Below, in pieces: positions 1 through 64,000 of a stretch of 64,000 nt of DNA. Source of the DNA: Terfezia claveryi (lineage: Eukaryota; Ascomycota; Pezizomycetes; Pezizales; Pezizaceae); contig WHUX01000051.1 of assembly GCA_015179025.1 (NCBI GenBank), forward strand, positions 1-64,000. Direction: 5' to 3'. The notes beneath the pieces were generated by a model. That model did no database searches. It was not told the origin of the DNA and was given only the letters and a program-made list of their open reading frames with translations. The position numbers and the translations under genes are program-made. The number at the start of each line of letters is the position of its first letter. Position 1 is the first letter of the stretch.

Positions 1-125
1 GGCGTCATCACCAGCTTCCGGAACACGTTCGCCAGGGTATCACTTTGAATATTGGGTGCGGTTTCGAAGTTGGCTGCGTTGAAGACCAGTGTACTACCGT
101 ACGTCACAGTGCGGGTAGGGGCCAT
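1..125 (-). CDS. Unrecognised gene, 5' end only (runs off left edge)
   Basis: An ATG at 125 (minus strand) opens a frame that stays open to the window edge, about 41 codons, beginning MAPTRTVTYG and continuing with a balanced, coding-like composition (NAANFETAPNIQ). Only the N-terminus is present, so no family can be assigned and the downstream structure is unknown. The start is chosen because it is the first ATG of the open frame and the upstream sequence is non-coding and repetitive. No signal peptide is evident. It may be the first exon of a longer gene lying to the left. Confidence 0.45.
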   Translation of the reverse strand, partial: MAPTRTVTYGSTLVFNAANFETAPNIQSDTLANVFRKLVMT

Positions 126-1279
126 GGCTTTATCGAGAATAGGGTGTACAGTCGGTCTGTTCTATTTTCCGACAGTAGCCATAACGACAATTAAACCAGC
201 TCTATGCCATTAAGGTCAACATTAGTAACCTAGCTGGCCTGTGGTCAGGTCACTTACAGATGAAAAGAAAGGGCTCCGATTAGCTAGATATTTCAGGCCA
301 CAAAGGAATAGGTGGAGCGTAAGATTTGCACACTGACAGGAGAGTTGGTGTCATAACTTGTGCTCGTTTTATAGTCTCATTTTAGACGTACTATATAAGC
401 AAACTATATGCTTATTCAGACATCTCAAGCATGTGAATTCAGATATCTCAAGCAAGCTAATGCAGACATTGAGCATGCGGTAATTCAGACACACTAAGCA
501 TGCGGAATTCAAACATCTCGAGCATGTGTATTCAGACATCTCAAACATGCGAATTCAGATATCTCGAACATGCGGAACCACATCATCACTCACGACCCAC
601 ACCTCAACACCGACGGCCAAGCGCTCTACCAGTTCCTCCTCCAGGAAAACTTTATAGCCCCGATCCAGCATGTACACGTCCGTGGAAGAAATGCAGTTTG
701 GGGAACGGATAGAGCGGGCAGAAGCAAGACGAAGACAGAGACGAGGACGGTCGAGGATTTTAGGTTTAGGCTGGATTTGACGGGGTCAGGATTTCCTTCA
801 AATACTTCGCTACAGTTGTTTGTCGTCGGGTTCCGTCTCAAACTCCAGTTGCCATCTCCATCGTAACATTGTATCTTCAGAAACTTTTTGGTAGTAATCA
901 CTGTTTCTGCTCCAAGCTCGTCGCTCACAGAGACGGTTAAAGCCCTGATTTCAATATCCCCTTAAATGGCTGCTAGTTGCCTCTCTAAAAGTTTGTATTC
1001 AGATATGATTCCCTGATTATATACACCACTCATCTAGACACACTTCAGTTCAAGAGCCCTTGTCAACAGATACCTTCTTTGGTGCCACTTTCACCTGGCA
1101 GTCGTTGTTCATTGATCTCCCAGACACTGAAGCAGGATTGTACTTAGGAACAATCCTAAGCTTCACAATTGGGGTTCTTTTCTCTCCAGTTTTTCTCTCC
1201 AGGAACCAATCTGTCAAAGGCAGTATTACCCAGCTTCCACAATCCTACACTCATCACAAGTGCTGAACCCGATTTGAAT
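126..1279. other. Non-coding stretch with a minisatellite and one weak ORF
   Basis: Apart from the tandem repeat at 414-576, I see no supportable gene. A short plus-strand ORF at 1060-1266 has no recognisable domain. The minus strand near 1160-1230 contains a segment resembling 1735-1785 (both read through LGNT and LVP in one frame), so this is probably part of the local repeat family rather than a gene. Confidence 0.5.
414..576. repeat. Minisatellite, about 7 units of 23-24 bp
   Basis: Seven imperfect head-to-tail units start near 414, 437, 460, 483, 507, 530 and 553. The approximate unit is ATTCAGACATCTCAAGCATG plus 3-4 bases. Units differ by point changes and one short deletion. Open frames crossing it are repeat artefacts. 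Confidence 0.85.
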
Positions 1280-2985
1280 ATTCGTTAGCTCTCTGAAATC
1301 CACCGCGTGACGCAAGGTATCAAGGATGCGGGGCAAGTAGGAACCCGCTGATGTAAAGTGCTAAGAATCTCCGCACTCTAGCAGGCATATCTCCGTGCTT
1401 CAGATTTAAGGTTAGGGAAAACAAATGACTTCTGCCACGGGTGCATAGACTTGTTGTTTATCCTGTCAAAATCCAGTCGACACCTAGAAGATAATGGGAG
1501 ATCTACTCTGTTTGTCTGTATCTATCCACTGATATTACCACTTTAATTAGCAATCACTCCATCCATAAGGGTTAGAAAGGAAGTTAACATACCGGTGTGT
1601 CAACCACCAAAGCTCTTCAAAGAAACCTAGAGCAAAGCCTGGAACAGCATCACCCCAGTTCCCGATGATGCAGCGGCAGCCATTTCTAGCTTTGAACCAC
1701 TTGAATCGGACAAACTCATGGATAGTTCCTAGGTATCGAAGCCGAATTATAGGAACCAATATGTCAAAGGTTGTATTACCTAGCAAGCATATCTCCGTGT
1801 TTCCGACATGAGGTTAGGGAAAACAAATGACCTTATTCTGCCAGATTTCATGGCTTGTGCTCTCCTTCATGACTCCCATTAAAGATTGACTTGATATTTT
1901 GTCGGATAGTACCCTGCCATTCAGCTTGACCAAACAGCCGTCAATGAAGCCAAATAACTGTTGTTCATTGTTCTGTGTTAATCTCGATAAGGGATGCTTG
2001 GTTTAACCCCAGGAGAGGTTTGAGTGGACATGAAGACTGTGAGTGATATATTGTCAATTATTGACAAGTTGCTTTGCCATCGACTTAGTGTCCTCGAAAG
2101 TTGCAGAAGAAAGCATATGCACTTAATGGAATTAAGCTTCAGCTTCGAGCTCAGGGTCCTCCCGCAGTACAAGCACGTGCTATGATTTCACCATGCATAA
2201 GAAGAGCCCCATTTTAGATCTAGGACAATGGCAACGTCCAAACCCCGTGGATCTCCGAGTACTCACTAGTCGTGTTAATTAGTAATTAGTTATATATAGA
2301 AGCTTAATCATACCAAGGCTCTCAAACCCTCCTCCCCCCTGTGGCCCCCCCAACTATCACTCCCCCTCCACCTCCCCCCCCCCCCCCACCAACCCAATCC
2401 TTTATGAATTCGGTGGGTCCCGAGCTGGGTCTGCTAGATTTGCAGTCCTCCCCTGAAAGTACAGGTTGAAGCCACGGGTCCTAGGGTTGAAGTTGAATGT
2501 GAAGCTGATGCAAATACAGACGCAAAGAAAGATAGATAGCAGACAAAGAATGGTCGAAACCAGTATAATGAGAATAGTTATTCTATCCCTATTTCGTAGC
2601 TGTTAGCTAATCTCACTACCAGCTTGAATAGATGAAAGCTTCAAAATGAGTTTTGAATATCTGGGGTCGATGGGGTAGCAATATATAAAGTAACACTCAC
2701 ATCTTTAGGGTGGTAGTTAGGTAGATGATTGTTGCAATGAGCCCAAAAAATACGACTGCTAATATAGATGGCAGTAGACAAGAGTGAGAAGCTGATGGAG
2801 GTGAAGAAGTTTGAGGAGAAGAAAAAGGTGGAGCAAAAAGTGGAGGGGTATGGGCAGGGTATGGTGGTGGTATTGGTAGCTGATTTCCTAATTCTATATC
2901 TTCTCTATTAGGATACTGAGCCATCTTGGCGGCGGTTGAGAGGTACGTTCTTTAAGAAAAGAGGAAACTACAGCTGCAAAATACG
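1280..2985. repeat. Dispersed direct duplication, copy 1 (partner 7143-8535)
   Basis: Long blocks match 7143-8535 in the same order and orientation: the CTCTCTGAAATCCACC start, the GGCATATCTCCGTGCTTCAG block, the CATTCAGCTTGACCAAACA block, the GACAATGGCAACGTCCAAAC block, a C-rich tract, and the minus-strand gene starting MAQYPN. Copy 1 carries about 370 bp of extra sequence around 1431-1790, which itself repeats the CATATCTCCGTG block. Many differences between copies are C/T or G/A changes. No terminal inverted repeats or target-site duplications could be seen, so whether this is a mobile element or a segmental duplication is open. Confidence 0.85.
2697..2924 (-). CDS. Small PPxY-motif single-pass membrane protein, copy 1
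   Basis: A 75-codon frame starts MAQYPNREDIELGNQL, is followed by a Pro-rich segment with a PPPY motif (residues ~19-22), a Ser/Pro linker, and a hydrophobic stretch near residues 50-70 (SILAVVFFGLIATIIYL) that should span a membrane. The stop sits inside a consensus donor (GTGAGT); removing 40 nt ending CCCAG replaces the last residue and adds about 19 more, so the true C-terminus may be longer. A further hydrophobic segment lies downstream at about 2400-2580. The same gene occurs at 8097-8453. PPxY motifs are known ligands of WW domains such as those of Rsp5/Nedd4 ubiquitin ligases; a role as a membrane-bound adaptor is inference only. It resides in a repeat, so it may belong to a repeat-borne family. 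Confidence 0.5.
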   Translation of the reverse strand: MAQYPNREDIELGNQLPIPPPYPAHTPPLFAPPFSSPQTSSPPSASHSCLLPSILAVVFFGLIATIIYLTTTLKM

Positions 2986-3890
2986 AGAACAGCTGGCAGT
3001 TTATAGTTTCAGGCCAGAGACCAGATCTTCGCAGTGAAGTATCAATATAAACAATCTTAATTAAGCTCTGCCCCAGCCTATTTTGTATGGGAAAATAAGA
3101 ATATCCTGTAATAGGAGACTCGGCTCCAAGGTTTAGGTCATGTATCTTCACCACCAAATATGAAGCTCTATTACAGACACCTGATATCATCCCATAAAGC
3201 AAAAAGCTGTGCTCACATGTTATCACAAGTAAAGACACATGTATAAGCGTGCACACTAAGGACCGTATGAGCAAAGACGTATGGTAAGTGCCATCGAGCG
3301 TCTCTGCATCACAAACTTACAAACAAATAAACGAAAGCTATTTAAACGCCGTGCCAACCAGACTATTAAACGCCATGTGCAACACATTGTTCTACATCAC
3401 CTTCATCCTCAAAATACCTAACCTGTTCTGCAACAAGCGTTTTCAAGTCATATCCTTGATACCTGGCAACCTTCACAATGAAGTTGTCAGACCTTACGGC
3501 TCTGTACATATATCGCAGGCCTAGGTACTATCCAAGGCGAATGTTGGATTTATCGCTAGTTGAACATCCAGCTAGGGAAGAGGTGAATATTAGATACATT
3601 ACAGGCTGTATATCGAGCTGAGGAAGGGCGAATATTGTGTATATCGAAGTTGGCGAGTTCAGGGTAAACATGAGTTTGGTAGATATGAAAAAATAACGCG
3701 GCCATATAGTTGGGTGGTTGCACGTCAAGCTGGAGATGGGGCGAATATGGTGTATATTTTAAACTGTATATCAAGTCAGGGAATGTGGGAAGATGGGATA
3801 TAAATCAAGGAGGAGAGAATGACCATACAATATATAGTTTTTAATCCTGATGGCCTGGCTTAAAAACTCATGATCTGATCTGTCATACTC
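2894..3890. other. Region upstream of the PPxY gene; degenerate repeats, no gene supported
   Basis: ORFs here are short and overlapping. From about 3536 to 3780 there are loosely repeated phrases (GGGCGAATATTGTGTATAT, CTGTATATCGAGCTGAGG and variants), so the two nested minus-strand ORFs at 3528-3774 look repeat-derived. Confidence 0.4.
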
Positions 3891-3949
3891 TAGGGCGTCT
3901 CGGGATAAAGCAAGCCCTTCAAAGTTGGTGTAGGGGCTGTCTGCAGAGT

Positions 3950-4193
3950 ACTGGTGTGGTGTGCCAAAAGAAGACTAGCACGATTCCCAAAATGGTAGTC
4001 TGCGAGACCAGAAATGGTAGGGGCCAAATCGGAACTGTCTAGTGTGACTTCCCAAAAAGGTAACCAAGCAATGCTTGGCAAAATAATTGCGGGTACTACT
4101 TTATTGCGTGGTCACCCACCACAGTAATAGTCTGGCAATATATGGTAGAGCGGACAGAATACCTCGTTTTCTTCAGTCTATAGTCGTAGATGT
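3950..4193 (-). mobile_element. 5S rRNA-headed repeat, copy A (candidate 5S-derived SINE)
   Basis: Read on the minus strand from 4193, the first ~95 nt are 5S rRNA-like: ACATCTACGAC start, then CCGCTCTACCATAT and GGTGGGTGACCACGC, landmarks of fungal 5S rRNA. Compared with copy B (11835-12117) it lacks about 13 nt in the helix II/loop B region, and it has no 3' helix I strand. Past the 5S-like head the two copies stay alignable for about 150 bp (shared phrases around GGGCC and CAAAAAGGYAACCA). Upstream of the first 5S base the copies are unrelated. That pattern, sharp homology start at the pol III start site plus a shared non-5S body, is what 5S-derived SINEs (SINE3 class) show. The SINE reading is inference from two copies. 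Confidence 0.6.
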
Positions 4194-4242
4194 TAGTTGT
4201 TAGATTATTTGAATTTATGTATAGATAGTATGAGTGACCTGC

Positions 4243-4410
4243 CTAATGTGAGCTTTCATAAAGTAGTCTACTAGCAGCAGCAGCCTTTCTTATTGACTGG
4301 AACTTCCTGGCCTCAATTGCTTGTATAGCTTTTTTTATATCCGTTTCCTTCTTTCTCCTCAAATACTTTCTCCTGGTGCTTAGTTCAATCAATATCTCCT
4401 ATATCTGATG
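4243..4410 (-). pseudogene. Fragment resembling a pogo/Fot1-type transposase HTH domain
   Basis: A minus-strand frame ending at a stop at 4243 reads IKKAIQAIEARKFQSIRKAA then AAASRLLYESS. It resembles the psq-type helix-turn-helix that opens pogo/Fot1/Tigger transposases (pattern: basic run, ALEAI, then S-I-R-x-A-A). Only this piece is present; no DDE catalytic domain follows. It is best read as a decayed fragment. The similarity is from memory and is modest. Confidence 0.35.
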
Positions 4411-6165
4411 TTGTGATTGGGTTGTAGAAGTGTTGTTGATGCGTTCCTGTCATTCCATCTTACAGAAAACCCTACCGACATGAATTCTCTTGTAGCTGGC
4501 TCGCCTCATAGATTACTTATTTGGTGCTGCATAGGGAAACTCTACTAAACTAGACTATTCTACCCATGTAAGTCATCTAACAAAAGTCTCAAGGTCTAAC
4601 ATACCACTTGTCAGCTACATCTCACCAGATTACCCTCAACTCTCACCCCCACAATACAACCCTTTCGCTTCAACCCGCTGAGTCCGTTGAGACCTTCAGA
4701 AGTTGTACGGTGACACCAATCCTAGACTGGTAGGCAACTGGTACCCCTACCCAGCCAGCCGTCAATGGCTCGGAAGCAATCATTGTATCCTAGCAGGCTT
4801 TCTCTACTCCAAAGCTCCACCCTGTCATGTACAATAATACTGCTAAGCCTCGTCTAAAAATGCACCATAGCCAAATAGGGAAGCACCTGCTCCAAGAAAT
4901 GGTGGGACGATGAGGTCAGCAGGCAGCTGGAAGAAGTGAAGTAGGCGAGCAGGGAGTGATACAAAGAGAAACGTACAAGCCCCTCGCATGCTAAGACAGG
5001 GAAATCTCGTCCTATGTAGAGATGAAAAGCTCAAGTGCGATGCGTGCAATAGGTACACATCGAGTAGCAGTTGGCTGCTGGTGTTCCTGAAACCAAACCG
5101 ACTAGGTCCCAAGAGGTTCCTGCGAGGGAAGGAGATGCCACTCAGGCTCGTACCCCTGGCCTTACTTCACAACCGATAGTCTCAACTGTTACACTTGCTC
5201 AACCTTCCTTCAAGTCCTGGTGGGGCACCAGACAGTCGAAAGCTATAGTTAGGTCGGAATGCACCCTGGGGAAGGGGCCACAAGCAAGGGCAGGGAAAGC
5301 AACTCGTCGTAGTGAGGTATCCCCAGTCATCTCCCTCATAAAGTAACGTGACTCACCACCAAGCACATACCCTAGGCTAAGCCTGGTTGAATTCTAGTTG
5401 GGCTCAGATAGATCACATCTCGTACAGACAGTCACGGCTGGGATGCAGAACAAAACTGCTTTACCAAATATTTCAGTACGTATGATGTATTGGTTGGTAC
5501 TGGCAGAATCTTGGATATAATGTCTCACTGCGAATTGTTCATAACGAGTAGTGGGGGATACAGATATATCTATAGAAACCAGTGGCGAAACATCGCCGGT
5601 GGATGGTGGGAGTGTGTATGTACCACTTTTTGCATCACGAAATGCAGTGTGAGGCGAGGCATACGTATAGTTTAGAGCACCATTAGAGTAATGAATTCTA
5701 TTATGCGTGTTCCCTGACATTGCATACACAAGCTCTGGTACTGGCTATGAATGCCATCCTCCAGGCTAACTGCAGCGTAACACGGATGTAGATGTCGGTC
5801 TCAATAAACGTAGCAATACATGTACATGGAATTTCAGGGTAAAGACAAAGTGCAGGGATGTGTTATTCAACCAATCAGAAGCGAGAAAATGCAAGGATTG
5901 GCAACCACAGTGACTCAACCTAACATAAGGTAAATACTTGCGGACGTAAGATGACTGCGTATGCGCGGACGTAAGGTGCTTGCGTGTGTGTGAGTTCAGC
6001 TGAATATTGTCGTTGTGGCGATAATAGCTTTGACGGACAGCGGCTTCGCCGGATAGCGGTGATGGCTTCGCCGATGGATAATCTATGGCTTCAACGATGG
6101 ATAATCCAGGATAGCGGCAACACCAGTTGGCGCAACTGAAATCCCCGGGTGTATTGGATGTGCGT
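4411..6165. other. Non-coding / uninterpretable stretch
   Basis: Several ORFs of 60-150 codons overlap in different frames here with no recognisable domain or consistent splice structure. Around 5930-6115 short phrases repeat (GCGGACGTAAG twice; GGCTTCGCCG and GATGGATAAT twice). I see no gene I can support. Confidence 0.4.
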
Positions 6166-6166
6166 T

Positions 6167-6530
6167 CTAACACTCCATACCACACTCTGCAAACATCCCT
6201 ATATATGCCTCCCACTGTAGAAGGGTTAATACTTTGGCTTCAGTATCGAGGTGGAAGATATGCTGACATGGAAGTAAGTATTGCCTGTGGAACTTGCAAT
6301 GGCACCGTAAATTCTCATCAAAATTAGGCACCTCCTTTCCCTTTGCAATATGTTCCTCAACACCATCAAGTTCACGAGCAAGCAGTTTCTGGATAGGAAC
6401 TGGCAGCTGGCCAATTTCCACATACTGTTTTGTACAAACAGCAAGCTTCCGATTCCGGAAATGGCTTTGGCAACCACTGCATGATTGTCAATATCCTTTG
6501 CTGCATCCATGATGTTCAAAATCATGCTAT
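6167..6530 (-). pseudogene. Relic of a MULE-type transposase C-terminus (SWIM zinc finger)
   Basis: The minus strand reads a SWIM-type zinc finger, CHCKFHRQYLLPCQHIFHLD (CxC...CxH), the signature found after the catalytic domain in Mutator-like (MULE) transposases and related fungal SWIM proteins. About 60 residues upstream (residues reading VPIQKLLARELDGVEEHIAK) are in the same frame; further upstream the similarity moves to another frame near 6420, so the copy is frame-shifted. No DDE domain is visible. It is a decayed element and should not be counted as a host gene. Confidence 0.6.
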
Positions 6531-7142
6531 AAATTCCATACGATACGACTTGCCCTTTTGACAGCCCTGCACTACTTAGTTGTTGGCTTTTCGAGCAATG
6601 TTCTAAGTTTCAAGCCGCACCCGTACGTGCAGTTAGTTAGGCCCGAGTTTGTGATCATGACCTCGCTCGCTCGCCCCAAAATCTCTATATTCCGACAAAA
6701 CGCCTTGATCACCGGCTCGCCCCTAACACCCGAGTTAAAACAACGCCGTTTTGCTTTGTTGCAGAGTCCCCCTTCAATACTAATTTCAGATGGATGATAT
6801 GCTTGTAACGAGAGTAATCTGTACTCTCCTAACCTGAGGTTGCATACTGATTGACGCTCACATGTCAAACCTGCTATGTTATGGCATGTATATGTGTGCG
6901 TTATTATGAGCCCTTGCCATACACCACCATACACCTTTCACCAGTGCCAAATATGTGGCAAAGTTCTTGCCACATTAGTGAGTTCCTTTGAATTGCCATA
7001 GAGTATGTTGATCTAATGTGAGGTTACTTTAGCATAATTTATATCTCGGACAAAGTCTTAAAGAGCAGTATTCAAAGTAACAGTATGGGCAACTGAAAGT
7101 AAATTGGATCATGAAACAAATAAAACGAAAGTACAGTACATA
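6531..7142. other. Intergenic, no gene seen
   Basis: Only short overlapping ORFs without domains or credible splice patterns occur between the MULE relic and the second copy of the duplicated unit. Confidence 0.4.
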
Positions 7143-8535
7143 CATAGCTCTCTGAAATCCACCACATGATGTAAAGAAAGAAGGATACGAGGCAAAGTAG
7201 AAACCCGCTGATGTAAAGTATTAAGAATCTCCGAAACCCCCGCAGGCATATATCCGTGCTTCAGACTTGAGGTTAGTAATAACAAATGACTTGCTCTGCA
7301 CCCTCGTTGAATATTTCATAGCTTGTGCTCTCCTTCAAATCATCTATGACTCCCATAAGGATTGACTTGAGATAGTGCCCTGCCATTCAGCTTGACCAAA
7401 CAAGCCGTCAATGAAGCCAGATAACAAGCCAAATAAACTGTTGTTTATTGCTCTGTGTTAATCTCGATGACGATAAGAAATACTTGGTTTCAACCCCAAG
7501 AGAGCTTTGAGTGGACGTGAAAGCTGTGAGTGATATGCTTTGCCATCAGCTTGGTTAGTCTGGTTGCTCGGCTTGGTGTCCTTGAAAGTCGTAGGGGAAG
7601 CATTTGTACTAAATGGAAGGTCAGCTAATTAGCTTCAGCTTCGAGCTCCCAGTCAAGGGTACCTTAGATCAAGGACAATGGCAACGTCCAAACGCCGTGG
7701 ATCTCCGAGTAGTACTTATTCCTGTTAATTAGTAATTAGTATACTAGTTAGCAACTGATTAATATAAAGCTTAATTATACCGAGGGTCACAAACCTCTAA
7801 CGGCCCCCCCCCCCCCTGGCTACCCCCTCCCCCCTGGCTACCCCCCCTACTACTCCATCTTATCCCTTGCCTCCCTACCCCTTCCCCCCTCATTTCCTTC
7901 CCCCCCAGCTTCCGGAGCTGGGACTCGAACAGTTATGGGCTTCCTTTTGAAGCCAAGAAGGCATTCCTGGCCTGGCGGGAGTCGAAGTATGCACAAAAAA
8001 ATAAGCATAAGCAGTAGGAGGAAGATAATTATTGACCCCATTATAATGGTCCAAAGAGTTGATTCATGCCTATTTCGTAGCTGTTAGCTAATCTCACTAC
8101 CAGCTTGAATAGATGATTGGGGCCATCAAGCTTTGAAATGAGTTTTGGATATCTGTAGTTGCAGAATATAAAATATATGAAGAAACACTCACATCTTGAG
8201 AGTAGTTAGGTAGACGATTATAGTAATGGTCTCTAGAAACAGAAGTGCTAATAAGGATAGTAGTATTGGACAATAGCAGGAAGCTAATGGAGGCAAAGAA
8301 GTTAGACGAGAAGTTCGAGGAGAGGTTGAAGGAGAAGGTTGGAGGAGAAGAAGAAGGAGGAGAAAAAGGTGGTGTCGTATGGGCAGAGTATGGTGGTGGT
8401 GTTGGTAGCTGATTTCCTAATTCGATATCTTCCGTATTAGGATACTGAGCCATCTTAGCGGTGCTTGATAGGTAGGTACACGGTGAGTAGGTATGTTCTT
8501 TAAGAAAAGAGAGAACTAGCTACAAAATACATCAG
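7143..8535. repeat. Dispersed direct duplication, copy 2 (partner 1280-2985)
   Basis: Colinear with copy 1 from the CTCTCTGAAATCCACC block to the TTCTTTAAGAAAAGAG block upstream of the MAQYPN gene, but without the ~370 bp insertion. At the left end copy 1 reads CCGCGTGACGCAA where copy 2 reads CCACATGATGTAA: an excess of G-to-A and C-to-T transitions in copy 2, as expected if it had suffered repeat-induced point mutation (RIP). A poly-C tract near 7804-7817 is longer in copy 2. Confidence 0.85.
8097..8453 (-). pseudogene. Small PPxY-motif membrane protein, copy 2, frame-altered
   Basis: The frame starts MAQYPNTEDIELGNQL and keeps the PPPY motif, closely matching copy 1. Around residue 42 the Ser/Phe-rich linker is longer than in copy 1 and the frame changes: the membrane span equivalent to that of copy 1 (LLSLLALLFLETITIIVYL) is intact but lies in another frame than the annotated N-terminus. 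The GTGAGT donor and the following acceptor seen in copy 1 are also kept. A downstream minus-strand frame at 7850-8041 has its own hydrophobic segment (IIIFLLLLMLIFLCIL) matching 2400-2580 in copy 1. As sequenced the gene is broken; an indel error cannot be excluded. Confidence 0.5.
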
Positions 8536-8539
8536 CAAA

Positions 8540-9070
8540 AAAAAAAGTTTGCGTCAGGTGCGTCAGAAGCATATGACGCCCTATTGCAAAACTCGCGATT
8601 CAGATGCCAACTATAGCATTTCACTCCTTCTGACGGAAATCACTTCACTTCATGTGTCCAGAAGCAAATCCTTTTTATCGACCCGCTTCCTGATAGATCT
8701 ATTTTATTTCTATGCTTCCTCACAGAGATATCCTATTTGTTAGCTTCCTCTAAGATCCATCCTATTTGTCGGCTTCCTCAAAAATCGATCTTATTTGTCT
8801 CCTTCTTGCACGCCATCATAATCTCATCTTCTCTATGAGCGGAGTTGTAATTTGAGTAACATGCGATTGCAGAATAAGCTACTATCATAGGCGCGATCGC
8901 GCTTGTTTGTCTCCAGTATCCGCATTTTATGTATTTCCAAATATTTGTATTATTCTCAATATAATCTAAACTAGCTACATAGACAATTAACAATATCATA
9001 TCATTACTGCCCAAATCTGCACTATATGACTGTACAAACAAGCCTAGATAAACCAGCCTCTATATCTGTG
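8540..9070. other. AT-rich intergenic stretch, no gene seen
   Basis: No domain or splice pattern. Short phrases around TTATTTGTCGGCTTCCTC repeat loosely at 8730-8800. Confidence 0.4.
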
Positions 9071-9071
9071 T

Positions 9072-9308
9072 GTAAATGAGCCTAGAATTGAGCGAGCAAA
9101 TGAGCCTAGAAGTCAGCGTACAAATAGCCTATATATCCAACCGTGCAAATAGCCCTAGAAATCAGCCTGCAAATAGCCCTGGAAGTCAGCGTGCAAATAG
9201 CCCATATGTTCGGGTGCAAATAGCCCTACAATTCAGCGTGCAAATAGCCCATATATCCACGTGCAAATAGCCTTAGAAATCAGCCTGCAAATAGCCTATA
9301 TATATTCA
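9072..9308. repeat. Minisatellite, about 10 units of 22-24 bp
   Basis: Imperfect units of the type GCAAATAGCCTAGAAATCAGC alternate with a variant ending in ATATATCCA. The open frame at 9076-9270 runs through the repeat and is an artefact of it. Confidence 0.85.
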
Positions 9309-9589
9309 AACGTTAGAGCACGCATGAAATCAACCCTATGATACAGCTTAAAGCACTAATCATGAATTCCCAAAACACACAATAAATCCATCCTGTTGCT
9401 TGTGCAAGGTGTTGAACAGCCTTCAATCCAAGAGCATGGACATTTACTCTAACACATGATAGTTGGAGGACCTGCGATTAGTGCAGAGTTGGAAAACATA
9501 TTATTAAGTTAAGGGGAAGTTTTTCAAGTATTCCATTAGATTCATATTGACTACAGCTGTTACTACTACCTATTCTGACAGTTCAATCT

Positions 9590-9920
9590 CGCAGTGATTA
9601 TGAAGATATTGAATTTGGAAGGTAGTCACCACTAGAATATTCTGCCCTCTATTCAGATATATCTTCTTTTGCTTCTCCTTTTTCTCCTCCTTCTTTTCCT
9701 TTTCTCTACCCTAATTCAATATCTAGTGCATTTATTATACTACTTACAATATACTTTCTTATTTAATATAAGTATTTTACTGTTTATTTACAAGGTATTC
9801 AGGCCTTGCGTAAAGCTATTAAGAGGAAATAGGAGCGATCTAGCAGTTATTACAATTATAGTAATATTATTAGTAGTTGGTATCCTAGTTCTTATGCTGT
9901 TCTTTAACCATTTCACCTGA
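9590..9920 (+). pseudogene. Possible third, diverged relic of the MAQYPN/PPxY gene family
   Basis: On the plus strand GAAGATATTGAATTTGGAA (reading EDIEFG) matches the EDIELG start of the two minus-strand copies, followed by a stop and then a CT-rich linker like theirs (TTTTTCTCCTCCTTCT). Further on is an open frame with two very hydrophobic stretches (9669-9920). The order N-terminal motif, Ser/Pro linker, membrane segments is the same as in the intact copy. The match is short and the frame is interrupted, so this is a tentative call. Confidence 0.35.
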
Positions 9921-10569
9921 CTAGGGGGGTAGATAAGGAGCTGGTAAAAATATAAAATAAAAAAAGTGGGTGAAGGGAGCTTTAGAGACTCTTGTAAAAT
10001 TTAAAGAAGTGGGACCACATTGTCAATAGTACTCAGGCAGTAGATGATTATACGGTTAGTACCATATATCTAGTTGTTTCTATAAGTATAGCTGACAGCT
10101 CTCTCAGATACTTCTAGACTCAAGGATATTAAGTTCTTTTAGGTAATAATCAGTTAGAGGATAGTAAAATCAATTGCTCTATGTCTAGTAGTATCAATAG
10201 CATAGCTAATGGCCTTTCTACTCTTGGATCCAACTATGTCTAGTTCTCTTCTATATAGCAGATGGTAGTGAGGTTAGCTGCCTATATCTAGTTCTTTCTA
10301 TGGACATAGCTGATAACTCTCCAAAGTATTCTTAGATCTAATGAGGTTGGTTTTCAGCTAATAGTCAGACATATGAGGTAATGGTTTCACCATGTCTAGG
10401 TTAAAGTGAGGTTGATCATACCCAGTCGCGTAGACTAGCACAACCCTAATTTCTCTGCCTGCCACTGCCAATAGGCTATGCAGTAGCTGCCGCTAGCACA
10501 CAATGCACACCAAGGACATAGACATTTTCAACCACAACACAAGTGAATGAAACTCATGAACTGCAATCT
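9921..10569. other. Intergenic with an imperfect ~110 bp duplication
   Basis: The segment near 10055-10160 (TATATCTAGTTGTTTCTATA ... AATAATCAGTTAGAGG) recurs in diverged form near 10280-10390 (TATATCTAGTTCTTTCTATG ... TAATAGTCAGACATATGAGG). No coding capacity is apparent. Confidence 0.45.
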
Positions 10570-10905
10570 AGGTGATAGCATTGCCAGACCTGCGACAAGT
10601 GCACTCATAACTAACCTATCTCACAGACCTCTTCAGTAATGTCAACACTGTGATACCTACAATATTGACACTACCAGGCCTCCGACTTATGCACACGTAT
10701 GGCTGACGTATTTCACGACCGAGCAAATTCAGTTCATATAGGTCAGAGCATTGCCAGACCTCTGATATGTAGACATATAACCAACCTATCTCACAGGGTT
10801 CTGGAAGCAACCGAGCAAGTTCAGTTCATATAGGTGAGAGCATTGCCAGACCTCCGACAACTGCGCGCATAACTAACCTATCTCACAGGTTTCTAAAGTA
10901 GCATA
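10570..10905. repeat. Imperfect tandem repeat, about 3 units of ~115 bp
   Basis: Units share the core GCATTGCCAGACCTCCGACA, then ATAACTAACCTATCTCACAG, then (in two units) GAGCAAGTTCAGTTCATATA. Confidence 0.75.
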
Positions 10906-10924
10906 GACGCTACGATAAATCCAA

Positions 10925-11065
10925 TATCGACACTTCCATAGCTCTAATGTCCCCACTTCCATGCCTTTGATGTCTCCACTTCCATGGCTCCGATGTTGAT
11001 ACTTTTATGGCTCCGATATCTACACTTCCATAACTCTGATGTTGCCGGTTCCGTAGCCCCGATGT
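10925..11065. repeat. Minisatellite, about 6 units of ~24 bp
   Basis: Units of the type CACTTCCATGGCTCCGATGT occur head to tail with point differences, directly after the 115-bp repeats. Confidence 0.75.
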
Positions 11066-11834
11066 TGACTTCGATATACTACCAGTCTCAGGATTGGCTC
11101 ATGGTTTGTAAGGAGTAAGGCGAGTAGAGGTGGTAATTTTGGAACTATTGTTGGCAGGTCTACATTAGGGCAGGCAATATGGGCTGGGGTTGGTCCGGGC
11201 CAGTGACATGAGGAGGTAGACGTGGGTTCAGTTCATGATAGTACTGCCTGCGATAGGATAAGCTTTTATGTACATAAAAATTTCGAAAAACAATTGACAT
11301 TTATTATTTTTGTTTTCAGGTACGCCTTCAACCATAGGTGCATTTCATTGCACGTAGCAGGCATTCGAGCAGGGCTGAATAAGTAAGGCATGGTTAGAGA
11401 TCCAGGCAACCCGGAATGGCTAGGGTTGAACTCCCCGGCGTCATGGAAAGGCACGAGATGACGACTGGGAGACAGCAGAGACAACAACTAGAATCTGGAT
11501 ACAGTACCATAACCTGAAGGGAGGTCATCCGTACGCCATAAGCTGAAGGGAAGTCATCCGGACGCCATAACGTGCCAGAGGTACAGGATGACATGAGACG
11601 CCAGAGGGTCGGATCTGGGCGACCTCAGATCGCTGCAGGAGACATTGGCAAGACAGTGTCATCAGGACGTACCCATAGTGGCGTCCAGACGCCATAAAAA
11701 TCCTTTCTGATGTACTCCGAAATTTTTGTCTGCAGTACTGCATGTCAAGGGCTTGCCTCAGGTGCCTGTTGGCGTTATGGGACTGGTGAAGTCTCGATTT
11801 AAAAATGATAACCAGACTAAAAATGGTTGTGGTG
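11066..11834. other. Intergenic; short direct repeat, no gene seen
   Basis: A ~32 bp unit (CCGTACGCCATAAGCTGAAG / CCATAACCTGAAGGGAGGTC type) is tandemly repeated around 11500-11575. ORFs across it are short and unlike any domain I know. Confidence 0.4.
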
Positions 11835-12117
11835 GGGAGACTACTAAGATAGGACTAGCTTAATTACAAAAAGGGTTAGACTGGGAGATACTGGAAAGGG
11901 TATGGGCCAAAAAAGGACAACCTGTATGATTTCTCAAAAAGGCAACCATCCAACGCTACTGAAATAAGAAGTCAAAAATTCTAAATACCCATCGCCTGCT
12001 GCAGTGGGAGACTTTATCGCATAGTCACCCACTGTAGTACTAGCCTGGCGATCTGAAGGTTAGATATGGCAGAGCGGACGGGATACCTCGTTTTCTTCAG
12101 TCTATGGTCGTAGATGT
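11835..12117 (-). mobile_element. 5S rRNA-headed repeat, copy B (candidate 5S-derived SINE)
   Basis: Better preserved than copy A (3950-4193). On the minus strand from 12117 the 5S-like head runs about 104 nt and is followed by a body of about 180 nt that aligns with copy A. The two copies share no flanking sequence upstream of 12117/4193. Both copies lie on the minus strand, about 7.9 kb apart. The 3' end of the body could not be fixed; homology fades near 11830. Confidence 0.6.
12014..12117 (-). rRNA. 5S rRNA-like head of copy B, 3'-truncated
   Basis: The minus strand begins ACATCTACGACCATAG, continues ATCCCGTCCGCTCTGCCAT, then GGCTAGTACT and GTGGGTGAC, diagnostic of fungal 5S rRNA including the internal promoter region. 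Helix II is conserved (CTGAAG near nt 18-23 pairs with CTTCAG near nt 61-66). After about nt 104 the expected 3' strand of helix I (complement of ACATCTACG) is missing and unrelated sequence follows, so it is not a complete 5S gene; fungal genomes with dispersed 5S genes do carry pseudogenes. It could still recruit pol III. Confidence 0.5.
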
Positions 12118-14032
12118 CAAAATATGAGGGTTGATCTATTATAACCTGACCGAAAAGTACTACCAGAGCAAATGTCGTAGACATTTCCACAAAGTTAGAA
12201 CAAACCGGATGTCGCACTTCACATTTAACAAACTACTATACATCTACAGTACAATCCCAAACTTTGAGCTTACTTGGTTACATATTAGGCTCGAAACTGT
12301 CGAAATCCGTATAAATAACTGTGAGAGGATGATTATAACAGCTTCTTTGAGGTTCTTTTTTATTTATCCTACAAGTGTTTTGTCTCGACTTCATCCATCT
12401 TTTAAACTGCCCTACCTGGTACCAAGCCCGTTATGCACACACATACTGTACTACATAGCTACCTCCTATAGGAATAAATAGATCAATACTAGCAATGATG
12501 GATAGATGAATGGCCAACAAAGTATCACTTCACCTGAGATATGTACGTAAGGTGTGTGTGTGTGTATGTGTCTATATGTGAATAATGTATATAAATGTGT
12601 GTACGTGAAAATATGTGCGAACGTATACATATGTGTGTATATGTAATGGCACTAACGAACATAGTTACCCTGAACAGTGGGCGAAGCGGGCAATGACCGG
12701 TAGAACATTCTAGCAGGTTCTATAGCAAGTGTACTAACGACTGGCAAGCGATAGAGTTATGGGAGATCAAATGGCACGATACTACAACAAACATCCATAT
12801 TTTTTTGTAGTTGTGATATGGCCAAACCTGAAAATAAAGGGCTACTGTATGTACAAAGCTATTACAAAATCACAGTCTGAATCCTATCAATTGTGTTAAG
12901 TATAGTATATCTAATAACTTTTTACCTAACTAAAGACCACTGACCTTATGGGCTTAGAGAACTACTCGATAAACCACAGTTTCACCAGGCATCTATAATT
13001 ACTCAGGTGTTTGCAAAAAAAAAAACTTCTACTCTAATTGTTGTTGCCGATACTTTAAGAATTAATCTGAAATTCCCAATTTATTGACAAACGAAAGTAT
13101 TAACAGATCATGAACTGTATTACCCATCTCAGCTCTAGCTGAACCAAATTAGATTGTTAGATGGAGGTGGGAAATACATGAATCTATTGTAGTCGCTGGC
13201 AGCTAGGTATACCATTATCAAATCTTTTTTTTTTTTTTTGGGGGGGGGTAAATAAATCAGTACTCGTAAACATTTATCAATACAAGTGCATTAGGCACCA
13301 AATTGAAGTAATTATTTAAATTGCCCGTGAGCGACACAGTGGGTATGCTATGCCACCCGCGAGCGGCCCAGAACATATACACCCTCGAGAAACCCAAACT
13401 TGAATGCGGCCCCCAGCAGTGGTGAATTCAAGCTGCTGATGGAAGGCAGTAAGTAAAGTAAAAATAAAAATATGAGCTGCGTCAATGATGCCAACGTATT
13501 TTGTTTGCTGGCAAAAAAAAAAAAAAAATTGGAGCATGATGTTATCGTACATGTTCATGATACTTCCTTTACTGCATGCAGGAAAGAGAAAACAAGACCC
13601 TATAGTACTAAAACTAAAAATGAGAGGTAAGTACTTATCATGGAATTTTTCTCGCAGTGAAGTATGAGGTTTGAGCAAGCGGAGGTTTTTGAGCTTTCGT
13701 TATGTATAACATAATAGACTCGGTTTTCACTCAATTTTGCCTTCATACATTGTTGCCCAGAGTACACCATATATATTATATGTGTGTGCGCTTTCTTCAA
13801 ACCCGCTACTGGAATCTGCGAAAAAAATAAAATAAAATAAACACCGCTAAAAGAAAGATTCTCGACCGCCCTGTTAGGAAAAAAAGTCCCCCTCCCAAAA
13901 AAAGAGAAAAAAAAAGGAAAAGACATCCAGCTTCCTATTTGCTACCCTATCAATAACCAAATCCAAACTAAAAAGAATTAGAATAAAAAAATTACAATGA
14001 ATTTTTCCCTCAACTCCCTCCCATCGCCTTTC
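12118..14032. other. Gene-poor stretch with TG-rich and homopolymer tracts
   Basis: Contains a TG/TATG-rich tract (about 12550-12645), poly-T followed by poly-G near 13225-13247, and A-rich tracts near 13513-13528 and 13825-13920. The ORFs at 12131-12481 and 13316-13926 show no recognisable domain and no splice logic. It includes the 3' flank of the large minus-strand gene ending at 14033. Confidence 0.4.
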
Positions 14033-17000
14033 TCAACTTCCCCCCTCCCGCCTTTCCCCCTCTCCCCCCGGCCACTGGCCCCCAGTAGGCATCCTCAACA
14101 TGTCCCCCTCCCTCTTCCTCTTCTCCTTTCTCCTATCATTTAGCCACTTTGCCCAATCGGCCATAAAGCTCGCCATCTCCACCTCCTTCCTAAACTCAAT
14201 CTCAAACCACCTGTACTCTTCCCAGCCGTCCACGCCGTTCTCGCAGTCCTCCCACCGGAGGCCCTGCTTGTCGAGGCGGAAGCCAGAGGCGGATGTTTGG
14301 CCGGGGGAGAGTAGGCGCGCTTTGAACGAGCCGCCCTGAAGCTTGCTGAAGGGCGTCGAGGTGGGTTTGATACGAAGCACAAAGTTCCCGACGGGGGTGT
14401 CGGTAGAGGTTGTGGGGGTGTTGACGGTGGAAGGGCGGCGAAGGAGGAAGCTCTGCGCCCCGGAGGAGGTGGAGCGGTCGCCACTGCTGCTGCTGCTGCT
14501 GCTGGTGCTGGTATGTGTGATGGTCGTGGGGAGGTCGGGGTGAGGGTGGTGACGGAGCCGTTGGCATTGGTGATGAAATTATCCCGGGCGTTGTTGTTGA
14601 CGTTGTTGATGATGTTGTTGATACTGCTGCTGTTGTTGCTACCATTATTGCGGACTTCAAGCTCGATAGAGTCGCTAAGAAATATGATTACCCCTCCCCC
14701 GTTTTCCCAGTAGAGGACAATGCGCGAGCTGTATACTTGCGTAATGGCCGATGAATCTGGGGAACTTTCTGCTCTAAAGGAGTATGTCTGGGTGCGAGAA
14801 GATGGGGCAGAGGAGATATTGTGAGTGTGGAGCTCGAAGGCGGGGTTGAGTGATGCATCTGAGTTTTCTCTCCAGATTTGGGCGCGGGCGCGGTAGTGCG
14901 TGTGTTCACCGTCGAAGACTCGCCGTTTGTACCGGATAATTGGGATAGAGCAACTATATTCCTTACTCAGTATGCCACATGTAGAACCAAAATATAGTCA
15001 GAGAAGATTATGATAGAAAAAAAAAAAAAAAAAAAAAAAAAAAAGACGTACATATCCATTTCAACGAGCTCCCCCAGGAATGCGAGCTGAAAATTAAACA
15101 TATCTTCCAAGCTCCCGAATCGATAATACAAACTGTTATCATCCCATTTTGTCGAGCCTGCTTTGACGAAGGTAACGTTGCTTCCGGCTACTGTAGTATT
15201 GGTATTGCTAACCCGCTTGCCAATCTTTGTGGCTATTTTCCGTATGTATACCACGGGGAGGATTTGGTCGTGAAACCCGTACTCTGGGATAAGCTCGCAG
15301 TGTTCAAGGAATACTATTGCTCTAATTAGAGGGGAAATACTTTGTATGTGTGTGTATGTGTGTAACCCACAAGTACGTTGATCGATGCTTCCCTCCATTC
15401 GCATATTCTGTGTCACGAGCCGGATCCTCGTCCCATACTCACTATTTGGGCCCCTCTCCGGCTTCGTGAAAATCCGAATTCGGCAGAGGTCCCAGCGCAC
15501 ATCGTGGATCTCGCCCATATATGATGCCCATACCTTCCTGGGCAAATACATTAGCTCAAATACAGTTCCGTGCTTTGGGGGGTGCGGTACATTTCACCAA
15601 TCTCCTTTGGCATAACCTCAATTTCACCTTCCCTTGCTGTGATGGCATTGACAGGCGTGGCGTTTACCCTGCTCGTCTCCGACCATCCATGCACGCTACT
15701 ACCCCCACTATCCTTTCTTTCAATCGTTCGACTCTTGCCGCTCATATTGTCAGCTAGAACTGGGGCATTTCCCCATGTTCCGCTGCCATTGAATTGCACT
15801 GGCAGTGCGTCCAGTGGGGGAAGCGGCTTTGTGGCATATACCCCCCGGGTCTTGTCATTCAGTACCTCTATAACCGACGTGCCAAACGAAACAAGACTTG
15901 AGGATGCCGTGTGCGCGGAGCGCCCTCTATCTTTAGAGATGGGGAATGGGAGTTTCGAGAACCTACTGCTGCGGGTCGATGTTGGTGATGACGAACCAGC
16001 CTTTTCCGCATTAGATTTCTGGGGGGGTTGACTTGAGCGCTCCACCTGTGTTGGGTTCGGGGAAGCTGAGCGTGAACGGGGCCGGCTGAGGCTAAAAGAC
16101 CCACGCCCCGATGGCACATTGGCAGAGAACGGCGCAAAAACCTTTGCGAATGCATTCGGATAGCTTTTTCCAATACTATTTGTCGCCGTGCGGCCACTGG
16201 AGGTTGAAGCGGCAGTCGACGGACGTCGTAATGGAGATGCTGCAGGCTGCTGCTCCTGAAAGATCCTATCCGCTACTTGGAGATTCATGTTCATGCTTAT
16301 CGGTCGCTTGTCACGATCTGTCAAAGAAGACCGCCAGTGGCACCTGCTTCCGCGCCCCTCTGACATCCCGCTAGCCGATCTCCCTCTGCCGGTAGAACTG
16401 GGTCGATTCCCAGCGGCCCTCGAGTCAAAATCAGACATAGCTTTCGGTTCCGCAGATCTTCCTCTCCTTTGAGAGCCCGACCTTTTAGGAGCCGGCTCCC
16501 ATGTGCCTGTGCTAATGATACTGGCTCCTGCGCTTGCCCCAGAGCTACTTCCGCTGCTCGGATACCTGTCCACGTTGGAACTACGGCCCCGATGAGCTGT
16601 GTTGGCAGTGAAGCCTGATTCTTCAGCTCGGCCTCGAGTTGGCGAGGAGACAGTCGGGGTCCTTTGGCCGGCGTATGAACTCTCCACGTTGATATTGAAG
16701 TTTCCTTGAGCTAGGGTGGCTTCCGCGGATGGGAGGTCGTATTCGCTTTCACTGATTGCTTGGAAGAGGTCGATAACTTGCTATAGCCATAAAGAAGATG
16801 GAAAGTTGTTAACTTCCTGAAGCTTTCAAACACCAAAATCCCTTTCAACCCCCCCCCCCCCCAAAAAAAAAAAAAAAGCCCCCAGGAACTCTATTATTTA
16901 ATGTAACTCGATAGAAAGAAGCAAAAAGAAAACGGAGACATACACAAGCGAGCGAGGCCACCAGCGCCTTCCCCTCATCACCCAAATCCCTCCCCAAATC

Positions 17001-18193
17001 ACCCTTCTTCAAGTCCAACGTTGTCAAGATCCAAGTAGACTTTATAAGATTTACGTATCCCGGGACTGGGAGCTTATTTAGCCATTGCGCTTTCTGGGTC
17101 TGGGCTTGGTGTGGAAAACTGAGATGATAATTCAGAAACGGCTCGAGCCCTGTTTGTGCTCGGTAGGCCCAGTGCATCAGAACTATCAGGGCCCTGTCCG
17201 CCTTCATACGCCAGGTAAGCTCTGCCGGATCGGGAATTGCAGCAGTGTATCCAACCGCCTTTGTTCCGGCCGCAGTTTCCTGAAACTTTTGAATCATGGT
17301 ATCAATCTCCAATGCATCTTGATTTCGGTCAATTCGCTCCCTAGTTGTCGTTGATGTTTCGACAGAATACATGGACACTGCATCGCTCCGAGAAGAAGAC
17401 CCCCAATACCCAAATTTAGCGCGGAGGATGGAAAACACAGATGGGGTTGTTGTGCGCACGCTTGCGGTGTCGAAATTTGGATCATCGATAGATGATGGAA
17501 AGTACAGCCATTGGTGATTCAGAAGCACAGCATTGAGGGTATCAGTGATTGCGGGGAGACGTGGAAGAATTCTTTTTATATTCGATCTGCAATCTCCAAT
17601 TAGCAAAATGTCCTGTGTTCAGCATACAATGTGGCGAGGCAATGGATATTTGAGTAGAAGTTGATTCAAGACATGATAGGAAAATCTTTCATCACACACC
17701 TGACCAGTACCTTGAACAGATATTCAATTCTCCATGCTGCCTCCTCCAGTCTTCTTCGCACGGCTACCAACCCCTCACTGTCCCAATCCTCCTCTCCGTA
17801 CCCATTTCCCTCGTCGAGTAGACCCGCCATCCTCAGTGCGGCGACCCAATTATGCCATTTCAACTCACTGCCATCTTCCGCTCCCGCCTGTATCTCCACC
17901 AAGCGCCCAAGTGCTTCCAACGACTCCACCAGCCCGGCTCCCACCACCCTCAACAGCACATTTGTTTGGTGCTGGTTATCATATTGCAGGATATCTGAAG
18001 TAGGGTCAGATCCGGCCCGTAACAGGCGCCGTATCAAATCTGATAGTTTTGAGAGCGCATCTCTCAGGCCCAACACTTGGGACGGGGCCAACAGCGGATC
18101 AGGGAACGTTTTCGTGAGGAATTGGCTGACGTAAAAGTGTGCCGTATGGAATTCCCCCAGCCCAAAGCCTCTGTATACCGCGGGCTGGGACAT
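14033..18193 (-). CDS. Large Ser-rich protein of unknown function (4 exons, two 1-nt frame breaks)
   Basis: Exons (minus): 18193-17700, 17586-16944, 16780-15052, 14965-14033. Phases agree across all three introns and the total is 1267 codons once two single missing bases are allowed for, both at homopolymers (G6 at 15577-15582; G4 at 14528-14531). The N-terminal ~380 residues are helical-looking (YVSQFLTKTFPDPLL; FNILRAKFGYWG-like segments), residues ~400-780 are a Ser/Arg-rich disordered region, and the C-terminal part has ordered segments (GTVFELMYLPRKVWASYMG; LYWENGGGVIIFLS; GWEEYRWFEIEFRKEV) plus a Ser/Asn low-complexity stretch. I do not recognise a family. The continuity of phases argues for one real gene, with the breaks more likely assembly errors than mutations. 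Confidence 0.65.
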
Positions 18194-20320
18194 TATAAGG
18201 GCCAGCAGGCAATATAAAATACTAGTATTAGACCTAGACCTGGTGATGCGCGATGAAGATTTCCGTTGTACCGGCGTTGCGGGATATATGTCTCAGGCAG
18301 GCGGTAGGGTCCATGAGCAGCAGCGGCAGCACCCACGACCAAAAGCAATGTTTAACGGCGACTTTTAGTTAGCACGCGCGAGAAATGCCATGCGCACCGC
18401 ACCGCAATATGTGCTGTGATGTGTTCCCACAAACGTTGCTTCGTTTGCCCTTTCCACGTGGCCAGCACCGGCAAAACATGTGCCCAACATGGCCAAGACC
18501 TGGGGTCGGACAGTACAAACCCTTGTCCGCCGTGGATATATTGTGGCTATTTTTGTGGATATTGGACGCTGGTTTTGTTCCAGTCGGGCCCCCCCCACCT
18601 GGGCGCCCATCAATTTTACTTCTGGGCCGACCCTATAGACTCTAAGAACTCGGTGGTGAAAAACCAAAAACTGGAGATCCTCACTGTAAATGGATACTGG
18701 AACTTTTTTTTTTTTTTTTTTTGGTTTTTTTTTTTTTTTGGTTTTCAAGCGGCCACTCCTTTTCCATCATAGGCCCAAAACTGCATTAGATTCTTGCTGC
18801 ATTCGAGATGTTGAATCCCCAGAGATATAGAGTAGGCAACGTTACCGACGGGTATTTCGGGCGTTTCCGAGATCCCCGGGCGACAGCATAAGCGTATCTA
18901 CCCCTCCCCCGCCCAAGGGATGGGGATGGGGATGGGCCTAGGTGTTTTGGAATGAAGCAAAAGCGTAAGCATGGCGCAATGTTGGGCGGTACGGAGTACA
19001 GCGTTGCTAAAGGCAGTTTGCTTCAAAGATGCCGTGCTAGATCCAAATTCATAAAAAGTTAGCTGAACAGCTCTGGTTAATTGGAAGGTCATGGAGAGAT
19101 ACAAGGCTAAATGGGAGGGGGAGGGGGAGGGGGAGGGGGAGGGGTAGCCTGGTTGTGGCCAGCTCTTCTCAAAAAGAAATTAATATAATAATTACCTCGA
19201 CCTTACATGTGTACCTTAAAATCTTCAGATAGGCACGAGACCAACAATCTGCTTCCAGCCAGATTTTAATTCGCGGGCATGTATTCAGGTAGCGGATAGC
19301 CGTAGGCGGTTTTATATTGGAGCCCGGGGTTGGGAGCAGCCCATCGGTGGCGCCTGTGAACTTGATCCCTACCTACGGTACTTACTTCCTATACCCCAGT
19401 CTCTTTCTTGATCCCCCCACATCCCCTATACCTATGTACCACTGTACAAGCAGCTCAGCAGAGACACCGCCCACATTAGCTGGTTGGCCCACGTTACCGA
19501 ATAAACTGGCGGTGTTCGGAGCCGGGCTAAAAGCGCTCCTCTCTGCAGTTGTACTTGTATTTGCTTTGGCGAGAACATGATAGTAAAACTGACAACAACA
19601 GTATTGACACTCATAGCTACAGATACGGGTATATTGAAAAAGAAAAAGAATAGGAAAAAGAAAAGGAAAAAAATATCGATCTGCCACGCAATCATTCCTG
19701 AACGTACAGTACATACAGTACCTAGCAGCACTGGCGTCATAACCCCCCCCCCCCGCGAAACACATCAATTACATCGAGTCAGCTTATGTCATTAAATTGA
19801 ACTTCAGGGTAAAATATGGCTAAATCGTAAAATCGTTGCCCCCACCGTATACGCATACCTATATATGCACAGCGCCCGTTTATAACGACTCTTTTATACA
19901 GCATGAAATCTCTCAAACTAGCCAACGTCTTCTACTACTGTATACATATATCAGCTAAACGCGTATTATAGCGGCTGAACTTATTGCTTTGCTCCGGCAT
20001 TATGGACTGCTACGCAGGGACTTTTGGCGGATCGTCAGCGCTTGTTTAAGAGATTTATTGGGATTGTTGGTTACTGGTGTTGGCGTTTAGTCTGGTGGTT
20101 TTTATCAATGGATTTCCATCAAGGTGTATCTGTGTATCTATAGAGGGTTCTTTGTTTTGGTTGCTATTCATTCTATCAGATCAGATGATTTGCATTATTT
20201 GGTGTTTAGGCATTACGGAATTTAGGTATGTATCTTGATTGCGCTTAGGTTTTATTAATATTAGGGATGTGTTTAGTTTCATAGATTTGTTTATTTGTTG
20301 GGGAGCCCCCCTGACGATAT
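18194..20320. other. Intergenic; low-complexity tracts, no gene seen
   Basis: Holds the upstream region of the large minus-strand gene, T-rich tracts at 18702-18740, a (GGGGAT)3 tract near 18918-18935, a G-rich tract at 19108-19146, a GAAAAA-rich tract near 19636-19675 and poly-C at 19743-19754. ORFs are short and crowded on low-complexity sequence. Confidence 0.4.
19108..19146 (+). repeat. (GGGGGA)n tract with G-quadruplex potential
   Basis: Five to six GGGGGA units in a row give more than four G-runs separated by single A, the classical intramolecular quadruplex pattern. It lies in an intergenic region with no gene start nearby, so no function can be argued. Confidence 0.7.
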
Positions 20321-20806
20321 TTAGCTGTAAAGTGAGGGGTACTTAACATTTCCAGTGGTGTAGTGATTAACAGGTAAGTATGCATATGTACTAGTGCCAT
20401 AGTGCAAGTGATTTACTGGACTCGCGATATGACTCGTTATCGCCACATGATCTGGATTTATAGGCCTTGGCAGTGAAGATAGGAGCTCATCCAAGTATGC
20501 GATGCGGTACAACGCCCTAAGCTGTGAAATTGATTTCAACGAAACTTCAGAAGAAGCTTCATACCCAAGTCCTTTTGCTCAAGTGGCAAACGTTACAGAT
20601 TCATCAACCAGCGCCACCAGTTTACTCAATATAGATAAATAATACTGGATCTTCCAACTACTTTCATACCGTTTTACAGCTTCAACCTTCATGTTCCCAA
20701 CTCTGCTAGTCCCATTCACGACGCTTATAATAACGTCCTGTTCTCCAAACTTCAAGGCCCGGCTGGAAGCACTACCAGCAGGTAAATAGCATCGCCTCAA
20801 GTCCAT
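20321..20806 (-). CDS. Hypothetical small protein, divergent from ATG14
   Basis: A frame starting at 20806 (MDLRRCYLPAGSASS) is stopped by TGA at about 20580, but a 54-nt segment bounded by GTAAAC and AAAAG would remove the stop and keep the frame, continuing with LGYEASSEVSLKSISQLRAL and ALYRIAYLDELLSSLPRP to a stop at 20321, about 143 residues. No family recognised. The start lies only 12 bp from the ATG of the divergent ATG14 gene, leaving almost no promoter, which weighs against it being an independent gene with this start. Confidence 0.3.
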
Positions 20807-20818
20807 ACAACCTTCACC

Positions 20819-22216
20819 ATGCAGTGCGACATCTGTGAGAGAAATTCATCTCACATCTGTTGCTCTGCATGCGCAAGGCACACTCTATGGCCGATGCGAT
20901 ATGAAACGCTTCTGCGTGCCTCTGAGAAAGCTGCAGTGGAAGAGAAGATAAATGCCTATCTCGCCGCGAAACCTTCAGAAGGAGTACAGTCAAAGTCGAA
21001 GGTTCTTCCTGTTGCTGCTGGCAAGGAGGTGAAGCTCTTACGAGTCCAGATCGATGAGGCCAAGCTTACTATAGCTAAAATTATGGAAGAAAACGAGAAG
21101 AAGAAGGCGGAAATCACGGAGGGTACATATCCCGCCTATGTAGCTCTGTGACGTGACGCTGACCTAAGAGTTGAGCTGACTTTACCGTACAACATAGCTA
21201 GGAAGCAAATAGCAGCTATTCGGGAGCGAAATAGGTCACGGGCGGCCGTGTTAGACGAACATGGTCATGGGCTTGTGGGTAGAAGGGCCATGGCGGAAGA
21301 GAAATTACAAAAGGAGATGAAAAGGACGAAGCAAAGGTGGAGCTTAGTGCAAGCCAAAATTGCAGATGCAAGGTCCTATCTTTGCTATGAAGCTGCTTCT
21401 TTGTACTCTCTGAAGCAAAGGAGGAGAAGAGGTGGTGTAATAGAGTACTACATTGGAGGCAACCCAATCCCAAGCCTAAATGACCTTCCTGGTGAGTATA
21501 AGAGTATAATGTTTCAGGAGGTGGCTGCCGGTACTAATTTCATAATAGTCCACTCTACCATTTTGACTACCACTACTTTCGGCCATCTTTGCAATCTCCT
21601 CATGCTTATCTCCGACTACTGCGGCATCAAACTCCCATACGAGGTTACGTTGCCAGGGAAGCATAATGAGTATCCAACTATCAAGGCGCCGTCTAGTAGC
21701 AACCCTCGATTGCTTCACCTCAACATACCATTGACTACTCTGTCGAGAGACAACTCAAACAACTATATCCTGTTTCTCGAGGGTGCTTCTATGTTGGCTT
21801 ACAACGTTGCATGGTTATGCCTAACACAAGGCTTGGAGGTCGCTTCGGTTGATGAGGCTATGCATCCTGGGAAGAATCTCTATACACTCTTGATAGGTGG
21901 TGGACATGGGCCAAGTAACAATTTTGGAAGATGGAGTCGTGCAACCACAGGTGCAGGCTTCCTAGGTGGTCCAGAAGGGAATCGACTAATTTGGGAGTGG
22001 AATGTTGATATCAGGGAAATCGTTAAAAAATTGGAAATGGTTGTTCATAGCCAAAATATGAAGCAGGAGTGGGATCTGGTGGAGGAAATTGTCGGTGAGG
22101 ACGAGGAAGAAACCTTCTCAGGCCTGGAGAAAACAGGCAGGGATAAGAAGATGCAAGAAGGGTACAGGGTGGAGCCTAGCGGGTGGACTAAGGTCAAGCC
22201 TCAGCCTCGTGGCTGA
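20819..22216 (+). CDS. ATG14: Atg14-like subunit of the autophagy PI3-kinase complex
   Basis: Two exons, 20819-21122 and 21171-22216 (48-nt intron, GTACAT...AAGAG), encode 449 residues. Atg14/Barkor targets Vps34-Vps15-Atg6 to the autophagosome formation site. The N-terminus has the CxxC...CxxC cysteine pattern (C3, C6, C15, C18), followed by a long charged helical region suited to a coiled coil (~60-190: EVKLLRVQIDEAKL, EEKLQKEMKRTKQRW), then a conserved region typical of the fungal Atg14 family (LPYEVTLPGKHNEYPTI; FLEGASMLAYNVAWLC; GFLGGPEGNRLIWEW). Metazoan UVRAG shares the fold, so the paralogue Vps38 is the main alternative; the Cys pattern favours Atg14. The intron is inferred because an in-frame stop must be skipped; its acceptor could differ by a few bases. 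Confidence 0.75.
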
Positions 22217-22674
22217 GCGTGTTACACTTCTGTTGTTTAGCAGGTGTTGCATAACTTTGGAGTTTTAGGATGCTCTTTGCCTTCACATTTTCCTGATCAC
22301 TTTACCCACCTGTACAATGATATTTACTGCTTATTATTTGGATTCTTTTATGCCCTAGAGCGGGACGGATATTCCTTTGTACTATAGAGATATTCGAACC
22401 AATGATACTTCACAATTTCCCCAAACTTTGCAAAAATTGACCTCTATGCCCCGGAAACCCAGTAGAACCCACATGAAGAAAGACAAATAACCCCATTGAC
22501 ACAAAATACACATCAAAGATCGTAATTGTCGAACCCTACTCCAATCGCTATCCGTAACCGAGCCCAACCCAAACCTCCCAAACCAAACTGCACCAAGTGT
22601 AAAACCTGCCTTCGAAACAAGTAGTTGACAATTCCAATGCAGCCAACTCTTTGGCTTGACCTTCACAATTCTAA

Positions 22675-23142
22675 TCATTGTGAGCCACCGTAGCTGTTAC
22701 CATGAGCCTGGTTCAACTTCTCCCATTGCTCATTTAAAGCCCGATTAGTCGACACCGTCCCAAAGAACTGCATAATATCGTTCTGAGTGGCCACCAATCC
22801 CCGGTTCACAATGCTGAATCCGATCACCGAGAAGACAACGAATAGCCCAAGCTTGATCATAGTCATAACCATGTTGTACATGTACCGAGAAGCCATGCCC
22901 ACTATTTTTAGTGAGAGCCAAAGGATGAAGAGGAGGAGGGCAGCGTTGATAAGCTTGGGAGAGACACCGGCAGAGGTTGAGGTTCCTTCAGATCTTTCAG
23001 CACCGGGGTTCTCGGTGATTGCGGCTATGAATGGAAGGGTGAATTGGAAGATGCATGTTGCAAAGCTGGTGAGTTGCGTGCTGATGAGAGAGAATGGCAT
23101 GGGGAGTTGTGAGAGGAGGTGCTGGACTAGGTTTTCGGCCAT
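22675..23142 (-). CDS. APQ12: Apq12-like nuclear envelope/ER membrane protein
   Basis: Single exon, 155 residues. Hydrophobic segments lie near residues 18-42 and 66-105, the latter containing LLLFILWLSLKIVGMASRYMY and then IKLGLFVVFSVIGFSIVN, followed by a short polar tail. This layout (small protein, paired membrane segments, a SLKI...R..Y loop, aromatic 'FFG' after the last segment) fits the fungal Apq12 family, ER/nuclear envelope proteins needed for nuclear pore assembly and membrane fluidity. Assignment rests on layout and short motifs rather than a diagnostic catalytic signature. It is divergent from the PRPP synthetase gene, 776 bp between start codons. Confidence 0.55.
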   Translation of the reverse strand: MAENLVQHLLSQLPMPFSLISTQLTSFATCIFQFTLPFIAAITENPGAERSEGTSTSAGVSPKLINAALLLFILWLSLKIVGMASRYMYNMVMTMIKLGLFVVFSVIGFSIVNRGLVATQNDIMQFFGTVSTNRALNEQWEKLNQAHGNSYGGSQ

Positions 23143-23918
23143 GACGGGGATGGATGTAGGAGTTGTGTTGTGTTGTGTTGTGTTGGGCGATGATCTTCTA
23201 GTGTGTGCAACAAACGCCTGGGTATAATAATGGGTATAATGAAGTCTGAATAGAAATGCCTTTGCGATACTGCAGTATAATCTTTTTGTTTATGTAGGCA
23301 GAAAAAGCAACTCAGCTGGAAAAGTTGAAAGCTGTCAAAATACTCTTGGCAACGTGTATGCACCGGAACAACTCACAGCGCAGGGGTCATATGTATCGAA
23401 ACTGTAGGTAGGAGGGCAGCCCCTTCCGCCTCATGTGGAATATACTCGATATTTATTTATTGAGACTGTAGGAGGGGCAGCTCCTTCAGCCTCATGTGGA
23501 TGGATACTCGATGCTGTGGGAAGTTGTTGGATCTCCGGAACGACTGCCTTTGATACACATTATCATGTGCCCGAAGCTGGCCCGAAGCTGGCCCACCCTA
23601 CATCAGAATCAACAGCTCAAACCCTCCTCCTCTTCCGCTCCTGCTCATCATCATCTCTCGCTGATTATAACCTCCGAGGAATTCAAACAGTTCTCTGCTT
23701 CAGCCAGGCTGTTCAGCAGTCCGGCCTGATACGCCTGCCAAGCTCCAGCCCGGGGATATTAACCTGAGTTTGCTTCATCCCATCGTTGCACAAAATTTCC
23801 GCAGACTGGGATTGGCTGAGCTATCTTCTTTTTGTTTTTCAGGTTTACTTGCTTTACCTTGAGGGCTAACTCGAAGTCCTCATCATACGATATTTCACCG
23901 AGGCGGCATCGTACAGCC
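23143..23918. promoter_or_regulatory. Intergenic region between divergent APQ12-like and PRS genes
   Basis: This is the only place for both promoters. It includes a (TTGTG)n tract (23160-23185, probably 5' UTR of the APQ12-like gene) and a ~58-bp imperfect direct repeat: GGCAGCCCCTTCCGCCTCAT near 23415 and GGCAGCTCCTTCAGCCTCAT near 23475, each followed by ATACTCGAT. A short duplication CCCGAAGCTGG occurs at 23570-23590. No TATA box stands out. Confidence 0.4.
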
Positions 23919-25264
23919 ATGGCGACAAATTCCATCAAGCTCCTGACTGGTAATAGTCATCCGGAGTTGGCAAGATTGGTTGCGGAAAGGTATGTCGCCT
24001 AAAACAATGAACCGAACACATTGCTGAGATTAGGATACACAAAAACTGTGGGTGACAAGCTAACTGGTGCATCGTAGATTGGGAATTGAGCTGACGAAAA
24101 TCCTGGTTCTTCAATACTCCAATCAAGAGACTTCCATCACCATTGGAGAGAGTGTTCGTGACGAAGATGGTAATCAGGAGGCCTGCCGCACGCTTGTAGT
24201 TTCAGAGATGCTGATATTCGCCTATAGTTTTCATTTTACAATCGACTGCTCCTGGCGAGATCAACGATGGACTTATGGAGCTTCTCATCATGATCAATGC
24301 CTGCAAGACTGCCTCTGCTAGGCGTATCACTGCTGTCATTCCGAACTTCCCTTACGCCCGGCAGGACAAGAAGGACAAGAGCCGTGCTCCCATCTCGGCC
24401 AAATTAATAGCCAACATGTTGCAAGTCGCTGGGTGCAACCATGTTATCACAATGGATCTCCATGCGAGTCAGATTCAAGGGTTCTTCAATGTTCCAGTTG
24501 ACAAGTAAGTCGCCGCGGGCTGCTTTGGATAATGGAGAAACTAACGCTGGCGCAGCGTGAGGACATTACCACTCCGCTATTCATCAAGGGCTATGCATAC
24601 TAATCTGGGCCCACTATTAGCTGTATGCTGAGCCCTCCATGCTGCGATACATCCGCGAGAACTTTGACTGGAAGAATGCCGTCATCGTCTCACCTGATGC
24701 TGGTGGAGCAAAGCGGTATGTACCCCAGCCCCACATGCCCCACTACCCCACCATACTTGCTGACGCTCGGACCCTTGTTAGTGCGACTGCCATTGCCGAC
24801 CGCCTTGATCTGTACTTCGCTCTGATCCACAAAGAACGATCGAGGCCCAATGAGGTATCGCGCATGGTTCTCGTTGGCGATGTGAAAGACAAAATTGCCA
24901 TCCTCGTTGACGATATGGCAGATACTTGTGGTACACTTGCCAAGGCAGCTGATACTCTTAAGGCCCATGGTGCCAAAGAGGTTGTCGCTATCGTCACTCA
25001 CGGGATTTTGAGTGGGAAAGCCATTGAGGCTATCAATGGCAGTCAGTTGAGCAGGGTTGTGGTTACCAACACTGTCCCTCACGCAGAGAAGAAGGCTAGG
25101 TGCCCCAAGCTTCACACCATCGATATTGCGCCCACGGTAAGGAGAACGCTCTGTTTACACTGGTCATGTGAATGCTAATGTATGTGAACCAGCTGGCCGA
25201 GGCTTGTCGAAGAACTCACAACGGCGAGAGTGTATCATTCCTTTTTAGCCATGCTCCCACTTAA
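23919..25264 (+). CDS. PRS: Ribose-phosphate pyrophosphokinase (PRPP synthetase)
   Basis: Makes 5-phosphoribosyl-1-diphosphate from ribose-5-phosphate and ATP, for nucleotide, His and Trp synthesis. Seven exons: 23919-23989, 24078-24169, 24228-24504, 24556 (one base), 24621-24715, 24782-25136, 25193-25264; 963 nt, 320 residues, the family's usual size. Visible motifs: ATP-loop [11 protein letters not shown] (97-107), [11 protein letters not shown] (131-141), [12 protein letters not shown] (150-161), PRPP-binding loop [10 protein letters not shown] (221-230), and C-terminal [11 protein letters not shown]. Fungi have several Prs paralogues; I cannot say which this is. The oddity is the single-nucleotide exon completing the Asn147 codon: without it the frame is lost at a junction where both sides match the family perfectly. 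Confidence 0.93.
24556..24556 (+). other. Predicted one-nucleotide exon (C) in PRS
   Basis: Upstream intron 24505-24555 runs GTAAGT ... CTAAC ... GCGCAG (51 nt); downstream intron 24557-24620 runs GTGAGG ... TACTAAT ... TTAG (64 nt). Joined, GACAA + C + CTGTATGCT reads Asp-Asn-Leu-Tyr-Ala, as in PRPP synthetases generally. Skipping the C as one 116-nt intron shifts the frame. Confidence 0.8.
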
Positions 25265-25687
25265 CATTTCACACTCTTAATCTTACCCTTTCCAGTTGGT
25301 TCGATGGTTCAGTAAAATGGCCTTGTGTTGGTTTTTTTCTATTTTAATCACATGTTTCGGGGCCAGTTTATCATTCCTTGTTTTACATTGGGTTGCGTGT
25401 GTTCTGTATTCAGTACTTATAGCCTTTGCAATCTAGATAGAAAAATGATGTTGGAGCTGTCTCGCAGCATGTAGGAGTCATGAGAACTTGATTGAGATAG
25501 GGTTTACAGTAGATCTAGTTGTGTGATACATTCACTGAGAATAAATACTCCATTAAATTATTAGACTCGTTAGATGTATTCTACAGGTGCCTCAATGTAC
25601 CCCCAAGGTCTCAAAAACATGAACTCTTTTCCCACCACAGCCTCGGAACGCATTCATTGAACATCGTAAGTCGCTCTTTATGTCTAT

Positions 25688-26986
25688 TCATTGCCCCTTC
25701 TTCTGCTCAGCGGCAGCTTCCTGGTCCTTGAACCACTATCAACCACCATGAGTCAGCGCCTAGCCTAAAGCCACTTCCGGGAATGGGGGAAAAAAACCCA
25801 CCTTGACTGACTTTTCCAGTCCATTATGTAAAGAATACAGAGGCTTATATCCCAACAGCATCTTCGCCTTTCTAATATTAAAATACCTCTGACTCGTTGC
25901 ATAATTGACCCTGAACCTAGTGAACCCCGGCTCCTTCTTCACCAACCACGCATACCACTCCGCCGCCCACGCCAACGCATAACCAAGGTCTTTCCCAAGC
26001 TTGATATGATACGGCGCAACGTGGCCTCCGTACATGGCCCAGATTGCCCTGGGGAAGTCCCAGAAGTAGACGGGCTCGCCGTTGGTGATGAAAAAGACTT
26101 GGCCGGCTACATTTTGCGAGGGGTTTTGGGACGGTGAGGAGAGTTGGTGGATCATGCGCTCCGCGGCGAGGATGTGTGCATAGGCCGCGTTTTCGATGTA
26201 TGTGAAGTCGAAGAGGTTGTCATTTGTGCCGAGCTGGAATTTGGTTTGGTTATTTTTGAGGACGGAGAGCATCCCAGGGACCATTTGGCGGTCGCCGGGA
26301 CTGTCGGGGAAGGGGTAGGAGGTTAGCCTGGAGAGCGGGAGGAATTGAACAGTGATATGGGACTTGCCCAAAGAGACCGGCCACCCGGAGAGAGCAGGTG
26401 TTTACTCCGCCCTTGCCATTGAATGCTGTGACAAACTCCTCTCCTTTGGCCTGTTGTCACGTTAGCCACCTATTCCCATGCTAGCCATAGCTCTTCCCGC
26501 ACATCAATTAGGGATATATACCTTGGAATCACTGTACGAGTCCGGATTGCTCGGATTAATCGGATATGTCTCATCCACATTAATCAAATCATTAACATTA
26601 TCAGTCACCACCCCCGCCGAGCTCGTATACACAAACACGGGTATCTTCTCCTCCGCCGCAACCTCCAACAGCGTCTTCGTCCCCTCGACATTAACCTTAT
26701 AGTAAATCTCCTTTGCCATAGCGCTAGACGTCGCCGCCAGCGGGCTGACAGTATTAATCACCACCTGCGCCTTACTGCCGCGATACGCTGCCCGAACATC
26801 CTCTGGCTTGGTGATATCCCCATTGAAGTACTGCACATTCGGGGCTCGATTGTGGTTGGTATGTAAATCGAGGACGGAGATGGAGGCCTCTGGGTGCTGC
26901 TGGAGAAGGAGGTTGACAATGTGATGGCCAAGGAAGCCACATCCCCCGATAACAATCACATGTGGGAGGGCGGTTCTGGACGTCAT
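25688..26986 (-). CDS. ERG26: Sterol-4-alpha-carboxylate 3-dehydrogenase (Erg26-like)
   Basis: NAD(P)-dependent short-chain dehydrogenase of the 3-beta-HSD family; Erg26 acts with Erg25 and Erg27 in C4-demethylation of sterols at the ER. Exons (minus): 26986-26522, 26450-26368, 26300-25802, 25735-25688; 364 residues, as expected. The Rossmann start reads VIGGCGFLGHHIV (~12-24), the catalytic YxxxK is YSDSK (151-155), and LFGPGDRQMVPGML and YIENAAYAHILAAERM are typical 3-beta-HSD segments. The last exon supplies WFKDQEAAAEQ. The second intron starts with GC (GCAAGT...GACAG), a GC-AG intron, with a GCTAAC branch point. Other 3-beta-HSD family members are possible but the match along the length favours Erg26. 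Convergent with PRS. Confidence 0.85.
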
Positions 26987-27567
26987 TTTGCAAGATGGAT
27001 GGAGGTGATGGAAGCTTGAGATTGCGAAAATTCAAGCTCTAACAATAATCTGGTGAATTCGAGTTGGGATGTTGTCGGAAAGAAAGCCTAAATCAGGGGA
27101 GATGCAAGTCGATTGTAACCCCTGAACCCGCACAAGCTCTGCATCACCGTTTTACCCGCGTGGAATTGGTAATTCATATGGTTTTCTACTATAATGTAAA
27201 GAAGAAATAAGAATACGTATAACTGAATGCGATTGCAAAAACTCCGTATGAACTATGATTCCAATAATTTTACTTGTCCCAGCCAATTAAGAAGGAGACC
27301 GCGCCGTACAGTACGGATCCTAGTCTCCGCGGAAGCAAAATCCGCGGAGAACTATACTACATCCCCCCACCCTTGCCCCGCATATGAACATAAGGAATTC
27401 AACGGAAGAATAAAACACGGCCCAAATAGGCTTCGAAAAGAATGCAAAATCCCGGAATGGCCGGTGACAAGCAGAAAGCCATAATACACAGTGAAACCTT
27501 TTAGCAGAAAACTAATATATCCGTAAAGATATCAAAATTGGAGGTAGTTGACGGATTGATGAAGTGT

Positions 27568-28296
27568 TTAAACGGAAACAGTTAGGGGAGTAGATTTTGA
27601 CGCAAGTGCAGCTTCACCAATGGTAGGGACGGCCCTCTTTGACTTGCTTTGGTAGTCCTTGACTGCGGACTTGATGGCATCCTCCGCAAGCATGCTACAG
27701 TGTACTACAAATATGTAACATCAGTATCCGTCAAGGTAATAAACAGGGCTCAGGGAGGTCACTTACACTTCACTGGCGGTAAGCAAAGCTCCTTCGCAAT
27801 CTCGGTGTTTTTGATCCTTGCGGCTTCATCAATGTTCATCCCCTTGACCATCTCGGTGAGGTAAGAGCTAGAGGCAATTGCTGAACCGCAACCGAAGGTC
27901 TTGAACTTGACCTCAACAATCTCGTTTGTCTGGGGGTCCACTCGGATCTGGAGCTTCATGACATCGCCACCTGAAACAATCAATTAGAATCCTATATTAT
28001 CCAACAGTACTGCATGAGGTCAACATACAAGCCGGAGCCCCAACCAAACCAGTACCGACATTAGGATCGGACTTTGGCAGCGAACCAACATTGCGGGGCC
28101 TATTGTAGTGGTCGAGCAGTGGAAATACACCTTCATATGTTAGCCGTTTTGTTATAACTACTGTCAGGTCAAGGTAAGACATATCTTTTTCGTGATAGGC
28201 TCTTCGTAGCACAGGCTGTGCGACTACTACCGGCCTGAAAGTGGAGAGTTGAATGGCCCTGGTGAGGGATGAAGTGGTAATCAATCTGCGGAACAT
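27568..28296 (-). CDS. ISU1: Mitochondrial Fe-S cluster assembly scaffold Isu1
   Basis: Scaffold on which [2Fe-2S] clusters form in the matrix with Nfs1, frataxin and ferredoxin. Exons (minus): 28296-28185, 28118-28029, 27970-27767, 27704-27568; 180 residues. The N-terminus (MFRRLITTSSLTRAIQLST) is a basic, Ser/Thr-rich mitochondrial presequence. Cluster-binding cysteines lie in GAPAC (68), GCGSAIASSS (95) and KLHCSML (138), and the Hsp70-binding motif LPPVK is at 131-135. Between exons 1 and 2 the family sequence (HEKVLDHYNRPRNVG) is interrupted by 66 nt that begin AT and end AC; I treat this as an AT-AC intron. If it were translated the protein would have 202 residues with an insertion at a very conserved place. 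Confidence 0.92.
28119..28184 (-). other. Candidate AT-AC intron in ISU1 (66 nt)
   Basis: The donor is G|ATATGT, i.e. the common GTATGT with G1 changed to A, and the 3' end is TTCCAC, i.e. CCAG changed to CCAC; GCTAAC sits about 22 nt before the end. Removal gives His-Glu-Lys-Val-Leu-Asp-His-Tyr. No GT-AG alternative keeps the frame. Confidence 0.65.
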
Positions 28297-29467
28297 GATT
28301 GCGATATTTGTGTATAAGTTCCTCCGGTGAACACAGTGATTGTAGCGTTTGATTGTGTAAGTTTTGATAATTGCAATTGATGAAAAGCAGGTCGATGCTG
28401 TTGGTGGTGGCGAGGCGACTTCGTCAACATCAAGTGACGGCGGTTGCCAAGGCGGACTCAGGTCTTCGCTTATTGCAAATCCCTCCTAAAGATTCTTGGC
28501 GCCTTACATAACTCAGTCGAGTCCCGAAACAAGCTAACTTAATTTATCAGGTACGCAACTCCATGACACTTGAAACTACGGTACCCTAGAAACAGTGAAC
28601 CTTTCCTAGTCTCGCGCACCAAAAGTTATAACGCTTTTTATTTTCCGACACAAAGACCAGTGCTATATCGAGGGGTTTCCCTATCAAGGGGGTTGCTCGT
28701 GCCGACTGTATTCGGAAAAGCTTTTAGACTAACAACCTTCTGGTTAGGCGGTTAGGCGGCTAAACGGACTTTCATACTGCACTCGTCGTATTATCTGGCA
28801 AATTGATGAACAAGCCTAGCATTTAAACACCGGCAGGCAACAGACAATAGCCTCTAATACAACCGCAAAGTCAAGGGGGATGGAACGTGAACGCTCTCAT
28901 ACATCGTGACAGATAAGGGCCCTTTCAACTACAAGATTAGGAAGGCAGATGCGGATACGGCAGTACACATAATTCGGCACAATGTAGGGAAGTAAGGGAT
29001 GGGAAGGGGAGATGGTGAGAGGAAATATGGGAGGAGCCCAGAGTGGTTTACATTTATTTTACATTCCTTGATTTTCATAGACCGCGGAGAAGGTGATGTA
29101 GTATCATGTATTTAGACTACGGGGTACGATAATCCAGCCAGGCTACCGCTCCGGGATATGCGTCCTCCTGAATATGCAGATAGAATACAAGTACTGATTT
29201 ACATATAATAATAATAATAATATTTTATTATTATCGAAGTGGCACCTCCACTGCACATGACGCTCCGTACATACATAACATACATAAGTGTGACATCGTC
29301 AATTAGCTAAGTCTATGTGGCGCTGGGGGCTTCTGAATATTGAACGTTAAGGCTTACGAACAGCCCATACATATGCCGGGTGGGGGGTTTTTGAAAGCTG
29401 TCAATTAGCACATGTAGTTGCACATAGCCAAACTTAATCATCTAAGTAAATATCAGACAATAACAAA
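28297..29467. other. Intergenic, no gene seen
   Basis: Promoter side of ISU1 followed by sequence without supportable ORFs. A near-palindromic ATAATAATAATATTTTATTATTAT tract lies at about 29207-29234. Confidence 0.4.
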
Positions 29468-29807
29468 ATGCCCAAGGCCAGCACGTTTGGTACCTACCGT
29501 CCCATTGGAGGTAAGTTGTCAAGATCAATTCTTGATGGTAGCATCGAGCCTTGCTACCTTGATATCTGGGAAATCAATGTATTATACTTCCAAATGTGTC
29601 TGCTGGAACTTTATAGTAAAAATGGCAAAAGCAAGCCTCGACCGCAGCTCTACGATCCATCCACATTTATCTAGATCTCAACGTGCCCCCCCCCCCGAGA
29701 AACACCCCCAGAAATCCAGACTCGATGTATTATGTCTAACTAGCCTCTTTAAATTGCCTCCTGCTTTATTTTGCGATATCCTTCGATATGATACTTGTAA
29801 CCTCTAG
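29468..29807 (+). CDS. Weak two-exon hypothetical gene
   Basis: ATG at 29468 starts MPKASTFGTYRPIG and meets a consensus donor (GGAG|GTAAGT at 29511). Splicing to TATAG|TA at 29617 keeps the frame to a stop at 29807, 77 residues in all. No family recognised. The 3' part overlaps, antisense, the last exon of the secreted protein gene ending at 29749. Only the clean donor and phase support it. Confidence 0.22.
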
Positions 29808-31023
29808 CTTGACTCTGATCAATGAAGTCACCTCTCCCTACACTATGTCTAATAACCAATTCACAGCTAGAATTACTAAAATCCGTGCGGACCACGAACC
29901 CTCCGCACAAAGAAGCTTGTGCACATACATTTCCACACGCTTGGCGGTATTTCTTAAACTGGCCTGGAACGTACGGCATAATTGGCAACCCTGGCTGCTC
30001 GAGTTTGTGGATGGGCTGAAATAAATACGGTTAGCTCATACAACTAGAAGACAGGAGGGGAAGGGACTTGCAAGGTCGGTGCCATAGCCATAGTAAATAC
30101 TTGTAAAGCTTACTTGTGGGCCAGAAGGACCTGGTGGCCCTGGGAAAGGGAGAGGTCGAGGTGGGCGGCCTTGGGGGCCCTGCGGATGGGATGGACTACA
30201 CCGAGAAAGTTAACATTCCGTTACTGGCCCTCAGGAGATCGCCGAGATATAATCATAAGTTATATAATGATTTCATATGGAGGATGCATGTATTGGTAGC
30301 ATCGTTCAGATTAAAAATTATAGATTCCCTATTCTACCCCACACATCCTTCAACTTCCAAAAGTGTAACAATGCATCTCCATTTTCTGCAATAAGCATTC
30401 TTACCCACTTAACGCCCTCTCACATCCTTCCATGATAGCCTTTGGAGTATACCCTTGCAGCTCCTTCGGGACTCTCAATCCGTTGAGAGTATAGCCATGC
30501 GAGGAGGACCCGGGTGGTCCAGTACCCTCATTTGAATAGGTGTATGAGTAGCCTTGTCCAGTTTTTCCTGGATACCCACTTTCAATACCCGAGATCTGTC
30601 CGTTGCTGTTGCTATAGGAGCTGGAATATGAGCTTCCACTCCCTCCTGAACCAGAATTAGAGTTGGCGTTAAAGTTCTGATTGGTATTATAATTTGTACC
30701 GCGGGCTTGGAGCCTGCGCCTGGGTTCTTCGTCATCGCTGTCATCAGAATCCGGCTCGCCAGAGAGAAGCTCGTTGCAAAATCCACCAAGTTTGGCCTGA
30801 CTTATTTTGGCAGCTACCTCGTTGGAATTCTTTGAGAGATTATGGAACGGAAAGTCGGGCCCAAATTGTGGTATAACGGGTCCAGGAGTATCGTAAATGG
30901 AATAATAAGATGCTGGTCATTTCAAGTCAGCCACGCATTTCACGGCAAAGGAAAGAGTAAGAACTTACCCTGGGCGATGGTAGCCAGTGCAATTAATGCG
31001 AGAAAAGTATATTGTCTGAACAT
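29749..31023 (-). CDS. Secreted Ser/Tyr/Gly-rich protein with collagen-like segment and C-terminal Cys region
   Basis: Exons (minus): 31023-30969, 30912-30405, 30195-30114, 30015-29749; phases agree throughout, 303 residues. A signal peptide (MFRQYTFLALIALATIAQ) leads a mature part with an acidic patch (SGEPDSDDSDDEEP) next to a dibasic RRR, a Ser/Asn/Gly/Tyr-rich stretch (residues ~90-150), then a short Pro/Gly collagen-like segment (HPQGPQGRPPRP ... FPGPPGPSGPQ, its own exon) and a C-terminal region with CGNVCAQASLC and SSCEL cysteines. The whole is new to me; it could be a cell-surface or matrix protein. The exon structure is inferred from frames and splice signals; the ~210-nt intron between exons 2 and 3 could hide another exon. 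Confidence 0.6.
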
Positions 31024-34000
31024 TGTTTCAAAGGATTCTTATTGATATCGAACTTTAGAGATTCTAGGACTCTGTAAACAGGATGACGGCTGTATATATC
31101 CCATTTTTGGATCTATTACAGGGACTATCACCTATGACTTAGAGGTTACACGCCTCATACACTGTATCCACAGTCTCCCCCGTAAGATACGATTCGAGAC
31201 GAGTATCACCTTTTGTGGCCCTCGGGTGGCTTTTCCAGCCTGATTCCCAGGTAGGCGCAGTACCCACTGGACCTGACCTCATGATTCCGTCCCTATTCTG
31301 AAACTCTCACTTTAGCACCAGCGTCGTCAGGGGAAGAAAATCTCCACACACACGCTAGGCTTGAACTGGAGACTTCCCGATTTGGCCTGTACAAAGTCAG
31401 TCTTGGCACCTACTAAGTAACTTTTCCTACTCGTAATCCCATGACGTTTGACAACCGAGCCCATTTGTTTACTCTACAGAGCCGGCAACGAACTAAGGTC
31501 CCTAACTTACTTGACTTGGGGGCATAAAGTTTATGCAGCAGCGGACACTTTGTTCCTGCATATTTATGTATTTGTGTCCATTTGGGTCCTTCTAAATTTG
31601 GAAGAAACAGATGTTAGTGAGACCGGGTGAGAATCTTTCCGCGTTTCGGGTCAGCAGCCACGGTTTCCATACTCCATATTGTACCTGTTATTCTGTAGAG
31701 TACAACTACAATAAAACGAAAAAAAAAATGTTGGACAATGAATTAGAGTTTTGAGGCGAACAGCCAATATAGTTTTCATAAAACGTCAACATTCCCAGGG
31801 CTGCATCACACTATGCAATCAGGTGAACCCTGCCTGTGCTAGCGTGCCGTTTATAGCAAAGACTGCTCGCCAAAAGATGCGGGTAGGGCACGATCAAAAA
31901 TACCAAAGAACATTGAATGAGTCCAGGCATCCCGGAAGCAGAACAAACTGGTCTCCAGCGTAGCAAGACTTGTATGGAAGTACACCCGGCCTTGTTCGCT
32001 AGATTTTGTGTATAAGATGAAGTACTCCAATGTAAAAAATATACCCTTCTCACATACAGTACATATACCAAACAAACATAAGTAAGTTCCATCCTTGCCA
32101 AAGCAATCCTATTCCAATACAGAGTACCAGCCAGGGGAATAATCTGCCTCAAAATCAAACAATAACGAAATTACAAGAATTCAGGGATCCCTAATCCAGC
32201 AAAACAAAGTGTTAATGTCATAATTAAGAATAATAAACACCTATAAAGAACTCCTGTGAATGCTGATCAAAAAAATAAACGCTGTGTGGAAACCAAGCCC
32301 TTCCTTTACTACTCTACCTACGGGGGAAGTCGTCGCGTCAAAACACAAGGTTTTAAGTGCAAGTCATAAGGTAACCAACATAGGCCATTTGACGTGATTA
32401 TGATACCTAGTAGACTAATAATGATACCCCATGTTGGACACATAAACCAAGTTTTGGTTGCTGTCATACCATGTGCAACTACCATCACTATCGCAAGCAT
32501 GCCCTGAATATCAGAACGAGCCCAAGCTCTACAGGATGTTGATGCTGCAGATGAAATTGTAGCATGTTCCTATTTATTGGCATCAGATGAGGTAGAAGGG
32601 GAAGAGATAGAGGAAGAAATCGAAGAAGAGCATATTCATGACCTCTTACATATGTAGCAGTGCAAAAAAACGTCGCTACCCACGGGTATCCTTCCCATGA
32701 TGCCAGTGCTAGTAGGCATGATATTTAGTGTGCTCGACGCCTATATTTATGAATACCCTGAGACTGCATTCCTTGCAGTGTTTCGATTGCATGGCAATCA
32801 AACATATGGAATAGCTACGCTTCTCACACAATTGGTCGTGGGTATTTGAACAAAATGTGAACGCGAGGCATGGCACGTTAAACAGAGCAATTGTGGGGCC
32901 AGTGCAGCGCTGCTGCTCGTCCTTCACAGAATAAAGTAATATATGTATAACCAATGTGCGTGGCTAAATGCCCAGGTAAATTTGGAAGTGCAATATCGGT
33001 GGTAAAATCTGCTGGTTGCCCGGGTCCAGAGAGCTATCTGCAGGTGCAATATTGGTCACGTGGTGTCATGCATACATAAAAGGTGAGACATTGGCCCGCC
33101 CGCAAATCAACCGACGAGAGCATATTGCGACTGTGGATGGGCTGCGTACACGCTGACGGATCCGACGTGATACTTGTATAAAACTTGTCGCTTTCCATCT
33201 CACCAGTGCGCGCGAGGTCTGAAGCCGCTAACAACGCTGGACCTGACATACTGCTCTATACGTTTGGATATGGAGTACATGGAGTACTCGGATTAGGTAG
33301 ATTTCAAGTTGAAAAGGAGGTCCTCAGTTCCCCTTCCACTGTCAACCAAACTCATCTCTTCCACAACTCCGGGGGACGCCCATTTGTTTTCTTCCCCACC
33401 TCGTCGAAGCCCTGACTTTCCACTAGTCTCACCTTAACCTTGCCACAGGGCTAAAGGCCCCTTACACCTCCGATACTCCGATACTCCGAAGCAAGCAGAT
33501 CACACCCACGCACGCCCATATCCATTGCACAAGCTTAAGCCACCCCCCGACCCGACCCGCTGCCCGCTCCACTTCCAAGGCCAAGGTACATCCACACGTC
33601 ATCCAGGAAAGGATTCGGAAAGTGACCTTCAAGCGTTTAGCCATATCCGCCGTCGAAACCTCCCTAGGAGCGGTCGGGTTCGAGACTACCGTCGAAATAG
33701 TGTTGAGTGATATCGGGGTTTTATCGACCGTGAAACATACATACTTTTTTGAAGGATATCTATTGCAATACTCTGGTTGGTGAGAAAAGGAGGGGAGGTC
33801 AGTATGCTAAATCCTTTCACTCCTTTTTTCCAATCATGATGGCAATGCATGTAAACTCTGGAGAAAAGTCGGGGTGTTTTTCGCGGGGGTGGGTAGGGTA
33901 CCTCGACTATCAGGCGAGGTGTCTTAATATATTGTTCTGGATTGTTATGTTTTAACCAATCCAACTACACCTCATATTCTTCACTCTTTCCGTGGGAATT

Positions 34001-34569
34001 CAATCGTTCTTCAAGTGGGCTAATATTCTGTTACTGTTATTTATACCCATTGCTTTTTCCTCCCCCGATTTACCACACGCGTTGCTTGATGACTGTCGTA
34101 TAAGCAATCGATTTCGCATGTTTCATAGCTCCTTAAGATTCATATCATTCCCCCTCTCAGCCCCGTTAGTCTCTCAGCTGGAATAGCTTTCTATTTGCTG
34201 AAATAACCTAAACCTGCATAAGCATTGACTGAAAACAGGTCTTGAATCTCGTGCGTAAGGTTGCATGAACTGCTACGGGGTTCGGGGTTTCCTATTCGAG
34301 GAAGAGCAATGCCCTTGATTGTTGAGGATATTATGCTGATACTTGGGATTTATAAAGACTGGTATCTAGGATCATATTGTACCTCGATCGAAAATAACAT
34401 ACACCTTCATTACATTTAAACGCTACGCAACGAGACAAACCACTTCTCTGAGCCTTTGACACCATATTTAAAATTCCTTACCGCGAAATTCTTCCGCCTA
34501 TCAATACAATCCAAGAACTATATATTTGGGGAAACTAGCGAATCTCAGTCCAAAAAATCACTAGAAAGA
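31024..34569. other. Long gene-poor region with scattered coding-like scraps
   Basis: No complete gene can be supported. Scraps: a plus-strand acidic frame at 32508-32657 (ALQDVDAADEIV ... EVEGEEIEEEIEEE); a minus-strand ATG frame at 33249-33034 (MSGPALLAASDLARTGEMES); and a plus-strand frame at about 33552-33780 with a helical segment (RKVTFKRLAISAVETSLGAV) that resembles a histone-fold start. None joins into a convincing gene by splicing. A tRNA-like segment at 31350-31425 is discussed under rejected items. Confidence 0.4.
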
Positions 34570-35074
34570 ATGGATAGCGCAGCTGTTGCAAAGTGGCTGG
34601 ATACAGTGTATGTGGAAATTCTATATACGTGTATACGACGTGCGGACTGGATGTCTTCTGATGGATGACTGTGAAATGTGTAGTATGGAATGGTCGAGCG
34701 TTACAGGCGCTCTTCTTATTGACTTTTCGTCGGGGCTCTGCTTAGGAGGTTTGAGTTCCGAGGTCTCTGCGCATTGTAACACACATACTGACCAACTGAG
34801 GACAAACAGCACGTGGTAAAGCCACGGAGTCAGACTCAACATATCTGACAATTGCAGCACGTACAGCATTAGATTCGAAAGGCGTTGGAGCTGTTGCATA
34901 CAAAGATAGGTAAGGATTGACCTACCCACTTTCTGGTGCGCAATTTCCTTGTGTGGTCGACGTGAGCGCTGACGATCATGTAGTAAGGTACTACTCCGGA
35001 AAGGACAGAGTGGGATCCTGGTGGCGGTATTTAAGGAGAAGGACACGCTAGAAGAAATGCCGGATGAGCTCTGA
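34570..35074 (+). CDS. LAMTOR5/HBXIP-like roadblock-fold protein
   Basis: Four tiny exons, 34570-34607, 34684-34748, 34810-34909 and 34984-35074, give exactly 98 codons (97 residues); all introns are GT-AG (GTATGT, GTTTGA, GTAAGG, with AG acceptors) and phases 2, 1, 2 agree. The protein begins MDSAAVAKWLDTV and has the LAMTOR5 pattern SVTGALLIDFSSGLCLGARG, then a helix (TYLTIAARTALDSKG), VGAVAYKDS, and a final strand KGQSGILVAVFKEK. LAMTOR5 is a roadblock-like subunit of the Ragulator/EGO-type complex that tethers Rag GTPases and TORC1 at the lysosome/vacuole. Human LAMTOR5 is 91 residues, a good size match. Function in this fungus is inferred by family. Confidence 0.68.
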
Positions 35075-36499
35075 ATATTTCAGAGACCCTGACGTGGGAG
35101 CAGGGTGGGAGCTGGGTGGGAGCTGGGTGAGTCAGGAATGAGGGTTTGGGTGAGAACGGAGGTGGTGGAGGCGGGAGTCCAGGTGCTGGATTTAGTTTGG
35201 AGGGGGCGTGGTTGGGTGAGATTGATGGTGCGGGCTGTCAGAGCAGTTTCTATCATCGACTGGGGAGGTTGTTGTGGGCCCAGTAGCGGTGGTGGTGCCA
35301 AGGGGAATGAATGAGTTCCCCTTCTCCCCAAGTGTACCATATACAGCCAGAAAATCGGCTCCTGTGATTTGCTCGATTGGATCCCCGCCGAGGAGGCATG
35401 TGCCGCGGAAGATCCCCAGGAGAGAATAGATGTTGATGGGTTAAACACCGTCTCGCTCTGGAGCTTCTCTGCTGGGGTAGCGATGGGGGATTAGGGATTT
35501 GTTAGCGGATTTGCATGGACAAGGAGTTATTTATTATTGATGCGAATCCCCTGTAGTTAAGTTAGTACGGGATTTTACATGTGTATGGAGAGCCAACGTA
35601 CAAGTCTGTGGCATTCTTTCAGATTGCTAGAACGGAGATAATGGCGAGGTGGCTGGTGGCAACTTTACTGTTGCTTATGAGGGGGGTTATTGTATTGACG
35701 AGCTATCTGGACGGCAGGTTAGTATAGGATATAATGGCATTTAGTGGAGGAGGTAGGGCTACCTTCTCGTAGTACGCAGTTTCTCCTCCTCGGCGACCTG
35801 GAGGCGATCATCATGGTAATAAAATTATGTAAGAAACTTGCGTTCGGGGGTTTAATCTCTCGCAAGGGTCCTAGTAACCTATTCCCTTTTGTCAGAGATC
35901 CATCCAGGTCATTAATGAAGTGATTAAAACGTTACTTCCAGATGCGTGTCATTTCTTCCGGTAAACGTATGCGACTCTCACTACAATCCACTACATTTCA
36001 TTCGTGTTAGAGGCTGAATTCACAATGTGGAATATATATTAACTACCTCAAACAAAAACCGGTATGTAACAAGCAAGGCTTGCAATTGACTAGTCTTTTA
36101 TCCCTTCTTTTTATCAGCCAATATTTCTTCCTTGTGGTAGGTAGGTAGATAGACATCAGAAAACTAACCTTCTTATGAGTACGGAACCCAGAAAACTCCC
36201 TCTATCAGTAATATAGGAAAAAAGTAAAGTATCCATCAATTCCTATTTTTGTCAATTTCCTTTTGAATATATATTTAACTTGCTCCTTGAAAATTCCGGA
36301 AAATAGTAACAATAGCAAATTGTTCCGGCGAATTGCTTAGGATACCGGCCAAGAATTTGGACAAATTCTCACTGTGTGCTCACAATTCTCATTATGCTTC
36401 ACCGATAATAGTAGAAGTGGCTTCCCCCATCATAGCATACGGGAGGATAGTCTGGCTAGCACACGGGAGGAAATATTCTAAAAGTCGAAGATCAGTACC
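35075..36499. other. Intergenic; one weak minus-strand ORF
   Basis: The minus-strand frame at 35080-35448 (Ser/Thr/Pro-rich, 122 codons, no domain) lies convergent to the LAMTOR5-like gene. The remainder is AT-rich with no supportable gene. Confidence 0.4.
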
Positions 36500-37279
36500 T
36501 TAAGTGTACTTGAAACAGAACGATAGCAGAGAAAAAATGGACCAGTCAGAAACATATCCTCGCCACTCAGTGAAGAACTCCAACTGCTTGCCATTGTAAC
36601 AGCTCATATACAGTAGCCTGGATCGATGTACTCGAGTTCTCAAAGCTAGAGATAGCAGAACTGATATCCAACTTCTGTGGATTTGGGAAGAAGGAGTCAA
36701 TAGGCGGTGAAGCTCTGGTAATGCATCCTTGAGCTGGTTCACTGATATATCTAATATGATGATTTCGAAAAAGGGTGGCGTATTCTTTCCATGCTTGAAT
36801 GGTGGAAGATTCGCGGAATTTCGTAACTGTAGTGATTGACATTTAGCATCACCGAACCTATTACATAAAAGTAGGGCAAAGGTGACAGAAGAGAGAAATA
36901 CATACCATTCTGGAATAGAATCCCTGGGGAGATTTGATTGAGAATTCGAAATCCGTAAACAGATCTTCCTCGGCTTGGAGAACCCGGGAAGCATTCCATG
37001 CTAGAATAAATATTTGTTAGCGAATCACCAAACCAGGTGGTTAAAATGGCATAATGCACCTGTATCATTATCATTGCCCAGTACTTGACTTCCCGTAGCA
37101 TCTCTTGCGAAGGTCCGCATGCACAGGTGTATACCCACTGAAGCCAATAGTATACAACTCATGTCCTTCCCCTCCAACTCCCATCTCTCTCGCAGAATTC
37201 CCCCGCCCTCACTGGCCGGCACGAGCAATACCCGCCCCGAAAGAGATACAACTGTGCGACTTGAATGCCTTAAAAGCAA
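36500..37279 (-). CDS. Hypothetical spliced gene, frame of last exon uncertain
   Basis: Three blocks connect by good signals: a 5' block ending at 37060 (ATACAG|GTGCAT), a middle exon 37000-36906 (acceptor TTCTAG; reading NASRVLQAEEDLFTDFEFSI), and a last exon from 36826 (acceptor CTACAG) to about 36500-36567. The donor region reads ATGGTATGTATTT: the first donor (GTATGT) leads to a frame ending at 36500, while a donor four bases on (GTATTT) leads to a more protein-like frame (KFRESSTIQAWKEYATLF) ending at 36567. The true 5' end is unclear; in the 5' block the frame is not preceded by a convincing ATG. No family recognised. Confidence 0.38.
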
Positions 37280-38244
37280 CTAGAAGCACATAGATCATCT
37301 CGTCCATGGGCCGACTCTTGCAGGATCTCCTCCTATGACTCTGTCATTAAGAATAACTCCGTAAAACTTGAGATATGCCAATGCATCTGGTCTGAGTTTC
37401 TAGGAAGTGCCGAGTCTTTGTCCCTGACGGGACGGGTTTCTAACGAACCCACGCTTGCGTGAGGGAGCTTTCCCATAAACTCCACCGAACCGCAAAATCA
37501 TCATCACTCGAAATATATGCGCCTTCCGCGCAATATCTATATCTTCCCCCCAAGGCCTAAGCCCTAATCCACCAAAAACGCCGGGACAGCTCCGGGTGCA
37601 TCCCGCCAGTTTTGTCCCCACAGCCTTGCGAAGTATCAACTTCTACAGAACAGGGCAAGTAAGTATCCACTAAACCCCAACCCGCCCTCAAAAACTGCAG
37701 CTCATACATTGGATATAGGGTTTCAGTATTTCCACCAGCGACCTTGCAATCGGTGCCATTTTCCTCCCATGAACAATGCTCCAGGCGTTTCACCAGCAAT
37801 AAGGGGATGTCGGCACTGGTTTGCGGCCAGGGTCACAGCTAAGAAAGAGGACACTCGCTATTGAATAGTCGCAGGCTCAATTTTTTGATTCCGTGCTGGC
37901 TCGGATCGCAGGATTTCAATATGCGAAATGTTCTCACCTGTGGAGCCCTGGTGCCTTCTGCAGAGAAATGGTCGGGTTCAGGTAATTTTCAAGCTTCCAC
38001 CAATGTTACCCTGACAACGCTAGTCCGTATGCGTGCTATGCAGGTACTTGTTTATTTACAGCGGCAGTATTTACGAAATTTCAGCAAGCCGAGAATATCC
38101 TACTTTCACCTCGCCTTCACCCATTCCTCATTTCTCCAATCATCAGCAGCCCCTCTTTTACATTGACAGACAATTCATAGCCAAAGCAACTCCCAATACC
38201 TTCCTACAAACTCCAATTTCCAAATCTCCACTCCAATCTACTAA
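37280..38244. other. Intergenic/kinesin upstream region; weak minus-strand ORFs
   Basis: Two overlapping minus-strand frames (37400-37639, 37557-37799) have no domain; a Cys-containing stretch near 37700-37790 is not repeated elsewhere. The last few hundred bases, C-rich on the plus strand, should hold the kinesin promoter and 5' UTR. Confidence 0.35.
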
Positions 38245-40126
38245 ATGTCGAAAGCACGCCCCCCCCACACCAGCTTGCAGATAGAAACACAAGCCTCTGC
38301 CGCCTCGCTCAGAGCTACTGTGGGCATTCCCCCTCCTTCACCTACAGTATCCGATGGCAGCAGTGCAGGAAATATTCGAGTCGTCGTTCGAGTCCGGGGT
38401 ATAAACGCTCGCGGTTCGTCCTCCCTTTCCCCCCTGCCTTCTCACCCCATTAACAATCCCCCCCATAGAAGCCGAGCGAGGGGCGAATTGTCTAGTCGAG
38501 ATAGATCCTCATACGCAAACCACGCATCTCTACCCTCCCACTGAAGGCGACAAATCTCACACACGCAAAATCTTCGACAAGAAATCCTTCACCTTCGACA
38601 ACTCCTTCTGGTCCGGTTCCCCAACTGACCCACACTATGCCACCCAAGAACACATCTACGACTCCCTCGGGGAGGAATTCCTCGACCATAATTTCGCGGG
38701 ATACCACACTTGCATCTTCGCATATGGGCAGACGGGGTCCGGCAAATCATACACCATGATGGGCGTGGAGGGGAACCCTGGCCTCATCCCCCGTACCTGC
38801 GAAGACCTTTTTGAAAGAATCGAAGTCTATCGATCCCCAGACGTGAGCTATTCCGTGAGAGTATCCTACTTTGAGATCTACAACGAGCAAGTCCGGGACT
38901 TACTCGCTCCCCGCACGGAAACTCCGCGGTACCTTAAGGTCCGAGAATCCCCCACCGAGGGGCCCTACGTCACGGATCTCATAGAGCTCCCAGTCAAGAA
39001 CTATGCTGAAGTAAAGCGCTTCATCGAGCTCGGCGACCAGAGCCGGACTACTGCCAGCACGAAAATGAACGATACCTCGTCCCGCTCCCATGCGGTGTTT
39101 ACGCTCATGCTCAGACAAGTGCACCACGACGTCAACAGCGACGAAACAACCGAGCGAGTCGGCCGCATGCGCCTCGTCGACCTTGCCGGCAGCGAACGCG
39201 CAAACGCAACTGGCGCAACTGGCGCACGTCTCCGCGAGGGTGGGAATATAAACAAGTCCCTCACCACCCTAGGCCGAGTCATTGCCACTCTGGCCAGCTC
39301 CTCTACTAGCACCAACATTTCCCGCTCAAAGAAGGAAGTCGTGCCATACAGAGACTCAATCCTAACTTGGCTCCTCAAGGACTCCCTGGGAGGAAACTCC
39401 AAAACTGCAATGATCGCCTGCATTAGTCCAACGGATTACGATGAGACTCTCTCAACTCTCCGCTATGCAGACCAGGCGAAACATATCAAAACTAGGGCTA
39501 CAGTCAACGAGGACCAAGTCTCTTCTGCGATTCGTGACGCTCAGGTCGATGCTTTGCAGGAGACGATCAGATCTCTACAATTGAAAATGGCTCAAGAATC
39601 AGACGCCAGACAGAGTAAAGAACATGAGATCCAAAATAGGCAGTTGGCGGAATACCAGAACCAGGTTAGCCAGATGCAACGCCTTATGGAAGAGCAGCAG
39701 CAGGTAGCTGAAGTCAAAATCAAGTCCTTGCAAACTCAAAACGAGACATTAAGACTACACTTGAAACTCGCTGTGGAAGGGCGGAGATTCTCCTCAAACC
39801 CAGTCGGCATGGGATCTGAGGTTGGCGGGGGTTTGAGTAGGAATAACTCAACACTAAGCCGAAATAGTTCCTTGAGGAGAGCTGGGAGTGTAAAGAGGAA
39901 CTTGGGCGGTGCTAGTGCTGGGGGCCAGCTACAGCAGAGTTTGCAGATGGAAGATGAAGGCCTCGGGGCAGAGAGTGAGTTTGGGAGTGAAGATGAATGG
40001 GATGATTTCATTACTGAGATTGAGATCAGGTGTGATGATGTGCTAAAGAGAGTTGGGTCATTTAAGAGGAAGGCTGCAGAAGATAAGGCTAGGTTTATGT
40101 TAAACTCGTTACATGAGAGGTCGTGA
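38245..40126 (+). CDS. Short kinesin-3 family motor (fungal Kin3/UncB-like)
   Basis: Exons 38245-38413 and 38469-40126 (55-nt intron) encode 608 residues. Motor domain: IRVVVRVRGINARE (N-terminal strand), P-loop GQTGSGKS (143-150), switch I NDTSSRSH (257-264), switch II LVDLAGSE (292-299), and the LTTLGRVIATLA and YRDSILTWLLKDSLGGNSKT segments typical of kinesin-3. Loop 12 region lacks the long Lys stretch of KIF1A. A neck and coiled coil follow (about 415-497), then a Ser/Asn-rich linker and acidic tail. It has no FHA or PH domain, as in the short fungal kinesin-3 group; these move membrane cargo along microtubules. Full kinesin-3 proteins (UncA type) are over 1500 residues. Confidence 0.88.
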
Positions 40127-41097
40127 ATGAGGGGAGGAAGATGTGGGGTATGTAAATTTCTTTGACCTGCTGGAAACTGACGGCTTCATTAAATTGGCAA
40201 ATGGGTGGGAGTTTTCTCGTGCTTTTCGCACTTTGCTAATTTTTTTTTTTTTTTTTTTTGAGGGGGGGTTTATTGTCGTTTTTTGTGAGAGCTAGAGATA
40301 TTCCTTGTTGGTTTTAATCTGGGCTTCTTCTTCTTTTTTTTTTAATTAATTATTTTTTTTTTTTGCACACAGCACGTGGCATGGCGTTGGTTTTGTTGGT
40401 ATTGGGGTTAGTTTACAAAGTTTCGTTAAATAATTGGTTGGCCATCACCAACCAAAGCTGATGTAAAAACTTTTGATTGATTTCTGTACATGAGAAACCA
40501 AACGCGAAGATTGATCAGTGTTTGCCTCAATTGTCTCTAAGAAAATCATTGTTTTGGAACTTATTTAAATGTTGAATATGTAAAGGTTAGCTACGGTAGC
40601 TAGGTACATGTGTGCTTAGTGGACACTTAAAACAAAGTAATGAACAGGGTAACTGCTGCCGCACAGCACTAAGGAGACCCATCACCTCTGTAATAATGAA
40701 CGATGGACAGCCTGTGGCAAGGCCTCAGTGGATGGAGGGGCGCTGGGGAAGTTACCTGGTGGAAGGCCGGTCAATATGGGGGGGTTCTCTGGAAGGAAGG
40801 TTGGTCAGTGGAGAGAGTTATCCTGTGGCTTGGTCATTGAAGAGGGCCAGTTGGAGGGGCCAAGATTAGTCAAGCTCTCCGAGTGGCCTGCTATTAACTC
40901 GCGGCCGAGTCAGGTAGATTTCATGTACATTTGCGTAGGTACTGCCCCTGACGCCCTTTCCAATTGCCCAGAGAATAATTTTGTAAAGTTCAGGGTCATG
41001 TAACATGTATCACCATGGGGTATTCATACAAACTCATCCAAGTCATTACAAATAATACTCGAGCTTACCAAATATAAACTCATCAAATAAAATTCCC
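40127..41097. other. Intergenic between convergent kinesin and VPS16; no gene
   Basis: Contains kinesin 3' UTR sequence, T-rich tracts at 40240-40275 and 40330-40362, and an overlapping pair of short plus-strand ORFs (40612-41003) with no domain. Confidence 0.45.
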
Positions 41098-44000
41098 CTA
41101 CTTCGGCTTCAATTGTGCAATCATCCTATCCAACTCCCCAATCTCACTCTGCACCTTCGCCCTCTGTCTCAACATCTCTAGTGCATTCAAATCCCTAGCC
41201 TTAAGCGCTTCCTCTCCCGCCTTCGCCAACATGCCACACTTAACCCACATATCCATCCTATCCGCTGCTGGTAAATGCGTACACTTTGGCACAAACAGCG
41301 CTGCGACCTTCGAATTCCTCGCCCCAAGACACTCATTGAAAAAAGGCTCCCACCCAATCGGGGACTTTTTCTGTTTCGACCATTCCTCAATCTCACCCCA
41401 GTCGCGCTTAGCTACAAGTCCGCGGAGTCGGAGCCACCAGTAGCGTTTTTCGGGGACTTTGAATTCGGATTTAAGTTTTGATGCGCGGGAGTTGTAGCCG
41501 AGGCGTATGAGGTCGAGGATAGTTTCGTTGAGGGAGAGGCCTAGGAATTTCTGGGGGAGATCTTTTTCATAAACTTCTTGAAGTTGGAGGAGACGAGAGG
41601 ATTCGTCGATAGTCTGAGTTGAGGATAAGTTCTGGTGCCCGGATATTGTAGGATGGGGTTGTTCAGGGGAGGGCAAACCTTAGATTCTAGTGCATGCTCC
41701 TTCAAGTCACCGAGGACTTTGGAGGCAAGTTTTAATTTCTCTAGTTTTGCGGAGAGTTCCTAGGGGTGTGGTTAATGTGAGTGAATCATGGTGCTTCTTC
41801 AAGACGTACCTCCTGTTCCATACTCTCACGCAGTATGACGAGGGCACCATCGACTCGCCGATCATCTTGGTAATACATGTCCTTGAGGAGCTCGCGGTCT
41901 TGCTCTCTTGCTGATGACTCTATCAAACTCGAGGCTACAGGGCGATTGTTGATAATACGGAAGAAGTTCGTGAGTGGATGTTTCTTCTTAAGATTCAACA
42001 GGACATAAGACACTGTGGACGAACGTCAGGAGCCGCTTATACAAAGTTGAGGAGGCCCAGAAATTTACTTACCGAGATCGGTATCTCCACTCTCGATAGC
42101 CTTGTCCAACGCAATTTCATCTTCTTCCATGTTCAACAACAGCGGGACTTGAAGCCCGGCTCGAGGCTCGTAATTCAAGAGCTAGAAGATATAAGCAAGG
42201 GAATAATCGATGTATTCCTATCTCTCACTCACCTGAGTCGCCAACCTTCCCCTCCCCTCATCATATGCTGTTCGAGCAATTTCCTCAAACGAGATGCCAT
42301 GTTTCCCATTCAGCTTTGCCACAACAGCCCTGCAAATAGTGTCTTCGTCATCTGTTGATACTCTGACCTTCATACAAGCCCAGTGTATGTAAATCTTTTC
42401 TGTAGGTAATCTCAGATACTCGGATATTTTCACAGCTAATTGATGATGCTGTCGATTTAGCAGTCGCTGGATCAACTTCTCTGGTGTGAGGCGAAGGAAT
42501 CTATGACTTTAGCATACTTTCTCAGTTCTCTGAGGGTAATTGAAAAGACCTACTGCTCGTAAGTGATTGGGAGTCCCACTTCGTAGTACCGAACTGCGTT
42601 CAATACTCTAAGTACCTCACACATCTCCACAAACTCGTCACTACTGTACAGCTCTAGGACAGATTTGCCAAAGGATGCAGCCTGTATGAGCGAGATGCCC
42701 TATTAGCACATTTCAGTCAAATTCCCTCAACAGATACAATCACCTTTAACAGTTGCTTTTGCCAATGGACATTGAATTCCTGGCCCGCTGCCTTCACACA
42801 TGCATCCACTGCCTCGGCAAGCTGGGGTCGTATTAATTGTATATTATCGTCTGCTTTTGGTGAACACTGTTCTAATTGATCGATTGCATCAACGAGTACC
42901 GACGCCGGTGATGTTGAGCCAATTCTAAAGATGGACTCCGTGACGTCTACATTCTCAGTTTGAATCTCATAACTCCTACGGCTGGTCCCCAGAGATGCAT
43001 ACCTGGAACCTTCTGCAAGAATTCACAGCAATCCGTTGTAATCAGTCGAACCCCATCAATTTCCGAGACGAGATGCACTCTACTGTCGTAGTAGTATCTG
43101 GTAAAAGTTATAAGCCCCTATTCCTTGTATCTGGCGTCCTTGCCTACCTCAGAGCAACGCCTCCTGGACCAACCATGTGCACCTCATCCTCCCATACCAG
43201 CACTACACTACTGTTCCCACACCACTGCATATCAATCGGTAGATTGTCGCCCATTCCTGTGTCGTACTCAGAGAGGTTGTCTTGAAAGTCCGAAGATATG
43301 ACCCAGACCTTTCCCTCAGCTGTATATAGTCCCACAAACTTGCCATTCGGGGAAACAGCAATATGCGAGAATGGACCTTGTTGTAGCACTTGGTCCTGAG
43401 TTTCTGAAGCATCTACTACCAAAATTGTAGCGCCTGTAGCTATGAGAACCTCCACATGACGAGACAGTGTATAATTCGGAGGTATCAACGCCCAACTGTG
43501 TATCTCTCCTTCCTCTCCCAGCCCAGGGTCTGCCAATTGCCGGGGTCTAGGTTCGTCATAACGAGAAACGGCCACCAATTTGTTGTTCCCTAGAAGTGCT
43601 ACAAAACCTACACCCCAAAATCTACACTCCTTCACTCCATATTCCTCTGCGCCCTAGTACACCGTCAGTATAGAGCTTCTGACTTAGTAGTGGATACGAA
43701 TTTACATTCCCGAGGGAGAATTGGGTGAAATCTCCCTGCAAGTCGTAGTAGCACCTAACCATCCCATCTTGAGTAACCACCAGTAACTTCTCATCCTCTG
43801 ACCAGCCTAATCCTTTAATTGATCCTTTATCCCACTGAAAGATGTCAGCCGGGCACATTTATAGTCGTAGGAATTGAGGTGTATACCGCAATCTTCCGTA
43901 TTAATCTCCCAGCGGAGCTATATAATTCGATCGATGGTTTGGATAAGGGCCCTCGATATGGTTGTGGTTTACTATCATCCTTCCATAGAGCTACCCCAGT

Positions 44001-44189
44001 ATGTTAGCATCTGCGAGAGCTCCCTGAGCTTATGTACTGACCCAAAGCCCCCCCATATGGTGCCCCTCGTAGAAAGTAGTCGTTCAAGTTGAAGTCCGCA
44101 TCCCATAGAGCGGTATACAGCTGGACTTTGCGATAAAAGGTGTCCGAAACTGCTTCCCAGTCCGCCGTTGGTGCCGTCGCTGAAGCCAT
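41098..44189 (-). CDS. VPS16: Vps16, core subunit of HOPS/CORVET tethering complexes
   Basis: Twelve exons (minus): 44189-44042, 43990-43887, 43834-43706, 43653-43148, 43097-43003, 42946-42744, 42681-42554, 42500-42233, 42181-42073, 42012-41810, 41759-41679, 41613-41098; all phases agree and give 829 residues, the usual size. Vps16 binds Vps33 and supports vacuole/endosome fusion. N-terminal beta-propeller with [30 protein letters not shown] and [15 protein letters not shown]-terminal alpha-solenoid with [53 protein letters not shown] and [14 protein letters not shown]. Start chosen at [12 protein letters not shown], matching the family's N-terminus; an upstream in-frame extension exists but looks non-coding. 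Head-to-head with the MTC2-like gene, 161 bp apart. Confidence 0.95.
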
Positions 44190-44350
44190 GAGATCCACAA
44201 TAGCTAATCCCAGTGTCGTGAAGCTACTATAACGGCGGTTGACGCTGCCAAGACTGCATGTACAGTACAGCAACCACGAGCTCTGATGATGACCAGACTT
44301 TCCACAATACAGTAGAAATCAATTTACAGCATACTTCACGGTACGGATGG
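44190..44350. promoter_or_regulatory. Very short bidirectional promoter between VPS16 and MTC2-like gene
   Basis: Only 161 bp separate the two chosen start codons (93 bp less if MTC2 starts at 44258). Both promoters and 5' UTRs must overlap or lie inside coding sequence. No TATA box or clear motif is visible. Confidence 0.5.
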
Positions 44351-45743
44351 ATGGATCGCTTTCAGAAGCTCGATGATATTCAATTGGCAGTATTGCTCTC
44401 CCTCGTTGCAAAAAGACATTGTCTGGTCACAACAGATGAACAGCACCTTGACCCTCTCCAGAAGCAGCTAGAGAAGGTAGGCTATACGTGAACTTAGTCT
44501 GGTTACGTGAACTAAGATATTGATTAGGTTGGCTCTGCGGGTTTCGGATTATCTACAGCAATTGTCACATGTACACCAGAAACTACTATTGATGACTTTG
44601 TTGCGGCTATCCTAATACAAGATGAGAGCAAGTCTCCCCAACGGTCTTCTCATTCACCCGTGATGAGCTTTGATGTTCGTGACCCTCAATTCCTGCTGAG
44701 ATCTTCCAAAGCTAATCCACAACTACCAAAAGTCTCGGGAGTCTTACTTCAGCCGTCGTCACAGGCGTCAACTCAGTGGAGGAACCGTGGATGAATTGTG
44801 GAAGGGTAGGCGTATAGCAAATTTTGTAATTGCTAGGAACCTTGACCTAGCCCCTGAGCAAGTCCAAATACAAGCATTGGAGGTATGTAGAGGTTTGTCT
44901 GGTCAACAATGCGGTGATGCTAAGTAAATGTTAGCTTATCCGAAACAAACGGATTAACAGGAAAGAAGTTCACCAGGCTCCAGCTCGGTTCCTTATGATA
45001 GCACTTCTTGTAAAAGTTCCTGTAGGGTCACAACTGAACTGCCACCTGGTATGTGCCATGGATCAATTAATAGAGGCTATAACTCACCTGTTCAAACTAG
45101 GTCGATCAATTTTTCATATCTCATTATCATGAACCAGAAGATATAGCAGACGGTGAAGATCCTGAAGCAGATTCAGCATCATCAGTGATTATACGGAAGC
45201 CAGGATCACGTCTCTCTAACTTCATGGGGAGCTCGGGCCAGAAGCTTTTGTTTTCGAATCAGGTCTGCTGCCAGCATATTCTATGCATATCAAGAAGCTC
45301 ATTTCATTACAGGAGTTGGAAAATCTCTCAGCTTTGGCGGATGCTGCCCACCTAAGCACAGAAATTAAGAGATATATGATGGATATTGTCGTGTTCCTCC
45401 GTATGCACAGAGCTGTGGCAGGAGGTATTTCTGCCAAAGCCACTAAAGACTTTGAATATTTGGTCAAGTAAGAAATTCTTTTATTCCGCGCATTGCACCT
45501 CAATCTGACTACAACTTTTGCAGATGTTTATGTCCACTTAACGGACTTCAGTTCGTCAACCCCTCGATAGTAGTGCTAGCTGCCTACAAAGTTTACGGGC
45601 ACAGGATAGTGGTGGCGGATAAAGACACGGACCGAAGTGTCATGTGGGGTAGCAAGAAAGAAGCAGTGGATAAGTATTTGGCAGAGGTAGACGCCGATAT
45701 GATAATCAATAATGTCTTGGACGAAATCAGAGCACCGCTTTAG
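44351..45743 (+). CDS. MTC2: Mtc2-like protein (fungal 'magnesium chelatase'-annotated family)
   Basis: Seven exons: 44351-44476, 44528-44674 (or -44659), 44733-44882, 44935-45048, 45101-45184, 45232-45467, 45524-45743; with the first choice 358 residues, close to yeast Mtc2. The N-terminus (LDDIQLAVLLSLVAKRHCLV) and ANFVIARNLDLAPEQVQIQA, FFISHYHEP, and VVFLRMHRAVAGGISAKATK ... NPSIVVLAAYKVYGHRIVVA match the fungal family often annotated as magnesium chelatase, an AAA-related fold without obvious P-loop here. Yeast Mtc2 is linked to telomere capping genetically; the molecular role is unknown. Two introns (44675-44732, 45185-45231) are needed to keep the frame and have CTAAT/CTAAC branch points but weak donors (GTTCGT/GTGATG, GTGATT). 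Start 44351 is preferred over 44258 by family length. Confidence 0.65.
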
Positions 45744-46135
45744 CAGCAACAGTGTCAAATGGAACAGCCGATCTGGCCATACGAATAAAAATACTGTATA
45801 ATTTAAATAAAGTGTTTCTGTGATAGAAGGGGTTATTTGTAATTGCCAGGTTATTATTCCCGGTGCCATATCTGGCAATACCATGTGAATCTTGAACCGG
45901 GCCGCTTATATTGCATTGAAGGGCCCTCAGATCGTACATGCATTCTGCATTGCATACGCAACCTTCGCATACAAGTGCTCCGTACTGAGTACTTAGAATC
46001 ATCGAAATGCTTTCGTTTTGGAGGCATCCGCGAAAACCCCCGCTGCAGGGTCTAAGGCAAGCGAGCCGCAATCCTCTCTACCCTTGACCCCGGACTTGGC
46101 GAACAAGGAAAACTATTGTATACTTTAAGCCTACC
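45744..46135. other. Intergenic, 3' flank of MTC2-like gene
   Basis: Short overlapping ORFs on the minus strand (45576-46071) have no domains. Nothing else seen. Confidence 0.4.
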
Positions 46136-46414
46136 TTATAGACCTTGGCGGTCGTCATCATCATTGCTTGAGCTGTCAGAGGCTGACGTGCGCGGTGCGG
46201 CCGGACCGTCTGGGAAGGACAGCAACATCTCGTGTTCTCGGACCAGGAGCTGGGCAACTTGGTTGAGGAGTTTCGGCCGGGCATTGGTCGTGGAGTCATA
46301 CGGGGATCCCTGCTGCGTGGTAGTATTATCGAATGGAGATGTGCCGGCTTGGGTCCTGTTGACCGGCTTAGCATTGTTGTAGAAGGAGTCTGTAATTGGG
46401 AATAAGGCAGCCAA
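46136..46414 (-). CDS. Hypothetical small protein or 3' exon
   Basis: The frame reads DSFYNNAKPVNRTQAGTSPF and then NARPKLLNQVAQLLVREHEM, LLSFPDGP and an acidic Ser/Asp tail, with codon use like coding sequence. There is no ATG at the frame start; an acceptor (CCCAATTACAG) at about 46396 suggests this is the last exon of a small gene whose 5' exon I could not fix in 46400-46600. No family recognised. Confidence 0.35.
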   Translation of the reverse strand: MAALFPITDSFYNNAKPVNRTQAGTSPFDNTTTQQGSPYDSTTNARPKLLNQVAQLLVREHEMLLSFPDGPAAPRTSASDSSSNDDDDRQGL

Positions 46415-47050
46415 AGGGTACGAGCACGCGGATCGCGATCATGAGGCAACACAATTGGAATAGTAATAAGTAAGCTTAAGTATTAATGAGTTCAAGTAGC
46501 TAAATAAAGAAGTACAATCAATACCTACATAAGCAACCACTTTATTTGTGTTGGGTACATCAGACGTATACTACCCTATTAGTCTTGTTAACGCTCAAAG
46601 CATATGTACATCCCAGATCCGGCATTTCGTGAAGCTCAGAAATGCAGCCTCTAATTGGATGATTTGCGACGCGTAAAGTAATACAAAGGCACGTGACTTG
46701 CGCGCATCGAATCAAATATAACGTACGTACTGTAGAGTGTGGGGTGTCTTTTCTAAGTCTATCTACAGTTTGACCCTTCATATGCCCGTGCCCATCCACT
46801 AGTGTCTATCATACATACTTCCGTTCCAGGCAAGCACTCAACGTCTCATACATATCTCTGCTCTAGGAAGGTACTCAACATCCTCCTCCTTGCTCCTATC
46901 CCTTTCTCCCTCCACAGTACTTATCCGGCTGGCGTTGTGCTTTATCCATTTCCAAATCCCATGTGGTATTCCCATAAACAAAGCGTAAAACAAAGTCCGT
47001 ATATACAGTACAAAAAGTCCCCACATCAAGTTCCACTACGACTCCTTCCC
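46415..47050. other. Intergenic upstream of hypothetical exon and 3' flank of MCM6
   Basis: No supportable ORF. A near-duplicate phrase (TCATACATACTTCCGTTCCAGG and CTCATACATATCTCTGCTCTAG types) occurs at 46808-46865. Confidence 0.4.
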
Positions 47051-50000
47051 CTACTCCTCCATTCCATCCCCCTCTCCTGCCTCCCCACCCGGCGCCTCAT
47101 CGCCCCCCTCCACACCCAACTCATCCAACGCCACATTTGGATGCAAATTATAGACCACCCTCTCCTGTGCCCTCGCACTTCCCTCCCCTACCCCGCCATC
47201 CCCATCCGCGTCTTCACCAACTAACCCCTCGCCTCTAATCTGCATCAGAATACTATCCCTGACCATCCTCCTCAGGACCTTCCCGACCAGCGACCCCTCC
47301 CTCTCCAGCTCCTCCTCAGAGTTGATCTCATCCTCCTTCTGCTCCAAATACCACGTCCTCAGATCCTCCGCCTCCACGCCCTCGCCTGAGGTCATTTCCT
47401 CCTGGTGGATCCGCCGCACGAGGAGGTTGACGATGGACATATACTTGTCATATGTGATTTTAGTCTTCTCGCGGGGGGGTTGCACAGTTGCGCTACGGTC
47501 TCGGTCGAGATCGTCGGCGGCGTCTCCATCACCCATATCATGATCGCCATCACCATCAGCATCGGCAGCAGCACCAGCAGTGACCGACCGACTCCTAGCC
47601 TGGTCAGATATATTTGCGCCGTCCAGGCCTCTGGGGGGTACATCATCGTCCTCATCATCCACCTCTACATCATCCCTCTCGACATGAATAATACTCTGCC
47701 TAAGCAAATTAAACGCCTCCCTCACAAACCCCGGCGCCACATCTTCGACACAATTCGCCTTTGCAATCGCCTCACTCAGTCTTATCAAACTCTCCAACTG
47801 CCTGACCGTAATGCGATAACTATTCCTCCCAATCCCAGCATCGTCATTTCTCAGCTCTTTATACTTCTCCACCAGGAGCAGCTTCGCATCTTCCGTAAAC
47901 ACTGGCTTAAACGTCCTCGCATACCGAATATACCGCTGCAGCTGCTCCGTCGTGAATTCAGGCTGGATACTCTCATCCCTCAGTCTATGGATATTGACAA
48001 TATGTCTCGCGAGATTCCGATCCACGGCTTCATTACACTCGTCGAGGACTACAAAGAATAGATCGAAACGGGACATGATCGGCGCAGACATATTGATATT
48101 CGCTCTCAACGTCGTTTTCCGGTTATACCTTCCCCCTACTGGGTTCGCGGCGGCAAGGATACTTGTTCGAGCATTTAATGTAGCTTGGATGCCCGCTTTC
48201 GCGATTGAGATAGTCTGCTGCTCCATTGCTTCGTGGATAGCGACTTGGTCACCAATATCCATCTTGTCAAACTCGTCGATCGCACAGATCCCATTATCGG
48301 CCAACATGAGCGCTCCAGCTTCAATTGTAAACTCGCCAGTCTCTTCGTCCTTGACGACCGCGGCGGTAAGACCTGCTGCGGAGGAGGCTTTCCCAGACGT
48401 GTACACTGCGCGGGGGAGAAAGGAGCAGATGTATTTGAGGAATTGTGATTTGCTGGTACTGGGGTCCCCGACGATACAGATATTGATGTCACCTCGGAGA
48501 GCCATTCCTTCGTTTGTGCGCTTGTGTACACCGCCCATAAGTTGAAGTAGAAGGCCTTTTTTGATGATTTCATGCCCGTAGACGGTCGGGGCGATACTGT
48601 TGACTAGTCGGGAGTAGATGTGGTCGCTATGTACCATCCTCTTCAAATCCTCAATCTCCATTGGCGTTAAACTCTGCAAAAAGCGGTTCTGTGCCTCCTC
48701 ACCTGTTCCATCGTCTTCGTCATCTTGTGCACCATCTGCCTCGGCGTTGATGATACTTGCAATTGCCGCAGCAGGAGAGTCGTCCGGAGTGACCATGCAT
48801 GCCAGGAACGCCATTCTATAAGTCAAATCCCTCACACCAAGGGCCTTGAGTCCAGAAACACCTGCATTCTCAATCCCCCTCGGAGCATTTTTGTTATCTC
48901 GAATAGCCTCCGGCCTCACACCAGGAAGTCCCAATTGCGATAAATCTGGAACGACGATTAATGCGCCGGTGAAAATACATTTTTCACCGGCCTTTGCTCT
49001 GTCGACGACTTCTCCTCGTAATATAACATCCATTGTCCGCGGCATTGAGCCGGTAGGAATTTCAGATGAATTTTCTTGAATCCGCACTTTCTGCCAGTCA
49101 ACAAAGATCGATTGCCGGACGTCGAGGCGCCAGCCGTTGCGGTTCCCGCAGGTGAGGTTAGGACATTGTGTTGGTTCTGTGTATCGAAAGACTTGTTCCA
49201 CATTGGATATAACCGCCCTACACGCCTCACACGTAAATGTAGCAAGATGCAACTCTGGTCGAACCTCCGAAGTCCTAGTCACGGTTCCAGAGATAGAAAG
49301 AAGCTGTCCAATCGAATTCGTCCTCAAGTTCCTAATCCGCGATACCAACGGAAGGTTATAAAACGCAATTGAAAATAATCTATCCGTCTGGGGGACACCC
49401 GAACCCGATGTATCGACAGACTGCTGTCCCTGCGGGGTCGGGCCAGCGGTATTTTTCTTGTAGTACTCTGGTTCGTATTTTGCGATTTTGCGCTGCAGGC
49501 CACGGGTGAGGAAGGGGAGAACACGATAGTAGTGTTCTACGATTCCCTCAGCGAGGACGCGGTTGTAGGAGTCGATGTGCGAGAAGTCGACGTAAAGGGT
49601 GGATTGTTCGGTAGAGCGGAGCTGGTGGATTCGTGCGATGTAATGTTTTGTGGTGGAGTAGCCGCCGGGGGTGGGAGCGGCAACGTCGTTCTGGTCGGGG
49701 TCTTCCTCGAACCTATGATCTCAATTAGCTACTCCCCTACCTACTACCCACCAGCCACAGTGGAGGTGGGAAGTAGAGGTGGGAATACTTACTCCTCTAG
49801 AAACTTTTCAAAAATCTCCCTTAGCGTCTCACTCGTCTGATCCTGCACCTTCGGAATAGCGTTTAAATCCCCCAGTCTCCTAGGTCGGCCATTGGCTCCT
49901 CTGTTCCCCACAACTTCGTCCTCCGGATCGTCCATGACCTCGTCCTCTTCATCCTGCTCGCTGTGCAGGGTTCCCCGGGGGCGGGAGGAGTCGCGCCGCC

Positions 50001-50145
50001 GCAACGGGGAGGATACAGCAGGGTTCAATCTGCTGCCAGAGCGTGCAGAGGGCCGGGGGGTGCGGGGGATTTCGGGGAGGGCGGAGGGTGAGGATGCGGG
50101 GATGTCGAAATCGGAACGGAGGACGGCGTCGACGAGGGAGGACAT
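47051..50145 (-). CDS. MCM6: Mcm6, subunit of the MCM2-7 replicative helicase
   Basis: Exons (minus) 50145-49793 and 49712-47051 give 1004 residues. Motor subunit of the CMG helicase loaded at replication origins. N-terminal disordered region with acidic run, then OB/zinc region: SISGTVTRTSEVRPEL and a C4 zinc finger (C279, C282, C301, C306). AAA+ core: Walker A GDPSTSKS (533-540), Walker B CAIDEFDKM (594-602), arginine finger SRFDLFF (665-671). Mcm6 hallmark LTYRMAFLAC at about 415. The C-terminal part contains an acidic linker (DVEVDDEDDD) and a winged-helix region (YDKYMSIVNLLVRRIHQEE). Codes in the same direction as DBP4 and RFA2 upstream. Confidence 0.96.
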
Positions 50146-50634
50146 TGTGGGGTTCTTTATTAAATATTACGCACGAAACTGGGTATCAAGGTGAGGCTGT
50201 GGGTAGGGGTGGGAGGAGAGGAGGTGGGGCAGAGGAGGTGGAGGCGAATTGGGGTGTTTTGGAGGCACAGAGCTTTTGTATCGAAGGACAAAAAAAGAGA
50301 ACAACGCGACGGGCAACGCGAACTGGAAATGGCGGCTTGGCGCCAAGTGGGAAAGCAATTTACATCCGAATTGAGGTAAGCCGGAGTTGAGGGTGAAATG
50401 TGGATTCTGTCATCGAGTCTACACGTCTACACGTCTACAATACTCAACCAGAGACAGCACTTGAGCACTTTTTAGACACAGAACCGTTCCTAAGTTTGCT
50501 TGTAAGAATCAGGTGATCTGCCACGACATTTCCCAAAGGCGGTAATTCACAGATCACTGAAGGAGAACTACAGTACAGATTCAAAGTCAAACCCCAAAGA
50601 AACAAATACATAAAGCCTACAAGGACAAAAGCCA
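50146..50634. promoter_or_regulatory. MCM6 upstream region / DBP4 3' flank
   Basis: A 489-bp gap on the minus strand between DBP4 stop and MCM6 start. It includes a GGTGGGGAGG-rich tract (plus strand, 50210-50245) close to the MCM6 start. An MluI-type ACGCGT box, common in fungal replication genes, is not seen here. Confidence 0.4.
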
Positions 50635-53235
50635 TCACCCTAAAAGCTCCGCAGCCATCTTCTCCAGATCGGCAATATTATCTAAAACATGGTTCGTCTT
50701 CGACGTCTTTAAACTACTCTTCTTCGTCTTCTTTCTCACCTTCTTCTCGACCCTGTCTCCTTCCTCACCCTCTTCCCCATTATCATTATCCCCCCTCGAC
50801 CTCTTTCTACTCTTATTCTTCTTCTCCCTCTCCTCCGTCTCCGGAAGCGGCGAAGAATCATCCTGCCCTTCCTCACCACTTCCCTCCTCACCAAAATTTT
50901 CCCACTCCACCACCGGCAACCCTCCCAACTGCACCCCTCCTCCCCCCTTAAACCTTCCACTTCCACCTCCGCCCTCTCCCTCCTCTCTCTCTCTTTCTTC
51001 TTCTCTTTCTTCTCCCTTTTCTTCTCCCTCGCCACCTCCCTATCCCTGACATCTGCCTCCCCAACCCTAACCTTTTCCTCTTCCACAAACCTCCTCCTCT
51101 GACTCTCCGCGTCCCCTTCCTTCCTAAATTCCTCCATCCCAACAAGCTCATAGACCAGATGCGCGTTCCCCTCATCGTCAAACACCATCTTTGTCGGGCC
51201 AGCTTTGAATTTCGCTAGGGCTTTCTTTGATTTGAGGAGTTTCTCACGGCGGTTGGAGTCGATGATCAAGGGCGTAGCAGCGCCTGGGAGGTATACCATC
51301 GGAGCAGTAACACCTGGGGGGATCAGTGTAGTCTCTGCCGACGGTGATGGCGAGCGGGGAAGAACGCGCTTGACAGAGAGAAATTCGTCGCCATCCTTAT
51401 CTCCAAGGATAGGATCCGCGATAAGTTTGTTATAATGGTCTGCAAGGACAGTCTGATTTTTCCGCTCAAACATCCTGTCGTATTTCGTTCTGACTTCCTG
51501 TTTCTTCTTTCCCTTCTTCTTCCCTTCCTCTCCTTCCTCCTTATCCGCTTCACTTTCAGAGCTCTCCGCCATCTCAACCTCCTTCATCATCCTCCTACTT
51601 TTGTTCTTCAGTTCCTTCACTTCCTGATTCGAAGCCCCCCCGTTCTCCCCCTTCTTCCTAACGACATTTGGCTGCCCCGGCAACCCCAGACTCTGAGCAT
51701 ACTCCTCCAACGGCAACTTATCTAAATCAAATGTCTCCTTATCCTTCTGAATATAAATACTCTTCGTATAACTCACGAACGCCTTTTGCCCCAAATACTT
51801 CAACGTCGGATCCTTAAAACACATCGCCTGCAAATGTTTTTGAATACTCTGCATACTCTTCTGCGAGACCTTATTCTCCATAATTGGAACTTTTTTCGCC
51901 CCAAGCTTCTTTTTAAATCCTTCCACTTCACTAGGGCAAAGGAATAGCACCGCTGAACCATCTTTATTCATCCTCGCCGTTCTCCCTACTCGGTGAATAT
52001 ACGTCGCCGAGTCTTCAGGACAGTCGACCTGAATAACCCAATCCACCGCAGGGAAATCAAGTCCTCGTGCAACAATATCCGTAGCGAATAAACACGTCTT
52101 TGTCGCCTCTGAGAACCGGGTGGTAATCTCTTGCCGCGCAGTCTGCTTCTGTTTTCCGTGTAAATGCAACAACGGGATACCAATATGTAACTTTCGAAAT
52201 GTCTCGTATACGAAGCGGACTTGCTTACAGCTGCTGAGAAAGACTAGGATTTTCTTCGTCAAGTGTGCTCTTAGGAAGGAGTATAGGATGTCGAGTTTCT
52301 GTGGGAGTGGAGTGGTGATGTAAAATTGCTTTAGGGTCGTAGGAGTAGCGGTTGTGGCTTTATCGTGAACACCAACATATTCTGGATCTTTCAGGGAGAG
52401 TCGGGCAAGGTCAGAGAGAGACTGTGTCTGTGTTGCAGAGAAGAGAAGGGTTTGTCGGTCGCGGGGGAGGTATTTTATGATTGCATCAAGAGTCGATTTG
52501 AACCCCATATCGAGACACCTATCCGCCTCATCCAATACCAGAATCTGTAAGTTGTCTGTATCGAAGCCTGCGGCTTCACTCATATGCTGCATAATTCTCC
52601 CCGGTGTACACACGAGGATATTCATCCGCGAGATTCTTTCTTTCTCTTCTTGCACATTCCTTCCCCAATAACAAGTCCAGCAGAAAATGCGTGGTATCTT
52701 CCAATTTGCCTCAAAACCTCGAAAATCTGCGTCGCAAGCTCCCGGGTCGGTGATATTATCAGTGCGCCTAACCCATCCATCTGCGTCCATTTCTTCCTAT
52801 ATAGAACCTCCAGAACTGGAACAAGGAACGCAAGGGTCTTCCCACTACCAGTCTTTGCCGCGCCGAGAATATCCCGGCCCTTCAATGCTAGTGGAAGTGA
52901 TTTCTTCTGAATGGCCGTGAGTGTTGTGAAATGTGAATCCTTAAGCCCGCGAGCGGTTTCCTCGGTAAGGGGAAGTTCGGAGAAGAGGTCTGCTGAGCTG
53001 AGCCCCTATGGGAGTAAACAAGTTAGTTGAGATGGGCCGTTCGAGAGGAAGGCGGCCTTACAAACTCGGATACTCTCTGCTCCAATTCAGCGAGCTTTTT
53101 CTCAAAGGCCTCGCGCTTGACGAGGCGGGATTTGGGCTTCTTCTTATCGGTTTGCTGGTGCTTTTTGTTTTTGCTCTCTGGCCCACGGATGTGGCCTCCA
53201 GCTGCACAAGCAGGAGCGGCGATGCCCCGTGACAT
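50635..53235 (-). CDS. DBP4: Dbp4/Hca4 DEAD-box RNA helicase (18S rRNA processing), two 1-nt frame breaks
   Basis: Exons (minus) 53235-53062 and 53005-50635; 848 residues once two missing bases are allowed. Dbp4 helps release U14 snoRNA from pre-rRNA in the nucleolus. Motifs: Q motif [11 protein letters not shown] (~84-94), Walker [10 protein letters not shown] (107-115), SPTREL, CTPGR, DEAD (217-220), [14 protein letters not shown], then the C-terminal basic/acidic region ending [10 protein letters not shown], typical of Dbp4. The frame changes at a C4 run (52663-52666 on plus strand, exactly in the VIGG motif) and again in a low-complexity stretch near a C6 run (50942-50947). Each is a one-base loss. 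Because Dbp4 is essential in yeast and all motifs survive, assembly error is the likelier cause. Confidence 0.9.
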
Positions 53236-53509
53236 TGTAGACCGAAGCGAGAATCCGAAGACGTTATAGGTGCCGTAAATGACTTGGGTGAGTGGCGAAG
53301 CTGCTGGCAGTTGTCTTCATTGGAAATATTGCACCAAAAAGTTGTAAATCTTGGCGCTCTCGCGTGGGGGAGCTGCGTCACGTGTACCATACGAGTGAGG
53401 GGGCTATTCCATTATACGATAGCAAATTCTATGACCATAAGTCCAATTGAGCTAACTACTTAGAACATGGTGGATTTTGATTTTTGCTTCCCCCAGCCGA
53501 GCCCTTCTC

Positions 53510-54596
53510 CTAGAAGTTCATAGGCGCAAGTGTATCATCATCCACCGTATAATACGCAAATCCATTATCCGTCAACTCCACCTTGACCTTAGACACCTCA
53601 CGAACCGGTAAACCCGTCTTCTGCGCAATCACATTAATATGTGCACCTTCCGCATCGAGAGTGCTAATGAACGCCATTGCCGCCCTACCCGTGGGGCTCA
53701 GAATTGCAAACGCGGGGTCATTCGCAGCCTTCGGTGCTGTAGTCCCAGTTACGCTGCTGTGAGCCTGTGGTGCCCCGCCCATTCCACCCATCTGAATATC
53801 CCCCTTGTCACCACCACCACTCGCGAACTGCTCTTTCGGCCCCCGGGTGAAGTGGAGGTGAACAGCGGTGGCTTCGAGTGCATGGTACATCACCTCATTG
53901 AACTCGACTGGGCGAATTGCGTGGGCTGCGGTGACATATCTCCGCTGAGAGTTCATGACAGTTCGTAGCTGGCCTAGTACACGGACGTACATGTTCTCGA
54001 CGAGCTTTGTGCGTGCTTCGTGGGCGTGGGGGTTTTCGGGGTCGACCCATTGTTTGGCTTCAATAGTGCCGGTGCCATCGTCAAGACGGTAGGTCAAGGA
54101 GGTGGCCTGTTCTGCGATGTTGCGGATTTGGCCGCAGAATGTAATCTATAAGAAAGGCAGATGATCAGGATTATCCATGGTGAGCTGTTGTTCTTGTTAC
54201 TGCTGACATACATGGCCCAAATCATGATCATCAACCTTCCACTCCCCGTCCTTATGGGGAGCCGGCTGTGCCTCTAGTAGCTGCTTTATTGTCACCGGTC
54301 GTAGAGTATTCGTATGACTCCTGTCCTACACCAAAATAATCATCAGCGTCTCCCTCAATCTATACACCACCACATAGGAACTCCATCTCGGCGTACCTTA
54401 GACGCACTCCCTGGACTCCCCTGGCTCCCAACCTGTGTCCCCGTCATCCACCCACCACCTCCTCCTCCTCCTCCTCCGCCACCTCCACCCCCACCACCGG
54501 CGTATGAATAGTCGTTTCCTCCGTAACCTTGATAACCTACATCCTGACACATTAGGCCTGCCAGAGAGAGAATAAATTGGTGTACATACCAGACAT
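53510..54596 (-). CDS. RFA2: Replication protein A 32-kDa subunit (Rfa2/Ssb2)
   Basis: Four exons (minus): 54596-54590, 54536-54397, 54325-54212, 54145-53510; 298 residues. Second subunit of RPA, the single-strand DNA binding complex. The first exon holds just ATGTCTG. Exon 2 encodes the Ser/Tyr/Gly-rich phospho-region with a run of about 16 glycines. The OB fold follows: LRPVTIKQLLEAQ, ITFCGQIRNIAEQATS, YRLDDGTGTIEAKQW, VRVLGQLRT, ITPVE-like AIRPVEFNEVMYHALEA; then a linker and a winged-helix C-terminus (AHINVIAQKTGLPVREV). All three introns are GT-AG and phases agree. Upstream neighbour of DBP4 in the same direction, 274 bp apart. Confidence 0.93.
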
Positions 54597-56359
54597 TGTA
54601 AAGCGTGAAAAATAATGTTTTGTGTTTATTGTGAGTGTTCCGAGACAATGTGAGCAATCACTTTACGCGTGGGTAGACGTGTCGGGCGAGATTAGTAAGG
54701 AACACGTGCTAGGGCGGCAATCTCTATCGTAGTAGCCGTAATGGTAATCTCGATTTTTTATTTTTTTTTCAATACACATAACTCATATGCGGTCCCAATA
54801 TATACTGCGGCCACTCATGCATGACCAGACTGGGAATAGATCTCACGCTTTAGGAAGTTGCAAAAGGAGCTGCTGTTAAGTAACAAGATATAGTTATCAT
54901 TGATTAATCATATAGCAATTTGTAGCTCAATGGCCGACTTTGTAAGAAGCATGTGGCTTCAGAACGAGACCAATTCATTGTTATCTGAGCGTTGTACATT
55001 TTTAGTCTTGGCAGAGAAACAATGTGGAAGCGTCATTACCCTGAACTCCACATAGTACATCAGGCGATAACGACGATCTACCACATGATAACCACAGTCT
55101 AGCGAGATAACTAGGGTCGGGCCGTTGTAGTTAGACTTTAAAGGGGTTGTGAACCGGACTATCACGGTGCGGTGACACCGTCGATCCATCCCCACCAGAG
55201 GTTGAACTCTCAACGGACCAAAAAGTAAAAATAAAATAAAAAAGCAGCATTCCAAACCATGGCAACCTTTTTTTTCCCGAACATGTTCAGCAGACAGGAA
55301 TACCGCAAAATGTGGGGAACAAGACCAGACTAGACCAGACCCTGTCTGCAACGACAATTATACTCTGTATGCAGAGACTGGGGATTTTGTTTGCGGTGTA
55401 TATATTTGCCGGGGTGGACATGCCAGGCATTGCGACGCTCTAACATAGATACATTGTCGAGTTTGGCATTTGCCTTTGTATTTGCATGAGTTCTATAATA
55501 GAGTTAGTCGTTGGAGATGAATATAGGGCACAAGTGGGGTGGGTGCAAAAGTTAGGACGCAGACTGACAGCAGTACAGCGTGACGGCAAGCATGCCTTAG
55601 GTGGCATCTTGTGGTCACACTTGCCAATTGCCAAGTTAATTACCTTGTGGACAGAACTTCTAGTTCAGGGTAATGAGCTCTTCAGGAAGTCACATTTTTG
55701 AAATTATCAAGATCCCTAAAGCCCTAATTTTATTCATACTCGCGGGGGGCCGAAACAAGTCTCTCCTCAACCACGTTTATTGTGGTATTTAGTTACAGCA
55801 CTCAGCGGCACTGATGTAAGGAGTCCAGGGTCAAGGGTCTCAAGTGGTATTGTATGCATTTACAAGGGCTTGACGAAAGGGGCCCTCTCTGTCGACATGG
55901 ATATTTATCTAAACTCTTATTCGCACGTTATTGACCACAAGTCGGCGACTGCATAAACGTGGTGATGTCGCCCAATGAAGGTATAGTGACATTGGCGGAG
56001 ATTCCTCCTCATTGGTCGGATCTGCACACAATTGTTCCAGCTCCTGAGGAGATGTGTGTTTTGTTCATCAACTACGGAGGCTGAAACAAGAACAATCTCT
56101 AGCATTAGAAGGAAATTTCTTTTGTAACGCAAACGTTATGGACATACACAACACTATATCGGCGCCACTACCAGCATAGAATTTGTACATTGCGGAAATG
56201 TATGCGGTTAGACGTCGTAGAATATGTTACGACCGCTGGTTACATTTGCATATGTATGTATTTGAAACTTCCGCGCCAAGCCTCTTGAGTCCGATGCATC
56301 CAGACTGCATCCCTAGTTATACCACCTCATCTCTCCTTTCCCTCCACACCACCTCGGCT
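54597..56359. other. Intergenic between divergent RFA2 and TRS23; no gene supported
   Basis: A 71-codon plus-strand frame (55486-55701) and minus-strand frames at 54959-55357 and 55917-56132 have no domain. AT-rich runs near 54757-54770 and 55225-55240. Confidence 0.4.
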
Positions 56360-56782
56360 ATGATCCTCTCCCTCCTCATCCTCAACAAAGCCGGTGGTCT
56401 TGTCTACCACCGAGACTTCTCCAATACCTTCACAAAGCTCTCCTCAAACGACTATCTGGTATTGGCCGGTACCTTCCATGGAGTTCACGCCATCACCGCC
56501 CGACTCTCCCCCTTCGGCCCCTCCTCTGGCGGTACTCCCTCCTCCGGCCTTGAAGTAATGGAGAGCGAGCACTTCCGAATGCAGTGCTTCCAAACTCTGA
56601 CCGGCACCAAATTTCTACTATTTACGGAGCCACAGCAGCCCAATGTCGATGCTATTCTTAGGAGGATATACGAGCTATATGCGGACTATGTGATGAAGAA
56701 TCCGTTTTACCAGATTGAGATGCCGATTAGATGTGAGGGGTTTGATAGGCATCTAATGGCATATATTAAGCCTAAGCAATAG
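56360..56782 (+). CDS. TRS23: Trs23/TRAPPC4, TRAPP complex core subunit
   Basis: Single exon, 140 residues. TRAPP is the Rab GEF for Ypt1/Ypt31 at the Golgi and in autophagy; Trs23 is a longin-fold core subunit. Visible motifs: ILSLLILNKAGGLVYHRDF at the start, KLSSNDYLVLAGTFHGVHAI, then a short Gly/Ser-rich loop and FRMQCFQTLTGTKFLLFTEP, RIYELYADYVMKNPFYQIEM. The start is taken at 56360, where family similarity starts; the open frame extends 59 codons upstream but that part is not similar to the family. The large insertion of yeast Trs23 is absent, as in other filamentous fungi. Confidence 0.93.
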   Translation: MILSLLILNKAGGLVYHRDFSNTFTKLSSNDYLVLAGTFHGVHAITARLSPFGPSSGGTPSSGLEVMESEHFRMQCFQTLTGTKFLLFTEPQQPNVDAILRRIYELYADYVMKNPFYQIEMPIRCEGFDRHLMAYIKPKQ

Positions 56783-59640
56783 CAATGACAGTGGCCCGGG
56801 GGGGCGAATTCTGGAGCTGGGGGTAGGGGTTAGGGGGGAGCGGGGATTAAGAGAGCGTGGGAGGGATTGGGTGGGTTTGGCGGCGGAGCAGAGTGAAAGC
56901 AAAGATGGGGCAGAGGCTACCGGTCACTGCCCACCAAGCCACGCTACTTGGGACTTTGATATAGCATGGCCTTGAAGCAAGAGGTAAGGGGAAATATTGA
57001 TGGATTTATCGCAGGAGGCTATGCTGGATATGGTGGTGCATTTACAGAGAGGTAATCGGGACCCAATACCGCTACCTGGCAATTCGGATGAAAAAGTTCT
57101 AACATGACGGCAGATTCTGCGTTGAGGGAAGGAGTTCTCGGAACGGACATGACGTAAAATGACAAGAGGCAAACCCCTAATGCTGTTCATTTACTGCCAC
57201 ATAGCATACCAGATTCCAAGGCGTTATTTCATGTTCACACAACTTTTATTGCCAGCATGTACTATGACGAAGAGGGAGATGCCATGAGGGAGAATAGGCT
57301 AACAAATCATCGGACCCCTTCCTTCTTCTTTCCTTACCTATATATTACATTTTCATACCACAGAACTCATCCATACTAAATATACCTTAATTGATACCAA
57401 TGAATACAATCTTGTCGCACGTATACACTTGCTTTTGAACCAGCTACTGTTTCCAGTTTCAAAGCTCTGCAGGTATACCTACCGAAATCAAAGTCTTACG
57501 ATGAAGAAAAAGGCTTTCATACATTCTCGGGGGACGGTGAGAATTTCTTGATTTGTTTTTTGTGCAATATGCTTATATGGAATTGAAATGCGCACGGTAC
57601 CGATCCAGAAAGCTGAGCCATGGGAGTTTCATTGGGCAACGCTACCCTCTGGTGGTTAGATAATTCTGCGAAGAGAGGTCCGCCGCGATGCAGAGTCTCT
57701 CTTGTCCCCTCACTCCAACACCCAGGGTATTAAGGTCGACGGAGCTGATATTCTGCTCAGGTTACGTGAAAAGATGAACGAACCCATGTGCCGTTGGAAC
57801 CTGCTCGTCTGGAAGTTCCGAAATCTGGCCCATTCGGTAAACTTTGTACGTCAATGATCATGCTGTCATATGACTCAGTTTCTTTCCCCTCTAACTCAAG
57901 GGTGTCCACTCAGCTCTTCTGTGCCCAAAACCTGCTTTACCGGTTGCCCCATAGTTCAGCCTTGTGTATGATGGGGGGTTAGGGTAGGGTGGTCTAGACT
58001 CTCTCACCTGGAGTCAGCCTACTGTGCATACTACGCCGGCGCCGTATCTGCTCCGAATATTTACAGTGGGTGTATAGCATCTGCTTTTCCAACAATAACA
58101 TTTTGCCCCCCCGCCCTGCCGCATGAATCCTGCAACCAAATGTACCAGAGTCACAATTGCTGTGGCGAACCTAGAGATTTTAATAACTCAGAAATAAAAA
58201 CTGCACATAAGACATTCCTAAACGTCTAGTCTCATCGTTGCTGCTTGTCGTCATGCGAAGGTTGTCAGAATTCCACTTCTTCTCTATAATTAGAAACGGA
58301 ACGTTTTTGTGTTCTCGTTTCTGACCGTGTTCCCGTCACACCATAGCTAATGAGGAATAGGTTAGTTAGGCGCCAAGACGTAAGATTGAGTTTCAAGTGG
58401 ATCTGGAAAAACTTTATTTAGACCCCTGCTATTGTCTTGCTTCCTGGTACTGTATACATATAAAATGTACAGTACTTATCCTTAGCCTTCTTTAATCATT
58501 AACACAAGTGTAGGATTGCTTCGCTAGTTATAATCTTCATAATAAATACATTCATACCTATATAGCTATGATCTCTTTAGCTAAATACCCCACAACTGCC
58601 TTCTGAAGGTCTGTGTTTACCGCAAGTGACATGCGATTGGCGCGGGGAATTTGTCGACGACTCCCCTTCTGCGGTGAGAAATAAAATGAAAAATTTTTCT
58701 TTCCGTCATGTAAACATCGATATCTGTTCATTTCCATTGTGCCTTACTATTTGGTGCGGTCATTTGAAAATAGACGTCAAACTTTGGATCTTGACGTTCG
58801 GTTATGATTGCCAAGGGATTCCCGAAACATGAAACATTATGTCGCTCACCTGAGCTCGTTGAGGAATTGAGGGTAAAACTTTTACCTTAGGTATTCGAGA
58901 ATCATGAAACAGGACACTTGAGCAACGGGGGGAGGGGGTGCGATTTGCGAGCATTATGCAAGACATGCTACATAAAAGGTCATATAATACACAGCCCTCG
59001 AGCTTTGCGAGCAAGGAAATCTCAAACAAGAATGGAATCTACATATGATGAAGGCAGAATACCGCCTAAAAGGGGTTGGGGGGGGGGGGGAAATTACCGT
59101 ATCATGTAATCGTCAAAAACACACTAGGTCAATCTCCTTAATGACATATAGAATAAATATATCGATATTATCAAACCTGTGCTTAGTCATTATATCCATA
59201 TATATAGTCACCCAGGAGAGGGATTAAAAAGAAATTTGAATGAGGAATCTGAATGATAAATCTAAATGGAAAATAAAAAGTCAAAAAGCGATAGGAATAA
59301 CAATCATAATCTATACCAATAAGCATGAGTCCCATCCATAAACTCCCAATGTTGAAAATAGGGAAAATGAAGATGGAGGATAAGAAATAAAGCAAACACC
59401 GAAACACTGTAAATGCAAACAGGGAGAAAAATGGGGATGAAATCAAAAAAAAAAAAATGAAGCAAAGACAAGAACACTATAAATGCAAATAGGAAAAAAA
59501 AAACTCTATAAATGCAAATAGGAAAAAGACATTGCAAATGCAAATGGGAAAAATGTAATAACGCCATGCTAATGCTCTAGTAACCCAGGGTTTCCATGAA
59601 AACATTCTAGTGTGTCTAACTCATATTCACGTGTCCATCC
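56783..59640. other. Long gene-poor stretch
   Basis: No complete gene seen. ORFs at 57788-57982, 58626-58832 and 58802-59029 are short and lack domains. Homopolymers: G at 59080-59090 and A at 59447-59457. An octamer-like GAAACATGAAAC / GAATCATGAAAC phrase repeats at 58823 and 58899. Confidence 0.4.
59395..59560. repeat. Degenerate AT-rich tandem repeat
   Basis: Four imperfect copies of CACTATAAATGCAAATAGGA followed by A-rich runs. Minus-strand frames of Phe/Leu/Ile-rich peptides across it (59183-59567) are repeat artefacts. Confidence 0.65.
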
Positions 59641-60476
59641 TTAGTATTGGGCATTGATGATTGGAGGAACGCTCCAATGCCTCAACATCTGATCCACCGC
59701 TCTGGTCCATTCCTGTGTTAAGACAGCGGTCAATTGTGCAACGGATTGGGCATCCGGGACTCTTCCACCCCACATTTGAGGCTTCATTGCAGTGGCATGA
59801 GCGTGACTGGGAATTAAGTTACTGTGCCAAGTATTAGATTTATGGTCATCAGCCTCGACCTGTAGGAGATCACTCACTCTTTCCTGATTTTGTTCAAGAC
59901 AAGCCAGCAGTAATTCCAGCTCAATTGGCTCTGTGGATCATCCATTACTCTCCATTTTGCGTCGTCGAGACACTCATTGCTGAATGGATAGTTGGCTGTC
60001 AAGCCCCTGAGCTCGGAAAGCAGGCTGTTGCTTGAGACATAATGGTTCCATGCCGCGGTCATTGGCTGACAGTATTCCTTGACATCGATGGTTGAAAAGA
60101 CCTTCTCAATACGCCTCAGTTCGGTCAGGGTATTGACCTTGTGAGTACGGAGTGTGTGCAAAAGTTGCTCTTTGTCCACCTGTACCAATTTCAAATGTTA
60201 GTAAGTCCACTTCTGAAACACTGCATAGGATTTTGAATTGGCATGAAAATGGACATAGGTATCTAATATTGCCGTTATAAAAGATAGAAAGAGAGGAAAT
60301 ACTTGAAGAGCAGGTACATAAGGACGATAGCTGAAGCTACCAGGAAAACTGACTTGACTCATCATATGGGGATTATTCATGGAGGCCGGGTAGATAATGC
60401 TACCGGACGTTCTAGAGCCGCCTGGAGGGCAAGAATCGCAAGTGTAGTCGGAAGCAGAGCTTGTGCTGTAAGACAT
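59641..60476 (-). CDS. Hypothetical three-exon gene
   Basis: Exons (minus): 60476-60303, 60179-59878, 59821-59641; phases 0 and 2 agree, 218 residues. The introns have consensus signals (GTATTT...TACAG; GTGAGT...GCACAG with a CTAATAC branch). The first exon (MSYSTSSASDYTCDSC) is Ser/Pro/Tyr-rich; the middle (LLHTLRTHKVNTLTELRRIEK ... AAWNHYVSSNSLLSELRG) looks helical; the last ends QEWTRAVDQMLRHWSVPP. No known family recognised, no signal peptide or membrane segment. The consistent splicing supports a real gene. Confidence 0.55.
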
Positions 60477-61804
60477 GGCTTCTGGCGGGATTTGAAAGAT
60501 TGATAGACTGCTGAAGTTGCGAGGAGGGCCTATTCTGTGGGGTAGTGAAGGAAGTAAATTCGAAGACGGCCAATTCTAATTCTTGGTTAATGTGCTAGCA
60601 CTGTTGAGATACTGAATTGGATTGTAGTATAGAGAACTGGTGGTTTGATAGTGAGTAATTCCATTTCTTCAGGCGGGAATCAGGATTACTTTTATACGAT
60701 ATAGACTCGGACAACATCTTCTACAATGATTTCCTTGCATTGATTTACTTTTCGTTATACTAGTGACTAGAGGCGCATTGTAAGCATGTTGCGGGAGGTT
60801 GATGTGGCGAAGTGTAGGTATGAGGGGTGGGGCGGAGGGGCTGGGGCATGGCCAAGGAAGGGAAGGGAGGGTAACGTCGACCTCGTAATAGCAAAGCGAC
60901 TAATTAGCTGAGACTATCCGAACCCTATGTGTGCCCAGATATCTGACATCAACGGCTTTCGACGTTTCGACCACCCTGGTCGATTAATACGCAATTGTAC
61001 TTTCATAGGATCCCGTATACTTCATCCTCCAAGTGATCTGGGTAATCCGTAGACGACAGTTTGTTCCATGGCCATCAGGGGACTAGGCCGTTGAACCCCC
61101 GGTATGGGTGCATCTCATATCTTGGATACGGAGTAGCTCGCTAGATCTCCAGATGGCATGTACAGTTGCACATCCAGCCAATCCACTGTTCCCAAACTAA
61201 CCATGATAGCTTGGCCAAAACACCTGTATTGTAGCCTGGTTCCTGCATTGATGATGGTGGTATGAGCAAGGCCGGCTAAGCCAGTCGGAGACGGGCATCG
61301 CGGGCTTCAATTTCGGAGGTAATATTTCTGGTATGTCGCTCTATGCATAGGCGGGGACAATGCAGCTGCAGAGCTATTATGGATGCGAGAATTTTTTTTG
61401 GGTTCAAGCATAATGCATATTTGGCCCTGCAGTTTTGAAACGCGGGTGGTGGCTACAGAAGCCAAAGAAGAATATTCTTTTGACACCAAATTGACCAGTT
61501 TAGTGTAAGCACTATGTTACAGCAGGGGTGTATCAAGCACAATAGCTATTAACAGCGCATGAAGAAACAATTTGTTCCCAAAACACTCTAAGGTCCCGAC
61601 TCATGTATACATTAATGTACATGTACGAGGTATATCCTAGCCTAGATCATTGATTACAAGATGGCCATTTATTATGTTTCAACTAACAACTGGTAACGGT
61701 GGAGGGGTATCGTTATAGCTCAGCACACACTGCGATGCAGATTGAAATTAGCACCAGTTGATTCATGCCATATCTACGTAGTATTAATTGAGCATCAACT
61801 ATGC
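60477..61804. other. Intergenic, no gene seen
   Basis: Promoter side of the 59641-60476 gene. Only short ORFs (61307-61489) without domains. Confidence 0.4.
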
Positions 61805-62318
61805 CTATGGAATTATCGGCTCAGGCCGGGGATACATCCCACCGTTCTCGTGCTTGTACAGTAGATATTTCGTGTAGATACGGAACTGATCATCCTGATT
61901 GAGGTCAATCCGGTATCTGAGCTATGATTAGTTGAGCTGAACCTCTGGCTATCTGCTTCAGCTACCAATTTACGCCACAATGTCCAGTTTTTCACTAGCT
62001 GGACATCGGTGAGTTTAAGGTTGTACACCTTGAGATTTATCAACACCATGTCCGTGCCCGGTATATATTCCCACGTTCCAGGTCCTCGTGGTCATGCCAC
62101 AATATTAATATAATGTCAATATACTTCCAAAACCTGATCATAATTGTTAGTATGAGTAACTATCCTTTGATGATCTACCTACCCCTCGCAATAACGTCAG
62201 ATTCATCTCCGTCGCCCAAGCCCCCAGGAGGTCTAGGTTTGGGCCTCAACGGCCTGGTCACGCGATGACCGTCCCGCCGATTTGACTGTGGCTGCTGCCT
62301 TTGGAATGAGGTAATCAT
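61805..62318 (-). CDS. Hypothetical three-exon gene
   Basis: Exons (minus): 62318-62183, 62084-61966, 61921-61805; 123 residues with phases 1 and 0 agreeing. First exon reads MITSFQRQQPQSNRRDGHRV and TRPLRPKPRPPGG, followed by WEYIPGTDMVLINLKVYNLK and WTLWRKL, and a last exon LRYRIDLNQDDQFRIYTKY ... YKHENGGMYPRPEPIIP. Trp/Tyr-rich and compact; no family recognised. The second intron (44 nt) has an ACTAATC branch point and clean ends; the first (98 nt) uses a GTAGGT donor and a CACGAG acceptor and is less certain. No signal peptide. Confidence 0.42.
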
Positions 62319-62745
62319 GCAAGAGAGGGTCATGTGAGCTGAGGCACAGCACATACGGCACAGCCAGCACTACAGCAGGGTACTCGGTGAGCTTTTATGT
62401 TCTACTTACTTAGCTTTTGTTCTTTAAGAACTTCTGTAACCGTGCAATTGACCAAATAGTGAGAAGTCAACTGTTAATTCATCAGGCGCTTGCATTGTAT
62501 CCTATTCGATAAGCGTGAAGGATTAGCATGAGTAATGACGGGGCACGAGACAGACTACAGAACTAGGTGATTTCGCACGTACAGTATATTCTGTATGTTT
62601 ATAATCCTCGATTTGCAATTGCTTCAATGTGTATATATGAAGCTGCTAACATGAATATGACCATTACATAGTCTATGACTAAGCCGGCCAAGCCTCCATC
62701 TATGCCACCAATATACAGTAGGTAGCACCAGTGAGTACTTAAGCA
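62319..62745. other. Intergenic, no gene seen
   Basis: Promoter side of the hypothetical gene ending at 61805; nothing else seen. Confidence 0.4.
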
Positions 62746-63035
62746 CAGTCAACTCTTGCTATAACTATAGCGTAGGTAGTCCGGTTGCACAAACCCACCT
62801 CCTGTGGATCCCTTGCTATACCGGACGGACCAGAGGCTTCAGGATTTCGTACCTACAAATTCCCCCTTGCTATACCGGACGGCCATACAATAATACCGGA
62901 CCGGACAGAGTGCTAGAGGAGTGCTTGTCCCTGACCCCATACCGGACGAGGCATGGTTGCTAAATAATCTAGTCTGTTTAGTCTCGTGCCCGGGGCCTTG
63001 TGCCAACCAGCCCGTTATATCGTAAGAGTTGATTG
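62746..63035. mobile_element. MITE-like element with pogo-type terminal inverted repeats
   Basis: Left end CAGTCAACTCTTGCTATAAC (62746-62765); right end GTTATATCGTAAGAGTTGATTG (63014-63035), whose reverse complement CAATCAACTCTTACGATATA matches the left end with few changes. TA follows the right end and CA precedes the left, consistent with a TA target duplication that has one transition. About 290 bp, no coding capacity. Internally CTTGCTATACCGGACGG occurs twice and ATACCGGAC twice more, as subterminal repeats. The end sequence resembles pogo/Fot1-type elements. No transposase present. Confidence 0.6.
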
Positions 63036-64000
63036 TAGTCGCCAAGTGGTACTGTACAGCCATGTACCATACTGTATATGTCCCGGAACTCTAGTCTGGC
63101 TTGACTATGTACCCGAACTCTCCATGATCAATTGCAATTGAGCCAAACAGCCACTGGCGCTTGTACCAAATCAAACCCAACCTATCATTACTAGATTAAA
63201 GTAGTCTGGTTTTTAGATTAAAGTGGCTTCGCTAAAGCACTTACCGTTAGTAGTACCTGGTTGCGGTGGTAGTACCGAAATGGTAAATCGATACCAGTCC
63301 CAGCATATCTACCGTAATGTATCATACATATATGTATGCATTAATATTTGAATATCGATATCGATATATCGCGATAATCTGGTTGGCACATGACTTTTAG
63401 ACTTCATTTTTCGAAAGATCGTTGAAAGGTAACAATATTAATCACAACTCCCATGGAGCATCAGGGTAGATGTACTTCAATCTCGATGTGTTTCAGGCAG
63501 GTTTTCATATGCAAGATACTCTACAGTGTTGGACCTATGCTATCCCTTAACAACCTCCCAATCAAACATGATGAGCTTTGATGCAATTTACAACTCCAAT
63601 GATAGTCATACATATGATGCATTTCGCCCCTGCTCTTTTGCTGCCTACGTATCTGCACTACATAAATACCTATAGGCCTATGGGGCTTTCAAAGAGCTTA
63701 CACATTTGTACAGTTACAACATGAGAGCTTGAGTAGGATCCATGACGGGGCCTGAGCCGGAGATGTGTGTATATGCATGTAAGAACCAGTAATATACTCA
63801 GCGATCTGTCGGAGTTACAGGAATATGAAATGATTTAAGTTTCAATGTGTGCATGGCTTTGTGATTTCCGCAACTGTAATCTAATCATGTCTACCTTGGT
63901 AATCCATAATTTCTTAACACATAAGTCATGCAAATTTCAATTGGTATGATAAGATAATTAGTTTACAATCAATGACATAGCAGTGTTGTCGTACATGTAC
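63036..64000. other. Intergenic to right edge, no gene seen
   Basis: A short direct repeat TAGATTAAAGT occurs at 63193 and 63216 and an ATCGATATCGATATATCGCGAT palindromic tract at about 63352-63374. No ORF with a domain. Confidence 0.4.

What the first reader, a model, noticed from the sequence alone, without database searches (positions are those of the whole stretch)
24505..24620. One-nucleotide exon in the PRPP synthetase gene
Exon 3 ends GACAA and the next long exon starts CTGTATGCT; both sides are in the exact family register, and the family needs Asn (AAC) followed by Leu-Tyr-Ala. A single base is missing unless the C at 24556 is kept. That C is flanked by two textbook introns: 24505-24555 (GTAAGT, CTAAC, GCGCAG) and 24557-24620 (GTGAGG, TACTAAT, TTAG). 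The whole CDS then totals 963 nt = 320 residues. A one-base assembly loss would have to fall exactly on a splice junction that has no homopolymer, and would leave the extra internal acceptor and donor unexplained. Single-nucleotide exons have been described in a plant; the two-intron layout also resembles fungal stwintrons (nested/sequentially spliced introns).
Basis: partly seen in the sequence, partly recalled or inferred. Interest (0 to 1): 0.92.

Follow-up and report, generated by a model that had tools for sequence, protein, structure and literature searches.

The report
One-base exon in a fungal gene
In a fungus related to desert truffles, the gene for the central metabolic enzyme PRPP synthetase appears to contain an exon of a single letter between two introns, an extreme form of gene splitting known from very few genes, and still to be proven with RNA.

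Summary
Exons up to 24504 and from 24621 encode PRPP synthetase in register, but joining them directly frameshifts. Keeping C24556, between introns 24505-24555 and 24557-24620, gives a 963-nt CDS (320 aa) and the family motif VDNLYAEP. It is the best of 548 enumerated two-intron solutions against six relatives; the best of 33 canonical single introns loses VDN. The full signal set around the C arose by chance in 14 and 36 of 200,000 simulated introns.

The nearest named relatives are Kalaharituber (97%) and Peziza (95%). Of 239 listed homologs 224 have Asn here, 2 (Kalaharituber, Ascobolus) Lys, and 13 basidiomycete models lack VDN. Lys is what a model ignoring the one-base exon would read here, so those two may hide the same exon; unproven.

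It is not a stwintron: no splice element is split. One-base exons are already reported for plant APC11 and VPS55 and Fusarium CYP621A. So this is a new member of a known kind, predicted from sequence. No RNA and no DNA of relatives at this locus was available.

The parts
23919..25264 (+). PRPP synthetase gene (prs4 type), seven coding exons, 963 nt CDS including stop
   Evidence: Pfam PF13793 over cut-off at 24227-24433; 97% to Kalaharituber, 95% to Peziza over full length
23919..23989 (+). coding exon 1
24078..24169 (+). coding exon 2
24228..24504 (+). coding exon 3, ends GAC AA
24505..24555 (+). intron A, 51 nt: GTAAGT, CTAAC, CAG
24556..24556 (+). one-nucleotide exon C, third base of the Asn codon AAC
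   Evidence: predicted from sequence, no RNA
24557..24620 (+). intron B, 64 nt: GTGAGG, CTAAT, TAG
24621..24715 (+). coding exon after the one-base exon, starts CTG TAT GCT
24782..25136 (+). coding exon
25193..25264 (+). last coding exon with stop

Best explanation
C24556 is a one-nucleotide exon of the prs4-type PRPP synthetase gene of a Pezizaceae-like fungus. Shown from sequence: two complete introns with normal signals abut this base, and its retention restores the family reading frame and residue. Inferred: the two introns are removed one after the other by intron definition, because two spliceosomes could hardly occupy splice sites one base apart. Intron A, with the stronger donor, probably goes first; this fuses the C to exon 3 and puts it in front of the second donor (AAC|GTGAGG); intron B is then removed. 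It works like recursive splicing, except that one coding base is kept at the step. Skipping the C or retaining an intron truncates the protein, so inclusion should be nearly constitutive.
For: Frame and family: 963-nt CDS, 320 aa. Of 548 two-intron solutions enumerated it ranks first against each of six relatives (P0001, P0002, P0003, P0004, P0009, P0010), and its product equals P0002 over the 67 residues compared (score 351 of 351). The best of 33 canonical single introns loses VDN and scores 23-29 lower. Signals: donor A matches 8 of 9 U1-consensus positions; both introns have CTRAY 11 and 17 nt from the end, against 13-18 nt in the gene's four other introns. Chance of the full signal set: 14 and 36 of 200,000. 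224 of 239 listed homologs have Asn here. P0002, an ORF of 320 aa on anonymous contigs of at most 1465 nt, so probably from transcripts, is 97% identical and has Asn. Two paralogs in the same genome read GAC AAC and GAT AAC without an intron here.
Against: No RNA evidence. No DNA of a relative at this locus could be seen. The closest named relative and Ascobolus have Lys, not Asn. 13 basidiomycete models lack VDN, so VDN may be dispensable. Donor B is mediocre: 4 U1 matches plus one wobble as transcribed. No statistical splice-site model of this genome could be built.
Confidence: 0.85

Rival explanations
1. Assembly error: a base was lost at the exon 3 junction and one ordinary 116-nt intron (24505-24620) is removed.
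For: The two outer splice sites alone make a standard GT-AG intron, and draft assemblies contain small errors. The whole interval (116 nt) is within the range that introns of this genome may reach: 2 of 13 better-resolved introns in CCT genes came out at 121 and 137 nt.
Against: The error would have to fall at the junction, and the internal acceptor, donor and extra branch point would then be coincidence (14 and 36 of 200,000). The other exons of this gene are in perfect register. The other introns of this gene are 56-88 nt.
Confidence: 0.06
2. One canonical intron, 24497-24620, is used and the enzyme lacks Val-Asp-Asn.
For: It is in frame and canonical, and 13 basidiomycete PRS models read FDVP-LYAEP, lacking exactly VDN.
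Against: The donor GTTGAC is poor next to GTAAGT eight bases on. None of the Pezizomycete proteins listed lacks VDN or VDK, and a search made to find such models listed only basidiomycete ones.
Confidence: 0.03
3. A single intron with non-canonical ends (GT-TA or TA-AG) is used, giving Lys as in the Kalaharituber and Ascobolus models.
For: Its product matches the Kalaharituber protein exactly over the 67 residues compared (350 of 350).
Against: Such ends are not used by U2 introns (recalled), while two normal introns are available. Lys occurs in 2 of 239 listed homologs. The match may instead mean that those models are wrong.
Confidence: 0.04
4. The gene is a frameshifted pseudogene.
For: Two other PRS-type genes exist in the genome.
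Against: The remaining exons are intact and the product is 309 of 320 identical to its relatives P0001 and P0002. The two other genes are distant paralogs with large insertions, read by eye. The DNA search found no second copy of this region.
Confidence: 0.02

Closest known systems
One-nucleotide exon of CYP621A P450 genes, Fusarium (PMC12940212)
   Same: Fungal nuclear gene; one base flanked by AG and GT inside what looks like one long intron; needed for frame and for a conserved motif.
   Different: Other gene, other class of fungi; there a G in a Gly codon, conserved in 20 or more orthologs and supported by SRA reads; here a C in an Asn codon, one genome, no reads.
One-nucleotide exons of plant APC11 and VPS55 (PMC4674806, PMC8831610)
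   Same: Same anatomy; missed by annotation; experimentally proven there.
   Different: Longer plant introns (the APC11 base lies 333 nt into a 422-nt interval); here 51 and 64 nt.
Stwintrons (fungal nested introns; PMC5639578, PMC9024468, PMC7138796)
   Same: Two short adjoining U2 introns, probably removed one after the other; similar sizes (for example 53 and 46 nt in A. nidulans lipS).
   Different: In a stwintron no base is kept and (sensu stricto) one intron splits a splice element of the other. Here both introns are complete side by side and one coding base is kept.
Recursive splicing at ratchet points (title and abstract of PMC8605326 seen; otherwise recalled)
   Same: The first splicing event brings a downstream donor to the exon end.
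   Different: Ratchet points juxtapose acceptor and donor with nothing kept, in long introns; here one base is kept between short introns.

Membership tests
single-nucleotide exon (nuclear, U2 introns) | one base bounded by AG upstream and GT downstream, with complete introns on both sides | tested here: met
single-nucleotide exon (nuclear, U2 introns) | the base is required for reading frame and family sequence | tested here: met
single-nucleotide exon (nuclear, U2 introns) | the base is present in mature RNA | not testable with these tools
   no reads of this organism; P0002 is only a relative's probable transcript product
single-nucleotide exon (nuclear, U2 introns) | conserved in orthologs | tested here: inconclusive
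   only proteins of relatives visible; Lys in Kalaharituber and Ascobolus models is suggestive
stwintron sensu stricto | internal intron interrupts donor, branch element or acceptor of the external intron | tested here: not met
   both introns are contiguous and complete; definition from passages
stwintron sensu lato ([D6,7], [D7,8]) | internal intron lies inside the external one and the whole interval is removed without residue | tested here: not met
   removing all 116 nt frameshifts; definition from passages
recursive splice site (zero-base exon) | acceptor AG directly abuts donor GT | tested here: not met
   one base lies between them
PRPP synthetase | domain match over the family cut-off and full-length homologs | tested here: met

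The most novel reading that the evidence does not exclude
This codon of fungal PRPP synthetase is a hidden microexon hotspot. A one-base exon is shared by several Pezizomycetes and misread as Lys in the Kalaharituber and Ascobolus models; in basidiomycetes an in-frame 9-nt microexon coding VDN is missed, which is why all 13 basidiomycete models recognised among those listed lack exactly VDN. Its downstream intron would then sit at the same Asn|Leu phase-0 position as intron B here. If so, many deposited PRS proteins are wrong at the same spot.
Probability: 0.25. Interest if true: 0.72.

Novelty: new member of a known kind. Interest (0 to 1): 0.52.

Why it matters
A one-base exon is the lower limit of what the spliceosome can define. 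In the papers I saw, three nuclear genes are reported to have one (APC11, VPS55, CYP621A). A further case in a central metabolic gene of another fungal class would show that they arise repeatedly. With introns of 51 and 64 nt it is a compact substrate for testing the order of removal. It also shows how a gene model can hide such an exon behind a plausible but wrong residue.

Tried and rejected
An ab initio intron model from 264 kb of the genome failed: 114 candidates, 54 of them without a recognised branch motif, and none in this gene. I did not use it. Junctions in CCT/HSP60 and actin genes (31 junctions, 30 with a candidate) were chosen with a motif score and so are circular for motifs; by a cut-off set afterwards (score at least 4.6, length deviation at most 3 residues) 13 of 31 were kept, 11 of them 46-77 nt and 2 of 121 and 137 nt. 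The first enumeration of alternatives used the predicted product itself as reference, which is circular; I repeated it with six relatives. Viral contigs gave two PRS loci at 44% identity, not read. The two introns share no more than 5-nt matches. RNA folding of 24495-24630 is unremarkable (z 0.50). ARAGORN found no tRNA in the window. A search built to find models lacking VDN listed 13 basidiomycete ones and no Pezizomycete one; no listed protein was close enough to the 13 to test them (best 65-70%). Stwintron and recursive-splice membership were rejected on structure.

Full report
What is there. The gene at 23919-25264 (+) encodes a PRPP synthetase of 320 aa. The nearest named proteins are from Kalaharituber pfeilii (97%) and Peziza echinospora (95%), so the organism is Pezizaceae-like; the species was not identified. 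The DNA search found one copy of this region. Two further PRS-type genes lie on C2 and C157; neither has an intron at the codon in question.

The observation. Exon 3 ends GTT GAC AA at 24504 and the next long exon starts CTG TAT GCT at 24621. Joined directly they frameshift and stop after 192 codons. With C24556 kept, the CDS is 963 nt and reads [15 protein letters not shown]. The C lies between intron A (51 nt; GTAAGT; CTAAC, 11 nt from the end; CAG) and intron B (64 nt; GTGAGG; CTAAT, 17 nt; TAG). The gene's other four introns are 56, 58, 66 and 88 nt, with CTRAY 13-18 nt from the end.

Alternatives. I enumerated single introns with any ends and double introns with GT/GC-AG ends, at least 35 nt each, between about 24420 and 24680, and scored the products against six relatives. 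There were 1759 stop-free in-frame single introns, 33 of them GT-AG, GC-AG or AT-AC, and 548 double-intron solutions. The one-base exon was the best double solution against all six references, by 23-30 points. Its product equals P0002 over 67 residues. The best canonical single intron, 24497-24620, loses VDN and uses the poor donor GTTGAC. The best single intron of any kind needs GT-TA, TA-AG or stranger ends and gives VDKLYAEP; against the four Asn references it scores 6 points lower than the one-base exon, against the two Lys references 5 points higher.

Chance. With the true donor and the last 22 nt fixed, a one-base exon C/T with YAG, CTRAY on both sides and a GTRNG donor arose in 14 of 200,000 dinucleotide shuffles and in 36 of 200,000 genomic inserts; a bare AG-N-GT in 1.4% and 8.4%. 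The filter was set after seeing the site, from generic consensus elements.

Family evidence, for and against. Three searches listed 239 different proteins, the best 120 of 7992, 2128 and 1038 hits, so the counts are of what was listed. At the critical residue 224 have Asn, 2 have Lys and 13 lack VDN. The Lys proteins are Kalaharituber pfeilii and Ascobolus immersus, both genome models. A search with the Lys-bearing stretch as query listed no third one in 120. Ignoring the one-base exon and taking one base of the neighbouring intron gives, in this window, exactly the Kalaharituber sequence over 67 residues (350 of 350). I take this as a hint that those models hide the same exon. A real Asn-to-Lys change at a phase-2 intron would look the same, so it is no proof. 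P0002, a 320-aa ORF on anonymous contigs of at most 1465 nt and so probably from transcripts, has Asn. Five anonymous ORFs (P0122, P0124, P0125, P0129, P0130) run unbroken through DNLYA and leave the family sequence just after the K-R at which intron 24716-24781 starts here. If they come from unspliced genomic DNA, those organisms lack introns A and B but have the next one, and A and B would be lineage-specific.

The basidiomycete gap. The 13 proteins without VDN are models from Cantharellus, Russula, Kwoniella (4), Desarmillaria (2), Armillaria (2), Naematelia and Coprinopsis (2). This weakens the argument that VDN is indispensable. It could also mean a missed in-frame 9-nt microexon at the same place. 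Nothing in hand decides: no other listed protein is closer to them than about 70%.

Mechanism. Shown: the anatomy and its coding consequence. Inferred: consecutive removal. Donor A matches 8 of 9 positions of the U1 consensus (recalled); donor B matches 4 plus a wobble as transcribed and 5 plus a wobble once intron A is gone. So I prefer A then B. Guo and Liu argue for intron definition with stepwise removal for APC11, but cite a potato microexon where the second intron leaves first; the order is open. No unusual folding was found.

Comparison with the known. PMC12940212 (outline and parts 1-2 of 3 read) reports a one-base exon in Fusarium CYP621A with SRA reads, and calls it the first in a fungal gene. 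PMC8831610 (passages) adds plant VPS55 to APC11. PMC4674806 (parts 1-2 of 3) proves APC11. Stwintrons (passages of PMC5639578, PMC9024468, PMC7138796) keep no base; that test fails here. Searches of the open-licence library for stwintron, one-nucleotide exon wordings, microexon with fungal terms, with PRPP synthetase and with Pezizomycetes listed no report of this exon. Only the titles and abstract starts were seen for most; one search listed 10 of 288, 15 of 38 and 10 of 22, and most subscription papers are not held.

Verdict. Very probably a real one-nucleotide exon; a new member of a known kind; unproven without RNA. The wider reading, a microexon hotspot hidden in fungal PRS gene models, can be tested in public data and is the more interesting lead.

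Noticed in passing
P0215-P0225, P0230, P0239 (homologs of window 24228-24715): 13 basidiomycete PRS gene models from several orders read QGFFDVP-LYAEP, lacking exactly VDN: a true deletion or an unannotated 9-nt microexon at the site of the one-base exon here.
   Followed up: partly
P0001 and P0009 (homologs of window 24492-24632): Kalaharituber pfeilii and Ascobolus immersus models have Lys where 224 of 239 listed homologs have Asn; the window gives the same Lys if the one-base exon is ignored.
   Followed up: partly
P0081 and P0043: Two relatives' gene models look wrong elsewhere: Tuber melanosporum lacks [10 protein letters not shown] just upstream, and Maublancomyces gigas has about 19 extra residues after GAKR, where an intron lies here.
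   Followed up: no
L002 and L004 (minus strand), contigs C2 and C157 of G000: Two further PRS-type genes with long insertions; both read through the Asn codon without an intron.
   Followed up: partly
25760-26371 (-), 38756-40126 (+), 47051-49348 (-), 50736-52790 (-): Judged by eye from ORF translations only (names recalled): sterol dehydrogenase-like, kinesin-like, MCM-like and DEAD-box helicase-like reading frames.
   Followed up: no
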